Part shown: piece after piece, positions 1-64,000 of the stretch | Numbering within the stretch: position 1 is the first letter of the stretch | Layout of the letters: each line of letters starts with the position of its first letter | Origin: Acidimicrobiaceae bacterium | GTDB taxonomy: Bacteria > Actinomycetota > Acidimicrobiia > Acidimicrobiales > RAAP-2 | Assembly (NCBI GenBank): GCA_003138895.1 | Contig: PLHJ01000005.1 | Coordinates: forward strand, 113,086 to 177,085 | Length of the DNA: 64,000 bases | Direction: 5' to 3' | Position numbers and translations under genes: made by a program | Notes under the pieces: generated by a model | The model's database searches: none | The model's input: only the letters and a program-made list of their open reading frames with translations | What the model was told of the DNA's origin: nothing

Positions 1-165
1 AACTGGGTCAAAGAGCGATTCGAACGACCAGCGTTTCTCGCTGGTTCGGGTTCTACTGTGTACGTGGAAGGTCACGTACAAGGTGGCGTAGCGCGCTGGG
101 ACGAGCCCAGCCCTGCGGGAGACGTTCACGTGGAACAGACGGCGACAACGCCGAAAATTACTTAG
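1..165 (+). CDS. ispE: C-terminal fragment of probable 4-diphosphocytidyl-2-C-methyl-D-erythritol kinase (truncated by window edge)
   Basis: Frame 1 open from base 1 to TAG at 163-165; translation ...FLAGSGSTVYVEGHVQGG... resembles the C-terminal GSGST motif of GHMP kinase IspE; position upstream of the glmU-prs block fits. Confidence 0.5.
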   Translation, partial: NWVKERFERPAFLAGSGSTVYVEGHVQGGVARWDEPSPAGDVHVEQTATTPKIT

Positions 166-174
166 AAACGAGAA

Positions 175-276
175 CTATTTGCCAGCGGCGCGGCGCTGCC
201 AGCGAGTTCGCTTCAGCATCTTCTTGTGCTTCTTCTTACGCATGCGCTTGCGGCGCTTTTTAATCAATGATCCCAT
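175..276 (-). CDS. Small basic ribosomal protein, bS22-like / AURKAIP1-COX24 domain (33 aa)
   Basis: MGSLIKKRRKRMRKKKHKKMLKRTRWQRRAAGK closely resembles mycobacterial bS22 (MGSVIKKRRKRM.KKKHRKLLR.TR.QRR..GK); ATG at 276 is internal to the longer ORF 175..357. Confidence 0.85.
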   Translation of the reverse strand: MGSLIKKRRKRMRKKKHKKMLKRTRWQRRAAGK

Positions 277-330
277 GGCCTGTATGACGCTACTAGGTTT
301 CGAAATAGGGCCGCCAATTGAGGAGAACTG

Positions 331-696
331 ATGCGTTTTCGAATCGACCATACGCAACTCGCTATTCCCCCGGGAGGAGAAGACCTCGCGGACACCTTCT
401 ACGTTGACTTGCTGGGCTTTCGGGTGCTCGAAAAGCCGCCGTCACTTGCCAAGCGCGGAGGGCGCTGGTACGACCACGAGGGAACCGAACTTCACCTCGG
501 AGTTGAAACAGCCTTCGTACCCGCCAAAAAGGCACACGTGGCGCTCGAGGTTGATGGCTACGACGACTTACTCGCGATATTTGACGAACATGACGTTGAA
601 GTAATACCGGACCACGAAATTGAAGGGGTGACGCGGTGTTACGTGCACGACCCGCACGGGAATCGCATTGAGTTAATTAAGGCTGAGCGTCCGTAA
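331..696 (+). CDS. VOC family protein (glyoxalase/bleomycin resistance-like)
   Basis: 121 aa; FRIDHTQLAIPPGGED...FYVDLLGFRVLEKP...YVHDPHGNRIELI typical VOC pattern. Confidence 0.85.
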   Translation: MRFRIDHTQLAIPPGGEDLADTFYVDLLGFRVLEKPPSLAKRGGRWYDHEGTELHLGVETAFVPAKKAHVALEVDGYDDLLAIFDEHDVEVIPDHEIEGVTRCYVHDPHGNRIELIKAERP

Positions 697-922
697 TTTT
701 TTCGATCTGCAGTGCTTGTCGTGGGCATCCACGAACGGCGTACTTGGCTGATTCGTACGCGCCGGCGTTATTTATCTTCGTGGGTTCTTGTCGAATGATC
801 GGATAGCCCCACTCGTCAACATTGACGAGTTCGGGAGCGAGCTCAGCACAGTGACCAAAGCCGTCACACAAAATGGGATTGACCTTGAGCACGAACGTGG
901 AAGGACGTCGCTTTACTCCCAT
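677..922 (-). CDS. Single-cluster ferredoxin
   Basis: 81 aa with CDGFGHC...CPRQAL motif typical of 3Fe-4S/4Fe-4S actinobacterial ferredoxins. Confidence 0.8.
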   Translation of the reverse strand: MGVKRRPSTFVLKVNPILCDGFGHCAELAPELVNVDEWGYPIIRQEPTKINNAGAYESAKYAVRGCPRQALQIEKITDAQP

Positions 923-2187
923 ACAAGTTCATCTCCTCGTTCGAGTCGCGGGACCGTGGCAAAGCGTGGTCCACGAGCGCCGGCGCATGGCCGACCACTC
1001 GCGTGAGCTCTGATGTCGTCTTCAAAAACCCGAAGCGACGAGCGAACGAATCGAACGACACCGTCGGGGTGGTGACAAGCGCCTCGTCCATCAATCTGCG
1101 ATGCTTGTTCATTAAGGCGTCGCAACGCTGCACCGGCGTCCTTCGAACCCGCCAAAAGCAGTCCCAGGTCGTCGGCCATTGAGGGCAACCCAAACGCGCA
1201 GGGTCCACATTGACGTGCACTCTCGTTGGCCATCCAACGCACGATGTTGTAGATCTCGCCAATACCGCAACCTGATTTGGGTAGGACGAAAATGATGCCG
1301 GCACCGACGGATGCATTCACCGTCTTGAGTGCCGCATTATCAAACGAAAGATCGATGTTGCGTCCGCTGATCCACTCGCCGCTGTAGCCACCAAGCAAGA
1401 GGGCCTGGGGATCGCGGTCGGCCTGTGCCGCTTCCAAGATCTGTCGAATGGGGGTGCCGGCCGCTACTTCCATGACCGTCGGGTGCGAAACGGCGCCCGT
1501 CACTGAGACGAGTAACGATCCCGGGTGCAATGGCGTCCCGAGCGAGCGAAACCACTCGGCGCCATAGCGGGCAATGAGCCCCACATTGGCGCACGTCTCG
1601 GCGTTATCGAGAAGCACGACACCTTGACCAATGCGCAAGACGTTTGGTCGGTTGGGTCGGTACTGCGGCAGACACTGATTGTCGTCGAGCCAGTGCACGA
1701 GCGCGGACTCTTCACCCGCAACGTAGCGACCGGGCGGCGTGTGCAATTCAATGAGCGGTCCGCGCTGACTACGGCGCTGGCGTTCGTGGATTGCTCGTTC
1801 CATGTGGTTGATCGTGGTGGAAAACTCACGAGCGACACAGACCGCAATGTGCTTGGCGCCAATCATGGCGGCCAGCGCTTCTGCGCCGTCGAGCACGAGG
1901 TGGGGATTGGCGGCGATGAGCGAACGGTCCTTGTGAGAAGCCGGCTCACCTTCCATGGCGTTGACAACAACGTATTTGGTACGACTCCGCTGCGAGCGAA
2001 GTAGTTCAACCTTGCGATGCGTCGGAAATCCGGCGCCGCCACGGCCCATTAATCCTGAGGCCTCGAGTTCCTTCAGGGCATCAACGACTTCTCCCGACGA
2101 GGAGAATGCTTGCTCGTGTTCAACGAGTGTGAGTGGCCGCCTCGTCGTTTGGTGAATGAGTCGGGGAAGTGACGATGGAGCAATCAT
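913..2187 (-). CDS. NuoF-like (complex I 51 kDa/SLBB) electron-transfer protein
   Basis: 424 aa; GRGGAGFPTHRKVELL, VVNAMEGEPASHKDR, YVAGEESALV, ESARQCGPCAFGLP motifs. Confidence 0.85.
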   Translation of the reverse strand: MIAPSSLPRLIHQTTRRPLTLVEHEQAFSSSGEVVDALKELEASGLMGRGGAGFPTHRKVELLRSQRSRTKYVVVNAMEGEPASHKDRSLIAANPHLVLDGAEALAAMIGAKHIAVCVAREFSTTINHMERAIHERQRRSQRGPLIELHTPPGRYVAGEESALVHWLDDNQCLPQYRPNRPNVLRIGQGVVLLDNAETCANVGLIARYGAEWFRSLGTPLHPGSLLVSVTGAVSHPTVMEVAAGTPIRQILEAAQADRDPQALLLGGYSGEWISGRNIDLSFDNAALKTVNASVGAGIIFVLPKSGCGIGEIYNIVRWMANESARQCGPCAFGLPSMADDLGLLLAGSKDAGAALRRLNEQASQIDGRGACHHPDGVVRFVRSSLRVFEDDIRAHASGRPCAGARGPRFATVPRLERGDELVWE

Positions 2188-2822
2188 CGTCGTCGCACAA
2201 CCTTTTGCGATGAAGCCGGCCGACTATTGGACGTTTTTGCGAGAGGAGCTCGCGCGAGTGGCGACAGCGCGGTTCGACCGGCGGCGCGAACGGGTCGGCC
2301 AAAGAACCTCCATAGCCCGGCAAGAGCTACCACGAGCACACACAACCCGATGACGGCGAGCCCCCATGGTTTGTGCGAATCGCTGCCCGTCAAAAAACTG
2401 TGTGCTGCGGCACTCGCGAAAGCGAGCCACGAGAACCAGTGGATAAAGCGCCATGAACTGTTCTTGATGCGAACTTTCAAAAGACTCGACACCCACACGC
2501 AGAGCATGAGGTCAAAGGCGATCGTACCAATCGCCACGGGGAGTCTTCGATACGAAGAAGTAAATGGCGCAATGGCAGAAATCAGCCCAGTGGAGACATA
2601 ACTGTCGAGCACGGTCGAGAGAATATGAATGACCAAAAAGAGCATCGCCACGATGGAAAGTGAACGATGCAGTTCGTTGATCTCGAAACGACCGACGTAA
2701 GTGCCACCAACGCGATTGGCGACGAGTGTGCCCATCGTCACCACAATCGTGAAGAGAATGAGTGCGACCATGCCCGTGGCACGTGTCGTGTACCAGAAGT
2801 AGGGAGACGTCAGGGCCAGCAT
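2184..2822 (-). CDS. Ferric reductase-like transmembrane protein
   Basis: 212 aa, multiple TM helices with conserved His (ELHRSLSIVAMLFLVIHILS; WRFIHWFSWLAFASAAAHSF). Confidence 0.8.
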   Translation of the reverse strand: MLALTSPYFWYTTRATGMVALILFTIVVTMGTLVANRVGGTYVGRFEINELHRSLSIVAMLFLVIHILSTVLDSYVSTGLISAIAPFTSSYRRLPVAIGTIAFDLMLCVWVSSLLKVRIKNSSWRFIHWFSWLAFASAAAHSFLTGSDSHKPWGLAVIGLCVLVVALAGLWRFFGRPVRAAGRTALSPLARAPLAKTSNSRPASSQKVVRRR

Positions 2823-3724
2823 TACGCCGCTAACTCTTCTTGGGGCCAGCCTCCGACAAAATCAACGCCACCGTCGTGACGCACGAGTCGGCCTGACCAA
2901 CCCGCCTGGGCAATGTGGTAGCCGGCTTCTTCATCCCAGAGAAGACTGGCGGTCGCAAAGGCATTCGCGGTGACGCAGTCCTTCGCGGCCACGCTCGCGG
3001 TTGCATACATACCGAGCGCACAGTCACCCGTTCGTGGGTCAACAATGTGATTCACGACGCGCTCACCAGCTCGCCAGTGGCGAACATTGGTCGATGACGT
3101 CGCGACGCCACCGTTGCTGAACGCTATGCGCGACTCGTTTCCCTTGATGTCCAAGGAATCACTGATGCCAATGACCCAAGGACCAACGGAACCCTGTCCT
3201 CGCACCGCCACGTCGCCTCCGATTTCGACGAGGACGCCGCCGAACGATGCGCATTCGTCCGCAACGATGTCAGCGACGAGGGCTTTGGCACTGGCACCGA
3301 GATCGAGTTGAGCACCTGCGCTCAAACGCACGGTGTGGCGCTCAGGATCGAAATGAATCGTGCTTATCCCCGGCGACGGTTTCGCTTCGTCGCGCACGGC
3401 TCGGGTGTGGCCGGCCATCGCGTCAAAGTCTTGGTCGTATCCCAGATTGAGTAGAGCGCCCAAGACGGTCGGATCACAGAGTCCGTTGGTGAGGTCGGAT
3501 GTGTAAAGGGCGCTGTGCAGCGCACGTTCAAACGTGGCACTGACGCGAACTGGTTTTCGGTTTGCTGCATTCAACACCGAAATTTCTGAGTCACTTCGAA
3601 ACCGATTGCAACTGTCGTCAAATTGTTTGATCCAGTACTGGAGTCGCTCCATCGCGGCGTTTTCGTGGTGCGGATTCTCGAGCGCGAGTACGCCCGTTAG
3701 ACCCCAGGTTTCGAAAGTTTTCAT
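2822..3724 (-). CDS. apbE: FAD:protein FMN transferase (ApbE family)
   Basis: Start MKTFETWGL; FDDSCNRFRSDSEISVLNA, LDLGASAKALVADIVADEC, VEIGGDVAVRG, VNHIVDPRTG motifs; upstream ORF extension is not protein-like. Confidence 0.9.
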   Translation of the reverse strand: MKTFETWGLTGVLALENPHHENAAMERLQYWIKQFDDSCNRFRSDSEISVLNAANRKPVRVSATFERALHSALYTSDLTNGLCDPTVLGALLNLGYDQDFDAMAGHTRAVRDEAKPSPGISTIHFDPERHTVRLSAGAQLDLGASAKALVADIVADECASFGGVLVEIGGDVAVRGQGSVGPWVIGISDSLDIKGNESRIAFSNGGVATSSTNVRHWRAGERVVNHIVDPRTGDCALGMYATASVAAKDCVTANAFATASLLWDEEAGYHIAQAGWSGRLVRHDGGVDFVGGWPQEELAA

Positions 3725-3728
3725 TGAT

Positions 3729-4058
3729 CTAGTAGCAGGTCTGGTGACCGGAGGGCGAGGAGAAGCAAACAGTCGTGGTCGTCGTGGGAACGGTTGTGGG
3801 CGCAATGTACGTGGTTGTTGGCGTCGTGGCCGTGGTGCCACCACCGGTCGTGGTTTTGGTTGTTGTCGGCACCGTCGAGGGAACGGTCGTGGTTGGGATG
3901 ACGGGAATCGTTGTAACAGCGTGGGAAGCAGCATTTGCGGCGTAAGCCACGATGGCTCCGGAGCCACCGATGGCCGCCAAAAACACCAGTTGAGTTAAGC
4001 GTCGAACCCGGGCAAATCGCCGGTCTCGCTGTTGGGGGGTTCGAATGTGTGGGGGCAT
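3729..4058 (-). CDS. Small membrane-anchored Thr-rich extracytoplasmic protein
   Basis: Start MPPHIRTPQQRD; one TM segment (LTQLVFLAAIGGSGAIVAYAA) then Thr/Pro-rich tail ending CFSSPSGHQTCY; located between apbE and the histidine kinase, same strand. Confidence 0.6.
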   Translation of the reverse strand: MPPHIRTPQQRDRRFARVRRLTQLVFLAAIGGSGAIVAYAANAASHAVTTIPVIPTTTVPSTVPTTTKTTTGGGTTATTPTTTYIAPTTVPTTTTTVCFSSPSGHQTCY

Positions 4059-4153
4059 GAACGAAATGTCCTTTGTTTCCCTACATTCTCGTGGGGAAAG
4101 CTGAATAAAAGGCACAATCCTTCTAAGAATTGCTGAAGAGAGACGAGGTTTTC

Positions 4154-5491
4154 TTAGTCAGTCTCAGGAATGGTGAGCGTGAATTTTGCTCCGCCCAACG
4201 TGTCCGACGTACCCACGCTCACGCTGCCACCAAATTCGAGTGCAACTTGTTCAACAATGGCGAGACCGAGTCCCGAACCCGGGAGAGACCTTGCACTCGG
4301 CGAGCGCCAAAAACGATCAAAGACATTCGCGCGCTCACTATCGGGGACCCCAGGACCACTGTCTTCAACAACGACGTCGCCGTTCTTGCACGTCACCACG
4401 ATGCGACCACCGACGGGAGAAAACTTTATGGCGTTGTTGAGCAAGTTGTTGATGGCTCTCGTTAGGCGATCACGTCGAACTTCAACGTTGCAGGCCGAAC
4501 CCTCAAATTCAATGGTGACGTCTTTTGTACGTGCGTGGGTGCGCGCGATTTCCACGGCGTCGTCGGTCAGCTCATCAAGGCGAAGTACTTCAATCGTTCC
4601 TTCGCTTCGTTCCCCGCGAGCAAGTTCGCCAAGGTCGGTAACGAGTGACGCCAATTCATCGACCTGGGCAATCATGTCCGACGTAATTTGCTGGACGTCA
4701 TCTTGGGAAAGCTCACTGGCTCTTGATAGAACCTGCGCGTTCGTGCGAAGCGATGTGAGCGGTGTTCGAAGTTCGTGACTGGCGTCCACTACCAATTGGC
4801 GCTGCAGACTCTGACTTTGGTCCACGGAGTGGAGTAGTCGGTTAAAGACTCGCCGCAGTCGTCCAAGTTCGTCGAAATTTCCTTCGTCGAGGCGCGCTTT
4901 CACGTCACTCGTCTCAGCGATATCTTCAATTTGGTTGGTGACGTCGACGAGTGGACGTACGGCGGCTCGGGCAATGACGAGACCGAGTGCGAGCGCCAAC
5001 AATACGCCGCCGATTGCCACCAAGAAGAGCGTGGCCGCCAACGTGTGAAGCTCGCCAAGTTGTCCAGTGACGTTCACACTGAAAAGTTGCGCTACTGGCG
5101 TTGTCAGTTCGCACGCGCCCGTCGAGCAGCGAACTACGGACCCTTTGGCGAGAGGGACGATCAGTTCGCGATACGAGTTAGAACCAACACGAACGGTTCG
5201 AAGCAATTGCGGCGCAGTGCCGTTCGCAATGGCCTTTATGGCCGCGTCAATTGGCAAATTTGATTCGGGGTACGCCTGTCCATTAGGGAGAATTGTTTCG
5301 AAGTAGGCGCCACTTACGGCTTGACCTTCGCCAAACGGGTGCGTCGAACTTTGCGATGCGGCGAGCAGTGATTGATCTACCGAATGCAAAACGGCGTTTC
5401 GAGTCGAAAGAAAGGACGCCGAACAGGCCAATAAGACGGCGATGGCCGCCGTGGCGGCACTCGCCAGGATGACTCGATTACGAAAACTCAC
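4154..5491 (-). CDS. Two-component sensor histidine kinase
   Basis: 445 aa; HAMP region, DASHELRTPLTSLRTNAQVL (H-box), NNLLNNAIKFSP (N-box), GSGLGLAIV (G-box). Confidence 0.95.
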   Translation of the reverse strand: MSFRNRVILASAATAAIAVLLACSASFLSTRNAVLHSVDQSLLAASQSSTHPFGEGQAVSGAYFETILPNGQAYPESNLPIDAAIKAIANGTAPQLLRTVRVGSNSYRELIVPLAKGSVVRCSTGACELTTPVAQLFSVNVTGQLGELHTLAATLFLVAIGGVLLALALGLVIARAAVRPLVDVTNQIEDIAETSDVKARLDEGNFDELGRLRRVFNRLLHSVDQSQSLQRQLVVDASHELRTPLTSLRTNAQVLSRASELSQDDVQQITSDMIAQVDELASLVTDLGELARGERSEGTIEVLRLDELTDDAVEIARTHARTKDVTIEFEGSACNVEVRRDRLTRAINNLLNNAIKFSPVGGRIVVTCKNGDVVVEDSGPGVPDSERANVFDRFWRSPSARSLPGSGLGLAIVEQVALEFGGSVSVGTSDTLGGAKFTLTIPETD

Positions 5492-6189
5492 GAGGTGCGA
5501 AGCGCGTAACCCACACCACGAATTGTCTGAACGAGTCGCGCCTCACCTCCTTCTTCGAGTTTGCGTCGTAGGTAACCGATGTAGACGGCCAGAGAGTTTG
5601 TTCCTGAGTCAAAGGTGTAACCCCACACCAGGTCGAGGATTTGGTCGCGGGTGAGCACTTGTCGAGGGTGATTGAGGAGCAACTCCAGAAGGTCAAACTC
5701 AATGCGAGTGAGTTCAATGCGGCGCTCGCTGCGATACACCTCTCGGGTTTGGGGATTCAGCGTCAAGTCCTCGAAACGAAGAAGCGTTTCGCCGCTCTCC
5801 GAAAATCCCTTTCGACGAAGTAGCGCTCGAAGTCGCGCCAGTAGTTCTGCGAGGTCAAATGGCTTCACGAGATAGTCGTCGGCTCCCGCGTCAAGTCCCT
5901 CCACGCGGTCATTCACCGCGTCACGAGCCGTCAACATCAAGATGGGTGTGGCGTCGCCGGCCCGTCGAATACGACGGCACACTTCAACGCCGTCAAGGTC
6001 GGGGAGTTGGAGATCAAGGACAATGGCGTCGGGCACCCGCAACTGGATGGCCCGAAGGGCGCTCGTGGCGTCTTCGAACATCTCGACGTCGTAATTTTCC
6101 ATGCGCAGCGCACGGCCCAGGGAGAGGCGAATCGCGGGGTCGTCATCGACAATCGCCACGTAGAGCGGAGTTGGGCTTTGGCTGGTCAT
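5488..6189 (-). CDS. OmpR-family response regulator
   Basis: 233 aa; receiver domain (VDDDPAIR, IVLDLQLPDLDG, VKPFDLAELLARL) and winged-helix output (LTRIEFDLLELLLNHPRQVLTRDQIL); overlaps kinase start. Confidence 0.95.
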   Translation of the reverse strand: MTSQSPTPLYVAIVDDDPAIRLSLGRALRMENYDVEMFEDATSALRAIQLRVPDAIVLDLQLPDLDGVEVCRRIRRAGDATPILMLTARDAVNDRVEGLDAGADDYLVKPFDLAELLARLRALLRRKGFSESGETLLRFEDLTLNPQTREVYRSERRIELTRIEFDLLELLLNHPRQVLTRDQILDLVWGYTFDSGTNSLAVYIGYLRRKLEEGGEARLVQTIRGVGYALRTS

Positions 6190-6299
6190 GGTTGGTTCTC
6201 TTCGTTTCGCAGTGCTGACACCATCTAGTGTGATAGGTCGGTGTAAAGAGCAATCGTAGATTCCCTAAGAATCTGGGAAGATTGTTTTCGTACCAGCAA

Positions 6300-6375
6300 T
6301 GGCGGGTAGTTCAATTGGCAGAACGCCGGACTTTGAATCCGTAGGTTGGAGGTTCGAGCCCTCCCCCGCCAGCCA
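6300..6375 (+). tRNA. tRNA-Gln (anticodon TTG), CCA encoded
   Basis: TGGCGGG...CCCGCCA acceptor pairing, loop CTTTGAA, T-arm GGTTCGAGCC, genomic CCA at 6373-6375. Confidence 0.93.
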
Positions 6376-7266
6376 CTAATTCTCAAGCAAATACTCCTGG
6401 ATAATGGCCGCCAAGAGTACGGGCTGGTCGCCTTGAATCGAGTGGCCGGCACCTTCCACGTGAACAACGGCGTCCTCGGGTCGTCGTTTTTTGAACTCGG
6501 CCTCGTCTTCGTCGTCCACGACGGAGCCTTTGGCCATACCCCGCACCAACGTGACTGGTTGCGGGAGTTGTTCCAGCACGTCCCAAAGGTTTTCCACGTT
6601 TGGCGATTCGAGCGTGCTCGCTTCGTGCTGCTGGTGTCGCCACACCCAGGTGCCGTCGTCTCGCTGTAGGGCGTTGTGCAAAATGCCCCGGCGCAGTGAA
6701 CTGACACTGCGAGTGGGATTGTGCTCAACGGTTCGAGTTAGTAACGCGTCAAAATCGTCAAAGTATTTGGGACCGTTGACGAAGTTCGTGATGTGTTTAG
6801 CCTTGTCGCGATTGACTCCCGGCGTTATATCGACGAGGAGCAATTTGCTCACGAGGTCCGGTCGCTCCTTTGCGAGCAACATCGCGGTCATACCACCGAG
6901 CGACATTCCCACGAGTGGTCGAGGACCCTCGAGAAGTTGCTCGAGCGCTACGGCGACACTCTGCGCGTGGGAGGAAATGGCGCCGTGGCCGTAGGGGCCC
7001 GCATCGGAATGGCCGTGTCCGGGTAAATCCATCGCGACGAGTGGGCGCGATAACGCGAGAGCCACGGTGTCCCAGGTGTGAGCGTTCTGGGCACCGCCGT
7101 GCAACAAAGAAAGCTCCGCCGGTCCCACGCCCCAGCGAAGTCCACTCAGTTGGCGAAGCCCGTCGACTGAGACAAAAAACCTCGAGACGATTGGTGTGGG
7201 AACGTCAAGTGACCATTCGGCAATGTTCTCATGAAAGAACGAGAATTCATCGTAAATTATTCGTTC
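6376..7266 (-). CDS. Alpha/beta hydrolase
   Basis: LSLLHGGAQNAHTWDTV, VAMDLPGHGHSD, LVGMSLGGMTAM (nucleophile elbow), GAGHSIQGDQP; several upstream start options up to 7290. Confidence 0.88.
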   Translation of the reverse strand, partial: ERIIYDEFSFFHENIAEWSLDVPTPIVSRFFVSVDGLRQLSGLRWGVGPAELSLLHGGAQNAHTWDTVALALSRPLVAMDLPGHGHSDAGPYGHGAISSHAQSVAVALEQLLEGPRPLVGMSLGGMTAMLLAKERPDLVSKLLLVDITPGVNRDKAKHITNFVNGPKYFDDFDALLTRTVEHNPTRSVSSLRRGILHNALQRDDGTWVWRHQQHEASTLESPNVENLWDVLEQLPQPVTLVRGMAKGSVVDDEDEAEFKKRRPEDAVVHVEGAGHSIQGDQPVLLAAIIQEYLLEN

Positions 7267-7307
7267 CATAATGAGCATCGTACGGCACAACTGCTAGAGA
7301 TGAAGGG

Positions 7308-8399
7308 GTGAGTCGTCCTACGTGTGTCGTCATTCTCGCGGCGGGTGAAGGTACCCGTATGCGTTCGTCGAGGCCGAAACCCTTGCACCATCTGTGTGGA
7401 CGCCCTATGGTGCTGCACGTCTTGGACGCGGCGTCGCACGACGACGTGCAAGCGACCGTCGTGGTCGTTGGTCACGGAGCAGCGTGGGTCGAAAAATCAC
7501 TGACGGATCGAGCGAGCGCCGACGCGCAGCTGACCTTCGTCGAACAAGTGGAACAATTGGGCACTGGTCATGCGGTGGCGTCGGCTCTCACCACCATCGA
7601 CGAAGCAATTGGTGCGAGCGACGGCGACGTCTTGATACTTCCCGGCGACACGCCGCTTCTTCGTTCTTCGACCATCCAAGTGCTTCTTAACGATCACCGA
7701 GAGAGCAACGCCGCGCTGACGGTGCTGACGGCCAAGGTGGACGACCCCACTGGCTACGGTCGCGTCGTCTATGGCAAGGACAATAAGGTCGCCCGCATTG
7801 TTGAAGAACGAGACGCGAACGAAGAAGAACGCGCGATCAACGAAATCAACACGTCCATCATGGTGGTGCGACAAAGTCTGCTCGGCCCGGCGCTTCGAAA
7901 GGTCGGACGCGCGAACGCCCAACACGAGTACTACTTGACGGATTTAGTGAGCGTGCTGCACGAAGCGGGCCACGTGACCCGGTCGTTCTTGCTCTATGAC
8001 CCGACCGAAGCCGCCGGCGTCAATGACCGAGCGCAATTAGCAAGCGCTGAACGTGAACTACGCCGCCGGATAAACGAGCAGTGGATGCACCGGGGCGTCA
8101 CGATGTGGGACCCGAGTTCGACCTACGTCGATGCCGACGTAGTACTGAACGTGGACGTCTCATTGCTGCCTGGCACCGTCCTAAAGGGTCGCTGCACCAT
8201 AGGCGAAGGCGCCCAAATTGGCCCGAACGCGTACCTCACTGACGTGAGCGTCGGGGCCAATTCGATTCTTGGCAGCGTGGAAGCCGTGACGTCGCGCATC
8301 GGGTCCAACGCTCGTGTCGGATCGTTCAGTGTCCTTGGACCCGGCACCGAAGTTCGAGACAACGAAGTCGTCTCGTCGCACACCCTTCGAAGCATCTAA
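7308..8399 (+). CDS. glmU: GlmU-like N-acetylglucosamine-1-phosphate uridylyltransferase, C-terminally short
   Basis: 363 aa; VVILAAGEGTRMRSSRPKPLHHLCGRPM, EQLGTGHAV, GDTPLL, TGYGRVV motifs; LbH repeats end early compared with ~450+ aa GlmU. Confidence 0.88.
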   Translation: MSRPTCVVILAAGEGTRMRSSRPKPLHHLCGRPMVLHVLDAASHDDVQATVVVVGHGAAWVEKSLTDRASADAQLTFVEQVEQLGTGHAVASALTTIDEAIGASDGDVLILPGDTPLLRSSTIQVLLNDHRESNAALTVLTAKVDDPTGYGRVVYGKDNKVARIVEERDANEEERAINEINTSIMVVRQSLLGPALRKVGRANAQHEYYLTDLVSVLHEAGHVTRSFLLYDPTEAAGVNDRAQLASAERELRRRINEQWMHRGVTMWDPSSTYVDADVVLNVDVSLLPGTVLKGRCTIGEGAQIGPNAYLTDVSVGANSILGSVEAVTSRIGSNARVGSFSVLGPGTEVRDNEVVSSHTLRSI

Positions 8400-8430
8400 A
8401 GACCCCCCTCGAAACGTCTACGCTGAGGCT

Positions 8431-9405
8431 GTGGAGACACTTTCGAAACGACGAATGGTCATCGTCTCTGGTCGCTCGCACCCTGAACTCGCCGAAAAGA
8501 TTGGCGCACTCTTAGATGTTGATCTTTCCGAAGTAAACCTTCGCGAATTCGCCAATGGCGAAATTCATTGCCGCTTTGACGTCTCCATTCGTGGCGCTGA
8601 CGTTTTTATTGTGCAGACCCACTCGTCACCGGTGAACGACGCTTTGATGGAACAGCTCATCATGATTGACGCCGCCAAGCGCGCATCGGCGAAGCGGATT
8701 ACCGCAGTGATTCCTAACTACGGTTACGCGCGACAGGACAGAAAGTCCACCGGTCGAGAGCCCATCACGGCCAAGTTGGTAGCCGATATGCTCCAAGTGG
8801 CGGGTGTTGACCGCGTGCTCTCCGTTGATTTTCACTCTGGACAGATTCAAGGTTTCTTTGACGTGCCCGTCGACCACTTGGTGGCCGCTCCCGTGCTCGA
8901 GGACTATCTCAAAGCGAATGCCAATCCACGCGAACTCGTGGTCGTTGCCCCCGACGCGGGACGAGTCAAGGTCGCCGAACGTTACGCCCAACACTTGGGC
9001 TGCGACCTGGCGCTCGTGCACAAATCGCGACCACGCGGTACGACGAACGTCGCCGAAGCTCGCCACATCGTGGGTGACGTCGAGGGTCGACACTGCGTGC
9101 TCATTGACGACATGATTGACACGGCCGGCACGATTGTGGCGGCCTGTGATCTCTTGAAGGCCGAAGGCGCGGGCGAGATCTGGGTGATGGCGACGCACGC
9201 GGTCTTTTCACCCCCCGCGGTAGACCGACTCTTTAACGCACCGGTGAGCAGGGTCATTGTGACCGACACCCTTCCGCTACCGCCCGAACGACGCTTTGAG
9301 AAGTTGGAAATACTGAGCATTGCCAGCATTGTGGCGGACGCGATTTCGGCCATTTTTGATGACACGTCGGTCTCCGAGCTCTTCGGTGGCGAGAACCTCG
9401 TTTAG
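8431..9405 (+). CDS. prs: Ribose-phosphate pyrophosphokinase
   Basis: GTG start VETLSKRRMVIVSGRSHPELAEKI; GEIHCRFD, YARQDRKSTGREPI, VDFHSGQIQGFFDVPVDHL, LIDDMIDTAGTI. Confidence 0.95.
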   Translation: METLSKRRMVIVSGRSHPELAEKIGALLDVDLSEVNLREFANGEIHCRFDVSIRGADVFIVQTHSSPVNDALMEQLIMIDAAKRASAKRITAVIPNYGYARQDRKSTGREPITAKLVADMLQVAGVDRVLSVDFHSGQIQGFFDVPVDHLVAAPVLEDYLKANANPRELVVVAPDAGRVKVAERYAQHLGCDLALVHKSRPRGTTNVAEARHIVGDVEGRHCVLIDDMIDTAGTIVAACDLLKAEGAGEIWVMATHAVFSPPAVDRLFNAPVSRVIVTDTLPLPPERRFEKLEILSIASIVADAISAIFDDTSVSELFGGENLV

Positions 9406-9494
9406 CAAAAAGGGCCCTTGACGCGGCTCGGCTAGACTGAGAGCCCTGTGTACGAACCCTTCGGGGCGTCGAGCAATTTTTGTTGGAGGATTCC

Positions 9495-10085
9495 ATGTCG
9501 CAAGCCACTTTGAGCGTTACGCCCAATCGAGAGTTGGGTTCTCGTCGTGTGCGTCGTCTTCGTCACGCTGGCTTTATTCCGGGCGTTATCTACGGCGAAG
9601 GCGTGGCGCCGGTCTCGGTGTCGGTGGACGCGAAGGCCTTTCGCACCGCAGTGTCAGGCGACCAGGGTCTTAACTCGCTCATTAACCTCGATGCCGAAGG
9701 CACCGCGTACACGGTCATGGCCCGAGAGATTCAGCGACACCCGGTTCGTGGCACCGTCATTCACATTGACTTTCAAGTCATTGACCCCGACAAGCCCGTC
9801 ATTGTTGAAGTGCCCTTGCACGTCACTGGTGACGCGGTGGAAGTTCGTCACGCGGACTGGGAAGTTGACCAGCAATTGTTCAGCATCGAAATCAAGGCTC
9901 GTCCGAGTCAGATTCCGACGCACATCGACGTTGACATCAACAACCTTACGGTGGGTGCGTCGATCCGCGTGAGTGACGTCGTGTTGCCCGCGGGCGTTGA
10001 GTCCGCGATGGACGCGACCATTACGGTCGTGACGACGCACGCTGGACGCGCGGCGAAGACGGTCACAGTCGCGCCGACTGAGTAG
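9495..10085 (+). CDS. rplY: 50S ribosomal protein L25/general stress protein Ctc
   Basis: GSRRVRRLRHAGFIPGVIYGEG..., HIDFQVID, typical L25/TL5 order between prs and pth. Confidence 0.92.
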   Translation: MSQATLSVTPNRELGSRRVRRLRHAGFIPGVIYGEGVAPVSVSVDAKAFRTAVSGDQGLNSLINLDAEGTAYTVMAREIQRHPVRGTVIHIDFQVIDPDKPVIVEVPLHVTGDAVEVRHADWEVDQQLFSIEIKARPSQIPTHIDVDINNLTVGASIRVSDVVLPAGVESAMDATITVVTTHAGRAAKTVTVAPTE

Positions 10086-10091
10086 TTCGCC

Positions 10092-10721
10092 GTGGCGCTT
10101 CGACGCGCCCGCGACCATTCCTCGAGGCGAGGCAGCGCGAGCGATTTAGTACTGCTCGGCCTCGCGAACCCCGGAAGCGACTACGAAGGAACGCGCCACA
10201 ACGTCGGAGGCGACGCGGTGCGCGAACTCGCGCGCCGACACAATGTTCGCCTCACTCTTGAGTCGCGACAACGCTGTCTTTCCGGATCGTTTGACGCACC
10301 AATTGGACGCGTCACGTTGGCCGTACCGACGACGTTTATGAACGAGTCAGGCGCCTGCATCACGCCCCTTCTTCGAAGGACATCGCTGAAAGATCTCACG
10401 CACCTCGTGGTCGCGCACGACGAGTTAGACCTCGAACCTGGACGTTTGCAACTGAAGATGGGTGGTGGTCTCGCTGGTCATAACGGACTTCGTTCCATTG
10501 CCGGCGTGCTTTCAACGAATGATTTTGGACGTTTGCGCATTGGTGTGGGAAAGCCGCCGACGAAAGAACAAGGAGCCGACTGGGTTCTGAAACGCTTGAA
10601 CGGCGCTCGTCTAGAACAGTTGCGTCGCGACGTCTCGGACGCCGCCGACGCACTTGAATTATTGTTGGCGCACTCGTTCAACGAATCGCAACAACGAATA
10701 CAACTTCGTTCACGTGGCTAA
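10092..10721 (+). CDS. pth: Peptidyl-tRNA hydrolase
   Basis: LLGLANPGSDYEGTRHNVGGDAV, PTTFMNESG, VAHDELDLEPGRLQLKMGGGLAGHNGLRSI. Confidence 0.95.
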   Translation: MALRRARDHSSRRGSASDLVLLGLANPGSDYEGTRHNVGGDAVRELARRHNVRLTLESRQRCLSGSFDAPIGRVTLAVPTTFMNESGACITPLLRRTSLKDLTHLVVAHDELDLEPGRLQLKMGGGLAGHNGLRSIAGVLSTNDFGRLRIGVGKPPTKEQGADWVLKRLNGARLEQLRRDVSDAADALELLLAHSFNESQQRIQLRSRG

Positions 10722-13700
10722 ATCGTCGGGTCTTTCTCGCGTTCTCGAAGAGATTGCGCCCTTTGTTCGAGCGAGTGCGCACCAGGGCGAAATCGTCGCC
10801 AACTCCTTTGCCGCTCCACTCGCGTTGGCAGCCTTTGCCATGGAACGTCCCCACACCGTCGTGGTTGTTCCTACGTCGAGCGAAGCTGACGAACTGCGTG
10901 ACGCCTTAAGCGCGCTGCTCGCGAGCAACGACGTTGCGCTCTGGCCGGCGTGGGACACGCACCCCCTCGAACGAGTGAGTCCGGATCTTTCGGTAATGGG
11001 GGCGAGAAACGCGCTTCGTTGGCGAGTGGCGAGTGGCGACGCTCCGCGCGTCATCGTTGGTTCCATTCGCGCGTGGTCGCAAATTGTTACGCCCGAGAAA
11101 ATTCGCGCGCCGCTCGTCATTGCCAAGGGAGCGATGTTCGATCGCGACGACTTAATCCGCACACTGGTTGAACTTGGTTATCTGCGCGAACACGTTGTTG
11201 AGCATCGGGGCGAAATTGCCGTTCGCGGTGGCATTGTCGACGTGTGGCCGGTCCACGCCGACGAACCGGTTCGTGTCGACCTCTTTGGTGACGAGGTGGA
11301 GCGCCTCACGATTTTTGATATTGCAGACCAGCGTTCGACGAGCGACGTGGACGTGGTCGAGATTTTTGCGGCGCGTGAATGGCGACCTGACGACAACACG
11401 CGAGCGAAGGCCGACCAGCTCGTGCACGAATCGTCCTTCGCGCGTGACATCTTTGACCGTCTTTCGAGGGGTGACTTGTTTGACGGCATGGAAGGTTGGT
11501 TGCCGTGGTTCACGCCCGAGCGCCACACGCTGCTCGATGAGCTGGAAACAAGCGGCCTCTACGTTCTTGACCCGCAGCGCTGCCATGACCGCTTGGACGA
11601 TCTCTTGGACGAGGAACGAGAGTTGACGAGCGCCGTGGGTGCCACGTGGGGCGTTGAAGGACCGCTGCACCTCTTGCACGAAGCATGGGACGACGTCATC
11701 GCCGAGAGAACCATTGACCTTCGAGTCGTGGGGATACCTTCCAGGGCGACGTCGCTCGTGTGGAACGTGACGTCACCGCCGGTCGTGCAGGGTGACCCAG
11801 CTCGTCTCGCCGCTCACGTCAAAGGTTGGTCAGTGGGCACACGCGGCGTCGTCGTGGCGTCGTCACCCAGTTCGGCCGAACGCATGGCCGAGCAGTTGCG
11901 GGGAGAAGGGGTGGAAGTCACAACGAACCCCGAGGCCGTGCTCGATGTACGCGTCAGCATTGTGGTGGCGTCACTGCCGCACGGTTTCGCACTCGAATCG
12001 CCGGAAATTGTTGTGTGGTCCGAAGCGGACATCACGGGTCGACGAGCGGTGCACCGCGCGGCCAGGACGCGAGCTCGAAACGTCGACGGTTTCTTTGATG
12101 ACTTGGCCATTGGTAGTTACGTCGTGCACCGCCAGCACGGAGTGGCGAGATTTTCTGGATCGACCACGCGCGAGATAAATGGCACCACACGCGACTATTT
12201 GATTTTGGAGTTTCGTGACGGGCGCAGTTACTGGCCGACCGATCAAATTGACGCGCTCACTCCCTACACCGGTGGCGATTCACCGTCGCTTTCGCGCATG
12301 GGTGGCGCCGAGTGGCAAAAGTCGCGCGCCAAAGCTCGCGCCGCGGCGTATCTCGTGGCCCAAGAATTGGTGCAGTTGTACCGCGAACGAACCGTCGCGA
12401 CGGGACACGCATTCAGTCCCGACACTGCGTGGCAAGCCGAAATGGAATCATTGTTTCCCTATACCGAGACCACCGACCAGTTAAAGGCCATTCACGATGT
12501 CAAGGCGGACATGGAAGCCGTTCGTCCCATGGACCGCTTGGTCTGCGCCGACGTGGGATTTGGCAAAACAGAAATTGCCATTCGAGGAATCTTTAAGGCA
12601 GTCCAGGACAACAAACAAGCGGCCCTGCTCGTTCCCACGACGTTGCTCGCGAGTCAACACTTCACCACGCTCACAGAGCGTTTTTCTGGCTTTCCGGTGA
12701 ACGTGAAACTACTTAGTCGATTCGTGGATGATCGAGAAGCGGCGGCCACACTGAAAGGTCTCACCGATGGGTCGGTGGACGTGGTCGTGGGAACCCATCG
12801 TTTGTTGTCGGAATCGGTCAAATTCAAAGACCTCGGCCTCTTAGTTGTCGACGAAGAACAGCGATTCGGTGTCACGCACAAAGAGGCCATTAAACAGAAG
12901 TCCATTGGTGTCGACGTCTTGACGCTCAGCGCTAGTCCGATTCCTCGCACCCTGGAGATGGCCTTCACCGGCATTCGTGATCTCTCCATGGTGACGACGC
13001 CACCGGCGGACCGACGGCCGATTTTGACCCACGTGGGCGAATACTCTGAAGCCCCGGTCATTGAAGCCATACGGCGTGAGTTGTTGCGCGAGGGACAGGT
13101 GTTCTACGTGCACAATCGCGTCTCGGACATTGATCAGGTGGCGCGACGAATCGGACAATTAGTGCCCGACGCGCGCATCGCGATTGCGCACGGACAAATG
13201 GACGAGGGAACGCTCGAACGCGTAGTCATTGATTTTTGGGAGCGACGTTTCGACGTCTTGGTCTGTACGACGATCGTGGAGTCGGGTATTGACATGCCCA
13301 CGGTGAACACGCTGATTGTTGACCGTGCCGAGCGATTGGGACTTGGTCAACTGCACCAACTTCGCGGTCGAGTGGGAAGGGGTAATGCTCGCGCCTACGC
13401 CTATTTGTTTCACGCGGCCGACCGCACGTTGTCCGAAACTGCCTACGAGCGTCTTCGAACCATTGGCGACAACACAGCGTTGGGCAGTGGCTTCAAGATC
13501 GCGATGCGCGACCTCGAGATACGAGGAGCCGGCAATCTCTTGGGCCATGACCAGTCGGGTCCGGTGGCGGCCGTGGGTTACGACCTCTACGTGCAATTGG
13601 TCGCCGAAGCCGTCGCGGAAGCCAAGGGCGTGATCATGCCCGAAGTAGTCACGGTGTCGATTGATGTTCCAGGTGAGGCGCATTTGCCCAAGAATTACGT

Positions 13701-14103
13701 CGAAGCGGACGACGCGCGACTCGAGGCGTACCGTCGTCTTGCCGGTATCACGACCCTCGAAGAGTTAGATGACGTTAAGAACGAGTGGATTGACCGTTAC
13801 GGACCGTTGCCGCACGCGGCCCAGGGTCTTCTTAAGCTTTCGGAACTGCGAGTGGAGTGTCTTCGCGTTGGTGTGCGTGAGGTGCTCGTGCAGCCAGCCA
13901 AGGTGGGCGTGCGCTCGAGACCCGTGGCCAAACTGTCACCGCTTGACATTCCACTCTCAGCTCAGTTGCGTGTACGCCGTCTCTACGGGGCTCGCGCCTA
14001 CGACGAAACCTCAAAAGAAGTGCGTTTGGAACTCGACGTCAAGGCCACGACACCCGAGCCGTTAATTGAACTCTTGCGTGAATTAGTGCCGCCGCTCAAC
14101 TGA
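10714..14103 (+). CDS. mfd: Transcription-repair coupling factor
   Basis: Long SF2 helicase with Mfd layout: GSYVVHRQHGVARFSG, RLVCADVGFGKTEIAIRG, VVDEEQRFGV, LTLSASPIPRTLEMA, RGRVGRGNARAYAYL. Confidence 0.97.
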   Translation: MAKSSGLSRVLEEIAPFVRASAHQGEIVANSFAAPLALAAFAMERPHTVVVVPTSSEADELRDALSALLASNDVALWPAWDTHPLERVSPDLSVMGARNALRWRVASGDAPRVIVGSIRAWSQIVTPEKIRAPLVIAKGAMFDRDDLIRTLVELGYLREHVVEHRGEIAVRGGIVDVWPVHADEPVRVDLFGDEVERLTIFDIADQRSTSDVDVVEIFAAREWRPDDNTRAKADQLVHESSFARDIFDRLSRGDLFDGMEGWLPWFTPERHTLLDELETSGLYVLDPQRCHDRLDDLLDEERELTSAVGATWGVEGPLHLLHEAWDDVIAERTIDLRVVGIPSRATSLVWNVTSPPVVQGDPARLAAHVKGWSVGTRGVVVASSPSSAERMAEQLRGEGVEVTTNPEAVLDVRVSIVVASLPHGFALESPEIVVWSEADITGRRAVHRAARTRARNVDGFFDDLAIGSYVVHRQHGVARFSGSTTREINGTTRDYLILEFRDGRSYWPTDQIDALTPYTGGDSPSLSRMGGAEWQKSRAKARAAAYLVAQELVQLYRERTVATGHAFSPDTAWQAEMESLFPYTETTDQLKAIHDVKADMEAVRPMDRLVCADVGFGKTEIAIRGIFKAVQDNKQAALLVPTTLLASQHFTTLTERFSGFPVNVKLLSRFVDDREAAATLKGLTDGSVDVVVGTHRLLSESVKFKDLGLLVVDEEQRFGVTHKEAIKQKSIGVDVLTLSASPIPRTLEMAFTGIRDLSMVTTPPADRRPILTHVGEYSEAPVIEAIRRELLREGQVFYVHNRVSDIDQVARRIGQLVPDARIAIAHGQMDEGTLERVVIDFWERRFDVLVCTTIVESGIDMPTVNTLIVDRAERLGLGQLHQLRGRVGRGNARAYAYLFHAADRTLSETAYERLRTIGDNTALGSGFKIAMRDLEIRGAGNLLGHDQSGPVAAVGYDLYVQLVAEAVAEAKGVIMPEVVTVSIDVPGEAHLPKNYVEADDARLEAYRRLAGITTLEELDDVKNEWIDRYGPLPHAAQGLLKLSELRVECLRVGVREVLVQPAKVGVRSRPVAKLSPLDIPLSAQLRVRRLYGARAYDETSKEVRLELDVKATTPEPLIELLRELVPPLN

Positions 14104-14129
14104 AAGACCCCGCTGTTGCACTGGATAGC

Positions 14130-15227
14130 ATGGGGAACATGCGCCGCGTAATTGCCTTTGTCGTCGTGGCGCTCGTGGGAGCCGCGGTGGCTGGCTTTTG
14201 GATTGACAACAGCGCCCTCAAAGTCAATGCCGCGAGCATCTCTGACGCCAATCTTCGTGCCGATTTAACGGCTATTCAACATTCGGAGTCGTTCCAGTGT
14301 TACTTGACGGCGCTGTACCCCGAGAACTGGGGGAGCGGTGCAGGTGGTGCCACGATGGCGGTTTCGGGCGTGACGGCGTGGACCAATCTTCGTATTGAAG
14401 GACTCGCTTTGGAGCAGTTCGCTGCGAAGCGTTTTGGTTTGAAATTCACGCCGTCGATACTCGCGTCGGCACGCTCGTCATTGATTGGTGAAATGACCAG
14501 CGCCGCCGCTGCAGCCAACTACTCGTGTCCCGCAAGCGCCTCGAAAACCCTGGAGCAATTACCGGCTTCGATGCTGAACGAACAACTACGAGCGCAGGCT
14601 GCCTCTCTAGTGCTGGTGAACAATCTTTCGACGTCCACACCCCTGACGACACCGGCACTCGAGAAGTATTTTGCGCAGAACGCGGCGAATTACGACAAGA
14701 TTTGCGTCAGTGTGGCGCTAGTGTCTTTGCAGTCGCTGGCCGCGTTTGAAAAAGCTCAGGCGGCGGGCGAAAGTGTGGCGGCGTTGGCTAGGCAGTATTC
14801 GGTAGATGCAACGACCGCCGCCAAGGGTGGAGCTGACGGTTGTTTCTTACCTTCGTCGTCCGTCTACGCGAGCGTTCGTACCGACGTCTCGGGAACGGCG
14901 CTTGATCATTTCCAAACGCAACCGTTTTCGACGACGAGTTCAGGTGTGACGTACGCACTGTATGTGGCGCCGACTTCCAAGACACCCGTGACGTACGCTC
15001 AAGCCGCCTCGGCGGTACTGAGTGACGTGCAGAGTTCGAACGCCAACTCTGCCAACACCGTCAAAGAAGAGATCTTGTACGCCGACGCCATCAGCGTGAA
15101 TCCCAACCTCGGACGCTGGGGCGTTGACAGTGCCGGACCGGCAACGTTCGAGCCATCAATTCCCGCGAAGAAGGACGCGCAAAGCGCCTCACTACTCAGC
15201 GCTTTGGTGAGTCCTCGCTATAAGTGA
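14130..15227 (+). CDS. Exported SurA/parvulin-like peptidyl-prolyl isomerase family protein
   Basis: N-terminal TM/signal, SurA_N-like region, parvulin-like FEKAQAAGESVAALARQYSVD..GGADGCF; located between mfd and mazG. Confidence 0.65.
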   Translation: MGNMRRVIAFVVVALVGAAVAGFWIDNSALKVNAASISDANLRADLTAIQHSESFQCYLTALYPENWGSGAGGATMAVSGVTAWTNLRIEGLALEQFAAKRFGLKFTPSILASARSSLIGEMTSAAAAANYSCPASASKTLEQLPASMLNEQLRAQAASLVLVNNLSTSTPLTTPALEKYFAQNAANYDKICVSVALVSLQSLAAFEKAQAAGESVAALARQYSVDATTAAKGGADGCFLPSSSVYASVRTDVSGTALDHFQTQPFSTTSSGVTYALYVAPTSKTPVTYAQAASAVLSDVQSSNANSANTVKEEILYADAISVNPNLGRWGVDSAGPATFEPSIPAKKDAQSASLLSALVSPRYK

Positions 15228-16627
15228 GTCGGCCCCGCGTAACAGTTGTTGGCCTCGGACCTAGTGACGCTTCACTCGTAACCAAAGGTGCCACTGACGC
15301 TCTGCAATCGGCAACAGTCGCACGTCTTCGAACGCGCCAGCACCCGGCGGCGAGCGCCTTTGCCGACATCGCGAGTTATGACGAGTTGTACGAGAGCGCG
15401 GCCTCGTTTGAAGAACTCTACGAAGCCATTGTCCGAGATTTAGTCCACCTCGCTACTTCGTCACCGTCACTAGAAGTCGTCTACGCCGTTCCTGGTTCGC
15501 CGGTGGTGGCAGAACGCACGGTGGAGCTGCTACTCGAACAAGAAGACATCGACGTCGTGCTGGAACCAGCCGTCTCGGTAATTGACCTTGCGTGTTCGAC
15601 GCTTGGTCGTGACCCCATGGCCCAAGGCCTGCGCATTGACGATGCGCTCTCGAGCAGCGTGATGCTTCGCGGCCCCGGTCCACTTCTCGTTCTGCAAACG
15701 TATTCACCCGAAGTCCTTGCCGTATTTTCACAACGATTGTCACCCGACATTGAAGTAACGATTCTTCACCACCTCGGTCTCGCCGACGAAGAACGAGTGA
15801 CGCTTCCCGCATCGCAATTGTCGAGCTTTTCCAAGGCGGATCATTTGACCTCCGTGTGGATTGATGAACTTCGAACCGCGGGCCCCGCCATGGACGACCT
15901 CGTTGATCTAATGCGTCGCCTTCGTCGAGATTGCCCGTGGGATCAAGAACAAACGCACGCGTCTCTCACGCGCCACTTGCTCGAAGAGTCGTACGAAGTT
16001 ATTGACGCGCTCGAGAATTTGACCGCCGCTGAAGCTGCGGGAGAGGACATCGCGAACGCCGCAAAACACGTCGAAGAAGAACTCGGCGATTTGCTCTTTC
16101 AAGTAATTTTTCACGCGGAGTTGGGCGACGAAGAAATGCAGTTCACGCTCGTCAGCATCGCCGACCACGTTCGAGAAAAACTCATCGGTCGTCACCCTCA
16201 CGTTTTTGCTGGCGTAACGGTGGAGGATTCCGATGACGTCGCAAGTAGATGGGAACAACTAAAGAAGAAAGAGAAGCAACGTGAAAGCGTCACCGAAGGC
16301 ATTGCGTGGCAATCACCTTCACTAACGCTGTATACGAAACTCCTTCGAAAGCGCGCGTCGCTCGCCATGCCGGCCTCGAATGGATCACAGTCGCTCGAAG
16401 TCGCAAAAGAAGTTCTCTCAAACATTGAGATGCCAAGTGTCGCAGCACCCGACGCGAGTGCGTCGAGTGCCGTCGAACCCGCGTGGGCGGACGCTCTCAG
16501 TGCTCTCGTTGACGCGGCACAGTGGTGTGGCGTTGATCTTGAGGGTGTCCTTCGGTTGCGGGCGATTGCACTCAGGGACGAGATAGTTCACTATGAAAAT
16601 GACCCGTCGCGCGAAAATGGGGCCTAA
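15224..16627 (+). CDS. mazG: Tetrapyrrole methylase-like domain fused to MazG nucleoside triphosphate pyrophosphohydrolase
   Basis: N-term VTVVGLGPSDASLVT...VVYAVPGSPVVAERTV; C-term LRRDCPWDQEQTHASLTRHLLEESYEVIDAL...EELGDLLFQVIFHA. Confidence 0.9.
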   Translation: MSRPRVTVVGLGPSDASLVTKGATDALQSATVARLRTRQHPAASAFADIASYDELYESAASFEELYEAIVRDLVHLATSSPSLEVVYAVPGSPVVAERTVELLLEQEDIDVVLEPAVSVIDLACSTLGRDPMAQGLRIDDALSSSVMLRGPGPLLVLQTYSPEVLAVFSQRLSPDIEVTILHHLGLADEERVTLPASQLSSFSKADHLTSVWIDELRTAGPAMDDLVDLMRRLRRDCPWDQEQTHASLTRHLLEESYEVIDALENLTAAEAAGEDIANAAKHVEEELGDLLFQVIFHAELGDEEMQFTLVSIADHVREKLIGRHPHVFAGVTVEDSDDVASRWEQLKKKEKQRESVTEGIAWQSPSLTLYTKLLRKRASLAMPASNGSQSLEVAKEVLSNIEMPSVAAPDASASSAVEPAWADALSALVDAAQWCGVDLEGVLRLRAIALRDEIVHYENDPSRENGA

Positions 16628-16670
16628 CGGAGTAACCTTTCATGGTGTCGGCGTCGACCCCACGACGTAA

Positions 16671-18425
<1,755 letters not shown>

Positions 18426-18429
<4 letters not shown>

Positions 18430-18911
18430 CCACGTTTCACGACGCATCACCCCAAGACGTCGACATCGTGTCGTCCTTGATTGGACGCCCCTTAGCTGGC
18501 CGGTTTGCCGTCATTGTTCGACGAGTTACGGGTGAGCCCGTTGTCATAGAGAACGAACCGCATCTTCGTGACGGCACGCCTATGCCGACGCTTTTCTGGC
18601 TCGTCGATCCCGTGCTGCACGATGAGGTGAGTCGTCTCGAAGGTGACGGTGGTGTGCACCGCTTTGAAACACTCGTGAATGCCGAGGAACTCCAACGAAC
18701 GCACGACGAATACGCGAAACGTCGACGAGCCGCGACGCTTCGCCACGACGGACCCCAACCTGAGGGCGGCGTCGGCGGCACTCGTCTAGGAGTGAAGTGT
18801 CTGCACGCACACCTTGCCAATTATTTGACTGGAGCCAGCGATCCGGTTGGTGAACTCGTTTTTCAACACGTAGGCAATCCATCGCTCGTTGTTGAGGATG
18901 TCCGTGCCTGA
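18426..18911 (+). CDS. DUF501 domain-containing protein
   Basis: 161 aa; LGVKCLHAHLANYLTGASDPVG motif and position between ftsB/divIC-like and ppx. Confidence 0.85.
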
Positions 18912-19854
18912 CATCGTTGCGGCAATCGATTGTGGTTCCAATTCAACACGACTGCTCGTTGTTGATGAAACTGGCCGAACGATAGTTCGAGAGATGCATA
19001 TCACTCGACTGGGCGAGGGCGTGGACGCGTCGCGCCATTTGCAGGCGGGCGCAATGGAACGAACCTTTTCGAGGTTGCGTGATTACCGAGAGCTCATGAC
19101 GAAGGCGGGCGCGAAAAGCGCGAGAGTCGTCGCCACGTCGGCGGTACGAGATGCCTTGAACCGAGAGGAATTTCTCGAGGGAGCAACAAAAGCCACGGGC
19201 GTAGCGGCTGCAGTGTTGAGTGGAAGAGATGAAGCGTTCTATTCGTACACCGGAGCCACCGCGGGCCTCCAAGAAATACCGGGTCGTACGCCTCTGATAG
19301 TCGATATCGGTGGTGGCTCAACGGAACTCGCCACCATGATTGACGGCGAGATTGTCGGGGTGTCGATGCAACTTGGATGTGTACGTGTGACGGAGCGTGC
19401 GCTGGGAAAAGTAGCGCCTACGCCATCGCGGGAAAATGCCGCTCGAACAATGATTCACCATGAATTAAGCCGTGCTCTTACCTCGGAACCGCGTCTCGAT
19501 CAGATCGTTGGTTCGACCCAGTTACTGGGACTCGCGGGCACGGTGGCGACACTCGTTCAATTGACGCAGTCAGTCGCCCAGTACGACCGCGACCTGGTGC
19601 ACCACCAGATTGTTCAACGTGAGCAAGTCAACCAATGGCGTGCCACGCTTCAACGTGAATCGCCCGGGGAGCGACTGAAACACCCGGGCATGACACCTGG
19701 TCGAGAAGACGTCCTTGTCAGTGGTCTAATGATCCTCGAGGCGGTGATGGACCATTTTCGGGTTGATGAACTGCTGAGCTCGGAAAACGACATTCTGGAC
19801 GGCCTCGTTGCGTCGCTCCGTGCTGATTCGGCACCGGGTACTCAGAACCTGTAA
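18898..19854 (+). CDS. ppx: Ppx/GppA phosphatase family (exopolyphosphatase)
   Basis: VAAIDCGSNSTRLLVVD, VATSAVRDALNREEFL, LIVDIGGGSTEL, GREDVLVSGLMIL. Confidence 0.93.
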   Translation: MSVPDIVAAIDCGSNSTRLLVVDETGRTIVREMHITRLGEGVDASRHLQAGAMERTFSRLRDYRELMTKAGAKSARVVATSAVRDALNREEFLEGATKATGVAAAVLSGRDEAFYSYTGATAGLQEIPGRTPLIVDIGGGSTELATMIDGEIVGVSMQLGCVRVTERALGKVAPTPSRENAARTMIHHELSRALTSEPRLDQIVGSTQLLGLAGTVATLVQLTQSVAQYDRDLVHHQIVQREQVNQWRATLQRESPGERLKHPGMTPGREDVLVSGLMILEAVMDHFRVDELLSSENDILDGLVASLRADSAPGTQNL

Positions 19855-19881
19855 CGATAGAGCGATGGAGTTTCGACCTTC

Positions 19882-20508
19882 GTGAGCATGCGTACAGCGA
19901 ATTACGCCCCTTTGGTACTGCACGGGCAGCGCCTAGTACTTCGTACCTTGACGGACAACGATTACGAAAGTTGGCTTGAGGTTCGTACGCGTAACCACGA
20001 CTGGCTTCTCAAATGGGAACCGCGTGCGGCGAACTCTGGTCACCTACCAGAGGACCGGCGCAGTTTCGTTGGTCGTTGCGCCATGCGAGAGCGCGAACGC
20101 CAACTCGGCACGGCGTACGGTTTTGGAATATTTATCGGCGGACAATTTGCCGGTGAAATAACACTGTCGTCCATTTTTCGAGGTCCGCTGCAGTCAGCGT
20201 TCATTGGTTACTGGGTTGACGAGAGTCAAGCGGGTCACGGTTACGTTCCCGAAGCCGTCGTTACGTTGTTGCAGTATTCGTTCGAAACTTTGCACTTGCA
20301 CCGTATCGAGATAAATATCATCCCTCGTAATAACGCGTCACTGCGCGTGGTCGAAAAGTTAAACCTGCGCTACGAAGGGGTGGCGGAGCGCTACTTAGAA
20401 ATAGACGGCGCCTGGGAAGATCACGCGCACTTTGCGATCACGGCTGAGGAGTGGGCGGACCGTGCACCCGAGTTAGTCGCGAACTGGATACTGCCCAAGG
20501 TCGATTAA
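19882..20508 (+). CDS. GNAT N-acetyltransferase (RimJ/RimL-like)
   Basis: GQRLVLRTLTDNDYESWLEVR, IGYWVDESQAGHGYVPEAVV, EINIIPRNNASLRVVEKLNLRYEG. Confidence 0.9.
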   Translation: MSMRTANYAPLVLHGQRLVLRTLTDNDYESWLEVRTRNHDWLLKWEPRAANSGHLPEDRRSFVGRCAMRERERQLGTAYGFGIFIGGQFAGEITLSSIFRGPLQSAFIGYWVDESQAGHGYVPEAVVTLLQYSFETLHLHRIEINIIPRNNASLRVVEKLNLRYEGVAERYLEIDGAWEDHAHFAITAEEWADRAPELVANWILPKVD

Positions 20509-20563
20509 AGCCAATCACTCCGAGGCTCATCACTACTTCGGCAGATCGTTGATTGACGTGTTG

Positions 20564-21751
20564 TTAGGGTCGGGCCGCTCCGATTAATCCGTACGTGAAA
20601 ATTGGGGCCAACGACACGTCGGTGCCCGTGTGAGCAGCGGCAATGATCGTGTCGGTGCCCCAAGGTCCGGAACCCGCGTACATCACAACGTGGTCAACGC
20701 TGTTGTCGTCATCGAGGTTGTAATAGAACAACAGGTCGCCGGGTCGCAGTTCGCTAAGTGAAATGTGTTGCAGATCAGCCCACTGCGTTTCGGACGTTCG
20801 AGGAATACTGATGCCGGCCTTGGCCCACGCCCATTGCACCAGCCCTGAGCAGTCAAAGCCATGACCGGGTGTTTCGCCGCCCCATAAGTAGGGCACGCCA
20901 ATTTGTGATTTTGCTGCCGCTAGAGCCGCCAGGCCCTGGGCTGTTCCCGCCGTGGTACCCGCAATTGTTTTTGGCAAGTTGACGGCGTTGACGGCAGCGA
21001 GTACTTGATTGGCCGCAGTCTGTCCGCCCACGGCCGACGCCGCGGCAACGGCGTTGGAAATGATGGCTGTCTTATCGGATTTTTTTGATCTCGCCGCTGA
21101 GACGGCAACGGCAACTTCGTATTCGATGATTTGGGTGCGATATGCCGCGGTGACGGTGGCGAGTGCGGCGCGCGTGGAACTTTCGTTGCGAGCGTTTTCG
21201 GCGAGTGTTGCTTGGATGCTCGCTGTTTGTTGGGCCGCCTCTGAACGTTTGAGCGCAACTTGGGCCAACGTGGCGTCGAGGGAGGTCTTTTGCGAAGACA
21301 ATTTTGTATCGAGGGATTTCAGGTTCCCGAGGACCTCATCCTGGTACAGCGTACGAGCATCACTCTTCGTGACGTCTTGATCGAACAGCGAAAGTATCTG
21401 AGCTTCCGCAGCTCCGTCGACGTAGGTTCGAACGAGCGTGTTGACTAAGGCACTCGACGTGGTGGCAATCTCACCCTTCTTGGTGGTCTCTTGTGCTTCG
21501 AGACGGTAAATGGCGTTGTCGAGGGAGACGAGGTTCGCGCGGTCGGCGTCGTATTTGTTTGCCAGCACTTCACTTTGGCGTTCGAGTTGAGCGAGTGTCG
21601 CTGAGAGAGCAGCAATCTCGGCCTTCGCACTCGCAATCGATGCTTCCGCTTTTGTCAAGGGAACCACCAACGTCAAGAGAAGGCCGACGACGGCTGGAAG
21701 AAGAAACGTCCAACGGAGCGTTGTCGTACGCCGAAAGCGAACGGCATCCAT
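20564..21751 (-). CDS. Secreted NlpC/P60 (C40) peptidase with N-terminal coiled coil
   Basis: Signal/TM, coiled coil, VPYLWGGETPGHGFDCSGLVQWAWAKAGISIPRTSETQW. Confidence 0.92.
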   Translation of the reverse strand: MDAVRFRRTTTLRWTFLLPAVVGLLLTLVVPLTKAEASIASAKAEIAALSATLAQLERQSEVLANKYDADRANLVSLDNAIYRLEAQETTKKGEIATTSSALVNTLVRTYVDGAAEAQILSLFDQDVTKSDARTLYQDEVLGNLKSLDTKLSSQKTSLDATLAQVALKRSEAAQQTASIQATLAENARNESSTRAALATVTAAYRTQIIEYEVAVAVSAARSKKSDKTAIISNAVAAASAVGGQTAANQVLAAVNAVNLPKTIAGTTAGTAQGLAALAAAKSQIGVPYLWGGETPGHGFDCSGLVQWAWAKAGISIPRTSETQWADLQHISLSELRPGDLLFYYNLDDDNSVDHVVMYAGSGPWGTDTIIAAAHTGTDVSLAPIFTYGLIGAARP

Positions 21752-21837
21752 CAGTAAAGCCTACTTAGGAACAACTAAATATTTGTGTCGAGAGTCACGT
21801 TGCGAAGTCCGAGTACCGTTACATTGCTGATCCGCGT

Positions 21838-21911
21838 GGGGGCGTAGCCCAATTGGCAGAGGCAAGGCGCTTAAACCGCCTCCAGTGAGGGTTCGAGTCC
21901 CTCCGCCCCTA
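21838..21911 (+). tRNA. tRNA-like gene with anticodon TAA (Leu) but class I (short variable loop) architecture; no encoded CCA
   Basis: Acceptor GGGGGCG/CGCCCCT (terminal G-U), D stem GCC/GGC, anticodon stem AGGCG-CTTAAAC-CGCCT, 5-nt variable CCAGT, T arm GAGGG-TTCGAGT-CCCTC. Confidence 0.8.
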
Positions 21912-21961
21912 CGTGGCAGTGTTTGCCAGAGGAACGTCCATTCTTTAGTAGCGTGGTTCGC

Positions 21962-22804
21962 GTGGCAAATAGCAATACGGGAAAATGGGTAAGTCGAGTC
22001 GGTTCGTCAGGCGGTGGCAAGGCGTACCGTCGCTCGCGACCGGTTAATTACTACGGAATTGTTGCCGTGATCGTCATCTTGGGCCTCTCGTCAGTGGTGT
22101 ACGCCCGCTACGCCTACCAGCACCCCCACAAGGCCGTCGTCGTTCAGCCCGCCATTGGCACGAAATGGTTTGTGAGCTTGGCGACCGAAGTGTGTGGCGA
22201 AGCCCAACCCTTCTTCACCAGTGATCCGACGTACGTCGGCGGCAACATTGTTGAAGCCAACAACGTTTTGCAGGTTGATCCCACCGTAAAGAGCGAAGCC
22301 GGAAAGAACGCCACGCTCGCCAAGTTCGCCTCAGAATTCGCGGGCCTGAGTATTAGCCCGACGAAGTTGGCTCTACCTAATTCTGTTGGTGTCGCGACGA
22401 AGGCCACGACCTATACGAATGGCGAAACGTGTCCTTCGACGTCGAAGTACAAGGGCGAAAAGGGTGTCGTCAAAATTGCGTACTGGAAGAACCTGGCCCA
22501 AAATACGCCGACGATAACCACGAATGCCGCGTCGGTTCATTTCAATCAAGCCATGCGTGTGACGTTGGCGTTTGACCCTGTTGGTGTTACGCCCGTGGCG
22601 CCCACTTCGTCAACCGTGGCGACCATGGTGGGTTACGAGACTAATCCGCCCTCGTCCACGACAACAACGACGGCCGTGACGACAACCTCAATCGTGAAGA
22701 AGGTCACCATCACGACTAGCACGACGCCGGCTACGAGTACGACAACAACGAAGCCAAAAACCACAACTACAACGAGCGCCACCACGACGACCACGGGCGG
22801 CTAA
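21962..22804 (+). CDS. Membrane-anchored extracytoplasmic protein with Thr-rich C-terminal tail, unknown function
   Basis: TM near N-terminus (YYGIVAVIVILGLSSVVYA); mucin-like T-rich tail; start could be at 21923. Confidence 0.65.
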   Translation: MANSNTGKWVSRVGSSGGGKAYRRSRPVNYYGIVAVIVILGLSSVVYARYAYQHPHKAVVVQPAIGTKWFVSLATEVCGEAQPFFTSDPTYVGGNIVEANNVLQVDPTVKSEAGKNATLAKFASEFAGLSISPTKLALPNSVGVATKATTYTNGETCPSTSKYKGEKGVVKIAYWKNLAQNTPTITTNAASVHFNQAMRVTLAFDPVGVTPVAPTSSTVATMVGYETNPPSSTTTTTAVTTTSIVKKVTITTSTTPATSTTTTKPKTTTTTSATTTTTGG

Positions 22805-22806
22805 GA

Positions 22807-23832
22807 GTGAAGGCCGTCATTTTGGTTGGCGGCGAGGGCACTCGCCTTCGACCCCTGACATATCACACGCCCAAGCAGATGCTGCCGATTGTTGGCACGC
22901 CGATGCTTGAGCGCGTGCTCGAAAATCTTGTGCAACACGGTGTCACTGACGCAGTGTTATCCATGGGTTACTTGCCCGACCACTTCAAGGCGGCGTATCC
23001 ATCAAATGTGATTGCCGGCGTGCGCGTCACCTACGCGGTAGAACCCCAACCCCTCGACACCGGAGGCGCGATTCGTTTTGCCGCTCAGCACGCGGGCGTT
23101 GATGACACGTTCCTCGTCGTTAACGGTGACGTCATCACTGACCTCGACGTGAGTTCGCTGGTGGCCTTTCATCGCAAGAAGAAAGCACACGCCACGCTGG
23201 CGCTTCATCCCGTGGATGATCCATCACGCTTTGGTGTTGTTGCGACCGATGACGAAGGGCGCGTCACGGCGTTCGTCGAAAAGCCGAAGCGTGAAGATGC
23301 GCCTTCGAACGAAATAAGCGCGGGCACGTACGTCTTTGAACCCTCGGTACTTGACTACATTGAAGCCGACCGTCGCGTGAGTGTAGAACGAGTGACGTTT
23401 CCGGCGCTCGTGAGTGAAGGACTTCTGTTCGCACTCGCCGACACGTCGTATTGGTTAGATACGGGTACGCCGGAAGCCTTTCTTCGAGCAAATCTTGACG
23501 TTTTGACGGGCGTGCGATCGGTTCCATTACGGCCGCCACTTCACGAAGGTTCGTGGATTCATGACGAATCCCAGATTCATCCATCCAGCGTTGTCGTCCA
23601 GTCCGTGATTGATAAGCGCTGCGTTGTTGGTCCTGGTGCCCGCGTGGAAAACGCTGTCTTGCTCCCGGGTGCGGTTGTCGGAGATAACGCCGTCGTCGAG
23701 TCGTCAATTTTGGGACCAGACGCCGTGGTGGAAGCAGACGCCCGCCTCGGCCCAACGTGCGTGGTTGCTGGCGGCGAACGGGTGTTGCAAGGAGCCGTTC
23801 ACTCCGGCGACGTTCGAATTGGTCGCGAGTAG
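22807..23832 (+). CDS. Nucleotidyltransferase/mannose-1-phosphate guanylyltransferase-like with LbH tail
   Basis: MKAVILVGGEGTRLRPLTYHTPKQMLPIVGTPMLERVL, PLDTGGAIRFA, VVNGDVITDLD, FVEKPKRE. Confidence 0.88.
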   Translation: MKAVILVGGEGTRLRPLTYHTPKQMLPIVGTPMLERVLENLVQHGVTDAVLSMGYLPDHFKAAYPSNVIAGVRVTYAVEPQPLDTGGAIRFAAQHAGVDDTFLVVNGDVITDLDVSSLVAFHRKKKAHATLALHPVDDPSRFGVVATDDEGRVTAFVEKPKREDAPSNEISAGTYVFEPSVLDYIEADRRVSVERVTFPALVSEGLLFALADTSYWLDTGTPEAFLRANLDVLTGVRSVPLRPPLHEGSWIHDESQIHPSSVVVQSVIDKRCVVGPGARVENAVLLPGAVVGDNAVVESSILGPDAVVEADARLGPTCVVAGGERVLQGAVHSGDVRIGRE

Positions 23833-23847
23833 TTTCGCGTCAAATAG

Positions 23848-24558
23848 TTAGCGGAAAAGATCGTCGTTCGGGCCACGGACAATTTGTTCGCGTATGGATC
23901 CTTCGCCGAAATAATCAGCGCTAAGACCGCGAACGACCGCGAACGGCGTACCCATTGACTTTTGCAGGACAAGATTGGCGGCGCCGGCAATCTCATCGAT
24001 AATGGCCACTTCGGTTGCCTCGAGAACTCTTCCGTTGGCATCAGTCGTACCACGAAGATCGAGAATGGGCAACAGTCCAGCGCAACCCAAGGCCACGTCG
24101 GTCACCCCTTGTCGCCATACCCTTCCAAACGTGTCCGTGATGACGACACCAATATCGAGATTCAGTTTCCGCTTCAGATCCGCTCGTATGCGTCGTGCGG
24201 TTCGGTCGGCGTCGACGGGAAGAAGCACCGCCGTACCGTCATCAGTGTTGGAAAGGTCGATACCGGCATTGGCGTTAATAAAGCCGTGATGGGTTTCGGT
24301 GATTCGTAGCGTGCCACGTTGTCGCAGAATGCGGCGAGACTCGGACCCAATGAGTGCAAGCTTATGATCGTCGGTCCCGTCAAAGGGAACGACTCGACCT
24401 TCGGCTTTAGAAACAACTTTGCTCGTCACGATGACGACGTCGTGATCAATAAGCGTTTCACCTTGTTTTTCGAGCGCTTCGAGAAAAATGGTGTGGAGAC
24501 TATCGCCTTCACGGATTTCGCCTACGCCCCGTATGGCAAAGACGCGCAGATCACTCAC
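23848..24558 (-). CDS. cofE: Coenzyme F420-0:L-glutamate ligase (CofE / FbiB N-terminal domain)
   Basis: DVVIVTSKVVSKAEGR, GFINANAGIDLSNTD, GVVITDTFGRVWRQGVTDVALGCAGL. Confidence 0.92.
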   Translation of the reverse strand: MSDLRVFAIRGVGEIREGDSLHTIFLEALEKQGETLIDHDVVIVTSKVVSKAEGRVVPFDGTDDHKLALIGSESRRILRQRGTLRITETHHGFINANAGIDLSNTDDGTAVLLPVDADRTARRIRADLKRKLNLDIGVVITDTFGRVWRQGVTDVALGCAGLLPILDLRGTTDANGRVLEATEVAIIDEIAGAANLVLQKSMGTPFAVVRGLSADYFGEGSIREQIVRGPNDDLFR

Positions 24559-25475
24559 GCGAGCACCGTCTTGGCGAGCATGGACGAGTTCTGTTCATTG
24601 TGCATGATGGTGGTCGTCACGCGAACATCGATACCGAGCGCTTCAATCTCGGCGCGTCGATCTTCATCTGCTTCGTCAATAACAATGGTGGCCACAATGT
24701 CGCGGTAATAGTTAGCGACTCCCACGCACGAAGCGTCAAATCCCATTTCTCGAAGCAAACGGTCCGCTGGTCCTTTAAGCGCGGCACCCTGAATAATTGG
24801 TGAGACAGCAATGACGCTGCTTCGACGACCCTGCAAGATGTCCCGAACACCAGGAATTTGCAGTATTGGTTCAATCGATATCAAAGGATTGGAAGGAGCA
24901 ATCACGATGAGCGAAGCGTCGCGCAGCGTTTCGAGAACGCCAGGAGCGGGCGTAGAGTCCGATGCTCCTTCATAGCGAATGGAAGTGACGACGACGTCGT
25001 GGTGACGTTGCACGAAATATTCCTGAAAAGTCAGATGACCGATGGCGGTCTCGAAGGTGGTGGCGACTACATCGTCCGTCACGGGAAAAAGGTGCACGCT
25101 CAGACCATGGTGTTTAGCGAGTTCGCTCGTCACGACTGATTTCGTAGCTCCACGTCGCAGGCGCTGAGTGCGATAGAGATGCGTTGCCAAATCGCGATCA
25201 CCGAGGGCGAACCATGACTCGCCACCCAGTGCGGCGAGTTCATCCATGACACGCCAACTCTCACCTCGAAGTCCCCAACCGAGTTCGTCGTTGTTAAGGC
25301 CTGCCAACGTATAGGTAATGGTGTCGAGGTCTGGACAAATACAGAGACCGTGCATTTCCAAATCGTCGCCAACGTTCACAATGGCGTGCAGCGATGTCGG
25401 ATCGACAACGCCACTTAGGGCACGCAGAAGCCGGGCCGCACCCACACCACCGCTCAGGACCGCAATCACGCACAC
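24555..25475 (-). CDS. cofD: 2-phospho-L-lactate transferase (CofD/FbiA)
   Basis: [72 protein letters not shown]. Confidence 0.93.
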
Positions 25476-25508
25476 GACCTTAGGTGGCTCTTCGGTAACA
25501 TCTCCAAC

Positions 25509-26324
25509 GTGGAGGACAACGCAGTCTTGGAAGGTTGGCCTGGTGCGGCCTCGGTGTCACTCTTTCGCCTCAACGGAGGACTCGTAGTCCCAATAGCGCA
25601 CGCCGGTGATCGAAGCGCCGTACGAGCGTGGGCTTCGGTCTCCAAGATGGCCGTTTCACTCAGTTTTGGTATTGAAGTCGACTGGGGCATGCATGCCTTA
25701 AACGAACCCATGGGCCCACCCGGCGCCACGCTGGCGAATCTCTTGTCGCATTCCAGCGGTTTGGGATTAGAAGAGTCCGATCCCGTGGTTGGCGTCGGCA
25801 TTAAGCGCATCTATTCAAATATTGGTATCGACCTCGCCGTTACATCAATCGTCGAAGACAATCCTCCGGCCTTGTGGCTGGAAGATCGTCTTTTTTCTCC
25901 CATGGGCATGTCATCGACGCGATTAGTTGGTCGTCCATGCTCGGGGCTTCAAGGCTCGCTCAACGATCTCGAGCGACTTGCTCTCGCGTGGCTTCGACCC
26001 GACATCGTGAGCCTCGAAACACAAAAGCGATTTATTACTCCCTACCTCGCTGAGCTTGACGGCATTGTTCCTGGTTTTGGAAAGTTCAGTCCGTGTCCGT
26101 GGGGACTGGGTCCCGAGATCCACGGAACGAAGCAACATTGGATGGGTAGCGAGTGGCCCGCCCAAAGTTTCGGGCACTTTGGTCAAAGTGGCGCCATGAT
26201 GTTGCTCGATCCGGTGAACCGCATTGGTCTGGTGGCTCTGAGTGACGTGGCGTTTGGTCCGTGGGCCGTTTCACTCTGGCCTCAGTGGACCAACGATATG
26301 CATCGCCGGGCACTTGCTTCGTGA
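25509..26324 (+). CDS. Serine hydrolase (beta-lactamase/EstB-like fold)
   Basis: ASVSKMAVSLSFGIEVD (SxxK), LLSHSSGLGLEESDP, FGHFGQSGAMMLLDP. Confidence 0.82.
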   Translation: MEDNAVLEGWPGAASVSLFRLNGGLVVPIAHAGDRSAVRAWASVSKMAVSLSFGIEVDWGMHALNEPMGPPGATLANLLSHSSGLGLEESDPVVGVGIKRIYSNIGIDLAVTSIVEDNPPALWLEDRLFSPMGMSSTRLVGRPCSGLQGSLNDLERLALAWLRPDIVSLETQKRFITPYLAELDGIVPGFGKFSPCPWGLGPEIHGTKQHWMGSEWPAQSFGHFGQSGAMMLLDPVNRIGLVALSDVAFGPWAVSLWPQWTNDMHRRALAS

Positions 26325-27343
26325 GTGTTGAACGGCCGCTTCGTGTGGGCCTTGACCTCAGTGGTTCCCTTGAAGCGTTAGGCAATACGACCGACGACCT
26401 CGCGCGCGCGTTGTCCGCGAGCGGTGAATGCTCGTTGGTACGTTTTCGAACCGGAAAGGGGTCGAAGGAACCAGTCGACGCCAAACTTCGTGGCAGGTGG
26501 TGGTGGCCAGCATTTTGGAAACGTGGGCGAGGACGCGCAATTGATTCCATGCTTCCGCCCGTCGACATAATTCACGTGACGGGGGTTGCCACCCCGCCCA
26601 CGAAGCACACACCGCTCGTCGTCACCGTAGATGACCTTCGACCGCTTCGAGGCGACCGCTACAACCGGCAACGAGTCAAACAGTTACGACGACTTATTCA
26701 ACGTGGCGCACATATTGTCGCTTCATCGAACGCCGCGAGTGCGGAAGTGCAAGAAAGCCTCGGGATGCGACGAGACCAAATTGCTGTCGTAGCTCCGGCG
26801 GTACCACCGGCAAGCGAAACAATTCACGGTGCTGATCTCGTCGTCAACTTGACGGGAGCCACCAGTGAATTCCTGAGAGCCGCTACCGGTCTCGTAGAGT
26901 TTGCCGAGTTAGAAAGCGCGCGCATCGTGGTTCTCGCGAGTCGAGAAGCCGCATCGAGAATCAGGTCCGCCGGCGTACGAGTCGACATGGCAACGCGCAG
27001 TGCGGCGCCAACGGTGTTGGCGAACGCCCGCGTCGTGGTGCATCTTTCCGACGGCGCACGTTTTCCTCTCTTCGCCATTGCGGCGTTGGCTGCGGGAGTA
27101 CCAACTTGCGCCACCGCAACGGCAGTTAATCGTGAACTCTTAGAAGGCGCAGCGCTCCTTGTACCGGCGCAAGATCCGTCGAGAATTTTGTCGGCGGTTC
27201 GTGAACTCTGGAGCAACGATCAACAGCGAGCAATTTTGTTCGCGGCTGGTGTCGCGCGGGCGTCAGACTTCGCACCCGAGGTTGCTGCCAACGAGCATCT
27301 CTCTCTGTATCGAGAAATCATTCATCGGGGACGTCGAGAATGA
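26321..27343 (+). CDS. Glycosyltransferase (GT4-like)
   Basis: RVGLDLSGSLEALGNTTDDLARAL; VHLSDGARFPLFAIAALAAGVPTCATATAVNRELLEGAALLV; follows GT4 layout and precedes two further GTs. Confidence 0.7.
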   Translation: MSVERPLRVGLDLSGSLEALGNTTDDLARALSASGECSLVRFRTGKGSKEPVDAKLRGRWWWPAFWKRGRGRAIDSMLPPVDIIHVTGVATPPTKHTPLVVTVDDLRPLRGDRYNRQRVKQLRRLIQRGAHIVASSNAASAEVQESLGMRRDQIAVVAPAVPPASETIHGADLVVNLTGATSEFLRAATGLVEFAELESARIVVLASREAASRIRSAGVRVDMATRSAAPTVLANARVVVHLSDGARFPLFAIAALAAGVPTCATATAVNRELLEGAALLVPAQDPSRILSAVRELWSNDQQRAILFAAGVARASDFAPEVAANEHLSLYREIIHRGRRE

Positions 27344-28416
27344 ACGAACTCTTCATCACGCTCGACCAACTGCAGCGTCCTTTCCCGGGGGGTATTGGTA
27401 CCTATGCGACGGGTCTTCTGCAAGGTCTGAAGGAATTAGCAATGGATGACTTCAACGTCACCGGCGTCATTGCCAAAGGAAAAGTACTGGTTGACGTTAA
27501 CGCCTTGAATATTGCGATATCGTCGTCGCCCTTTGGGCTGCGTACCACCACTGCGCTCTGGCCCTACAGGGCACTGGGCGTGACAAAGCAAGCCACGATT
27601 GTGCACGCGACGTCAATGGCGGGACCTTATCGCGGAGGAAGTTCTTCCGCCATCCATTCTGTGTTGATCCACGACCTGGCGTGGCGAGACGCGCCAGAAC
27701 TCACGACTCGTCGGGGTCGAAGTTTTCACGAACGACGCCTAAAGATAATGAAAAATGTCGAAGGTCTACGTATCTTCGTGTATTCACCTTTGATGCGCAA
27801 CACGTTAGAAGACGTCGGATTCTCACGAGAACAGGTGCACCTTGTTCGGCTCGGTGTCGACGACGTCGACGGACATGATGCAACAGAAACTGCACGTGAG
27901 CTACTTCGTCAACACGGCATCGACGGCCCGTTCAGCTTGTTTGTTGGCACTCGAGAGCCCCGAAAGAACCTCGAGCGTCTCATTGGCGCTCACCGAGAAG
28001 CACGTCAGTCGGGCTACGACGTTGGACCGCTCGTACTTGTTGGCCCGAGCGGATGGGGCGAAGTTCCGACGAGTGACGCGACGGTGATTCCACAAGTGGA
28101 ACGCCCGGTACTTCGATCACTGATTTCTTTGGCGGCACTCCTTGCGTACGTACCAATCCGCGAAGGTTGGGGACTTCCGCCCGTGGAAGCGCTTCGTCTG
28201 GGCACACGCGTTGTGGTGAGCGAATCAGTGCCGAGCGTGAACGACAATATGCACGTCGTTAAGGTAAATCCAATGGAGACGTCGTCCATTGCGCAAGGAC
28301 TCGTTGCCGCAATTTCGCAAGGCGACGCAAGCGACGATAAGTCGGCGCGAGCTGCTTCGGTAGCGGCGTTGACGTGGCGTAACTGTGCGCTAGATCACTT
28401 GGCGGGATGGCAATGA
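27340..28416 (+). CDS. Glycosyltransferase family 4 protein
   Basis: RPFPGGIGTYATGLLQGL; FSLFVGTREPRKNLERLIGAH; YVPIREGWGLPPVEALRLGTRVVVSE. Confidence 0.88.
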   Translation: MNELFITLDQLQRPFPGGIGTYATGLLQGLKELAMDDFNVTGVIAKGKVLVDVNALNIAISSSPFGLRTTTALWPYRALGVTKQATIVHATSMAGPYRGGSSSAIHSVLIHDLAWRDAPELTTRRGRSFHERRLKIMKNVEGLRIFVYSPLMRNTLEDVGFSREQVHLVRLGVDDVDGHDATETARELLRQHGIDGPFSLFVGTREPRKNLERLIGAHREARQSGYDVGPLVLVGPSGWGEVPTSDATVIPQVERPVLRSLISLAALLAYVPIREGWGLPPVEALRLGTRVVVSESVPSVNDNMHVVKVNPMETSSIAQGLVAAISQGDASDDKSARAASVAALTWRNCALDHLAGWQ

Positions 28417-29546
28417 GGGTTTCACTCGACGTGTCGGCGGTGCCGCGGTCGCCCGCAGGGGCTGGTCGTTACATCATCGAACTGGCGCAACGACTTGACA
28501 GTACCAATCTCGATCTCACGCTCGTGAGCCGAAAAGGTGATGCGCAGCGATGGCGTGAAAGTTCGCCCGGAGCCGTCGTGGCGGACATTGTTCCAAAGAG
28601 TCGACCAGCGCGACTTCTCTACGAGCGGTTCATCGTTGGAAGATTCGGTGCGCCACGCACGTCCGACGTTTGGCATTCGCCGCACTACTCAATGCCTCGA
28701 GGGCTGCAAACCGCGACCGTCGTCACCATCCATGATTTGACGTATTTTTCGAATCCCGAGTGGCACGAGAAGAGCAAGGTTCAGTTTTTCAAACGCTCCA
28801 TGCGTTACGCCGCTAAGCACGCCGATGTTCTCATTGCCGTGAGTGAGTTCACCGCCGAACAAATGAAGCGGTACATTCCCACGCGAAAGCCCGTCGTCGT
28901 GGCTCCCCACGGCGTAGACCTCGAACACTTTTCTACCAAGGGCCAAAATGACGAGGCACTCATTGCTCCGTTTCGCGACGGCGACGTGCCGTATATCTTC
29001 TTTGTGGGAACTCTGGAACCCAGAAAGGGCTTGGATTTTCTTCTCGATGCATTCGCGAGTGTGGCAACAACACACCCGGAACTCGAACTCTGGATTGCCG
29101 GGCAACGTGGATGGGGAAGGAACACGGTTGATGAACGGCTGGCTCATCACCCATTTGCATCTCGGATTCGCCAACTCGGCTACGTTGCCAACGAGGTGCT
29201 GCCGGCGCTTTTTCGTCAAGCGAGCGTGGTGGCTTATCCCTCGCGGGGAGAAGGATTCGGACTGCCCGTCTTAGAAGCATTGGCTTGTGGAGCGGTCGTG
29301 GTGACCAGTGCGGGAACGGTTATGGAGGAAGTTGCTGGTGACGCCGCAATGCTCGTGCGAGTGGGCGATATTGCTCAACTCGCCGAAGCTCTCGACAAAG
29401 GTCTTGGCCTTACGGATGAACAGCGTGGTGAAGTGGCCGTTCGAGCTCGGTCACGTTCTGAGGTCTACACCTGGGACGTAGCGATTGCTCGCCACCTTGA
29501 GGCTTATGATCTCGCGAAATCTGAGTTCGCCAGGAACCGTCGGTAG
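28407..29546 (+). CDS. Glycosyltransferase family 4 protein
   Basis: SPAGAGRYIIELAQRL; YIFFVGTLEPRKGLDFLLDAF; YPSRGEGFGLPVLEALACGAVVVTS. Confidence 0.92.
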   Translation: MAMRVSLDVSAVPRSPAGAGRYIIELAQRLDSTNLDLTLVSRKGDAQRWRESSPGAVVADIVPKSRPARLLYERFIVGRFGAPRTSDVWHSPHYSMPRGLQTATVVTIHDLTYFSNPEWHEKSKVQFFKRSMRYAAKHADVLIAVSEFTAEQMKRYIPTRKPVVVAPHGVDLEHFSTKGQNDEALIAPFRDGDVPYIFFVGTLEPRKGLDFLLDAFASVATTHPELELWIAGQRGWGRNTVDERLAHHPFASRIRQLGYVANEVLPALFRQASVVAYPSRGEGFGLPVLEALACGAVVVTSAGTVMEEVAGDAAMLVRVGDIAQLAEALDKGLGLTDEQRGEVAVRARSRSEVYTWDVAIARHLEAYDLAKSEFARNRR

Positions 29547-29554
29547 AGTTTTCT

Positions 29555-30442
29555 ATGCGCGCATTGATAACGGGCGGTAAAGGTTTTGTTGGTCGCCACC
29601 TCAACGAACACTTACTGAGCGAGAACGATGATGTCACCGTAATTGATCTTGAACACGACGTCACGAACAACACAGAAATGCGCCATGTGATGCAGGACGC
29701 ACAGCCTGACGTCATCTACCACCTCGCAGCGCTAAGTCACGTGGGGACATCGTGGAACGATCCGTCGGGGGTGTTAAACGTGAACGTGCTCGGCACCGCC
29801 AACGTGTTGGCCGCCGCACGCGAAGAAGTCCCCGACGCTCTGACACTGGTTATTAGTTCGGCCGAGGTCTACGGCATTGTCTCGCCAGAACAGTTACCTC
29901 TGACGGAAGATTCGATCGTGCAACCGTCGTCACCTTATGCGGCGAGTAAAGCGGCGGCAGAAGTCGTTGCGCTCCAGGCGTCTCGAGGTTTTTCGCAAAA
30001 GGTAATCGTGGTTCGTCCGTTTAATCACGTGGGACCGGGTCAGGCCCCAACGTTCTTCGTTCCTGCTCTCGCGAATCGACTTATAGCGGCAAAGCGCGAG
30101 GGTCGCACCAGCGTGCCGGTGGGCGAACTCTCAACGCGTCGTGATTTCACGGATGTGCGCGACGTTGTGCGGGCTTATCGCCTCGTAGCAACCCAAGGTG
30201 AGCCGGGCGAGACTTACAACGTTGCGAGTGGTGTTGATCGTTCTATGAGCGACGTTGCGCAAATGCTTCTCGACGCGGTCGGAGCCCAGATTGAACTGAG
30301 CGTTGATTTGAACCTGCTTCGGCCCGTCGACGTTCCCGTTCTTCGCGGTGACGCGAACAAACTGCGAGCAGCGACCGGTTGGCAACCGGAAATGGATTTT
30401 GTGACGACGATTAACGACGTCGTTGCTGAATTAGTCCTCTGA
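29555..30442 (+). CDS. NAD-dependent epimerase/dehydratase (GDP-mannose 4,6-dehydratase / RMD-like)
   Basis: MRALITGGKGFVGRHL, PDVIYHLAALSHVGTSW, SSAEVYG, SPYAASKAAAEVV, RPFNHVGPGQ. Confidence 0.9.
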   Translation: MRALITGGKGFVGRHLNEHLLSENDDVTVIDLEHDVTNNTEMRHVMQDAQPDVIYHLAALSHVGTSWNDPSGVLNVNVLGTANVLAAAREEVPDALTLVISSAEVYGIVSPEQLPLTEDSIVQPSSPYAASKAAAEVVALQASRGFSQKVIVVRPFNHVGPGQAPTFFVPALANRLIAAKREGRTSVPVGELSTRRDFTDVRDVVRAYRLVATQGEPGETYNVASGVDRSMSDVAQMLLDAVGAQIELSVDLNLLRPVDVPVLRGDANKLRAATGWQPEMDFVTTINDVVAELVL

Positions 30443-30859
30443 GGGGGTCTCTTCGTCATGGTTACTAATGCGCTCTTTCAGATGTGCGCGCAGTGAATCC
30501 GTCGCTTCGCGGGCCTTCTGCACGGCGGCACGGGTAGCTTCGGGCAACTTCTCCTGGTAGGGAGCAGTCAACGAGTCAATTGCCTTGAGTGCTTGATCGA
30601 CCTTGGCATCTACCAAGTTGACCGTATCCTTCAGCGACTTCTTCACGTTGTCTGAACTTTCGCCAACGTTGGCGTCAATCTTTTCCTGTGTGCTCTTCGC
30701 GGCCACAGTGATTTTTTGCGCACTAATCACGCCTAATCCAACGAGCGTATAGAGCGCGTCGGTGGCCTTCTTTGCCGTTTCGTTCGTCTCGATGAACGCC
30801 TTCGCTTTAGCGGCGGCCTCGCGACCAATCTTCGTTGTTACGTCAGTGGGATCAACCAT
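30431..30859 (-). CDS. Phasin-like / apolipoprotein-like helical protein
   Basis: 142 aa Ala/Lys-rich amphipathic helices (KATDALYTLVGLGVISAQKI...; LPEATRAAVQKAREATDSLRAHLKERI). Confidence 0.65.
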   Translation of the reverse strand: MVDPTDVTTKIGREAAAKAKAFIETNETAKKATDALYTLVGLGVISAQKITVAAKSTQEKIDANVGESSDNVKKSLKDTVNLVDAKVDQALKAIDSLTAPYQEKLPEATRAAVQKAREATDSLRAHLKERISNHDEETPSED

Positions 30860-30875
30860 GGTTTCCTCATTTCTT

Positions 30876-30920
30876 GAGTGCTAACTAAAGTATAGCATTT
30901 TGCAAGAAATAGTTAGCAAC
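30876..30920. promoter_or_regulatory. Candidate operator in divergent promoter region (inverted repeat TGCTAACT-N24-AGTTAGCA, overlapping GAGTGCTAA)
   Basis: TGCTAACT at 30879-30886 and AGTTAGCA at 30911-30918; between phasin-like gene (-) and GT2 gene (+). Confidence 0.4.
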
Positions 30921-30958
30921 CATTGCGAACCGGCGTTGCCAACTAGCCTTAGATACCC

Positions 30959-33900
30959 ATGGACTCCCGAGCTCCTGCGGTTGTCGCCGTTGTTGTCACT
31001 ACTGGTCCTGGACCCGGACTCGAGGCCACTTTGGCATCTCTGGTGGCCCAGGAATACGAAGAATTAAGCATCCTGGTCGTCGCCAACGGTGATTTTGACG
31101 ACGTTCCGAACCGAGTCGCGGCCGTAGCCCCAAGCGCGTTCGTCAAGATGCTGGACGATAACCGTGGCTACGGCGGGGCCTGTAATGAAGGTGCCCTGGC
31201 GGTCGAGGGCGCGGCTTTTTTCCTCTTTTGTCACGACGACATTCGGCTCGATTCTCGAGCCGTAAGCCAGTTAGTCGAGGCGGCGTACCGAACGAATGCA
31301 GGCATTGTCACGCCAAAGTTCGTGCACTACAACGATCCTCTCGTCTTGTTGCACGCGGGCCAAGTGGCCGACCGCTTTGGTTCGGTACAAGAGCGCATTG
31401 AAGTTGGTGAAATCGACCACGGACAGCAAGACCTCGAGCGAGACGTCTTTGTGGCTCCCGGCGGCGCCACTCTCATCCGAGCAGATCTGTTTACGATTCT
31501 TCGGGGATTCGACCCGCTGATTCCGGTACTTGGCGAAGACCTCGACATTTGCTGGCGCGCACAAGTGGCGGGAGCTCGAATTGTCGTAGCTCCCGGTGCG
31601 GTTGTTGCGCACCGTGAAACGATTGCCACGGGTCAACGAGCCGTCACCGCAGTAGGAACGCGACGGGCGAGTCGACAAGATTTGCAGCGCCGCCATCAAC
31701 TGCTCGTGGTGTGCACGGCGTGGGGTCCGATTTCTCTTCTCACGACACTGCCGCTGCTGATGTTGCTCGAAGTATTTGAAATCGGCCTCGCGCTCATTGG
31801 TCGAGACCTCGACCGCGCGGGAGCAATTGTGGGATCGTGGCGCTGGGTCCTTAGAAACCTTGGTCGCATCCGCCAGCGTCGCCGCCAACTGCGCTCGATT
31901 CGCTCACTTCGCGATTCCGAGATTCGACGTCTCCAAGTACCGGGTTCTAGCCGAGTGCGCCGGTTTTTTCTCGCGCTACTCCACGAAGGTCTTGATACCG
32001 CTAGAGGCGTCATTCCCCATGATGAAGTGTCCGACGCATTGATTGCCGACTCCGGTGTTGGCTTTGGATCTTCCTTTGGCGACGTCACGGAATTTGACGA
32101 TATGGACGACCTGATACTGGAGAGGGCGCACCGTCCTTCACGCATCTTCACGGGATTTCGTTCGCAGGCAATCTTGTTGTTCGTCGTGACGATTGCTTGG
32201 TTACTTGGATCTCGAAATCTCGTGGCCATGCACTTGCCCCTCATTGGGAGACTGGCGCCTCTTGACTCGTGGTGGACAACGTGGCGTCACTTCTTTGCGT
32301 CGTGGACATCGAGCGGTGTGGGAACAGGTACGCCAGGAATGCCTGGCTACGGCGTGCTCGGGTTTGCTGGAACATTTGTCTTTGGACGAATGGGTGTGCT
32401 TCCTCGGGCGGCGTTGATATTTGCTGTGCCCATTGGAGCACTCGGCATTGCGCGCTTACTGAAGGAGCAGGTTTCCAACCGCGCTCGCATTGTGGCGTCT
32501 ATTGCGTATCTTGCGCTTCCGCTGGGCGTCAACATGATTCAGCAAGGAAGAGTTGATGTCCTCGTCGTCGTGGCGGGTCTTCCGTACTTGGTGCGTCGCA
32601 TTTTCACGTTGATGGACGTTCCCGGGTTTCAACGCGACTACCCCCATCACATTCACTTTGGTCACATTGGTTGGCGCTCAACGAGAGAGGGCCAACAAAC
32701 CATCACGCTGTTGCTCGCCGCCGTCATGACGGCGCTGGCGCCCGCGACGTTCATAGTGGTGGGTGTGCTGGTTCTCGGATCCGTTGTTGCCAAGAGGCTT
32801 GGCGGAAGAGACGAAGGCGAGCATAAAAATCCTTGGCGATTCCTCGGCTCGCTCTGGATGGGTCTCGCCATCTTGTTGCTGCCCATGACGGTCGACACGC
32901 TGCTCGCCGGGCGCGGCGCGTTAGGAGTGTTTGGACTTTCGCAGTCATCGTGGACCGCACCGAGTTTCGGGGCGCTTGTTCGAGGGGCGGACGGTTCGTT
33001 TGGCGGGGGATGGGGAGGCTGGTTGTTACCCGCCTTTGCCGTCATTGCGATTCTTCTTTCGAGGGGCCCGCGACGAATTTTGGCTGTTCGTTTCGCGTCA
33101 GTGGCGACGGTGGCGCTGCTTCTTTCGACGGTGGTGGACCACCACCTCAGTGGCCCGTTTGCTCCCGACGCCGATGTTTTGCTCGTCGTTGTGATGGTGG
33201 CGATGGCCGCTCTCGTGGGAACGGGTGTGTCGTCGCTCGAGAATGATTTGAAGGATTCAAATTTTGGCTGGCGTCAGATGATGGCGGCGGGCGCGTCACT
33301 CGTGCTCGTTGCTGCCGTGATTCCCTTCTTCGCTGAAGTTTCAAGTGGCCGATTCAATTTGCCCACGACGAGTTCCGCCGAATCGTTAAGCAATCTTTCG
33401 CCCTACGCCTACGGGGGCTATCGAGTTTTGTGGCTCGCCAATCCGAATGTTCTTCCTCTCTCGGGTTGGTCGGTGGAGCCGGGGCTCGCCGCCGCGACGT
33501 CAACCAACGGTTTGCCCAGTGGCGTTTCCTTGTTCACGCCACCCAACGCCGGCACGAGTGGTCTTCTCTTGCAAGACGTGAATAAGACAGTCTCGGGACA
33601 GACTGTGCGACTCGGCCAGCTCTTGGCACCCGCGGGTATATCGCTGATTGTGGTGATGAACTCTTCGGCGCCGTCGCTCGGGGGAAGTCAGGCGTCAATT
33701 GTTCGTTCCGTTCCGGCCAACCTGATTCCGTCTCTTGATCACCAAACGGATCTGTCGCTCGTCTTGCAGACGGCGTCGATGCACGTCTATACAAATTCCG
33801 CTTTCCACGGCGTCATTTCACTTCGTCAATCGCCGTTCGGGGCAATGTCTTCAAGCACGACTGCGTCGTCGGGATCGAGCATTACCAATCTCACGCCGAT

Positions 33901-34243
33901 TTTGGGAGACGCGACGCAGAGCGGTTACGCCAATTACGGTCAGGTTCTCGTCGGCGAAGCACCGGCGTCGGCCTTCGCACTCAATCAAGACGGCAATCCC
34001 ACTCCACGAAAGGTCGTGTTGGGCTGGGTCGGTGCCTACACCGTGAGTTCGAGCTCCGCTCCCAAACTGAAGCTTGTCCTTCACCAATTCCCCCTCAATG
34101 GCTTGTTGGCCATCTTCACTCTGGGTCTATGGGGCGTCTCGCTCTTGGGATTTGGTGGCGTACAGCGACTTGAAGAAATTATCGGTCGAAAGCCTCGAGG
34201 CGTCATTGTGCGTCGAGGAGAGAGTGACGCCGGCAATGACTAG
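30959..34243 (+). CDS. Large membrane glycosyltransferase: GT2 domain plus multi-TM region
   Basis: 1094 aa; AVVVTTGPGPGLEATLASLVAQEYEELSILVVANG, DDNRGYGGACNEG, GEDLDICWRAQVAGARIVVAPGAVVAHRE, many TM helices. Confidence 0.88.
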   Translation: MDSRAPAVVAVVVTTGPGPGLEATLASLVAQEYEELSILVVANGDFDDVPNRVAAVAPSAFVKMLDDNRGYGGACNEGALAVEGAAFFLFCHDDIRLDSRAVSQLVEAAYRTNAGIVTPKFVHYNDPLVLLHAGQVADRFGSVQERIEVGEIDHGQQDLERDVFVAPGGATLIRADLFTILRGFDPLIPVLGEDLDICWRAQVAGARIVVAPGAVVAHRETIATGQRAVTAVGTRRASRQDLQRRHQLLVVCTAWGPISLLTTLPLLMLLEVFEIGLALIGRDLDRAGAIVGSWRWVLRNLGRIRQRRRQLRSIRSLRDSEIRRLQVPGSSRVRRFFLALLHEGLDTARGVIPHDEVSDALIADSGVGFGSSFGDVTEFDDMDDLILERAHRPSRIFTGFRSQAILLFVVTIAWLLGSRNLVAMHLPLIGRLAPLDSWWTTWRHFFASWTSSGVGTGTPGMPGYGVLGFAGTFVFGRMGVLPRAALIFAVPIGALGIARLLKEQVSNRARIVASIAYLALPLGVNMIQQGRVDVLVVVAGLPYLVRRIFTLMDVPGFQRDYPHHIHFGHIGWRSTREGQQTITLLLAAVMTALAPATFIVVGVLVLGSVVAKRLGGRDEGEHKNPWRFLGSLWMGLAILLLPMTVDTLLAGRGALGVFGLSQSSWTAPSFGALVRGADGSFGGGWGGWLLPAFAVIAILLSRGPRRILAVRFASVATVALLLSTVVDHHLSGPFAPDADVLLVVVMVAMAALVGTGVSSLENDLKDSNFGWRQMMAAGASLVLVAAVIPFFAEVSSGRFNLPTTSSAESLSNLSPYAYGGYRVLWLANPNVLPLSGWSVEPGLAAATSTNGLPSGVSLFTPPNAGTSGLLLQDVNKTVSGQTVRLGQLLAPAGISLIVVMNSSAPSLGGSQASIVRSVPANLIPSLDHQTDLSLVLQTASMHVYTNSAFHGVISLRQSPFGAMSSSTTASSGSSITNLTPILGDATQSGYANYGQVLVGEAPASAFALNQDGNPTPRKVVLGWVGAYTVSSSSAPKLKLVLHQFPLNGLLAIFTLGLWGVSLLGFGGVQRLEEIIGRKPRGVIVRRGESDAGND

Positions 34244-35591
34244 GCATCATTACCGCCATCACTTTGCAGTGCTCTCCCTAACGGGCATGTTGGCGCTGGT
34301 TGGTGTTGGTAGTGCTCTCATTCACTCTTCCAATACAACGAGTCTTCCATCAGGTCTCAATATTCCCGTCACGGCGGAATCAACATCTATTTTCTGTACC
34401 GGGCTCACGAGTACGAACGTGGGGGCATCAGGGTCGATTGACTATCTCAACTCAGTAGACCTTTCGCGCCACGTCAGCGTTCTGATTTCCAGTGATGGGG
34501 GTTCGGCGTTTTCGAGTTTCACGATTCCGGCTCACGGAAACTACGTTTTCAATCCCGCGACGTTCACCAAAGGTTCCTACTTCGGAGTGACTGCCCTCGT
34601 GGACGGGGGAGGCGTGGTGGCCACCGAAAACCTCCATTCAACACAACCTTCGTCGGTGCCCTGTCAGAGCACTGGCGTTACCAACTGGTTCGCGACGGGC
34701 TTTGACACAACGGCAAATTCAACCGCAGTGATAAGCATTCTCAACCCGACAGCCACCCCCGCCGTGTACAACCTGCAAGTTGAGACGGCGAGCGGTTTCG
34801 TTGCCCCCGCTCCACTGCACGGCGTCCTCTTGCAACCGTTTCAAGAGGCGGCCGTGAATCTTGGTTCCGACATCGTCGATACGTCCAACATTGGTGTCAG
34901 CCTTCACGTGCTTCGAGGATCCGTGGTTGCCACGGGAATTCAACGAATTGGCGCGACGTCACCGAGTGAATCACTCATTGGTGGATCAACGGCTACTGCG
35001 AAGCACATTGTGTTCCCTTCCGTGACGACGGCCAATGGCTCGTCGGCGGACGTGCGCATTGCCAACCCCTCAAACGCCACTGCCCAAGTGACGCTGAACG
35101 TGGAACTTTCAAACTATTCCATCAGTCCCTTTACGTATTCACTGGCGCCCTTTGCGTCGGGTGACGTCGTGATAACGCCCAACCCTCGTGTTCCCGCCGC
35201 CGGGGACGCCATCGTGGACATTAAGTCCAACGTGGCGATTGACGCATCACTTCTTTCAGGAACCAAAGCGGGTTTTTGGCTGGCATCTAATCCCGGGGCT
35301 TCGACCTCGCAGGTTCTGGGACCGCCGTCGGGCCAAACGCTGAGTGACGAAACCATAGTGAACCTGACGAAGCACCGTATTCTCGTCAACGTCACGCCCT
35401 TTGGCGCTACCTCAACGATTGCGGTGTTGCGAATTCCCCGCGGAGGGAGTGCCTCGTTAAGCAGTGCCTTAGGACTAAAGGGAACCTTGCGAAAGACCTA
35501 TCAGTTGCAAAGCTCGAACGCGTTCGTCGTTACTGGCCCCGTCGTAAGCACGACCGGCATCTTTGAGGTGAACGGACTAAACGCTCGGTAA
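34236..35591 (+). CDS. Secreted/anchored beta-rich protein, DUF5719-like
   Basis: N-terminal TM, repeated beta-rich segments (TAVISILNPTATPAVYNLQVETASG; ADVRIANPSNATAQVTLNVELS); located directly after the large GT2 protein as in other actinobacteria. Confidence 0.6.
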   Translation: MTRHHYRHHFAVLSLTGMLALVGVGSALIHSSNTTSLPSGLNIPVTAESTSIFCTGLTSTNVGASGSIDYLNSVDLSRHVSVLISSDGGSAFSSFTIPAHGNYVFNPATFTKGSYFGVTALVDGGGVVATENLHSTQPSSVPCQSTGVTNWFATGFDTTANSTAVISILNPTATPAVYNLQVETASGFVAPAPLHGVLLQPFQEAAVNLGSDIVDTSNIGVSLHVLRGSVVATGIQRIGATSPSESLIGGSTATAKHIVFPSVTTANGSSADVRIANPSNATAQVTLNVELSNYSISPFTYSLAPFASGDVVITPNPRVPAAGDAIVDIKSNVAIDASLLSGTKAGFWLASNPGASTSQVLGPPSGQTLSDETIVNLTKHRILVNVTPFGATSTIAVLRIPRGGSASLSSALGLKGTLRKTYQLQSSNAFVVTGPVVSTTGIFEVNGLNAR

Positions 35592-37586
35592 CGCAGGCGG
35601 TCGCCATGAAGTGGCGACGGTTGCGGGTTCTGGTTCGCTGCTCAAGGTGTCGGGCAAACTCAGTGAACTGACCGTCTTTGTCCCTTTGGGGTGAACGGGT
35701 TCGCCAAAGGCTTCGTCGATCAACTTGGCGGCGTCTTCACCATCAATGGTTTCGTGTAGCAAAAGGGCGCTGGCGAGCGCTTCGAGACCACGTCGGTGTG
35801 TCGTAAGCACTTCAATCGCTCGTGCCTCTTGTTCGCGAAGAATACGTTCGGTCTCATCGTCAATGACTTGTGAGGTGTGATCTGAGTAGTCGCGCGTGTG
35901 CATCAAGTCTTCGCCCAGGAAAACCTGATTGTTGGAACCCCACGCCATCGGGCCGATTTCTTTTGACATGCCCCATTCCCGGACCATTCGTCGTGCAAGT
36001 TCGGTGTTGCGTTGGAGGTCGTCAGCTGCTCCTGTTGAGAGATCGCCGTAAATCAGTAGTTCAGCAACGCGCCCACCCATACGCATACACAGAGCGTCTT
36101 CGAGGTGTTCGCGAGACATGATGTGCTGATCCTCTTCGGGAAGCGTCATTGTCACGCCAAGGGCCATGCCACGCGGGATGATCGTAATTTTGTGTAGGGG
36201 ATCGGCCTTGTCGAGCACGTACGCCAATACGGCGTGTCCACTTTCGTGGTGAGCAATTCGAGCACGCTCTTCAGGGCGAAGGATCATCGTGTCGCGTTCT
36301 TGTCCCATGAGGACGCGGTCGCGTGCAGACTCGAAGTCCTCCATCGCAATTTTGTGGGCACCACGTCGCACCGCGTGCAGCGCTGATTCGTTCACGAGAT
36401 TGGCGAGGTCGGCGCCACTCATGCCCGGGGTTCCGCGCGCCACCATGGTCAGGTCGACGTTGGCGTCCAAAGGTTTATTCGTGGAATGAATCTTGAGAAT
36501 CGGAAGCCGTTCTTCAAGGTCCGGGAGCGGCACCACAATCTGTCGGTCAAAACGGCCGGGACGAAGCAGGGCCGGGTCTAAAACATCGGGTCGGTTCGTG
36601 GCGGCAATGAGAACAACACCCTCGGACGGATCGAAACCATCCATCTCAGAAAGCATTTGGTTAAGAGTTTGCTCACGCTCGTCGTGGCCACCTCCGACAC
36701 CAGCGCCGCGCTTTCGACCAATTGAGTCAATCTCGTCGATAAAGACAATCGCCGGCGCTTGCTTTCGGGCCGTGCTGAAGAGGTCACGGACTCGACTTGC
36801 TCCAACACCAACAAACATTTCCATGAAATCGGATCCGGAAACGGAGAAGAAGGGAACGCCTGCCTCTCCCGCTACTGCTCTCGCAAGCATGGTTTTTCCG
36901 GTGCCTGGAGGGCCAACGAGGAGGATTCCCTTGGGAATCAAGGCTCCGATTTCGGTATAGCGCCCAGGATGTTTCAAGAACTCGACGACTTCTGAAATCT
37001 CCTGTTTCACACCGAGATAACCGGCGACGTCGGCAAACGTTGTCTTTGGCCGATCCTGGTTGAACTGTTTTGCTTTCGAGCGAGTGACCGACATCATGCC
37101 GTTCATCTGACTTCGTGCTTGTCGACTGATGAGGTAGAAAAAGCCACCAAAGATGGCGATGTAAATGACGTACGGCAACCAGTTGAACGATGGGTTCGTA
37201 AACGTCACTTCAATGTTGTCGCTGCGAAGGGCGTCAACGGTGCTGGAAAGTACCGGATTCGGGCCGGCGACGGTATAAGAAGTGCCGCTAGCGAGTGATC
37301 CGGTAATTACGCCGGAGGAGTTTTGTATTACGGCGGAAACGACCTTGCCGTGCTTTGCGTCATTTAGGAATGTCGAATACGTCAGAGTTTTGACGTTGGT
37401 GTTCTTGAAAAGCGGCTGAATAATGAAGAGACCAAGAATGAACGCAATGACTAAGAACATGAGCATGCGTCGTCGGGGATCGGTGCCACCCGTGGCCGGA
37501 ACGGGTGCGTTCGGTCCACCGCTGTTTGGCGACTTAGGGTTCAGAAACTTCTTCCAGCTCGGTTGCTGGTCGGGAGGCATAGTCAT
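35577..37586 (-). CDS. ftsH: ATP-dependent zinc metalloprotease FtsH
   Basis: 669 aa; [59 protein letters not shown]. Confidence 0.97.
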
Positions 37587-37705
37587 TGCTAATAATCTAG
37601 GTGGCTTTTGTAACAGTGAAACCAGGGGCCCAAGCCAAAACTAAGCACTTGTTAGCCTTGGTTCTCGTGGCATCTTCCCTTTCGCACCCAACACCACCCG
37701 ACAAT

Positions 37706-38428
37706 ATGGAGCGTCGCGCCGGAATCTCGATTTTGGGAATATCTCTTGGTGGTTTCATAGTTGGACAAATAGCCGCACTTTTGCTTATTTCGTTGGCTGT
37801 GTCGGTCGCGAATTACCAAGGCACCGTTTCACATCTATCAAAACTCGCCGAACCTCCTTGGTGGTTCACAATGACCAGTCTGCTCGGCCTTTGGCTGGGC
37901 TTCGCCCTCGCCGTCTTGTTCATGCAAGTCAAGTTTCGAGTTTTTAGCGACGCTCACGTTTTTTACGTTCGCTGGAGTGATTTCTGGTTCATCGTGCTTG
38001 GCGTTGGTTTACAACTCGTCATTGGTCTTCTCTACAAACCATTTCATGTGGGAGGACTTAACAAGCCCGAAAATCGACTCTTTGGAAACGCGCATGGTTT
38101 TGAGTTTGCACTGTTGTGCGTGATGACGGGAATCTTCGCTCCCATCATGGAAGAACTGTTCTTCCGAGGTGCGTTGCTCAAGGGCTTACGTGGTCTGTTT
38201 TCGAGGCTGCAAGCGAACGTGGCAATCGTCAGCGCCGTCGTTCTTGATGCGGTGTTGTTCGCCGGCGCTCACGGTGAACTCGTGGAGTTTCCGGGTTTGG
38301 CCCTCGTTGGCATTGTGTTGGCGGTTATCTACGTACGAACACGTCGAATTGTTCCCTGCATACTTACGCACGCCGCCTTTAATGGCGTGGCCATTGTGGT
38401 GTTGATTTCGCAAAGACTCGGTCACTAG
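37706..38428 (+). CDS. CPBP family intramembrane metalloprotease
   Basis: Multi-TM; IMEELFFRGALLKGL (EExxxR), LVGIVLAVIYVRTRRIVPCILTHAAFNGVAI. Confidence 0.88.
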   Translation: MERRAGISILGISLGGFIVGQIAALLLISLAVSVANYQGTVSHLSKLAEPPWWFTMTSLLGLWLGFALAVLFMQVKFRVFSDAHVFYVRWSDFWFIVLGVGLQLVIGLLYKPFHVGGLNKPENRLFGNAHGFEFALLCVMTGIFAPIMEELFFRGALLKGLRGLFSRLQANVAIVSAVVLDAVLFAGAHGELVEFPGLALVGIVLAVIYVRTRRIVPCILTHAAFNGVAIVVLISQRLGH

Positions 38429-40818
38429 TGCTCCGTCGAACTCGACTCAAAATGACGCCCGAACGTTGGGCCGAATTGTTGGTTGTCGCCGGAGTTATCT
38501 GGGTGGTCTTATGGCAGTTGCACCCCTCGCTTCTGTTTTCTTCGACAACAATCACCGGGGGCGACACCGGAGCACACCTAGCGACCGCCGCGTATCTTCG
38601 AACAAGCATCTTCCACCTGAATGTCACGCCGTGGTACCCAGGATGGTTCGCGGGGATGCCGTCGTATTCGTATTACTTCGTGTTACCCGACGCGCTCGCG
38701 GCGCTCGGAAGTTACGTCATTGGCTTCGCCGTGGCGTTCAAGTTGGCCACCATTCTTGGCTCTTTGTTTTTGCCAATTTCAGCGTTCACGATGGCCCGAC
38801 TCTTTGGCGCGCGTCGACCCATTCCGGCCGCGTGCGCTGCGGCCACGTTGCCCTTTTTGTTTGACGGATCTTTCACCATTGACGGGGGCAATCTTTTTTC
38901 CACGATGGCGGGGGAATACGCCTTCTCGCTGAGTTTGTCGCTCGCGCTCATCACGCTAGGTCTTTTTGCACGGGGGATTCGAACGGGCAAAGGTTTGTGG
39001 CTCTCCGCGATATCGCTGTCGCTCACGTTGGCGGCGCACTTATTGCCGTGGCTCTTTGCCCTCGTGGGGATTGCCCTGTTGCTGGTTCTTGAACTCATTG
39101 GTCGAAACGGAGCATTCGACGCCGATCGTCCACATTTTCTTCGCGGCGATAATAAACGGGCGCTCCGGTTCGTAACGTTGGGTGGCGCTATTTCACTCGC
39201 GTTGTCGGCGTGGTGGTTGTTGCCCTTCGTCACTACCCAAAATCTCACGAACTCAATGAATTACTCGAATGACCCCGTGAACTCTGTCGCGCTGGTCTTT
39301 TCGAAATTGGGTTGGACCAGTGGTCTTGGTGCCTGGGGTGGTGATCGATGGGTCATCATCTTGGCGCTCTTGGCGCTCATTGTCTCGTACGGGGTTCGTG
39401 ATCGATTGGGTATCACCCTCACGACGATGGCGGCTCTATCGGCGCTGGCGTTTGTTCTTGATCCGCAGAGTTCTCTCTGGAACGAACGACTGGTTCCATT
39501 CTGGTTCATCACGATCTATCTCAGTGCTGGTTGGTTTGTGGGTTACGTGTTGTTGCGCTGGATTAACCGGCGCCCACGACCAATCGTGGTGCGCGATCAC
39601 ACCGACGAACTCGACGACGAAGACCACGAGCTCTTTGTTGGTGACGTCTATGACTGGGACAACCACGAGACACCCGAAGCGCTCGCGAAGCGACGAACGT
39701 CGAGGACAGTATTTGCGACGTACGCCGCGGGCGTCTTGGCTTTGGTTATGACCGTGCCGCCGATGATTAGCTGGTTGAGTTCGCCGTTGCACGTGCACGT
39801 CGGCTCCAATCAAGTGCGCAACTGGTCGGCCTACAACTACGAGGGCTACCAAAAGCAAGCGGCCTGGCCCGAGTACAACAATTTGATTGACACCATGGAG
39901 CGCGTCGCCAAGCACTACGGCTGTGGAAGAGCCATGTGGGAATACAACGCTAACGAGGGACGCTTTGGCACTCCCGAGGCCCTCATGCTCCTTCCTTATT
40001 GGACCAACAATTGCGTTGCGTCAATGGAGGGCCTGTTTTTTGAATCATCGGCCACCACGCCGTATCACTTCTTAGATCAAGCAGAACTCAGCGCCGCCCC
40101 GAGTGATCCTCAAGTGGGTCTTCCCTATGGTCCACTCAACGTCGCTCTCGGTGTTCAGCATCTGCAACAACTGGGAGTTCGTTACTACATTGCCTATTCG
40201 CCCAGCGTCGTGGCTCAGGCGAACGCTGATCCCCAACTGCAGTACCTCACGTCAACAATTCATTGGCCGTCGCCCGGTGTGACGTGGCGCATCTACCTCG
40301 TTCGAAATAGTCCGCTAGTGCAAGGGCTCACCACGTTGCCCAACGTTGTTTCGAATATCAACGGGCGTGTTTCGTGGTTGGACGCGAATACCAAGTGGTG
40401 GCTAAGTCCCAAGGACTGGGGCACGGTGCTCGCCGCCAGTGGACCGGCGGCTTGGCCCCACGTGTCGAGTTCCTCAAAGGTGTTGAAAGAAGCGGTGTCG
40501 CCAGTCACGGTTTCCAAGATAAAGATGATGAATCAGAGTCTTACGTTCCACGTGAACCGCGTCGGTATTCCGGTCGTAGTAAAGATTTCGTATTACCCGA
40601 GGTGGAAAGTAACCGGGGGAACGGGGCCCTACCGAGTGAGCCCGAACCTGATGGTCGTCGTGCCAACGTCCAAGAACGTGACGCTGGTCTACGGCGCCAC
40701 GACGGCAGTGCGCGTGGGCAACTACGTCACCGACGTCATGGCGTTAACGGGTTTGCTCCTTGGCGTGACGGCGCTTCGCCGACGTCGAAAAGAGCCTGTG
40801 TACAATGACGCGTCGTGA
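38428..40818 (+). CDS. Large polytopic membrane protein (PTPS-related / GT-C-like)
   Basis: 796 aa, about 10+ TM helices; GGDTGAHLATAAYLRTSI...PWYPGWFAGMPSYSYYFVLP GT-C-like N-terminal loop. Confidence 0.7.
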   Translation: MLRRTRLKMTPERWAELLVVAGVIWVVLWQLHPSLLFSSTTITGGDTGAHLATAAYLRTSIFHLNVTPWYPGWFAGMPSYSYYFVLPDALAALGSYVIGFAVAFKLATILGSLFLPISAFTMARLFGARRPIPAACAAATLPFLFDGSFTIDGGNLFSTMAGEYAFSLSLSLALITLGLFARGIRTGKGLWLSAISLSLTLAAHLLPWLFALVGIALLLVLELIGRNGAFDADRPHFLRGDNKRALRFVTLGGAISLALSAWWLLPFVTTQNLTNSMNYSNDPVNSVALVFSKLGWTSGLGAWGGDRWVIILALLALIVSYGVRDRLGITLTTMAALSALAFVLDPQSSLWNERLVPFWFITIYLSAGWFVGYVLLRWINRRPRPIVVRDHTDELDDEDHELFVGDVYDWDNHETPEALAKRRTSRTVFATYAAGVLALVMTVPPMISWLSSPLHVHVGSNQVRNWSAYNYEGYQKQAAWPEYNNLIDTMERVAKHYGCGRAMWEYNANEGRFGTPEALMLLPYWTNNCVASMEGLFFESSATTPYHFLDQAELSAAPSDPQVGLPYGPLNVALGVQHLQQLGVRYYIAYSPSVVAQANADPQLQYLTSTIHWPSPGVTWRIYLVRNSPLVQGLTTLPNVVSNINGRVSWLDANTKWWLSPKDWGTVLAASGPAAWPHVSSSSKVLKEAVSPVTVSKIKMMNQSLTFHVNRVGIPVVVKISYYPRWKVTGGTGPYRVSPNLMVVVPTSKNVTLVYGATTAVRVGNYVTDVMALTGLLLGVTALRRRRKEPVYNDAS

Positions 40819-40852
40819 TTATCGCGACGATCTGAACAATTGAAGGGGCCTC

Positions 40853-41089
40853 GTGGCACTCGAACCATTTCTGCTCGGCGTGTTGATTGACCCTGTGGAC
40901 CGCGAATCGCTGCTCTATATCGAAGATGCGTCGATTTTGTATAACCCGCGAAACCGCTTGGTCTATGAAGTACGAGGCTCGATACCCGTGCTGCTACCGG
41001 GCGACGCACGAACTGCGAGTGACGAAGAACACGCAACGTTCACGTCAGACAAATCCGCTGTTGAGACTGGAAAGTCTCCCACGCTCTAA
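40853..41089 (+). CDS. Trm112-family-like small protein
   Basis: LLGVLIDPVDRESLLYIEDASILYNPRNRLVYEVRGSIPVLLPGDAR matches the Trm112/UPF0434 pattern, without zinc-ligand cysteines. Confidence 0.75.
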   Translation: MALEPFLLGVLIDPVDRESLLYIEDASILYNPRNRLVYEVRGSIPVLLPGDARTASDEEHATFTSDKSAVETGKSPTL

Positions 41090-41106
41090 ATCTCGGCGGT
41101 TGCTTC

Positions 41107-42315
41107 TTAGTTGAGTCGCTCGACAATCATGGACATTCCTTGTCCACCACCGACGCACATTGATTCCATGCCGAAGGTCTTGTCGTCGTCTTCCAAAGCG
41201 TTGAGCAATGTCGTCATGATGCGAGCACCGGTCATTCCAAAGGGGTGTCCGAGCGCAATGCCGCCACCCTTGACGTTCAATTTGTCCCACGAGATGCCCA
41301 GGTGCTTGGCACTGGGAATAACTTGGGCGGCGAAGGCCTCGTTGATTTCGACGAGGTCAATGTCGTCAATGCTCAAATCGGCGCGGCGAAGCGCTTGGCG
41401 ACACGCCTCGATGGGTCCGAGTCCCATGATTTCGGGGTTAAGACCACTCACGCCGCTTGACACAATGCGTGCCAGAGGTGTGATGCCCAACTCTTTGGCC
41501 TTGGTGTCACTCATCACAATTACGGCTGCGGCGCCGTCGTTCAGCGGGCAAGCGTTACCGGCGGTGACTTTGCCACCTTCACGGAAAACTGGCTGTAGCT
41601 GCGAAAGCTTTTCGACGGTAGTTCCGGCTCGCGGACCATCATCCTTTTTTACGACGGTGCCGTCGGGGAGTGTTACCGGAATAATCTCTCGCTCGAAGAA
41701 ACCGTTTTCCTGGCTTGCTACGGCACGAGCCTGCGACAACGCTGCGAACTCATCCATCTCTTCTCGCGAGACATTCTCGAACTCGGCAACGTTCTCAGCG
41801 GTTTGTCCCATGGCAATGTAAATGTCGGGCAGCCCGGGCTGGGGCGTCCAAGGATCGCCAGCCTTTTCGGAACGCGACGCCGTGCGGGCGAGTGCGTCAC
41901 TAAATAGCGGGTTCATTGCCTTGCCACTATCGGAAGCGCCGGAGGCGAACCTCGAGACCGTCTCGACACCGGCGGCGATAAAGACATCACCTTCGCCAGC
42001 CTTGATGGCGTGGGCCGCCATGCGGATGGTCTGCAGTGAAGAAGAACAGTATCGATTCACTGTGACGCCGGGCACATCACTTAGTCCGGCCAACACGGCC
42101 ACCACGCGAGCAATGTTGAAACCCGATTCACCAGCGGGCTGTCCACAACCAAGAATGAGGTCTTCCACACTCTGAGGGTTCAACTGGGGAACCTTCGAAA
42201 GCACTTCAGTGACGACAAGTGCGGTGAGGTCGTCGGGTCGCATGTCGACAAGTGATCCCTTGAACGCGCGACCAATGGGTGTGCGTCCAGTAGCGACGAT
42301 GACGGCTTCGGGCAT
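41107..42315 (-). CDS. Acetyl-CoA C-acyltransferase (thiolase)
   Basis: VNRYCSSSLQTIRMAAHAI (catalytic Cys), NEAFAAQVI, GGGIALGHPFGMTGAR, MCVGGGQGMSMIVE. Confidence 0.95.
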   Translation of the reverse strand: MPEAVIVATGRTPIGRAFKGSLVDMRPDDLTALVVTEVLSKVPQLNPQSVEDLILGCGQPAGESGFNIARVVAVLAGLSDVPGVTVNRYCSSSLQTIRMAAHAIKAGEGDVFIAAGVETVSRFASGASDSGKAMNPLFSDALARTASRSEKAGDPWTPQPGLPDIYIAMGQTAENVAEFENVSREEMDEFAALSQARAVASQENGFFEREIIPVTLPDGTVVKKDDGPRAGTTVEKLSQLQPVFREGGKVTAGNACPLNDGAAAVIVMSDTKAKELGITPLARIVSSGVSGLNPEIMGLGPIEACRQALRRADLSIDDIDLVEINEAFAAQVIPSAKHLGISWDKLNVKGGGIALGHPFGMTGARIMTTLLNALEDDDKTFGMESMCVGGGQGMSMIVERLN

Positions 42316-42329
42316 GATTCCTCCTCATT

Positions 42330-42345
42330 GTTACTCAGAAGTAAC
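42330..42345. promoter_or_regulatory. Palindrome GTTACT-CAGA-AGTAAC immediately upstream of thiolase
   Basis: Perfect 6-bp arms, 15 bp upstream of the thiolase start codon (minus strand). Confidence 0.55.
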
Positions 42346-42385
42346 TCTGGCGAGCATAGCCAGCGGGCGCACCCGCGGGTGAAAA

Positions 42386-43513
42386 CTACGAGAGCACGTG
42401 AAACCAGGTTTGAGCGAGCAAACCCACCAGCGCGCCACCAGCCAAAACCCACGTCGTGGACACGTGACGACGCCAAAAAAGCACGACGACCGAAACAGCC
42501 ATTACCCCGATTTGCCAAGGGGCGTGGCTGTTACTCGCGAGAACGCCGGCCGAAGCCAAAATGGCACCCGCGGCCGCGGGACCCGCACCGTTAAGAAATG
42601 ATCTAGCCGTTGGGTGGCGACGAAGCGCAGTGACGTGTCGGGCACCGAAAGCGAGGATGACAAACGACGGAGCAAACGCAACGAGAGCGGCCATGATGCC
42701 GCCAGCCCATCCAGCGGCGGCGTAACCCACAGCGGCAACGGTGGCAACAACTGGACCGGGAGTGATTTGACCAATGGCGACGGCAGTCAAAAAAGCCTGA
42801 CCGGTCATCCAGTGATGAGCCCCGACGGCGCTCGAACGCATCATTGGCACTATGACGAATCCACCGCCGAAGCTCAGTAGACCAACCTTTAGAGCCATGG
42901 CCATGAGAGACGACTTGGTTGCACCGAGACCGAAAAATCCCGCCAACTTCGATACGGTGTTTTGATCCCAGAGAATCTCAGCGAGACCACAAGCAATCAT
43001 GGCCACAGGGAGAAATGCCGGCGCGACTGCGCACGTGGCACCACCAACGACGATGTACGTCACCGTGCGCGCACGAGGAGTCGTCAAGTTCGAGCGCTGC
43101 AGGTAACCACGCGAAATTTCCCAACCTGCGCGCAACGCAATGGGTGCAATCACGGCGCCCGCGCCGAGCGCCGTTGCTTCCAAGAGACGGGGTTCGTGGC
43201 TTGAGAGCAAGAAGGTGGAAAGAATCAACACCAATAGCACCGCAGGACTAATAAAGCACAGCGCTGCTCCACACAGGCCCAAAAATCCGCGAAGACGCCA
43301 ACCCAGCCACATCGCGAGTTGGGTAGAAGCGGGACCGGGAAGAAGCGATACTGCCGCAAACGCGTCACTGAATTCTGCGTCGGCCACCGCACCTGTCGTG
43401 ACCCACTGTTGGCGCATGATCAACACGTGGGCCGGTGGGCCACCAAAACCGAGAAAGCCCAGACGGAGAAATCGCTGAAAAAATAGACCCCACGGTGGCT
43501 CATTCACAGTCAC
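42386..43513 (-). CDS. chrA: Chromate transporter (ChrA family)
   Basis: 375 aa; two CHR halves: FLRLGFLGFGGPPAHVLIMRQQWV, FAAVSLLPGPASTQLAMWLGWR; LLSFGGGFVIVPMM, IGQITPGPVVATVAAVGYAAAGW. Confidence 0.93.
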   Translation of the reverse strand: MTVNEPPWGLFFQRFLRLGFLGFGGPPAHVLIMRQQWVTTGAVADAEFSDAFAAVSLLPGPASTQLAMWLGWRLRGFLGLCGAALCFISPAVLLVLILSTFLLSSHEPRLLEATALGAGAVIAPIALRAGWEISRGYLQRSNLTTPRARTVTYIVVGGATCAVAPAFLPVAMIACGLAEILWDQNTVSKLAGFFGLGATKSSLMAMALKVGLLSFGGGFVIVPMMRSSAVGAHHWMTGQAFLTAVAIGQITPGPVVATVAAVGYAAAGWAGGIMAALVAFAPSFVILAFGARHVTALRRHPTARSFLNGAGPAAAGAILASAGVLASNSHAPWQIGVMAVSVVVLFWRRHVSTTWVLAGGALVGLLAQTWFHVLS

Positions 43514-43587
43514 GCGCTGAGCCTAAGCAATACGGTGCCGATGCGTCGTGCAATTCAAACCTAAGATTTCTCTGGTCCCACGACTAG

Positions 43588-45729
43588 ATGAGGTTTATGA
43601 GTACAGAGTTCGAAGAGTCGGTGACACCGGATTTTCGACTCGACGTTCAAGGACTCCGAGCCATTGCCGTCGGCCTCGTTATCCTGTACCACTTCAATTT
43701 GTTGGGATTCAATGGCGGCTACGTGGGCGTTGACGTCTTCTTTGTGATCTCGGGCTTCGTCATTGCGGGTGTTCTACTGCGCGATACCGCCAAGCACGGA
43801 CGTCCGTCGTTGCTGCAGTTCTACGCGCGCCGAGCTCGTCGCATTATTCCCGCGTCAACAACGGTGCTCGTCACTACGGTGGTCGCTTCGTATTTACTAT
43901 TTGGTCGATACGCCACGGCCGCGGTGGCGAACGACGCGCGAGCCGCTGCACTTTTTGTGGCGAATTATCACTTCGCGTGGGAAGGGACGAATTACTTTGC
44001 TTCCCAACAAGCCCCATCGGCATTGCTGCACTTCTGGTCTTTGGCTGTTGAAGAACAGTTCTATTTTGTTATCCCGGCACTGGTGCTGTTGGTCGCAACG
44101 GTGTCAAGGAATTTTCGGAGGCATCTCGCTCTCGTCGTCACCGTGATTGTCGTGGCGTCGCTTGTTTGGTCGTACCTCTCGACTAACAACGATCCCATTA
44201 CCGCCTACTACTCAATTCTCACACGCGCCTGGGAGCTTGGCGTTGGCATACTCGTCGCGCTCGCCGTACGACGACTTTCAACTCTTCGCGCATCAGTTGC
44301 CGCCACTGCTACGTGGTTAGGTGTTGGACTCATACTGGCGGCCGCCTGGGGATTTAGTGGAACGACGGTGTATCCCGGTCTCGCCGCAGTTGTTCCCGTG
44401 GCGGGAGCGGCTCTCGTTATTTTGGGAGGAGCCGCCCGACCGCGAATGGGCGCCAGCTCCGTGTTGTCGACACGATCCTTTGTCTACGTCGGCGACCTTT
44501 CGTATTCTTTATACCTCTGGCACTTTCCAGTTATTGCACTCGCCGCCCAGCGTCAGTCCACACCTCTTTCCTTAGCGACACGACTGGTGTGCCTCGTTAT
44601 TGCCGTCGTGCTCTCACTCGTTAGTTTTTACGTTGTGGAACGACCTTTTCGAAGTGCTCGGCTCCTGCGCAAACGCTCGAGCGCTGCGCTCGGTGTCGGC
44701 GCCGTTGGTATTTCTCTTTCGCTGCTCGTTGCCACTGTTGCTCTTCCTTCAGCGGGAGGGTCTGCCACGACGGTCGCGGGACACCCCGCGCTCGCGCAAC
44801 TGGAACAACAAGTCGAGAGCGCCACCGCTGCCACGAGTCTGCCGTCGTCGACATTCCCAGCGCTGTCACTCAATCTTGATGCGACGACGTTTTCTATTCC
44901 CTCGATGATCGCAAATTGTTCGCCACCGAGCGCAGGTTATGTGGTTCCCGCCTGTGCGTACGGCGACACGTCAAGCAACAAGACGGTCGTGCTCTACGGT
45001 AATTCGCAAGCCCAGATGTGGGCCCCGGCACTTGATTGGCTCGGAAAGAGAGATCACTTCAAGGTCGTGCCCATTATGAAAGCCGCGTGTGGTGTATTTA
45101 TTGACAGGGGCTACGTGGGACCGAACGGTCAAGTCGGAACGCTTTGTCTGCATTTTGCGCAATGGTCGACGCAGAAAATCAACGCACTGCAACCGGCACT
45201 TGTCATCATTGCGACAACGCCGGGCGAACAACTAAAGCCCGGCGCAAGCGCTTCGCAACTTGGTCCCAACGGCCGTTTGCCGGCAAGTTCGACGGAACAA
45301 ATCGGTGTGCAACGTATGACGAAGGATTACCAAAAATTCCTCGCGGGCTTACATCTGGCAAAGAAATCGGTCGTGATGCTCAGCAACATTCCTATCCCTG
45401 CGCACCCGTCGAACGCTCTCGCGTACCCGAACGAATGCCTCTTAGAACATCCGCACGCTATTCAACAATGTTCGTCACCCCAGTCAGGTGTCGACACGAG
45501 TGAATGGCACCAAGCCTTAGTGGCCGCGACTGCGGCGACCAGCACGGCATTGATTGACGTCGATCCATTGCTTTGTTCGAAAGGTATGTGCCCCACGATT
45601 GTTGACCGAATTTTGGTGCACTTCGATACGGATCATTTGTCGGGTCCGTACACGCTGTACGCTGCGTTCGCCTTTGGTCAACTACTCGCGGGCTACCTGC
45701 CCAGTGCCGACTACTCAGCGGCTTTGTAG
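43588..45729 (+). CDS. Acyltransferase 3 (OafA/YrhL-like) with C-terminal SGNH-like domain
   Basis: FRLDVQGLRAIAVGLVILYHF, GGYVGVDVFFVISGFVI, FWSLAVEEQFY, C-terminal VVLYGNSQAQMWAPAL / DHLSGPYT. Confidence 0.92.
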   Translation: MRFMSTEFEESVTPDFRLDVQGLRAIAVGLVILYHFNLLGFNGGYVGVDVFFVISGFVIAGVLLRDTAKHGRPSLLQFYARRARRIIPASTTVLVTTVVASYLLFGRYATAAVANDARAAALFVANYHFAWEGTNYFASQQAPSALLHFWSLAVEEQFYFVIPALVLLVATVSRNFRRHLALVVTVIVVASLVWSYLSTNNDPITAYYSILTRAWELGVGILVALAVRRLSTLRASVAATATWLGVGLILAAAWGFSGTTVYPGLAAVVPVAGAALVILGGAARPRMGASSVLSTRSFVYVGDLSYSLYLWHFPVIALAAQRQSTPLSLATRLVCLVIAVVLSLVSFYVVERPFRSARLLRKRSSAALGVGAVGISLSLLVATVALPSAGGSATTVAGHPALAQLEQQVESATAATSLPSSTFPALSLNLDATTFSIPSMIANCSPPSAGYVVPACAYGDTSSNKTVVLYGNSQAQMWAPALDWLGKRDHFKVVPIMKAACGVFIDRGYVGPNGQVGTLCLHFAQWSTQKINALQPALVIIATTPGEQLKPGASASQLGPNGRLPASSTEQIGVQRMTKDYQKFLAGLHLAKKSVVMLSNIPIPAHPSNALAYPNECLLEHPHAIQQCSSPQSGVDTSEWHQALVAATAATSTALIDVDPLLCSKGMCPTIVDRILVHFDTDHLSGPYTLYAAFAFGQLLAGYLPSADYSAAL

Positions 45730-47331
45730 CCATTCGGTCATTTCACGGTGGTGACGTGCGTAGTCCATCTTGCCGTTCACGGCCCGTCCAATGCTCGTCA
45801 CGTGACGGACGAGCTTGGGCGCCTTATATGCGGCGAGATGTGTCTTGACGAACGTGACGAGTCCGTGCTCGTCAAAATGTTCATTCGGGTGTAGTTCCAC
45901 GACAGCCACAACTCGCTGACCAAAGGTTTCATCAGGCACACCAAGCACGCACGCGTCGGCAACCGACGGGTGCTTCTTTAAAGCCTCTTCCACTTCTTCG
46001 GGAAATACCTTCTCGCCACCCGTGTTGATGCACTGCGAACCTCGGCCCAAGAGCACGATGGTGCCGTCGTCATTCACCTTGGCCATGTCGCCCGGCACCG
46101 AATAGCGCACACCGTCAAGTACGGGAAAGGTGCGCTGCGTTTTTTCGGGGTCGCGAAAATAACCAAGGGGGAGTCGTCCGCCGAGCATTACTTTTCCAAT
46201 TTCGTCACTGCCCGGCTGCACATCGCGGCCGTCATCGCCAATAACTCGAACGTCAGCTCCCGCCGAAAACTGCGCGGTGCGAGGACCACGGGCGCCAGAA
46301 GAAATACTGCCGCCAAGGCCCAAGGCTTCTGATGATCCAAGGGTGTCCGCGCAGAGCATTGAAGGATTGTGTTTTAAAAGACCTTCTTTTATCTCTTCGC
46401 TCCACATCGCACCAGAACTACCAATCATTTGGACAGAGCGCAAGGAATAGGCATCAGGCTTTTCATCGAGGACTCGCAGTAGTGGCCGGGCGAAGGGATC
46501 GCCGACGATGACCACCACCTGCACGCCGCGTTCGGTGATGACGCGGGCCATCTCTTCGGGGTCGTAGGAGATATCGCTCAACAACACGATGCGTCCACCG
46601 TTCATGAAATTTCGCATGGCGCTAAAGAGACCGGTGCCGTGCATGAGGGGACAGGCCGGCAACATGATTCGCCCAGGTCCCGCCTCTTTCATCAACGAGA
46701 CGACGTCATTGAGGTTGCCGTCATCGGGATAGCGAGGGCTTGCCCCTTCGTTGAGTCGAGCAAAAAGATCATCCTGTCGCCACATCACACCCTTGGGAAG
46801 CCCCGTTGTTCCCCCGGTGTAGAGCAACAAAAGATCGTCGCCCGAACCCGTGGGCATGGGGACTCGCTCGTGGCGTGCCACTTCGAAGAACGGTGTGGCC
46901 CACGATGGACACGGCGACGTTCCGTCATCAACGTGGACAAAATGCTGCAGTAGGGGCAAATGTTTTCGTGCCTCATTCACTTGTTCTGTGAATGCTCCGT
47001 GGAAAACAACAACACGAGCTTCAGCGTTATCAAAGAGGTAAATCAGCTCATCTGCCTTGTAGCGGTAATTGGTATTCATGGGTACGAGCCGGGCGTTCAG
47101 TGCGCCCGCAAATCCAATGAGGTATTCGGGACAGTTATATAAATAGAGAGCCAACGAACTCTGCAGCGGCAGATTTAGTTCGAGTAACCAACTGGCGAAA
47201 CTCTCACTCTGCTCTCCAAATTCGGACCAGGTGACGACGCGGTCCCCTTGCTCAATGGCAATCTCGGTGGGCTGAAGGCCACCGATGGCCCGCCAAACAT
47301 TGGCGAAGTTCCAGTTCGACACATCCCCCAC
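45715..47331 (-). CDS. Acyl-CoA synthetase (AMP-dependent ligase)
   Basis: LLLYTGGTTGLPKGVMW, ALGLGGSISSG, GRGSQCINTGGEKVFPEEVEEALKKHPSV, VNGKMDY. Confidence 0.93.
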   Translation of the reverse strand: MGDVSNWNFANVWRAIGGLQPTEIAIEQGDRVVTWSEFGEQSESFASWLLELNLPLQSSLALYLYNCPEYLIGFAGALNARLVPMNTNYRYKADELIYLFDNAEARVVVFHGAFTEQVNEARKHLPLLQHFVHVDDGTSPCPSWATPFFEVARHERVPMPTGSGDDLLLLYTGGTTGLPKGVMWRQDDLFARLNEGASPRYPDDGNLNDVVSLMKEAGPGRIMLPACPLMHGTGLFSAMRNFMNGGRIVLLSDISYDPEEMARVITERGVQVVVIVGDPFARPLLRVLDEKPDAYSLRSVQMIGSSGAMWSEEIKEGLLKHNPSMLCADTLGSSEALGLGGSISSGARGPRTAQFSAGADVRVIGDDGRDVQPGSDEIGKVMLGGRLPLGYFRDPEKTQRTFPVLDGVRYSVPGDMAKVNDDGTIVLLGRGSQCINTGGEKVFPEEVEEALKKHPSVADACVLGVPDETFGQRVVAVVELHPNEHFDEHGLVTFVKTHLAAYKAPKLVRHVTSIGRAVNGKMDYARHHREMTEWLQSR

Positions 47332-47342
47332 TTTGTCCCTCG

Positions 47343-47362
47343 AGTAACTATCGCAGGTTACT
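47343..47362. promoter_or_regulatory. Inverted repeat AGTAAC-N8-GTTACT upstream of acyl-CoA synthetase
   Basis: Same 6-mer halves as the palindrome upstream of the thiolase at 42330, opposite arrangement; overlaps riboflavin synthase stop. Confidence 0.4.
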
Positions 47363-47870
47363 GAGTCGCACCGACGTTGAGGGGACCGGCGTCACCAAAA
47401 CCTTGACGAACCCCTTGACCCGCTCGCTTCGCCAGTTGTTCAGGTTCAAACAACATCCAATAGGCATTTCGTGCGTGCTTGCGGGAACGGTCGTCAAACA
47501 CTGATGCCAGCACGGCGGGGTCGTCGGACTCATCCTCGTGCACGAAGACCTCCAAAATCGGCGTCGACGTGAGCAACTGCGCCTGCATGATTCCCTGAGC
47601 GGCTTCGTGGGCGCATTGCTTGTCGATCGGCGCGCTTCCGGGCATCCCAAGTGCGACGACGATGCTGCAGTGATCTTTCTCGATCAGATTTTTAGCGGCA
47701 ACAGCGAGGTCCTTGAAGCCGGGCACAGTCTTGGTGAGGACAATAAATTTCTCGCCGTAACCCGGGCACGTTCCCAGTTCGTCGACCGCTGCTTTTCCCA
47801 TGTTGTACCGAGCGAACATGGTGTCAACCACGCCAATGCGCACCGGCTGGTGTTTCTTTTTCTTTCCCAC
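47358..47870 (-). CDS. ribC: Archaeal-type riboflavin synthase (RibC, lumazine-synthase-like fold)
   Basis: 170 aa; RIGVVDTMFARYNMGKAAV, KTVPGFKDLAVAAKNLIEKDHCSIVVALGMPGSAPIDKQCAHEAAQGIMQAQLLTSTPILEVFVHEDE, RQGFGDAGP match the archaeal RibC pattern. Confidence 0.88.
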   Translation of the reverse strand: MGKKKKHQPVRIGVVDTMFARYNMGKAAVDELGTCPGYGEKFIVLTKTVPGFKDLAVAAKNLIEKDHCSIVVALGMPGSAPIDKQCAHEAAQGIMQAQLLTSTPILEVFVHEDESDDPAVLASVFDDRSRKHARNAYWMLFEPEQLAKRAGQGVRQGFGDAGPLNVGATQ

Positions 47871-47950
47871 GTCAATCCTCGTCCCATCTGTGCTCTTTCC
47901 AGTGTAGGAACTTACGTCGGTGCCAGACGGAAAGCCTCTTTACAACGTGT

Positions 47951-50005
47951 TTGCCCAACACAAAGGAATTTCTAAAGAACCGTCGATACTTTCGACACGT
48001 GGCGACGGACGTACGAACACGATTCCTACTTCGAACTGACGTCGACGCCGCCGCGGAATCTAGGCACCGCCCTTCGTGGACAGTTGGCTGGCGCTTCGCT
48101 GTCGTCGCAACTATCTCGTTTCTCGTTCCCGACCTTCTGCTCTTTCGCGGGATCGTTTTTTCTTCGACGCTACGGATAGCCGGTTGGGGTTTTCCCGATA
48201 ACTATCAACAGGTCTGGTTTCTTGAGTGGCCCGCTCACGCGCTCGCCACGGGACAGAACATATTTGTTTCACACTCGCTCAACTATCCCTTCAGTGTCAA
48301 CCTAATGACGAACACGTCGATGATTCTTCTCGGCGTCCTTGCAACACCGCTGACGTTACTTGCGGGTCCCATAGTGACCTATAACGTGCTTTTAGCTCTG
48401 GGACTGTTGGCAAGCGCTCTCGCAATGACGTACGCCGCGCACAAGATTTGGCTACGTCCACCTTGGGCGTTACTCGCTGGTTATATCTACGGCTTTTCGA
48501 GTTTTGAGGTAGGTGAAGCGACGTCGCACGTGTTCATGGTCTTTGCCGTATTTCCTCCGTTGATATTTCTGGTTGTCGCGAGTTTGATTCTTGAAACGCT
48601 GTCAGTTTGTCGCGCCGGCATAACGCTTGGCATTTTGTTTGCCCTCTGTGCGCTCATTTCTTTTGAGCGATGCTTTGACACCGCTTTCGTCACCGCCGCG
48701 GCTTCGATCGTCGCCGCGGTCATTTGGCGAGAATCGTTGACGCACGAAGTCATCCGTCGGGTTGCCACGGGGCTCGGGTACGCACTACTTGCCTTTACCT
48801 GCGTGATGGCAGTGCCTTTTAGTTTTGCCTTGTTTGGACCTGAACACGTCTCCCTGAATGTGCATAACTACGTTGCCCTGTACCACGGCTATCTGTCTCA
48901 ATTCTTTCTCGGTGGACCAGCTGCGTTTCCGCCGGTCGCTCCCACGTTTCATTGGACATGGAATTTGTTTACGAGTACTTCGAGGAACCAATTATTCGTG
49001 GGTGTGCCGCTCATCATCTTTTTGTTGATGGCCATTGCGCGAAACCGTCGATTGAAGACCATGTATTTCTTCCTTGTGGTGGGGACGTTTTTAATACTGA
49101 TGACACTAGGAAACTCGGTGTACCTCGGAGGTTCGTGGTCACTATGGTCGCCGGTGCGCTACCTCGACAAACTTCCGCTCTTTAGTAGTGCGTTACCCGA
49201 GCGCTTTGGCATGTTCGTATGGCTGCTCATTGCCTTTGTGACGGCGGCGGTACTGCAAAGTTGGTCGACGATCATCGTCGACGACGCCACGGGGCGAAAG
49301 CTCGACATTGGACGTTGGTCACTCGCGGTCGTCGTCGTATCCGCGATAACAATTTCTTCGCACCCGATGGAGGCGGTGTTCGTCGCGTTGGGATTTTTCA
49401 TTATCGAAGTCATTCGACTTCGCCGGCTAACCGCTCGGGGAAAGGGGAGAGTGACCGCCTTTGCGAGCACCGTTGCTCTCAGCATTGTTCTCCCGTTTGC
49501 TTCACTCGGCCCACTCGTGTCGGCGTCGCCGGGCATCGCATCGTGGTTTTCTACTTCTTCAAGCGAGCACCTTTTGTCAGAAAACAAAACAGTGTTGTGG
49601 TACCCGTACCCGAGCGCACTGAACGACCAAGCAATGCTCGTTCAGGCTCAAACGGGAGTGAAATTTCGCCTGGTCGGTGGCTACGCAATCGTCCGCGGCG
49701 ATGGTTATGGTACGTCGGTGCTGCCTCTTTCGCCGACGGCCCTTCCTGACATGCTTCTTCGCACGTACGACGGCAGCAGAACCGGTGCGCTCAATGACAA
49801 TATTCTCCCCGTCGGTCCGCTACCACCACTCACGTCCAGAACGATTCATTCCTTCCATGTTTTCGTAGCGAAATATCATGTCTCGACGATTGTTATGCAA
49901 TGGACGGGAGCGAAACCCGCGTTGGCACTCAAATATCTCGAGGCGGCCTTTGGCCCACCAACGATTAAAGACGGTGGGGCCGTTCGATACTGGTCGTTCA
50001 AATAA
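47951..50005 (+). CDS. Large polytopic membrane protein, GT-C-like
   Basis: 684 aa, >10 TM helices; GWGFPDNYQQVWFLEWPAHALATGQNIFVSHSLNYPFSVNLMTNTSM resembles GT-C-type luminal loop; start uncertain. Confidence 0.6.
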   Translation: MPNTKEFLKNRRYFRHVATDVRTRFLLRTDVDAAAESRHRPSWTVGWRFAVVATISFLVPDLLLFRGIVFSSTLRIAGWGFPDNYQQVWFLEWPAHALATGQNIFVSHSLNYPFSVNLMTNTSMILLGVLATPLTLLAGPIVTYNVLLALGLLASALAMTYAAHKIWLRPPWALLAGYIYGFSSFEVGEATSHVFMVFAVFPPLIFLVVASLILETLSVCRAGITLGILFALCALISFERCFDTAFVTAAASIVAAVIWRESLTHEVIRRVATGLGYALLAFTCVMAVPFSFALFGPEHVSLNVHNYVALYHGYLSQFFLGGPAAFPPVAPTFHWTWNLFTSTSRNQLFVGVPLIIFLLMAIARNRRLKTMYFFLVVGTFLILMTLGNSVYLGGSWSLWSPVRYLDKLPLFSSALPERFGMFVWLLIAFVTAAVLQSWSTIIVDDATGRKLDIGRWSLAVVVVSAITISSHPMEAVFVALGFFIIEVIRLRRLTARGKGRVTAFASTVALSIVLPFASLGPLVSASPGIASWFSTSSSEHLLSENKTVLWYPYPSALNDQAMLVQAQTGVKFRLVGGYAIVRGDGYGTSVLPLSPTALPDMLLRTYDGSRTGALNDNILPVGPLPPLTSRTIHSFHVFVAKYHVSTIVMQWTGAKPALALKYLEAAFGPPTIKDGGAVRYWSFK

Positions 50006-50078
50006 GGAGTTTGGTCCTTTTACGCTTCACGACACCGTGTTGGGTGAGGCCTAGAGTGAGAATCGACCGAAAAGGGGT

Positions 50079-51389
50079 GTGGTTGTGGCGTGGGATTTCG
50101 AGACGGAACCTGAATTCGAAGAGCAGTTGGCCTGGATGCGCTCGTTCGTCAAAGAGGAGATCTTTCCGATTGAAACGTTGCGACTCTCCTATGACGACGT
50201 GGTGACCGTGATTAAGCCGATGCAAGACGAAGTAAGGAAGCGAGGCCTGTGGGCGGCGCACCTCCCGGCGGAATTGGGCGGCATGGGATTTGGCCAAGTT
50301 CGTCTCGGTTTGATGCACGAAATTCTCGGACAAAGTCCCTATGGCCCCTTGGTTTTTGGCAACAATGCACCCGACAGTGGCAATGCGGAATTGCTCGCCG
50401 TGGGTATGGAGATGACGGGTCGAGAAGATATTCGTGAGCGCTGGTTGCAACCGCTTCTTGACGGCACAATGCGCTCGGGTTTCTCGATGACCGAACCAAA
50501 CACGGCGGGGAGTGACCCGCGTCTTCTCAAGTCTTCGGCGGTGCGCGATGGTGACGAGTGGATCATCAATGGACGAAAGTGGTACACCACCAATGGTTCC
50601 GTCGCCGACATTCTCGTCGTGATGGCAGTTACCAATCCCGACGTGCATCCTTACCAAGGTTCGTCAATGTTCGTGGTGCCGGTAACAACGCCGGGCGTCA
50701 CGATTGTTCGCGACGTCGGAGCCATGGACGATCCCCAGGTGGTTTACGGTCGATTTGGCAACCACGCCGAAATTCTCTATGAAGACGTTCGTGTACCGGC
50801 CGATCATTTGATCGGACCCGAAGGCTCGGGCTTCTTGCTCGCGCAAGCTCGCCTCGGACCCGGACGAATTCATCACTGCATGCGCTGGCTCGGACAGTCC
50901 CAGCGCGCCTTTGACATGATGTGCGAGCGAGCACTCAGTCGCTACACGCACGGGTCATTGCTATCGGAGAAGCAGACAATTCAGAATTGGATTGCTGATT
51001 CGCGTGCCGAAATGCACGCCGCGCGTCTCATGACGTTGCACGCCGCGTGGAAGATGGACAAAGTTGGTGCGTCAGCCGCTCGCGTCGAAATTGCGATGAT
51101 CAAGTACTACGGCGCCACCGTCATGCACAACGTCATTGACCGAGCCCTGCAAACCTACGGATCGCTCGGTTACTCGTCGGACATGCCCTTGGAGGCAATG
51201 TACCGCGCCGCACGCGCCGCACGCATCTACGACGGACCCGACGAAGTGCATCGTCAGACTGTCGCGCGCCACTCGCTGAAGGAATATTCGCCGAGTGAAA
51301 TTCCTACGCAGTACATTCCGTCGCGCACGACAGCCGCCGAAGCGAAATTTGCTGACGTGCTCGAATTTTTGGAAGCCGACAGCGTTTAA
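50079..51389 (+). CDS. Acyl-CoA dehydrogenase family protein
   Basis: 436 aa; MRSGFSMTEPNTAGSDPRLLKSSAVRDGDEWIINGRKWYTT, LQTYGSLGYSSDMPLEAMYRAARAARIYDGPDEVHRQ. Confidence 0.95.
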   Translation: MVVAWDFETEPEFEEQLAWMRSFVKEEIFPIETLRLSYDDVVTVIKPMQDEVRKRGLWAAHLPAELGGMGFGQVRLGLMHEILGQSPYGPLVFGNNAPDSGNAELLAVGMEMTGREDIRERWLQPLLDGTMRSGFSMTEPNTAGSDPRLLKSSAVRDGDEWIINGRKWYTTNGSVADILVVMAVTNPDVHPYQGSSMFVVPVTTPGVTIVRDVGAMDDPQVVYGRFGNHAEILYEDVRVPADHLIGPEGSGFLLAQARLGPGRIHHCMRWLGQSQRAFDMMCERALSRYTHGSLLSEKQTIQNWIADSRAEMHAARLMTLHAAWKMDKVGASAARVEIAMIKYYGATVMHNVIDRALQTYGSLGYSSDMPLEAMYRAARAARIYDGPDEVHRQTVARHSLKEYSPSEIPTQYIPSRTTAAEAKFADVLEFLEADSV

Positions 51390-52339
51390 GCGAGCGCGCG
51401 CGAAAGACGTTCGTCAAGCCAACTGAGAAGTTCGGTTTGGTCGAGTAACGGATTCTCGGACACCGTCTTTTTTCCTCGGTACACCGGTCGTTCTTCGCGG
51501 TCGAGCCAGAGTCCGCCACCTTCGGGCGTGGGTTCGTGACTTGCGAGCCATAACGCACCGTCGACGCCTTGCTTGGGTGTTCGAAGTAGCGGTCGCGTGA
51601 GCGTATTAAAGAGCGGCAGACTTTCACTGACGCCTGGCGTCGCAGTCCACCCGGGGTGAACAGCGTAGAAAGTGGCGCCGTCGCTCGGCTCGCGGTGCTG
51701 CAGCGCACCGGTCAAGACAACTTGACCACGCTTGACGCGAGCGTAGGCCACTGATCCCTTGTAGTGATCGGGAATCGCTTCGAGTTTTCGCAGACTAAAC
51801 GGCTGCGTGTACATACCACCTGACGTCATGAAAATAAATCGAGCGTGCTCGGCGGTGAGTCGCTTCGCGAGCGTCGTTGCCAGAACGTAGGGGGAAAGTA
51901 GATGAACCGCGAGAGTCACTTCGACGTTTTGGGGCGAAACCGAAAAGGTATTTAGAAGTGCCCCGGCATTACTCAAGACCACGTCTAAGCGATTGAGATC
52001 ACCGAGTCGTTTGGCGAATGCATGCGTGTCTCGAAGGTCGGCCAAATCGAATCGCCAGGTTTCTCCGCGTTTTCCGAGGAACTCTCCCAGATCGTCGAGA
52101 GCCTTTTGATTACGACCGATACCTACGACGTAGGCACCAAGCTCGGCCAGCGTGCGAATACCCGCGGCGCCAAGTCCGGAGGTGGCACCCGTGACGACGA
52201 CGGTTTTTCCGTCGAGGCGCTCGAGTGGTTTCCAGCCTTGGGAGTGTCTGCGAATTGATGGTCCCAGTCGCGTGAAGCTGCCAACAATCGATCCTTCAAG
52301 AACCGTGTCGAGCCATCCTTTGCCGAGCGGTGTACTCAC
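51386..52339 (-). CDS. SDR family oxidoreductase
   Basis: VVVTGATSGLGAAGIRTLAELGAYVVGIGR, VLSNAGALL, YARVKRGQ. Confidence 0.9.
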   Translation of the reverse strand: MSTPLGKGWLDTVLEGSIVGSFTRLGPSIRRHSQGWKPLERLDGKTVVVTGATSGLGAAGIRTLAELGAYVVGIGRNQKALDDLGEFLGKRGETWRFDLADLRDTHAFAKRLGDLNRLDVVLSNAGALLNTFSVSPQNVEVTLAVHLLSPYVLATTLAKRLTAEHARFIFMTSGGMYTQPFSLRKLEAIPDHYKGSVAYARVKRGQVVLTGALQHREPSDGATFYAVHPGWTATPGVSESLPLFNTLTRPLLRTPKQGVDGALWLASHEPTPEGGGLWLDREERPVYRGKKTVSENPLLDQTELLSWLDERLSRALA

Positions 52340-53292
52340 GAGCGCGGCGCCAGTCCTTCAACGGCTTCTCGAAGATCAATGCCGAAGGGGACAATCGCAA
52401 GGGTGGCGCGCGTGACGCCCGCGTCGAGGTACCGCTGGACGTGATCGCGACACTCGTCGTAGGAACCATGAATAATCAACTCATCAACGACGTGATCGGG
52501 AATGACTTCGTTCGCTTTCTTGCGGTCACCTGCCGCCCACGCGTCCCACATTGGTTGGAGTACCTCGGTACGACCGAGCCAGCGGTGAAACTCGGCGTAC
52601 CCCTCGACCGTGAGGTACGAGGAGATCATTCGACGAGCAATGAAACGCGCCGTGTCTTTGTCCGTGGTCGGAATCACAAATATTCTGGCGGCAATGGTCT
52701 TTCCTTCACCCACTTCATTGCGACACTGAGCAACATCGTTCGCGCCCAACCAGTTGAGAATGGCGCCGTCGGCTTCGCGTCCGGCGAGACGAAGCATGCC
52801 GGGTCGAAGAGCGCCGAGCAAAATCTCTGGACGCACGGCTACCGGACGAGCGAGTTTGAATCCGTGAACCTCAAAGGTTTCAAAGACTTCATCAATTTTT
52901 TCACCGTCCAACGCACGCTTCACGAAACGTAGGACGTCACGGGTCTTGGCGTAGGGCTTTTCGTACGGAATTCCGTTCCACCTTTCGACAACGGGAAAAC
53001 TCGATGAACCGAGTCCCATTGAGAATCGACCTGGCGCAGCCTCGGCAATGGAGGCAATGCTCATGGCGAGAAGTCCTGGGCCCCGGGTGAACGCTGGCGT
53101 TACCGCCACACCGAGATCCAAGCGTGGCTCCCACGCTGCGGCGAGCGCGAGCGGCGTGAAGCCGTCCGTACCGTCAACCTCCGCCGACCAAACGTCGCGG
53201 TAACCAAGGTCAGCCAACAGATGGAACCATTCCTTGTGCTCTTGCAGGGTGATGCCGTCAAAAGGGATAGTGATCCCGTACGAAGTGGTCAT
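52336..53292 (-). CDS. LLM-class, probable F420-dependent oxidoreductase
   Basis: 318 aa; LADLGYRDVWSAEVDGTDGFTPLALAAAWEPRLDLGVAVTPAFTRGPGLLAMSIASIAEAAPGRFSMGLGSSS. Confidence 0.92.
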   Translation of the reverse strand: MTTSYGITIPFDGITLQEHKEWFHLLADLGYRDVWSAEVDGTDGFTPLALAAAWEPRLDLGVAVTPAFTRGPGLLAMSIASIAEAAPGRFSMGLGSSSFPVVERWNGIPYEKPYAKTRDVLRFVKRALDGEKIDEVFETFEVHGFKLARPVAVRPEILLGALRPGMLRLAGREADGAILNWLGANDVAQCRNEVGEGKTIAARIFVIPTTDKDTARFIARRMISSYLTVEGYAEFHRWLGRTEVLQPMWDAWAAGDRKKANEVIPDHVVDELIIHGSYDECRDHVQRYLDAGVTRATLAIVPFGIDLREAVEGLAPRS

Positions 53293-53329
53293 AGTGCCAG
53301 TGTTTCAGAAAATCGACCCGTGAGTGTTT

Positions 53330-54106
53330 TCAAAGTGACCGGCCGCCGTGAGCTTGGGGAAGGCCAAGGCCACGTCGTTGCAGGTCTGCTTCCCAACGCT
53401 CGATAACGGTCTCTAAAACAACGGCCCGGGCGTAGTGCTTGTCTTCGCCAGAAATTGGATTCCAGCGGGCATGAGGTTCGTCCGTCTTTTTTAAAACGTC
53501 ACCCAGGGCTTCGAGATACAAGTCACGCTTGTCTCGGTTATGCCAATCGTCCGCCGTGAGTTTCCAAGCTCGAAGAGGATCCTTCTTTCGATCCTCGAAA
53601 CGTCGAAGTTGTTCGTCGGCGGAAATGTGCAGCCAAATCTTGACCAGCGTCACGCCGTCGTTGACCAGCGCTCGCTCGAAATCGACGATCTCTTTCGTCG
53701 ACTGCTCCACCATGGATTTATCAATCAGACCTTCAACCCGCTCGACCAGGATGCGCCCGTACCAACTACGGTCAAAAATGGTCATGCCACCTTTGGCGGG
53801 TAGGTGTGGCCAGAATCGCCACAGAAAATGGTGGGCGAGTTCTTCGGGGGTTGGTGGGCCGATGGGTACCACGCTGACATGACGCGGATCGAGCGCACCG
53901 GCTGTTCGCCGAATGGAGCCACCCTTACCGGCAGCGTCAAAACCTTCCATCACCACAATGAGCGCGGGCCCCACTTCGCACGGTGGCGTAAGACCCGCCG
54001 TGAAGAGTCGCAGTTCAACGAGACGATGCTGCGCTTGGGCGATTCGTTTGGCCGATTCGTCAGCACTCAATTTCGGCGAGAGGTCGATATCAGTGGCCCT
54101 GCTCAT
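53330..54106 (-). CDS. ppk2: Polyphosphate kinase 2 family protein
   Basis: VVMEGFDAAGKGGSIRRTAGALDPRHVSVVPIGPPTPEELAHHFLWRFWPHLPAKGGMTIFDRSWYGRILVERVEG. Confidence 0.94.
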   Translation of the reverse strand: MSRATDIDLSPKLSADESAKRIAQAQHRLVELRLFTAGLTPPCEVGPALIVVMEGFDAAGKGGSIRRTAGALDPRHVSVVPIGPPTPEELAHHFLWRFWPHLPAKGGMTIFDRSWYGRILVERVEGLIDKSMVEQSTKEIVDFERALVNDGVTLVKIWLHISADEQLRRFEDRKKDPLRAWKLTADDWHNRDKRDLYLEALGDVLKKTDEPHARWNPISGEDKHYARAVVLETVIERWEADLQRRGLGLPQAHGGRSL

Positions 54107-54151
54107 GCAACCTACTTTCGTTGGTGTTTCTACCGTAGGCGAGAACGGACC

Positions 54152-54925
54152 TTACGGGCGCGGTCCAAATTGAGGTTTACGGTGTTCACGAAACGCGGCG
54201 AGACCTTCGTCGAGGTCCCCGTGTTGTAGCGAAGCTTGCTCAAGTTCAGTCCCGAGTGCTGACAAGGTTTCGTTACGAAGTAGTTCGTTCATCACTTGCT
54301 TGGTGGCGATTTGGCTCGATGATGATCGAGACAGGACTTCGTCGACGTACGCGTCGAGTGTCTCTTCTGGTTTGGTACTCACGTTTGAGACGAGTCCAAT
54401 ATCGAGTGCTCGTTGTGCGTCGATGAGATGACCGCGAAGCAGTAAATCCGCCGCCGCCGTGCGCCCAATTGTGGCGACGAGACGCGCAGTGGCGAGAGCG
54501 GGATAAACAATGCCGAGTCGTGCGGGGGTGACGCCGAACTGTGCGTCCTCACTCGCGATTCGAATATCACACGCCAGGGCCAACTGCACGGCACCTCCCA
54601 CGCAGTAGCCATTGATGAGGGCAATCGTCACGAGCGGTAATGCGCTGAGCGCCGCTTCGGCCGCGGCATTAGTTGCCCGGTACACGGAACCATCAACGTC
54701 GGCCGCGAGCGCGCGTCCGAGACCGTTTACGTCAGCGCCGGCACTGAAGTGCTCACCGCGTCCTCGAACGACGAGAACTCGCAACGAACGATCACCTTCG
54801 AGTCGCTCGCATTCGACGACAATCTTGTGCCACATATCCAAAGACACGGCATTGTGAACTTCGGGACGGTTGAGCCACCAGGTTTCAACGTCGCCCGAAA
54901 CATTTCTTTCGATTTCAAAACTCAT
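54152..54925 (-). CDS. Enoyl-CoA hydratase/isomerase family protein
   Basis: VLVVRGRGEHFSAGADVNGLG, ALINGYCVGGAVQLALACDIRIASEDAQFGVTPARLGIVYP. Confidence 0.93.
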   Translation of the reverse strand: MSFEIERNVSGDVETWWLNRPEVHNAVSLDMWHKIVVECERLEGDRSLRVLVVRGRGEHFSAGADVNGLGRALAADVDGSVYRATNAAAEAALSALPLVTIALINGYCVGGAVQLALACDIRIASEDAQFGVTPARLGIVYPALATARLVATIGRTAAADLLLRGHLIDAQRALDIGLVSNVSTKPEETLDAYVDEVLSRSSSSQIATKQVMNELLRNETLSALGTELEQASLQHGDLDEGLAAFREHRKPQFGPRP

Positions 54926-54961
54926 ATGTCTCTGATTTCATTGAAATTCGCAGTCAGTGCG

Positions 54962-55498
54962 CTAGGCGCCCAGCGATGGTCGGGGTTGTTCTTCGACGGA
55001 TTTTCTGTACTTCTGGGTAATGGCAGCACTCCGAGTTGCGGATTCGCCGAAAGCAAACGCGAGAAGAACTGTCAGCAAAAAGGTGATGCCCGCGCCGTGT
55101 TGGCGTTCAATGGAACTCTCGGCGGAGCGAAGAATGACGAGCAAAATTACGAGGGCGTATTCGGCGTTCGATCGAGTGAGAACGACACTCTTGGTCGACT
55201 CAATTGCTCGCACGAATTGGATTCGTGACCGCAGTACTCCAACTGGGTAACCAAGTAGGAGACCAAGTATTCCCGCACCAACGTGAACCGCGCTCAAGGT
55301 GAGTTCGTGCCACAACACGGGTCCAACGACAACGAGGGCGAGCACGGGATCAAGCCATTCCAAGGCGAGAGGTCGAATGCGTTGTCGAGGTGCCAGTGTC
55401 GATGCCGCCGGATCCGCTCGACCCTTTCGAACGAGGGACGCCGAGACTACGAGCAGAACCAGAAAAATTATTGATTGTGCTCCATCCGTGGACTGCAT
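54962..55498 (-). CDS. Small multi-TM membrane protein, unknown function
   Basis: 178 aa, about 4 TM segments. Confidence 0.6.
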   Translation of the reverse strand: MQSTDGAQSIIFLVLLVVSASLVRKGRADPAASTLAPRQRIRPLALEWLDPVLALVVVGPVLWHELTLSAVHVGAGILGLLLGYPVGVLRSRIQFVRAIESTKSVVLTRSNAEYALVILLVILRSAESSIERQHGAGITFLLTVLLAFAFGESATRSAAITQKYRKSVEEQPRPSLGA

Positions 55499-55614
55499 GG
55501 GTGGCTCGCTCTCGGTTGACGGTACTCGTCACGATGATACTGACGAGTGAAAGTTGACTCGATATTTTCCAAAGATCATCGTGAAGATCCAATGCGCACT
55601 ACCCTCGGTGCATC

Positions 55615-56322
55615 GTGATTGAAATAGTTCCTCGACCTGCGACTGGTCGAACCTTTGAAGCCAAGCGGCGGGTGCGCTTAGGTGATACCGGGGTTGATGC
55701 CGCGTTGCGTCCTGACGCCGCCGCCCGTTACGTACAAGACGTTGCGCGTGACGACTGGAAAGATACCGATCCCAGTGATTCAGGAGCGTGGGTGGTTCGT
55801 CGCACCACGATGCGAGTGGTGGGGGAGCATCGTTGGCCTCGGCTCGACGAAATGGTGACACTCACAACATGGTGTTCGGGAACCGGCGCCGCGTGGGCCG
55901 AGCGTCGTACGGATATATCGGTCAACGGCAATGTCGCCGTCGAAACTGCTGGACTCTGGGTTCCCGTTAATGCGACGGGACAACCAACACGCCTCGGACC
56001 CGACTTCGTCGATCTTTACGGTGTGTCGGCGCAGGGAAGAAAGGTGTCGGGACGTATTTCTAAGGCCACCACGCCAACGCCGAAGGAGAAAAAGGCGTGG
56101 CCGATTCGAAGAGCTGATCTCGACGTTGTTGGTCACGTGAATAACGCGGCACTCTGGGAAATTTTGAGCGAGGTTGTTTCGGGTACTTTCTCGTGGGCCG
56201 AGCTGACGCACCACGACGCCGTGGCCTTCGACGACGACTTGTTACTCGCGTGGAATGAAGGGTCTTTCTGGCTTAGCAATGGTTCGCAAGTAAAAGTCTC
56301 GGCTGAATTTTCGGTGGACTAG
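55615..56322 (+). CDS. Acyl-ACP thioesterase-like (hotdog fold) protein
   Basis: FEAKRRVRLGDTGVDAALRPDAAARYVQDVARDDW...TTWCSGTGAAWAERRTDIS...RRADLDVVGHVNNAALWEIL. Confidence 0.85.
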   Translation: MIEIVPRPATGRTFEAKRRVRLGDTGVDAALRPDAAARYVQDVARDDWKDTDPSDSGAWVVRRTTMRVVGEHRWPRLDEMVTLTTWCSGTGAAWAERRTDISVNGNVAVETAGLWVPVNATGQPTRLGPDFVDLYGVSAQGRKVSGRISKATTPTPKEKKAWPIRRADLDVVGHVNNAALWEILSEVVSGTFSWAELTHHDAVAFDDDLLLAWNEGSFWLSNGSQVKVSAEFSVD

Positions 56323-56355
56323 GACTTAGCACCGCGACGCTTTTACACTGTTGTC

Positions 56356-57033
56356 GTGAACGTTCGCGACACTGACGCCGAGCACGGCGCTTCTTCGTCA
56401 TTGCTCCTAGAAACCAACTCCATTGGTGAAGCCTGGATTTTGATTGCGCTTCACATCATGGAACGAGGAAAGCCCAGCACGTATGACGGAAAAAAGATTG
56501 CTGAACTGATGATGATCACGCTCGAGATTGCGAGCCCCAAAAGTCACGACGCGATTATTGCGCAGTTTGCCGATCCTGAGCGATTGGCGTGGATGCACGA
56601 CAATTTCAATGACCACGCGATAGTGAGCGAACTTGGAGGAGCCGACAGTTACGCCACGAGACTTCGTGACTACGAACACGCTGGACGAGACCAAATTGCT
56701 TGGGTGGTTGAACGTCTTCGATTGGACAGGCACTCGCGATCGGCGACGATCACGACGCTGCAGCCACTCAGTGACACTACGTACATTCCGTGTGTGAGTT
56801 TGTTGGATTTCTTCATTGAAGACGACGCATTGGCGCTGTCCGTATACGCACACAGCATTGATTTCGGAGCGAAGGGTTACGCCAATTTGACGCAATTGGC
56901 AATGCTGCAAGAAGAAGTGGCGATGGCATTGTCGCTGCCGCTTGGGCGACTCGTCATGATCATCAAGTCGGCTCACGTGTACCAAAGCGATGACGACTAT
57001 ATGAAAGGTGTATTGACCGCACTTTCGTCGTGA
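56356..57033 (+). CDS. Thymidylate synthase-family (ThyA-like) protein
   Basis: 225 aa; IPCVSLLDFFIEDDALALSVYAHSIDFGAKGYANLTQLAMLQEEVAMALSLPLGRLVMIIKSAHVY resembles ThyA PCHxxxQF..RS.D...G.P.N...D.HIY pattern. Confidence 0.62.
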   Translation: MNVRDTDAEHGASSSLLLETNSIGEAWILIALHIMERGKPSTYDGKKIAELMMITLEIASPKSHDAIIAQFADPERLAWMHDNFNDHAIVSELGGADSYATRLRDYEHAGRDQIAWVVERLRLDRHSRSATITTLQPLSDTTYIPCVSLLDFFIEDDALALSVYAHSIDFGAKGYANLTQLAMLQEEVAMALSLPLGRLVMIIKSAHVYQSDDDYMKGVLTALSS

Positions 57034-57036
57034 TGT

Positions 57037-57492
57037 TTAGTCGCGTACGAAAAGATCTATTTCCCAGTCGTCTTTTCGTTCATAGTCACAGAGCAAGTCA
57101 GTCGCCGTGCACATAACTCGAAGGATTTCGCTCGCTGACGTGTCCCACGGGACGTTCAAAAGAAGTCCTCGTTGATTGTGGTTTTGTCGCACTTTAAAAG
57201 TGGCGTCGCCAAGAATCATCGACAAACGCTCCTTGCTTAATTTGCCTCGGGTGTGCAAGACGCCCAGGCTTGATTCCTGGGGTACCCCTTTTTTGGGTGC
57301 GGACGTGACCAGAGTCGCTACGGGTGCGCCTTTTTTAATGAGCAGTTGGAAAACGTTCGGCGTGAGTTGCCCTACGTCGTCTTGCACATGTGGAGTGACG
57401 TTGCACCAGCCTTTACCAGCAGCAATTGAATCAATCGCCGTCACAGCTTCGCTACTGGGTAGCGAGAAAGAGAATTGCGAATGTTGTGTCAC
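57037..57492 (-). CDS. Hypothetical protein
   Basis: 151 aa ORF with protein-like composition, no recognised motif. Confidence 0.5.
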   Translation of the reverse strand: MTQHSQFSFSLPSSEAVTAIDSIAAGKGWCNVTPHVQDDVGQLTPNVFQLLIKKGAPVATLVTSAPKKGVPQESSLGVLHTRGKLSKERLSMILGDATFKVRQNHNQRGLLLNVPWDTSASEILRVMCTATDLLCDYERKDDWEIDLFVRD

Positions 57493-57600
57493 CGTTAATC
57501 ACACTCCATTCTTCTGATTGTTGCCTTAAGCCGTTTAATCAATGGTATTGGTTCAACATGAATGCGACGTTCCCGAATGGCGTCACACGTAGGTCCTAGG

Positions 57601-57924
57601 GTGGAAGACATCAAGAACTCGAGCGGATTTTCAGGTGGTGGCGACGTCAACCGCATTATTGATGCGGCTCGGTCCCCCGATTGGAGTATTGGCCTTCGCG
57701 GCGCAAACCAGATTATGGCTACGAATGATTCAGGTGTCATTGGAATGCCGTGGGTCGTTACTGCGGAGCGTGCAGGTAAGGGCATGCGGGTTTCATGTTT
57801 CCAACCGGGCGACGATGTCAATGCTGAGGGCGAAGTGATTGGTGAGTTGCAGGGAAATCCCAGAACTATGGGACGCCAACTACGCGACTTGCTGGAGATG
57901 GTCGGCGAGCGAAAACCTTCGTAG
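57601..57924 (+). CDS. Hypothetical protein
   Basis: GTG start, VEDIKNSSGFSGGGDVNRIIDAARSPDWSIGLRG...; competes with antisense ORF 57495..57821. Confidence 0.4.
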   Translation: MEDIKNSSGFSGGGDVNRIIDAARSPDWSIGLRGANQIMATNDSGVIGMPWVVTAERAGKGMRVSCFQPGDDVNAEGEVIGELQGNPRTMGRQLRDLLEMVGERKPS

Positions 57925-57975
57925 TTTTTCTGTGTCGGTCGAGCGAGCCAAGAGACGCCCCGCTATGGTTCTTCC

Positions 57976-58287
57976 ATGATCAAACTGACGATTCTCTATT
58001 CGACACCCGACGATTCAGCGGCCTTTGATTCGTACTACTTCGAAACCCACATTCCCTTGGCGAATGATCTACCCGGATTGATTGGGTGTGAGGTAAGTAA
58101 GCCAGGTCCCACGTTCGACGGATCGCCGACGCCGTATTACTTGCAGACGGAGCTTTACTACGAGGACAACGACGCTCTCATAGCTTCATTCACAAGTCCG
58201 CAAGGAGCCATCACCGCCGCCGACGTGGCAAACTTTTCGCCCGTGCCCCCCACAATGTTTACAGCCGAGGTTTTGAAACAAGCGTAG
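57976..58287 (+). CDS. EthD family protein
   Basis: MIKLTILYSTPDDSAAFDSYYFETHIPLANDLPGLIGCEVSK...PYYLQTELYYED. Confidence 0.8.
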   Translation: MIKLTILYSTPDDSAAFDSYYFETHIPLANDLPGLIGCEVSKPGPTFDGSPTPYYLQTELYYEDNDALIASFTSPQGAITAADVANFSPVPPTMFTAEVLKQA

Positions 58288-58319
58288 ATAACACGTTGCA
58301 CTAAAGACGATTGAGGAAA

Positions 58320-58859
58320 TTAATCCCCGTCGTTTAGCCCGGCTTCAACCAACCACTTCCAGTGCATTCGAGCGTGATCCGCGTTCGCTCCCAGCACGCC
58401 ACCTACCGTGCCGTCAGCCCATGGTGCACCGGGCAGTACTTGCTCCAATTGTTCATCAGAAAGTTCGCTCAGTAGTATCAATGTTTCTGCTCGCGCCTGT
58501 GCCGTGAGAGCCACGACTTGGGAGAGCGAATCGGCATGATGCTCTCGCTGGAATTTCTCCGTCGACGCGTTGACGATTGCCATAATTTCCTCACGCGTTC
58601 GTTTTTGTCCGTTTTCGCCTTCGAGAAGTCCAACGGGATTCTTCTCACCCGAAATGAATCGACGAATCATTTGCTGAAAGTTTCCTTCGATTAGTGCCAG
58701 GTGAGCAACGTGATCGAGCGGTGACCACTTATTCGAGGGATCGTGCTCACTGGGCGTCAAAGGATCATGCAAATCGCGTTCGGGAAGATTCTTGACGTGC
58801 TCGAGCAACCACGTTCGAGACTCATTGAGCTTTGTTTCAATGTCGATTCGGTTCACCAT
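58320..58859 (-). CDS. DinB superfamily protein
   Basis: ESRTWLLEHVKNLPERDL...WSPLDHVAHLALIEGNFQQMIRRF...ADHARMHWKWLVEAG His pattern. Confidence 0.75.
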   Translation of the reverse strand: MVNRIDIETKLNESRTWLLEHVKNLPERDLHDPLTPSEHDPSNKWSPLDHVAHLALIEGNFQQMIRRFISGEKNPVGLLEGENGQKRTREEIMAIVNASTEKFQREHHADSLSQVVALTAQARAETLILLSELSDEQLEQVLPGAPWADGTVGGVLGANADHARMHWKWLVEAGLNDGD

Positions 58860-59115
58860 GCCCCCTTTGGTGTCGCCATCTTCGCGACGCACCTGAAACT
58901 AGTGCCGTTTGGGTCAGGGCCGCTCGCTGCGCTACTGGCGCGTAAGACCGATGGCATTCGTTACGAATTGTTTACGTTCTGATCATGCCGCGTTCGCTGA
59001 GAAATCATGGACGCAGAGCCTGAACCTGTCCTATAATTCAATTCCCCTCTGATTACACTTGGGGGACTACTCCAAGCATCGTCGTAACGCGACGCGCATC
59101 AACCGAGAGGAATCC

Positions 59116-60363
59116 GTGATAACGCCCTTTGAGGAAATGGAATCGAACGTGCGCTACTACTCACGAAAGTGGCCCGCAGTGTGGGCTACGTCGAGTGGAG
59201 CAACCATCATTGATGAAGACGGCAACGAGTACCTGGATTTCTTCGCGGGTGCTGGTGCATTGTCGTACGGGCATAACAATCCCGTTCTCGTGGATATCGC
59301 CATTGAGCACCTGCGTAGCGGCAAACTGTTGCACAGTCTCGACACGTTCACCGTTGAAAAACGCCATTTCTTTGAAGCGATCAAGCAACACGTTCTGGAA
59401 CCCCGGTCGATGGACATGGTGGTACAGACTGTTGGACCCACGGGCGCCACTGCCGTCGAAGCAGCGTTGCAATTAGCCCAACGAATTACGGGAAACCGCG
59501 CGGTCGTTGGATTTGCTGGTGGCTACCACGGCATGAGTTACCGGGCGGCCTCTATTTCTGCCTCAATGGCCGGTCGTGAGACGAGTGCCCACCTAAAGGA
59601 TTTCGTAGCATTGCCGTACGTGCAGCACGTCACTGACGCTGACCTCGAACTCTTGCACACGACTCTGCGATCCACCATCGATGGACAAGCGATTGGCGCC
59701 ATCATTATTGAACCCACGCAGGGCGAAGGTGGTGCTCGACCTTTTGACACCTTGTATCTACGCGCCATTCGTGAGCAGTGCAGCGAGCTCGGCATCGTGG
59801 TCATCGCTGATGAGGTGCAAGCTGGTGTTGGTCGAACGGGACCGTTTTTCTCATTCGAAGGTTCGGCACTCGACCCCGACATCATTTGCATTTCGAAGTC
59901 GATAAGTGGTCTGGGACTTCCGATGGCCCTCAACCTCGTTCGTCGAAATCTGGACACGTGGAACCCGGGAGAATTCTCGGGGACGTTCCGCGGCAACAAC
60001 CTGGCCTTTGCAACTTCCGCCGCGATGCTCGACACGTACTGGTCGACGTTGGACCTCGAAAAGGGAACCGAAGTTCGCAGCCTGACCGTGCGTGGCGTCC
60101 TTGACGACATTGCCTCAACTTTTGGTCAAGGCAATTTCACTGTTCGAGGAAACGGATTGCTGTGCGGTCTTGACGTGCACGACACGGAGTTGGCCGCAGG
60201 CATTGCCGCGGCGGCTTTCGAACGGCGCCTCATTGTGGAGACGTGCGGCGCGGGCGATACCACGGTGAAACTGTTGCCACCGATCGTGATTGAAGAAGAC
60301 GAGTTGGACGAAGGCTTGAAGAGGTTGGGCGACGCAGTCGCACAGGCTTGCTCGATCCGTTGA
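59116..60363 (+). CDS. Diaminobutyrate-2-oxoglutarate aminotransferase (EctB-like, class III)
   Basis: GTG start preceded by AGAGG; ITPFEEMESNVRYYSRKWPAVW, YLDFFAGAGALSYGHNNPVL, VGPTGATAVEAALQLAQ, VIADEVQAGVGRTGPFFSFE, CISKSISGLGLPMALNLVR. Confidence 0.9.
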   Translation: MITPFEEMESNVRYYSRKWPAVWATSSGATIIDEDGNEYLDFFAGAGALSYGHNNPVLVDIAIEHLRSGKLLHSLDTFTVEKRHFFEAIKQHVLEPRSMDMVVQTVGPTGATAVEAALQLAQRITGNRAVVGFAGGYHGMSYRAASISASMAGRETSAHLKDFVALPYVQHVTDADLELLHTTLRSTIDGQAIGAIIIEPTQGEGGARPFDTLYLRAIREQCSELGIVVIADEVQAGVGRTGPFFSFEGSALDPDIICISKSISGLGLPMALNLVRRNLDTWNPGEFSGTFRGNNLAFATSAAMLDTYWSTLDLEKGTEVRSLTVRGVLDDIASTFGQGNFTVRGNGLLCGLDVHDTELAAGIAAAAFERRLIVETCGAGDTTVKLLPPIVIEEDELDEGLKRLGDAVAQACSIR

Positions 60364-61802
60364 GCAACTCAACTCATTGGCGCGATCAAATTGTCACGAT
60401 CGATGATCGTGGACGCGAAGCGCTCAGGAGTGCCGCCGTTCTCGCCATCAACAGTTTGCAACGACCCCTCCTAAGGCCACGTTCGCAACTTTCGCCACAG
60501 CAGGTTCGCGAATTCATTTGGTCTCGCGCGATCTGTACGGAAGACGGCGAAGACCTCGCGAGCGTGCTCGAGGACTTCGGAGAAAACGTTTGGGCCAACA
60601 GTGTGATCCCAAGTGATCCTTTTGCAGTGGCTCACTTGCACCCTCCGACGCTTCTTCCCTCCGTCGTCACTGATCTAACGGTGAGCGCTTCCAACCAAAC
60701 CATGGACTCGTGGGATCAGTCGCCGGCGGCGACTGAAGTTGAATTGCATCTCATGTCGTGGTTGGCAAACATGATTGGATTTTCAACGACCGGCTCTGGC
60801 GTTATGACGTCGGGCGGTACGGCATCAAATGTTTTGGCGATGACGCTAGCTCGGTCCAAGGCCGCAGCTCAAAGCGGTCACGATGTGCTGAGAGCTGGTT
60901 TGCCCTCCAGCGCTAATCGCTGGCGAATCTTGTGTTCGGATCAGGCCCATTTTTCTATTCAACGAGCGGCCGCACAATTGGGCCTCGGTCGTGACGCAGT
61001 GATCCTTGTTCCCACGAACGCGAGCGGTGCCATGGACCTTGCCGCTCTCGACGTGACGAGAGGTGACATAAAGTCTGACGGCCTAGAAATCATCGCCATC
61101 GTAGGAACCGCTGGCACGACCGACATTGGAGCGGTCGATCCGTTAGGCGATATTGCTCTACGCGCGAGAGAAGACGGCGCTTGGTTTCACGTTGACGCGG
61201 CCGTCGCGGGCGCGTTCTTACTGTCAAATAATCTGCGCACTCAGTTGGACGGTCTCAGTTCGGCTGATTCGGTCACCATTGATTTTCACAAACTCTGGTG
61301 GCAACCTTTTAACGCGAGCGCGCTCGTTCTTCGTGATCAAGCCGATTTCGATTTGTTGCGAGTGACGTCGGATTATTTGGACCGTGGTGACGAACTCGAA
61401 GGCATGATCAACCTGGTCGGCCGTTCACTTGATACCTCACGACGCTTTGACGCCGCCAAGGTCGTGGCGACGCTTCGAACGCTGGGACGCGTGGCTCTCG
61501 GTGAAATGGTCGATCGGGTGGTGGAAATAACGAACTACGCCGCCTCATCAATCGAAGCGGATCCAGTGCTGTATCTTGTTGCGCCATCGTCGTCGGTCAT
61601 GTGCGTCTTTAGTGCCCGAGGTGCCCGAGAAGATGATCTCCGTCGCGTACAGCAACAACTTCTCGCTCGTGGTGAAATGGTGCTCGGCCGCACCATCATC
61701 AAAGGCCAACCCGCTCTCAAATTCACATTTATGAATCCCTTGTCGAGTGAAAGCGATGTCGACAAACTCATTGTGAGTGTCGTGAAGGAACTTGCTCTGT
61801 AA
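60348..61802 (+). CDS. PLP-dependent group II decarboxylase, probable L-2,4-diaminobutyrate decarboxylase
   Basis: GVMTSGGTASNVLAMTLAR, SDQAHFSIQRAAAQLG, GTAGTTDIGAVDPL, WFHVDAAVAGAFLLS, DSVTIDFHKLWWQPFNASALV; overlaps the aminotransferase end. Confidence 0.85.
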   Translation: MLDPLSNSTHWRDQIVTIDDRGREALRSAAVLAINSLQRPLLRPRSQLSPQQVREFIWSRAICTEDGEDLASVLEDFGENVWANSVIPSDPFAVAHLHPPTLLPSVVTDLTVSASNQTMDSWDQSPAATEVELHLMSWLANMIGFSTTGSGVMTSGGTASNVLAMTLARSKAAAQSGHDVLRAGLPSSANRWRILCSDQAHFSIQRAAAQLGLGRDAVILVPTNASGAMDLAALDVTRGDIKSDGLEIIAIVGTAGTTDIGAVDPLGDIALRAREDGAWFHVDAAVAGAFLLSNNLRTQLDGLSSADSVTIDFHKLWWQPFNASALVLRDQADFDLLRVTSDYLDRGDELEGMINLVGRSLDTSRRFDAAKVVATLRTLGRVALGEMVDRVVEITNYAASSIEADPVLYLVAPSSSVMCVFSARGAREDDLRRVQQQLLARGEMVLGRTIIKGQPALKFTFMNPLSSESDVDKLIVSVVKELAL

Positions 61803-61827
61803 CATTCGTTCGTAGGTAGTTGACCTA

Positions 61828-62583
61828 ATGGCATACTTTGCTATGTCGAGTTACGCCGAGTTCGCGCCTTTTTATGACGCCATCAATGGCGAGCCGTTCG
61901 ACCGTATTCGCCAGATTCTTGGATTCATCGAGTCATACAATCCCGAGGCTCAATCGGTTTTGGAACTTGGTTGCGGAACTGGCGCCATACTCGCAGGACT
62001 TGGCTCGGGCTTTTCTCTCACGGGTATTGACCTTTCGTCCGAAATGCTTGCCTACGCCAGACGTCGATGCCCGGAAGCCACGCTCATTGAAGCAGATATG
62101 ACTTCGTTGCATCTTGGATCTTGCTTCGATGTTGTGATCTGCGTGTTCGACACGCTCAATCACGTTACGGATTTTGACGCATGGAAAGAGGTGTTCCATG
62201 GAGTGAATAATCACTTGAATGATGGCGGCATCTTCATCTTTGATGTCAACACAATTGATCGACTGAACCAACTGGGCGACATGGCGCCCTGGGTCCACGA
62301 CTTCGACGACAACACGTTAATTATGAACGTCGACTTTGATGGCATCTCAATGTCCTCGTGGCACATTCGCGTCTTTGAGAAGCAAGAAGACGGCAGGTTT
62401 GTGCTTCATCACGAAACGATTAGTGAGTTAGGTGTTGCGCTTGACGAAATTCGTCAAGCGCTGACTCCAGATTTTGCTTTGCTCAAAGAAACAGATCTCA
62501 AGGGAAATCGACCGACTGATGCGTCGGGCCGAGCTCTTTTTGTGTGGCGTCGCAATTCGAAAGAGACCTATGCCGGAGGGTAA
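61828..62583 (+). CDS. Class I SAM-dependent methyltransferase
   Basis: SVLELGCGTGAILAGLGSGFSLTGIDLSSEMLAYARRRCPEATLIEADMTSLHLGSCFDVVICVFDTLNHV. Confidence 0.92.
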   Translation: MAYFAMSSYAEFAPFYDAINGEPFDRIRQILGFIESYNPEAQSVLELGCGTGAILAGLGSGFSLTGIDLSSEMLAYARRRCPEATLIEADMTSLHLGSCFDVVICVFDTLNHVTDFDAWKEVFHGVNNHLNDGGIFIFDVNTIDRLNQLGDMAPWVHDFDDNTLIMNVDFDGISMSSWHIRVFEKQEDGRFVLHHETISELGVALDEIRQALTPDFALLKETDLKGNRPTDASGRALFVWRRNSKETYAGG

Positions 62584-63056
62584 CAGCTGCCCTTTTTCCA
62601 GTTCCACACCGCAACGACACCGGCGGGAATGCTGATGGGACACATCGAGCCGGGTACGGCTCCTTGTCCATCGTTGTAGACCGTCCAGTTCTTTCTTCCT
62701 TGCTTCTTCGTAAACAGGTTGTAGGAACCATCGTCTTGGGTGCCTATTTGCGCTTGTAGAGACTTGGAGCTGGGTACGAGTCCGGCGGCGGCGTAGTAGG
62801 TGTGATTCGAACCATCGAAGGCAAGGTAGGTGTTGCCTTTTTGCAAGCCGGTGTAGTCCTTCGCGGGGAGTTGGTGGTAGGCCGCTGCCGCGTCGAGCAG
62901 GCTTTGACGTTGGGAACTGGTCACGACCAGATTTGTCACCGCATGACTACTGCTCGTCGTGGTGGTGGCTGCACTTCCGGGTAGCGAAGACCCGCAGGCA
63001 GTGAGTAGCAGTGCCGCTCCGAGAATGGCAATAGGGACAAGCGGCCTTGGCTTCAT
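62568..63056 (-). CDS. Putative lipoprotein, unknown function
   Basis: MKPRPLVPIAILGAALLLTACGSS lipobox; Ser/Thr linker. Confidence 0.75.
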   Translation of the reverse strand: MKPRPLVPIAILGAALLLTACGSSLPGSAATTTTSSSHAVTNLVVTSSQRQSLLDAAAAYHQLPAKDYTGLQKGNTYLAFDGSNHTYYAAAGLVPSSKSLQAQIGTQDDGSYNLFTKKQGRKNWTVYNDGQGAVPGSMCPISIPAGVVAVWNWKKGSCYPPA

Positions 63057-63212
63057 AAGGGACCTCGATTTCGCCATAATGCTACCGAATGCTTGTCGCA
63101 ACCGCACCACAGGACGGCTATCGGGTTGCGGCGCCAGTGATCGTCGGGTATCCCACGCGCCTCCTCAACCAAAAGGCAAAATGTCTGAACACCTAAGGGG
63201 AGGTCGTTGTAC

Positions 63213-63926
63213 ATGTCTAGGAAGTTTTTCGCTGAGTTGCTGGGCACGGCAGTTCTCGTGTTCTTCGCGGTAGGAACTGCCACATTGATGTTTGGTTTCA
63301 AATTCGATGGGGGGAGCGTTGCGGCCGGCGTTGTAGCAACGGCGCTCACGTTCGGTTTGGTTCTCATGGGACTGGTCTACGCAATCGGCCCAATTTCGGG
63401 ATGTCACGTCAATCCGGCAGTCACCATCGGAGCGCTGTTCGCTCGACGGATCAGTGTTGGCGAAGCGTTGGGCTACTGGGTGGCGCAGTTCTCCGGTGGA
63501 ATCCTTGGAGCGCTATTGCTCTGGGCTGTCTTCCAACAGTCACCGCTGTACCACAAGGCTTCGCAAGGTCTCGGAACTGACGGGTACGGCAGCGCTTCTC
63601 TTATCCACATCAGCCAAGGCGGAGCATTTCTTGCCGAAGTGATACTGACGGCGCTCTTTGTCTTCGTAATCCTGGGAGTGACGAGCAAAGTTGCGAACGC
63701 TGCGGTGGCGGGACTCGTTATTGGTTTGACCCTGACGGTCATTCACCTTGTGGGAATTCCGATCACTGGTACTTCGGTGAACCCAGCTCGCAGTCTCGGG
63801 CCAGCACTTGTAGTGGGTGGACAAGCATTAAGTCAGGTGTGGCTGTTCATCGTGGCGCCCCTCGTCGGTGGCATTGTGGCCGCTGTTCTGCACCGAGTCC
63901 TGTATCCAGCATCTGAAGTGGATTGA
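63213..63926 (+). CDS. MIP family channel (aquaporin/glycerol facilitator)
   Basis: GPISGCHVNPAVTIGAL and GTSVNPARSLGPALVVG NPA boxes. Confidence 0.95.
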   Translation: MSRKFFAELLGTAVLVFFAVGTATLMFGFKFDGGSVAAGVVATALTFGLVLMGLVYAIGPISGCHVNPAVTIGALFARRISVGEALGYWVAQFSGGILGALLLWAVFQQSPLYHKASQGLGTDGYGSASLIHISQGGAFLAEVILTALFVFVILGVTSKVANAAVAGLVIGLTLTVIHLVGIPITGTSVNPARSLGPALVVGGQALSQVWLFIVAPLVGGIVAAVLHRVLYPASEVD

Positions 63927-64000
63927 GTTTCCTCGGCGCAGGCCGTCGTCACTGATACGGGGTCATCGTGCCCTGGCGCCGCTTTAGAGCCTCGCTAGTG

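Follow-up and report, generated by a model that had tools for sequence, protein, structure and literature searches.

Within the window (the whole 64-kb stretch of DNA that was analysed), a minus-strand frame with its GTG start at 47870 and its stop at 47358 carries a candidate ribC gene for an archaeal-type riboflavin synthase (Table 1). The preliminary description had recognized archaeal RibC motifs in this frame, between an acyl-CoA synthetase gene and a membrane-protein gene and away from any rib operon. The motifs are present in the 170-aa translation, both neighbors are as described, and no rib gene lies beside ribC in the window. The GC content of ribC is 57.1%, as compared to 56.5% for the window. 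A functional link between ribC and the neighboring acyl-CoA synthetase gene was considered and rejected, since just 4 of 137 loci have the two side by side. Thiolase and LLM-class F420-dependent oxidoreductase genes lie near ribC in 70 and 58 of the 137 ribC loci, respectively, and are usual in the genus of the window. Between these two genes, the segment 42386-52339 contains a ChrA-like transporter, an acyltransferase, the acyl-CoA synthetase and the large membrane protein, an arrangement apparently due to a local insertion or rearrangement.

Table 1. Coordinates of ribC and surrounding genes in the window.
Feature	Position	Strand	Remarks
ribC, predicted archaeal-type riboflavin synthase, lumazine-synthase fold, 170 aa	47358..47870	minus	TIGR01506; 2B98/2B99; 56 conserved residues
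acyl-CoA synthetase (NF005863)	45715..47331	minus	26 bp downstream of ribC, same strand
membrane protein	47951..50005	plus	neighbor of ribC on the other side
acetyl-CoA C-acetyltransferase (thiolase)	41107..42315	minus	context only
LLM-class F420-dependent oxidoreductase	52336..53292	minus	TIGR03841; context only

The protein gave a full-length match to TIGR01506 (ribC_arch), a curated equivalog for archaeal riboflavin synthase, with residues 12-164 aligned to profile positions 2-151 at 173.3 bits (E=3.1e-51; membership cut-off 100.55 bits), a resemblance that is beyond chance. In a sequence search of the PDB, the archaeal riboflavin synthase 2B98 was the best solved relative among natural sequences (E 1.3e-45), and the model used by NCBI would itself name the gene riboflavin synthase. 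An archaeal-type RibC is thus encoded in a bacterial genome, as had been proposed. Identity to the RibC of M. jannaschii reaches 52%. An AlphaFold model of the monomer, built from 36 sequences (pLDDT 88.4), was closest to 2B98 by fold comparison (TM 0.83 on the query and 0.92 on the target, rmsd 1.8); lumazine synthases followed with a TM of about 0.65. M. jannaschii RibC shares its residue with at least 97% of 136 bacterial homologues at 56 positions. The window protein carries the conserved residue at all 56, whereas the lumazine synthase RibH of the same organisms has a different one at most of them. Judged by its sequence, the protein is a member of a known family, archaeal riboflavin synthase, and riboflavin synthase activity is predicted from this membership, the modelled fold and the conserved residues. 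The archaeal enzyme is a homopentamer without sequence kinship to the bacterial trimer (PMC10366380; PDB 2B98/2B99), and by likeness to it the window RibC, modelled as a monomer alone, would be pentameric as well. In contrast to M. jannaschii RibC (TIGR01506; 2B98/2B99), which it resembles in all these respects, the window protein belongs to a bacterium with bacterial pathway genes, namely a bifunctional RibD, a fused RibBA and a canonical RibH.

The kinship with lumazine synthase rather than with the two-barrel RibE, also put forward initially, was borne out by Pfam searches, in which the protein matched the lumazine synthase superfamily (PF00885) with 54 bits, as expected of an archaeal RibC, and had no match to PF00677 (Lum_binding, the two barrels in RibE). 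Bacterial RibE (PF00677, TIGR00187) is expected to catalyze the same reaction as the window RibC but has an unrelated two-barrel fold and was not found in this genome. Since superfamily and fold class are common to RibC and RibH, and a weak match to the lumazine synthase equivalog TIGR00114 was also recorded, the gene might be taken for a second, RibH2-like lumazine synthase, making the substrate and not riboflavin. We regard this as very unlikely. The TIGR00114 score of 32.2 bits is below the cut-off of 84.6, whereas that for TIGR01506 is well above its own; in an alignment with the RibH of the same genome, the signature GAVIRGETGHYE is exchanged for GMPGSAPIDKQCAHEA in the window RibC, so that the RibH signature around the catalytic histidine (VIRGxTxH) is absent from it; and all of the RibC-conserved residues are present. 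Moreover, a canonical RibH is encoded elsewhere in the genome, and a second lumazine synthase would leave an otherwise complete pathway without a riboflavin synthase. A lumazine synthase paralogue was rejected on the family scores, the signature swap and the conserved residues.

The source genome is a MAG of 1.74 Mb in 26 contigs, 86% complete with 0.2% contamination. It encodes one canonical lumazine synthase RibH (PF00885 173.9 bits, TIGR00114 155 bits), a bifunctional RibD, a RibBA fusion and RibF, and a PF00677 profile search of this 86% complete MAG returned no match, so that it has no recognizable bacterial RibE. The other rib genes are on a different contig from ribC. They are arranged as def-fmt-rpe-ribD-ribBA-ribH, followed further on by infC (flanking names assigned by eye from the translations), and the ends of ribD and ribBA overlap. 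No FMN riboswitch was found in the 64-kb window or in the genome.

The same operon structure recurs among relatives. Genomes with RibE carry ribD-ribE-ribBA-ribH, and those with RibC carry ribD, ribBA and ribH in succession on one contig with no recognizable gene between them, often with rpe upstream. Two loci offered partial views: one (L184) lacks ribD in the 0.9 kb between the contig end and ribBA, and another (L214) ends within ribBA. As RibC genomes have ribD next to ribBA on the same contig, the absence of ribE is not an assembly gap; the lack of PF00677 above its cut-off in all but one genome of the family likewise speaks against this cause.

Across the family, TIGR01506 scored above its cut-off in 134 of 151 genomes and PF00677 in a single one (G055). 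In a sample of 149 genomes from the order, 24 had RibC, 98 had RibE (PF00677) and none had both (Fisher p 7e-14, a value to be taken as a guide only since related genomes are not independent). Full-length RibBA was present in 122 of these genomes, with 24 RibC, 97 RibE, none with both and one with neither (G493), from which it follows that exactly one of the two synthases goes with the rest of the pathway; the 27 genomes without full-length RibBA comprised no RibC, one RibE and 26 with neither. In class-level (148 genomes) and phylum-level (298 genomes) samples, no genome outside this order had a RibC above the TIGR01506 cut-off. Other members of the phylum gave weak TIGR01506 matches of about 20-36 bits, which look like ordinary lumazine synthases and not RibC. 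Three control archaea without PF00677 all matched TIGR01506. Close relatives are, by name, Acidimicrobiaceae, Acidimicrobiales and unclassified actinobacterial MAGs, and no ribC was matched among the phages searched. RibC is an old trait of the whole lineage and not an oddity of one genome.

Several individual records deserve mention. G055 carries, besides RibC, a RibE-RibB fusion of 451 aa (L170:8712-10067, minus strand) that is not part of a rib operon; its family otherwise lacks RibE. G493 has a full-length RibBA about 52-54% identical to that of the window genome (L218:2773-3957, minus strand), with no other rib gene adjoining it, and searches of this genome found no RibE and no RibC. In the order sample, 26 of 149 genomes have neither full-length RibBA nor a riboflavin synthase, and completeness is 95-99% for several of these. 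They are probable riboflavin auxotrophs; in many, the GTP cyclohydrolase II half is still matched and may serve F420 synthesis. One actinobacterial MAG (L119, G402:C309) has the C-terminal part of a RibC on an AT-rich contig of 1986 bp, probably archaeal contamination. Seven records titled Acidobacteria or Saccharibacteria (L056, L066, L076, L079, L083, L090 and L103) encode RibC proteins 78-83% identical to the window protein, and these titles are probably wrong.

Given this distribution, two explanations that would deprive the window gene of its significance can be weighed. The source genome being a MAG, an archaeal contig could have been mis-binned with an actinobacterial genome; yet ribC lies inside a 177-kb contig among genes common to relatives, its GC content equals that of its surroundings, and its presence in so many separate genomes of the family effectively refutes contamination, which was rejected. 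Alternatively, ribC could be accessory, with RibE merely missing from the assemblies, and there is a precedent in the archaeal-type RibE2 of Streptomyces, an additional copy in a roseoflavin cluster according to PMC11039241 and also found on an S. camelliae plasmid. This is hardly credible for the window gene, however, because contiguous operons with ribD next to ribBA contain no ribE, 150 of the 151 family genomes have no PF00677 match above cut-off, and RibC and RibE never co-occur in the order sample. On the operon without ribE and the mutual exclusivity across the order, replacement of RibE by RibC as the essential enzyme is strongly supported. The preliminary description had raised such a replacement for one bacterium; the present data support it as an old, lineage-wide trait.

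In order to trace its history, we compared RibC with RibBA. In a maximum-likelihood RibBA tree of 51 genomes, the 24 RibC genomes grouped together with one RibE genome (G570) among them. Two changes of state suffice on this tree, and the AU test does not reject one RibC clade (p 0.21); the position of G570 may reflect a second event or an error of the tree. RibC and RibBA distances were correlated among the 24 genomes (Mantel r 0.69, with 0 of 2000 permutations as high). Given the RibBA clustering and this correlation, a single ancient displacement with largely vertical inheritance thereafter appears the likeliest course. As the RibC tree holds one archaeal sequence, that of M. jannaschii used as outgroup, we infer the archaeal donor and the direction of transfer from the distribution. 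With a single archaeal sequence in the tree, RibC could instead be ancestral in the bacterial lineage, or archaea could have received it from bacteria, without any archaea-to-bacteria transfer. We consider this improbable: above-cut-off RibC is confined to one order in the class and phylum samples, the RibC genomes group among RibE lineages on the RibBA tree, and the control archaea all have the archaeal enzyme and no PF00677.

We therefore favor, with a probability of roughly 0.93, a reading in which ribC would encode the only riboflavin synthase of the cell. Its product would dismutate two molecules of 6,7-dimethyl-8-ribityllumazine, which the separate canonical RibH supplies, to riboflavin and 5-amino-6-ribitylaminouracil, on the scaffold of the archaeal RibC pentamer with its lumazine-synthase fold in place of the bacterial two-barrel trimer. 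In the archaeal enzyme, two 6,7-dimethyl-8-ribityllumazine molecules bind at the interface of neighboring subunits, and the 5-amino-6-ribitylaminouracil formed is reused by RibH. An ancestor within Acidimicrobiales would have acquired ribC, most likely from an archaeon, and subsequently lost ribE from a ribD-ribE-ribBA-ribH operon; ribC would thereafter have been inherited mostly vertically, at a locus outside the rib operon.

An archaeal-type riboflavin synthase has been described before in Actinomycetota, as RibE2 of the rosB roseoflavin cluster, which was ascribed to horizontal transfer (PMC11039241, citing Jankowitsch 2012) and is an additional copy in roseoflavin-producing Streptomyces. 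Like RibE2 (S. davaonensis, S. berlinensis and the S. camelliae plasmid), the window RibC is an archaeal-type enzyme in Actinomycetota; unlike this extra copy, located beside rosB in an antibiotic cluster, it is the only riboflavin synthase found and its gene lies among fatty-acid metabolism genes. The Streptomyces RibC was the only copy in the plasmid collection searched. On the S. camelliae plasmid (L168, NZ_CP115301.1, 12318-19594), ribA, a gamma-glutamyltransferase gene, archaeal-type ribC, ribX and rosB form, by gene content, a roseoflavin-type cluster. Its RibC is 62% identical to the window protein and up to 68% identical to Acidimicrobiales RibCs, as compared to 51% to M. jannaschii. 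In the RibC tree it is placed within the Acidimicrobiales sequences, though its branch is long and the placement lacks strong support. Acidimicrobiales, and not archaea directly, may be the source of the S. camelliae RibC. A more extended scenario, which we put forward tentatively and to which we give somewhat less than even odds, is that a single inter-domain transfer brought archaeal RibC to an acidimicrobial ancestor, where it displaced the essential RibE for a multi-family clade, and that bacteria of this lineage, and not an archaeon, later gave RibE2 to roseoflavin-producing Streptomyces. Whether actinobacteria were already known to carry such a gene can accordingly be answered in two parts: they were, as the accessory RibE2 of Streptomyces (PMC11039241), and in a literature search with most subscription journals outside its range we found no description of a bacterial lineage with an archaeal-type enzyme as its sole, clade-wide riboflavin synthase.

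The interest of the finding lies in the exclusive, clade-wide replacement of an essential enzyme whose trace is readable in an operon. Any organism that synthesizes its own vitamin B2 depends on riboflavin synthase, which is also under study as a drug target, and the usual assumption is that bacteria employ the two-barrel RibE. A clade that would rely on a structurally unrelated archaeal enzyme, with an operon without ribE and close relatives that keep RibE, offers a clean natural experiment in essential-enzyme displacement. A missing RibE alone is poor ground for calling such genomes riboflavin auxotrophs, and Acidimicrobiales may be considered as another possible origin of RibE2 in roseoflavin producers.
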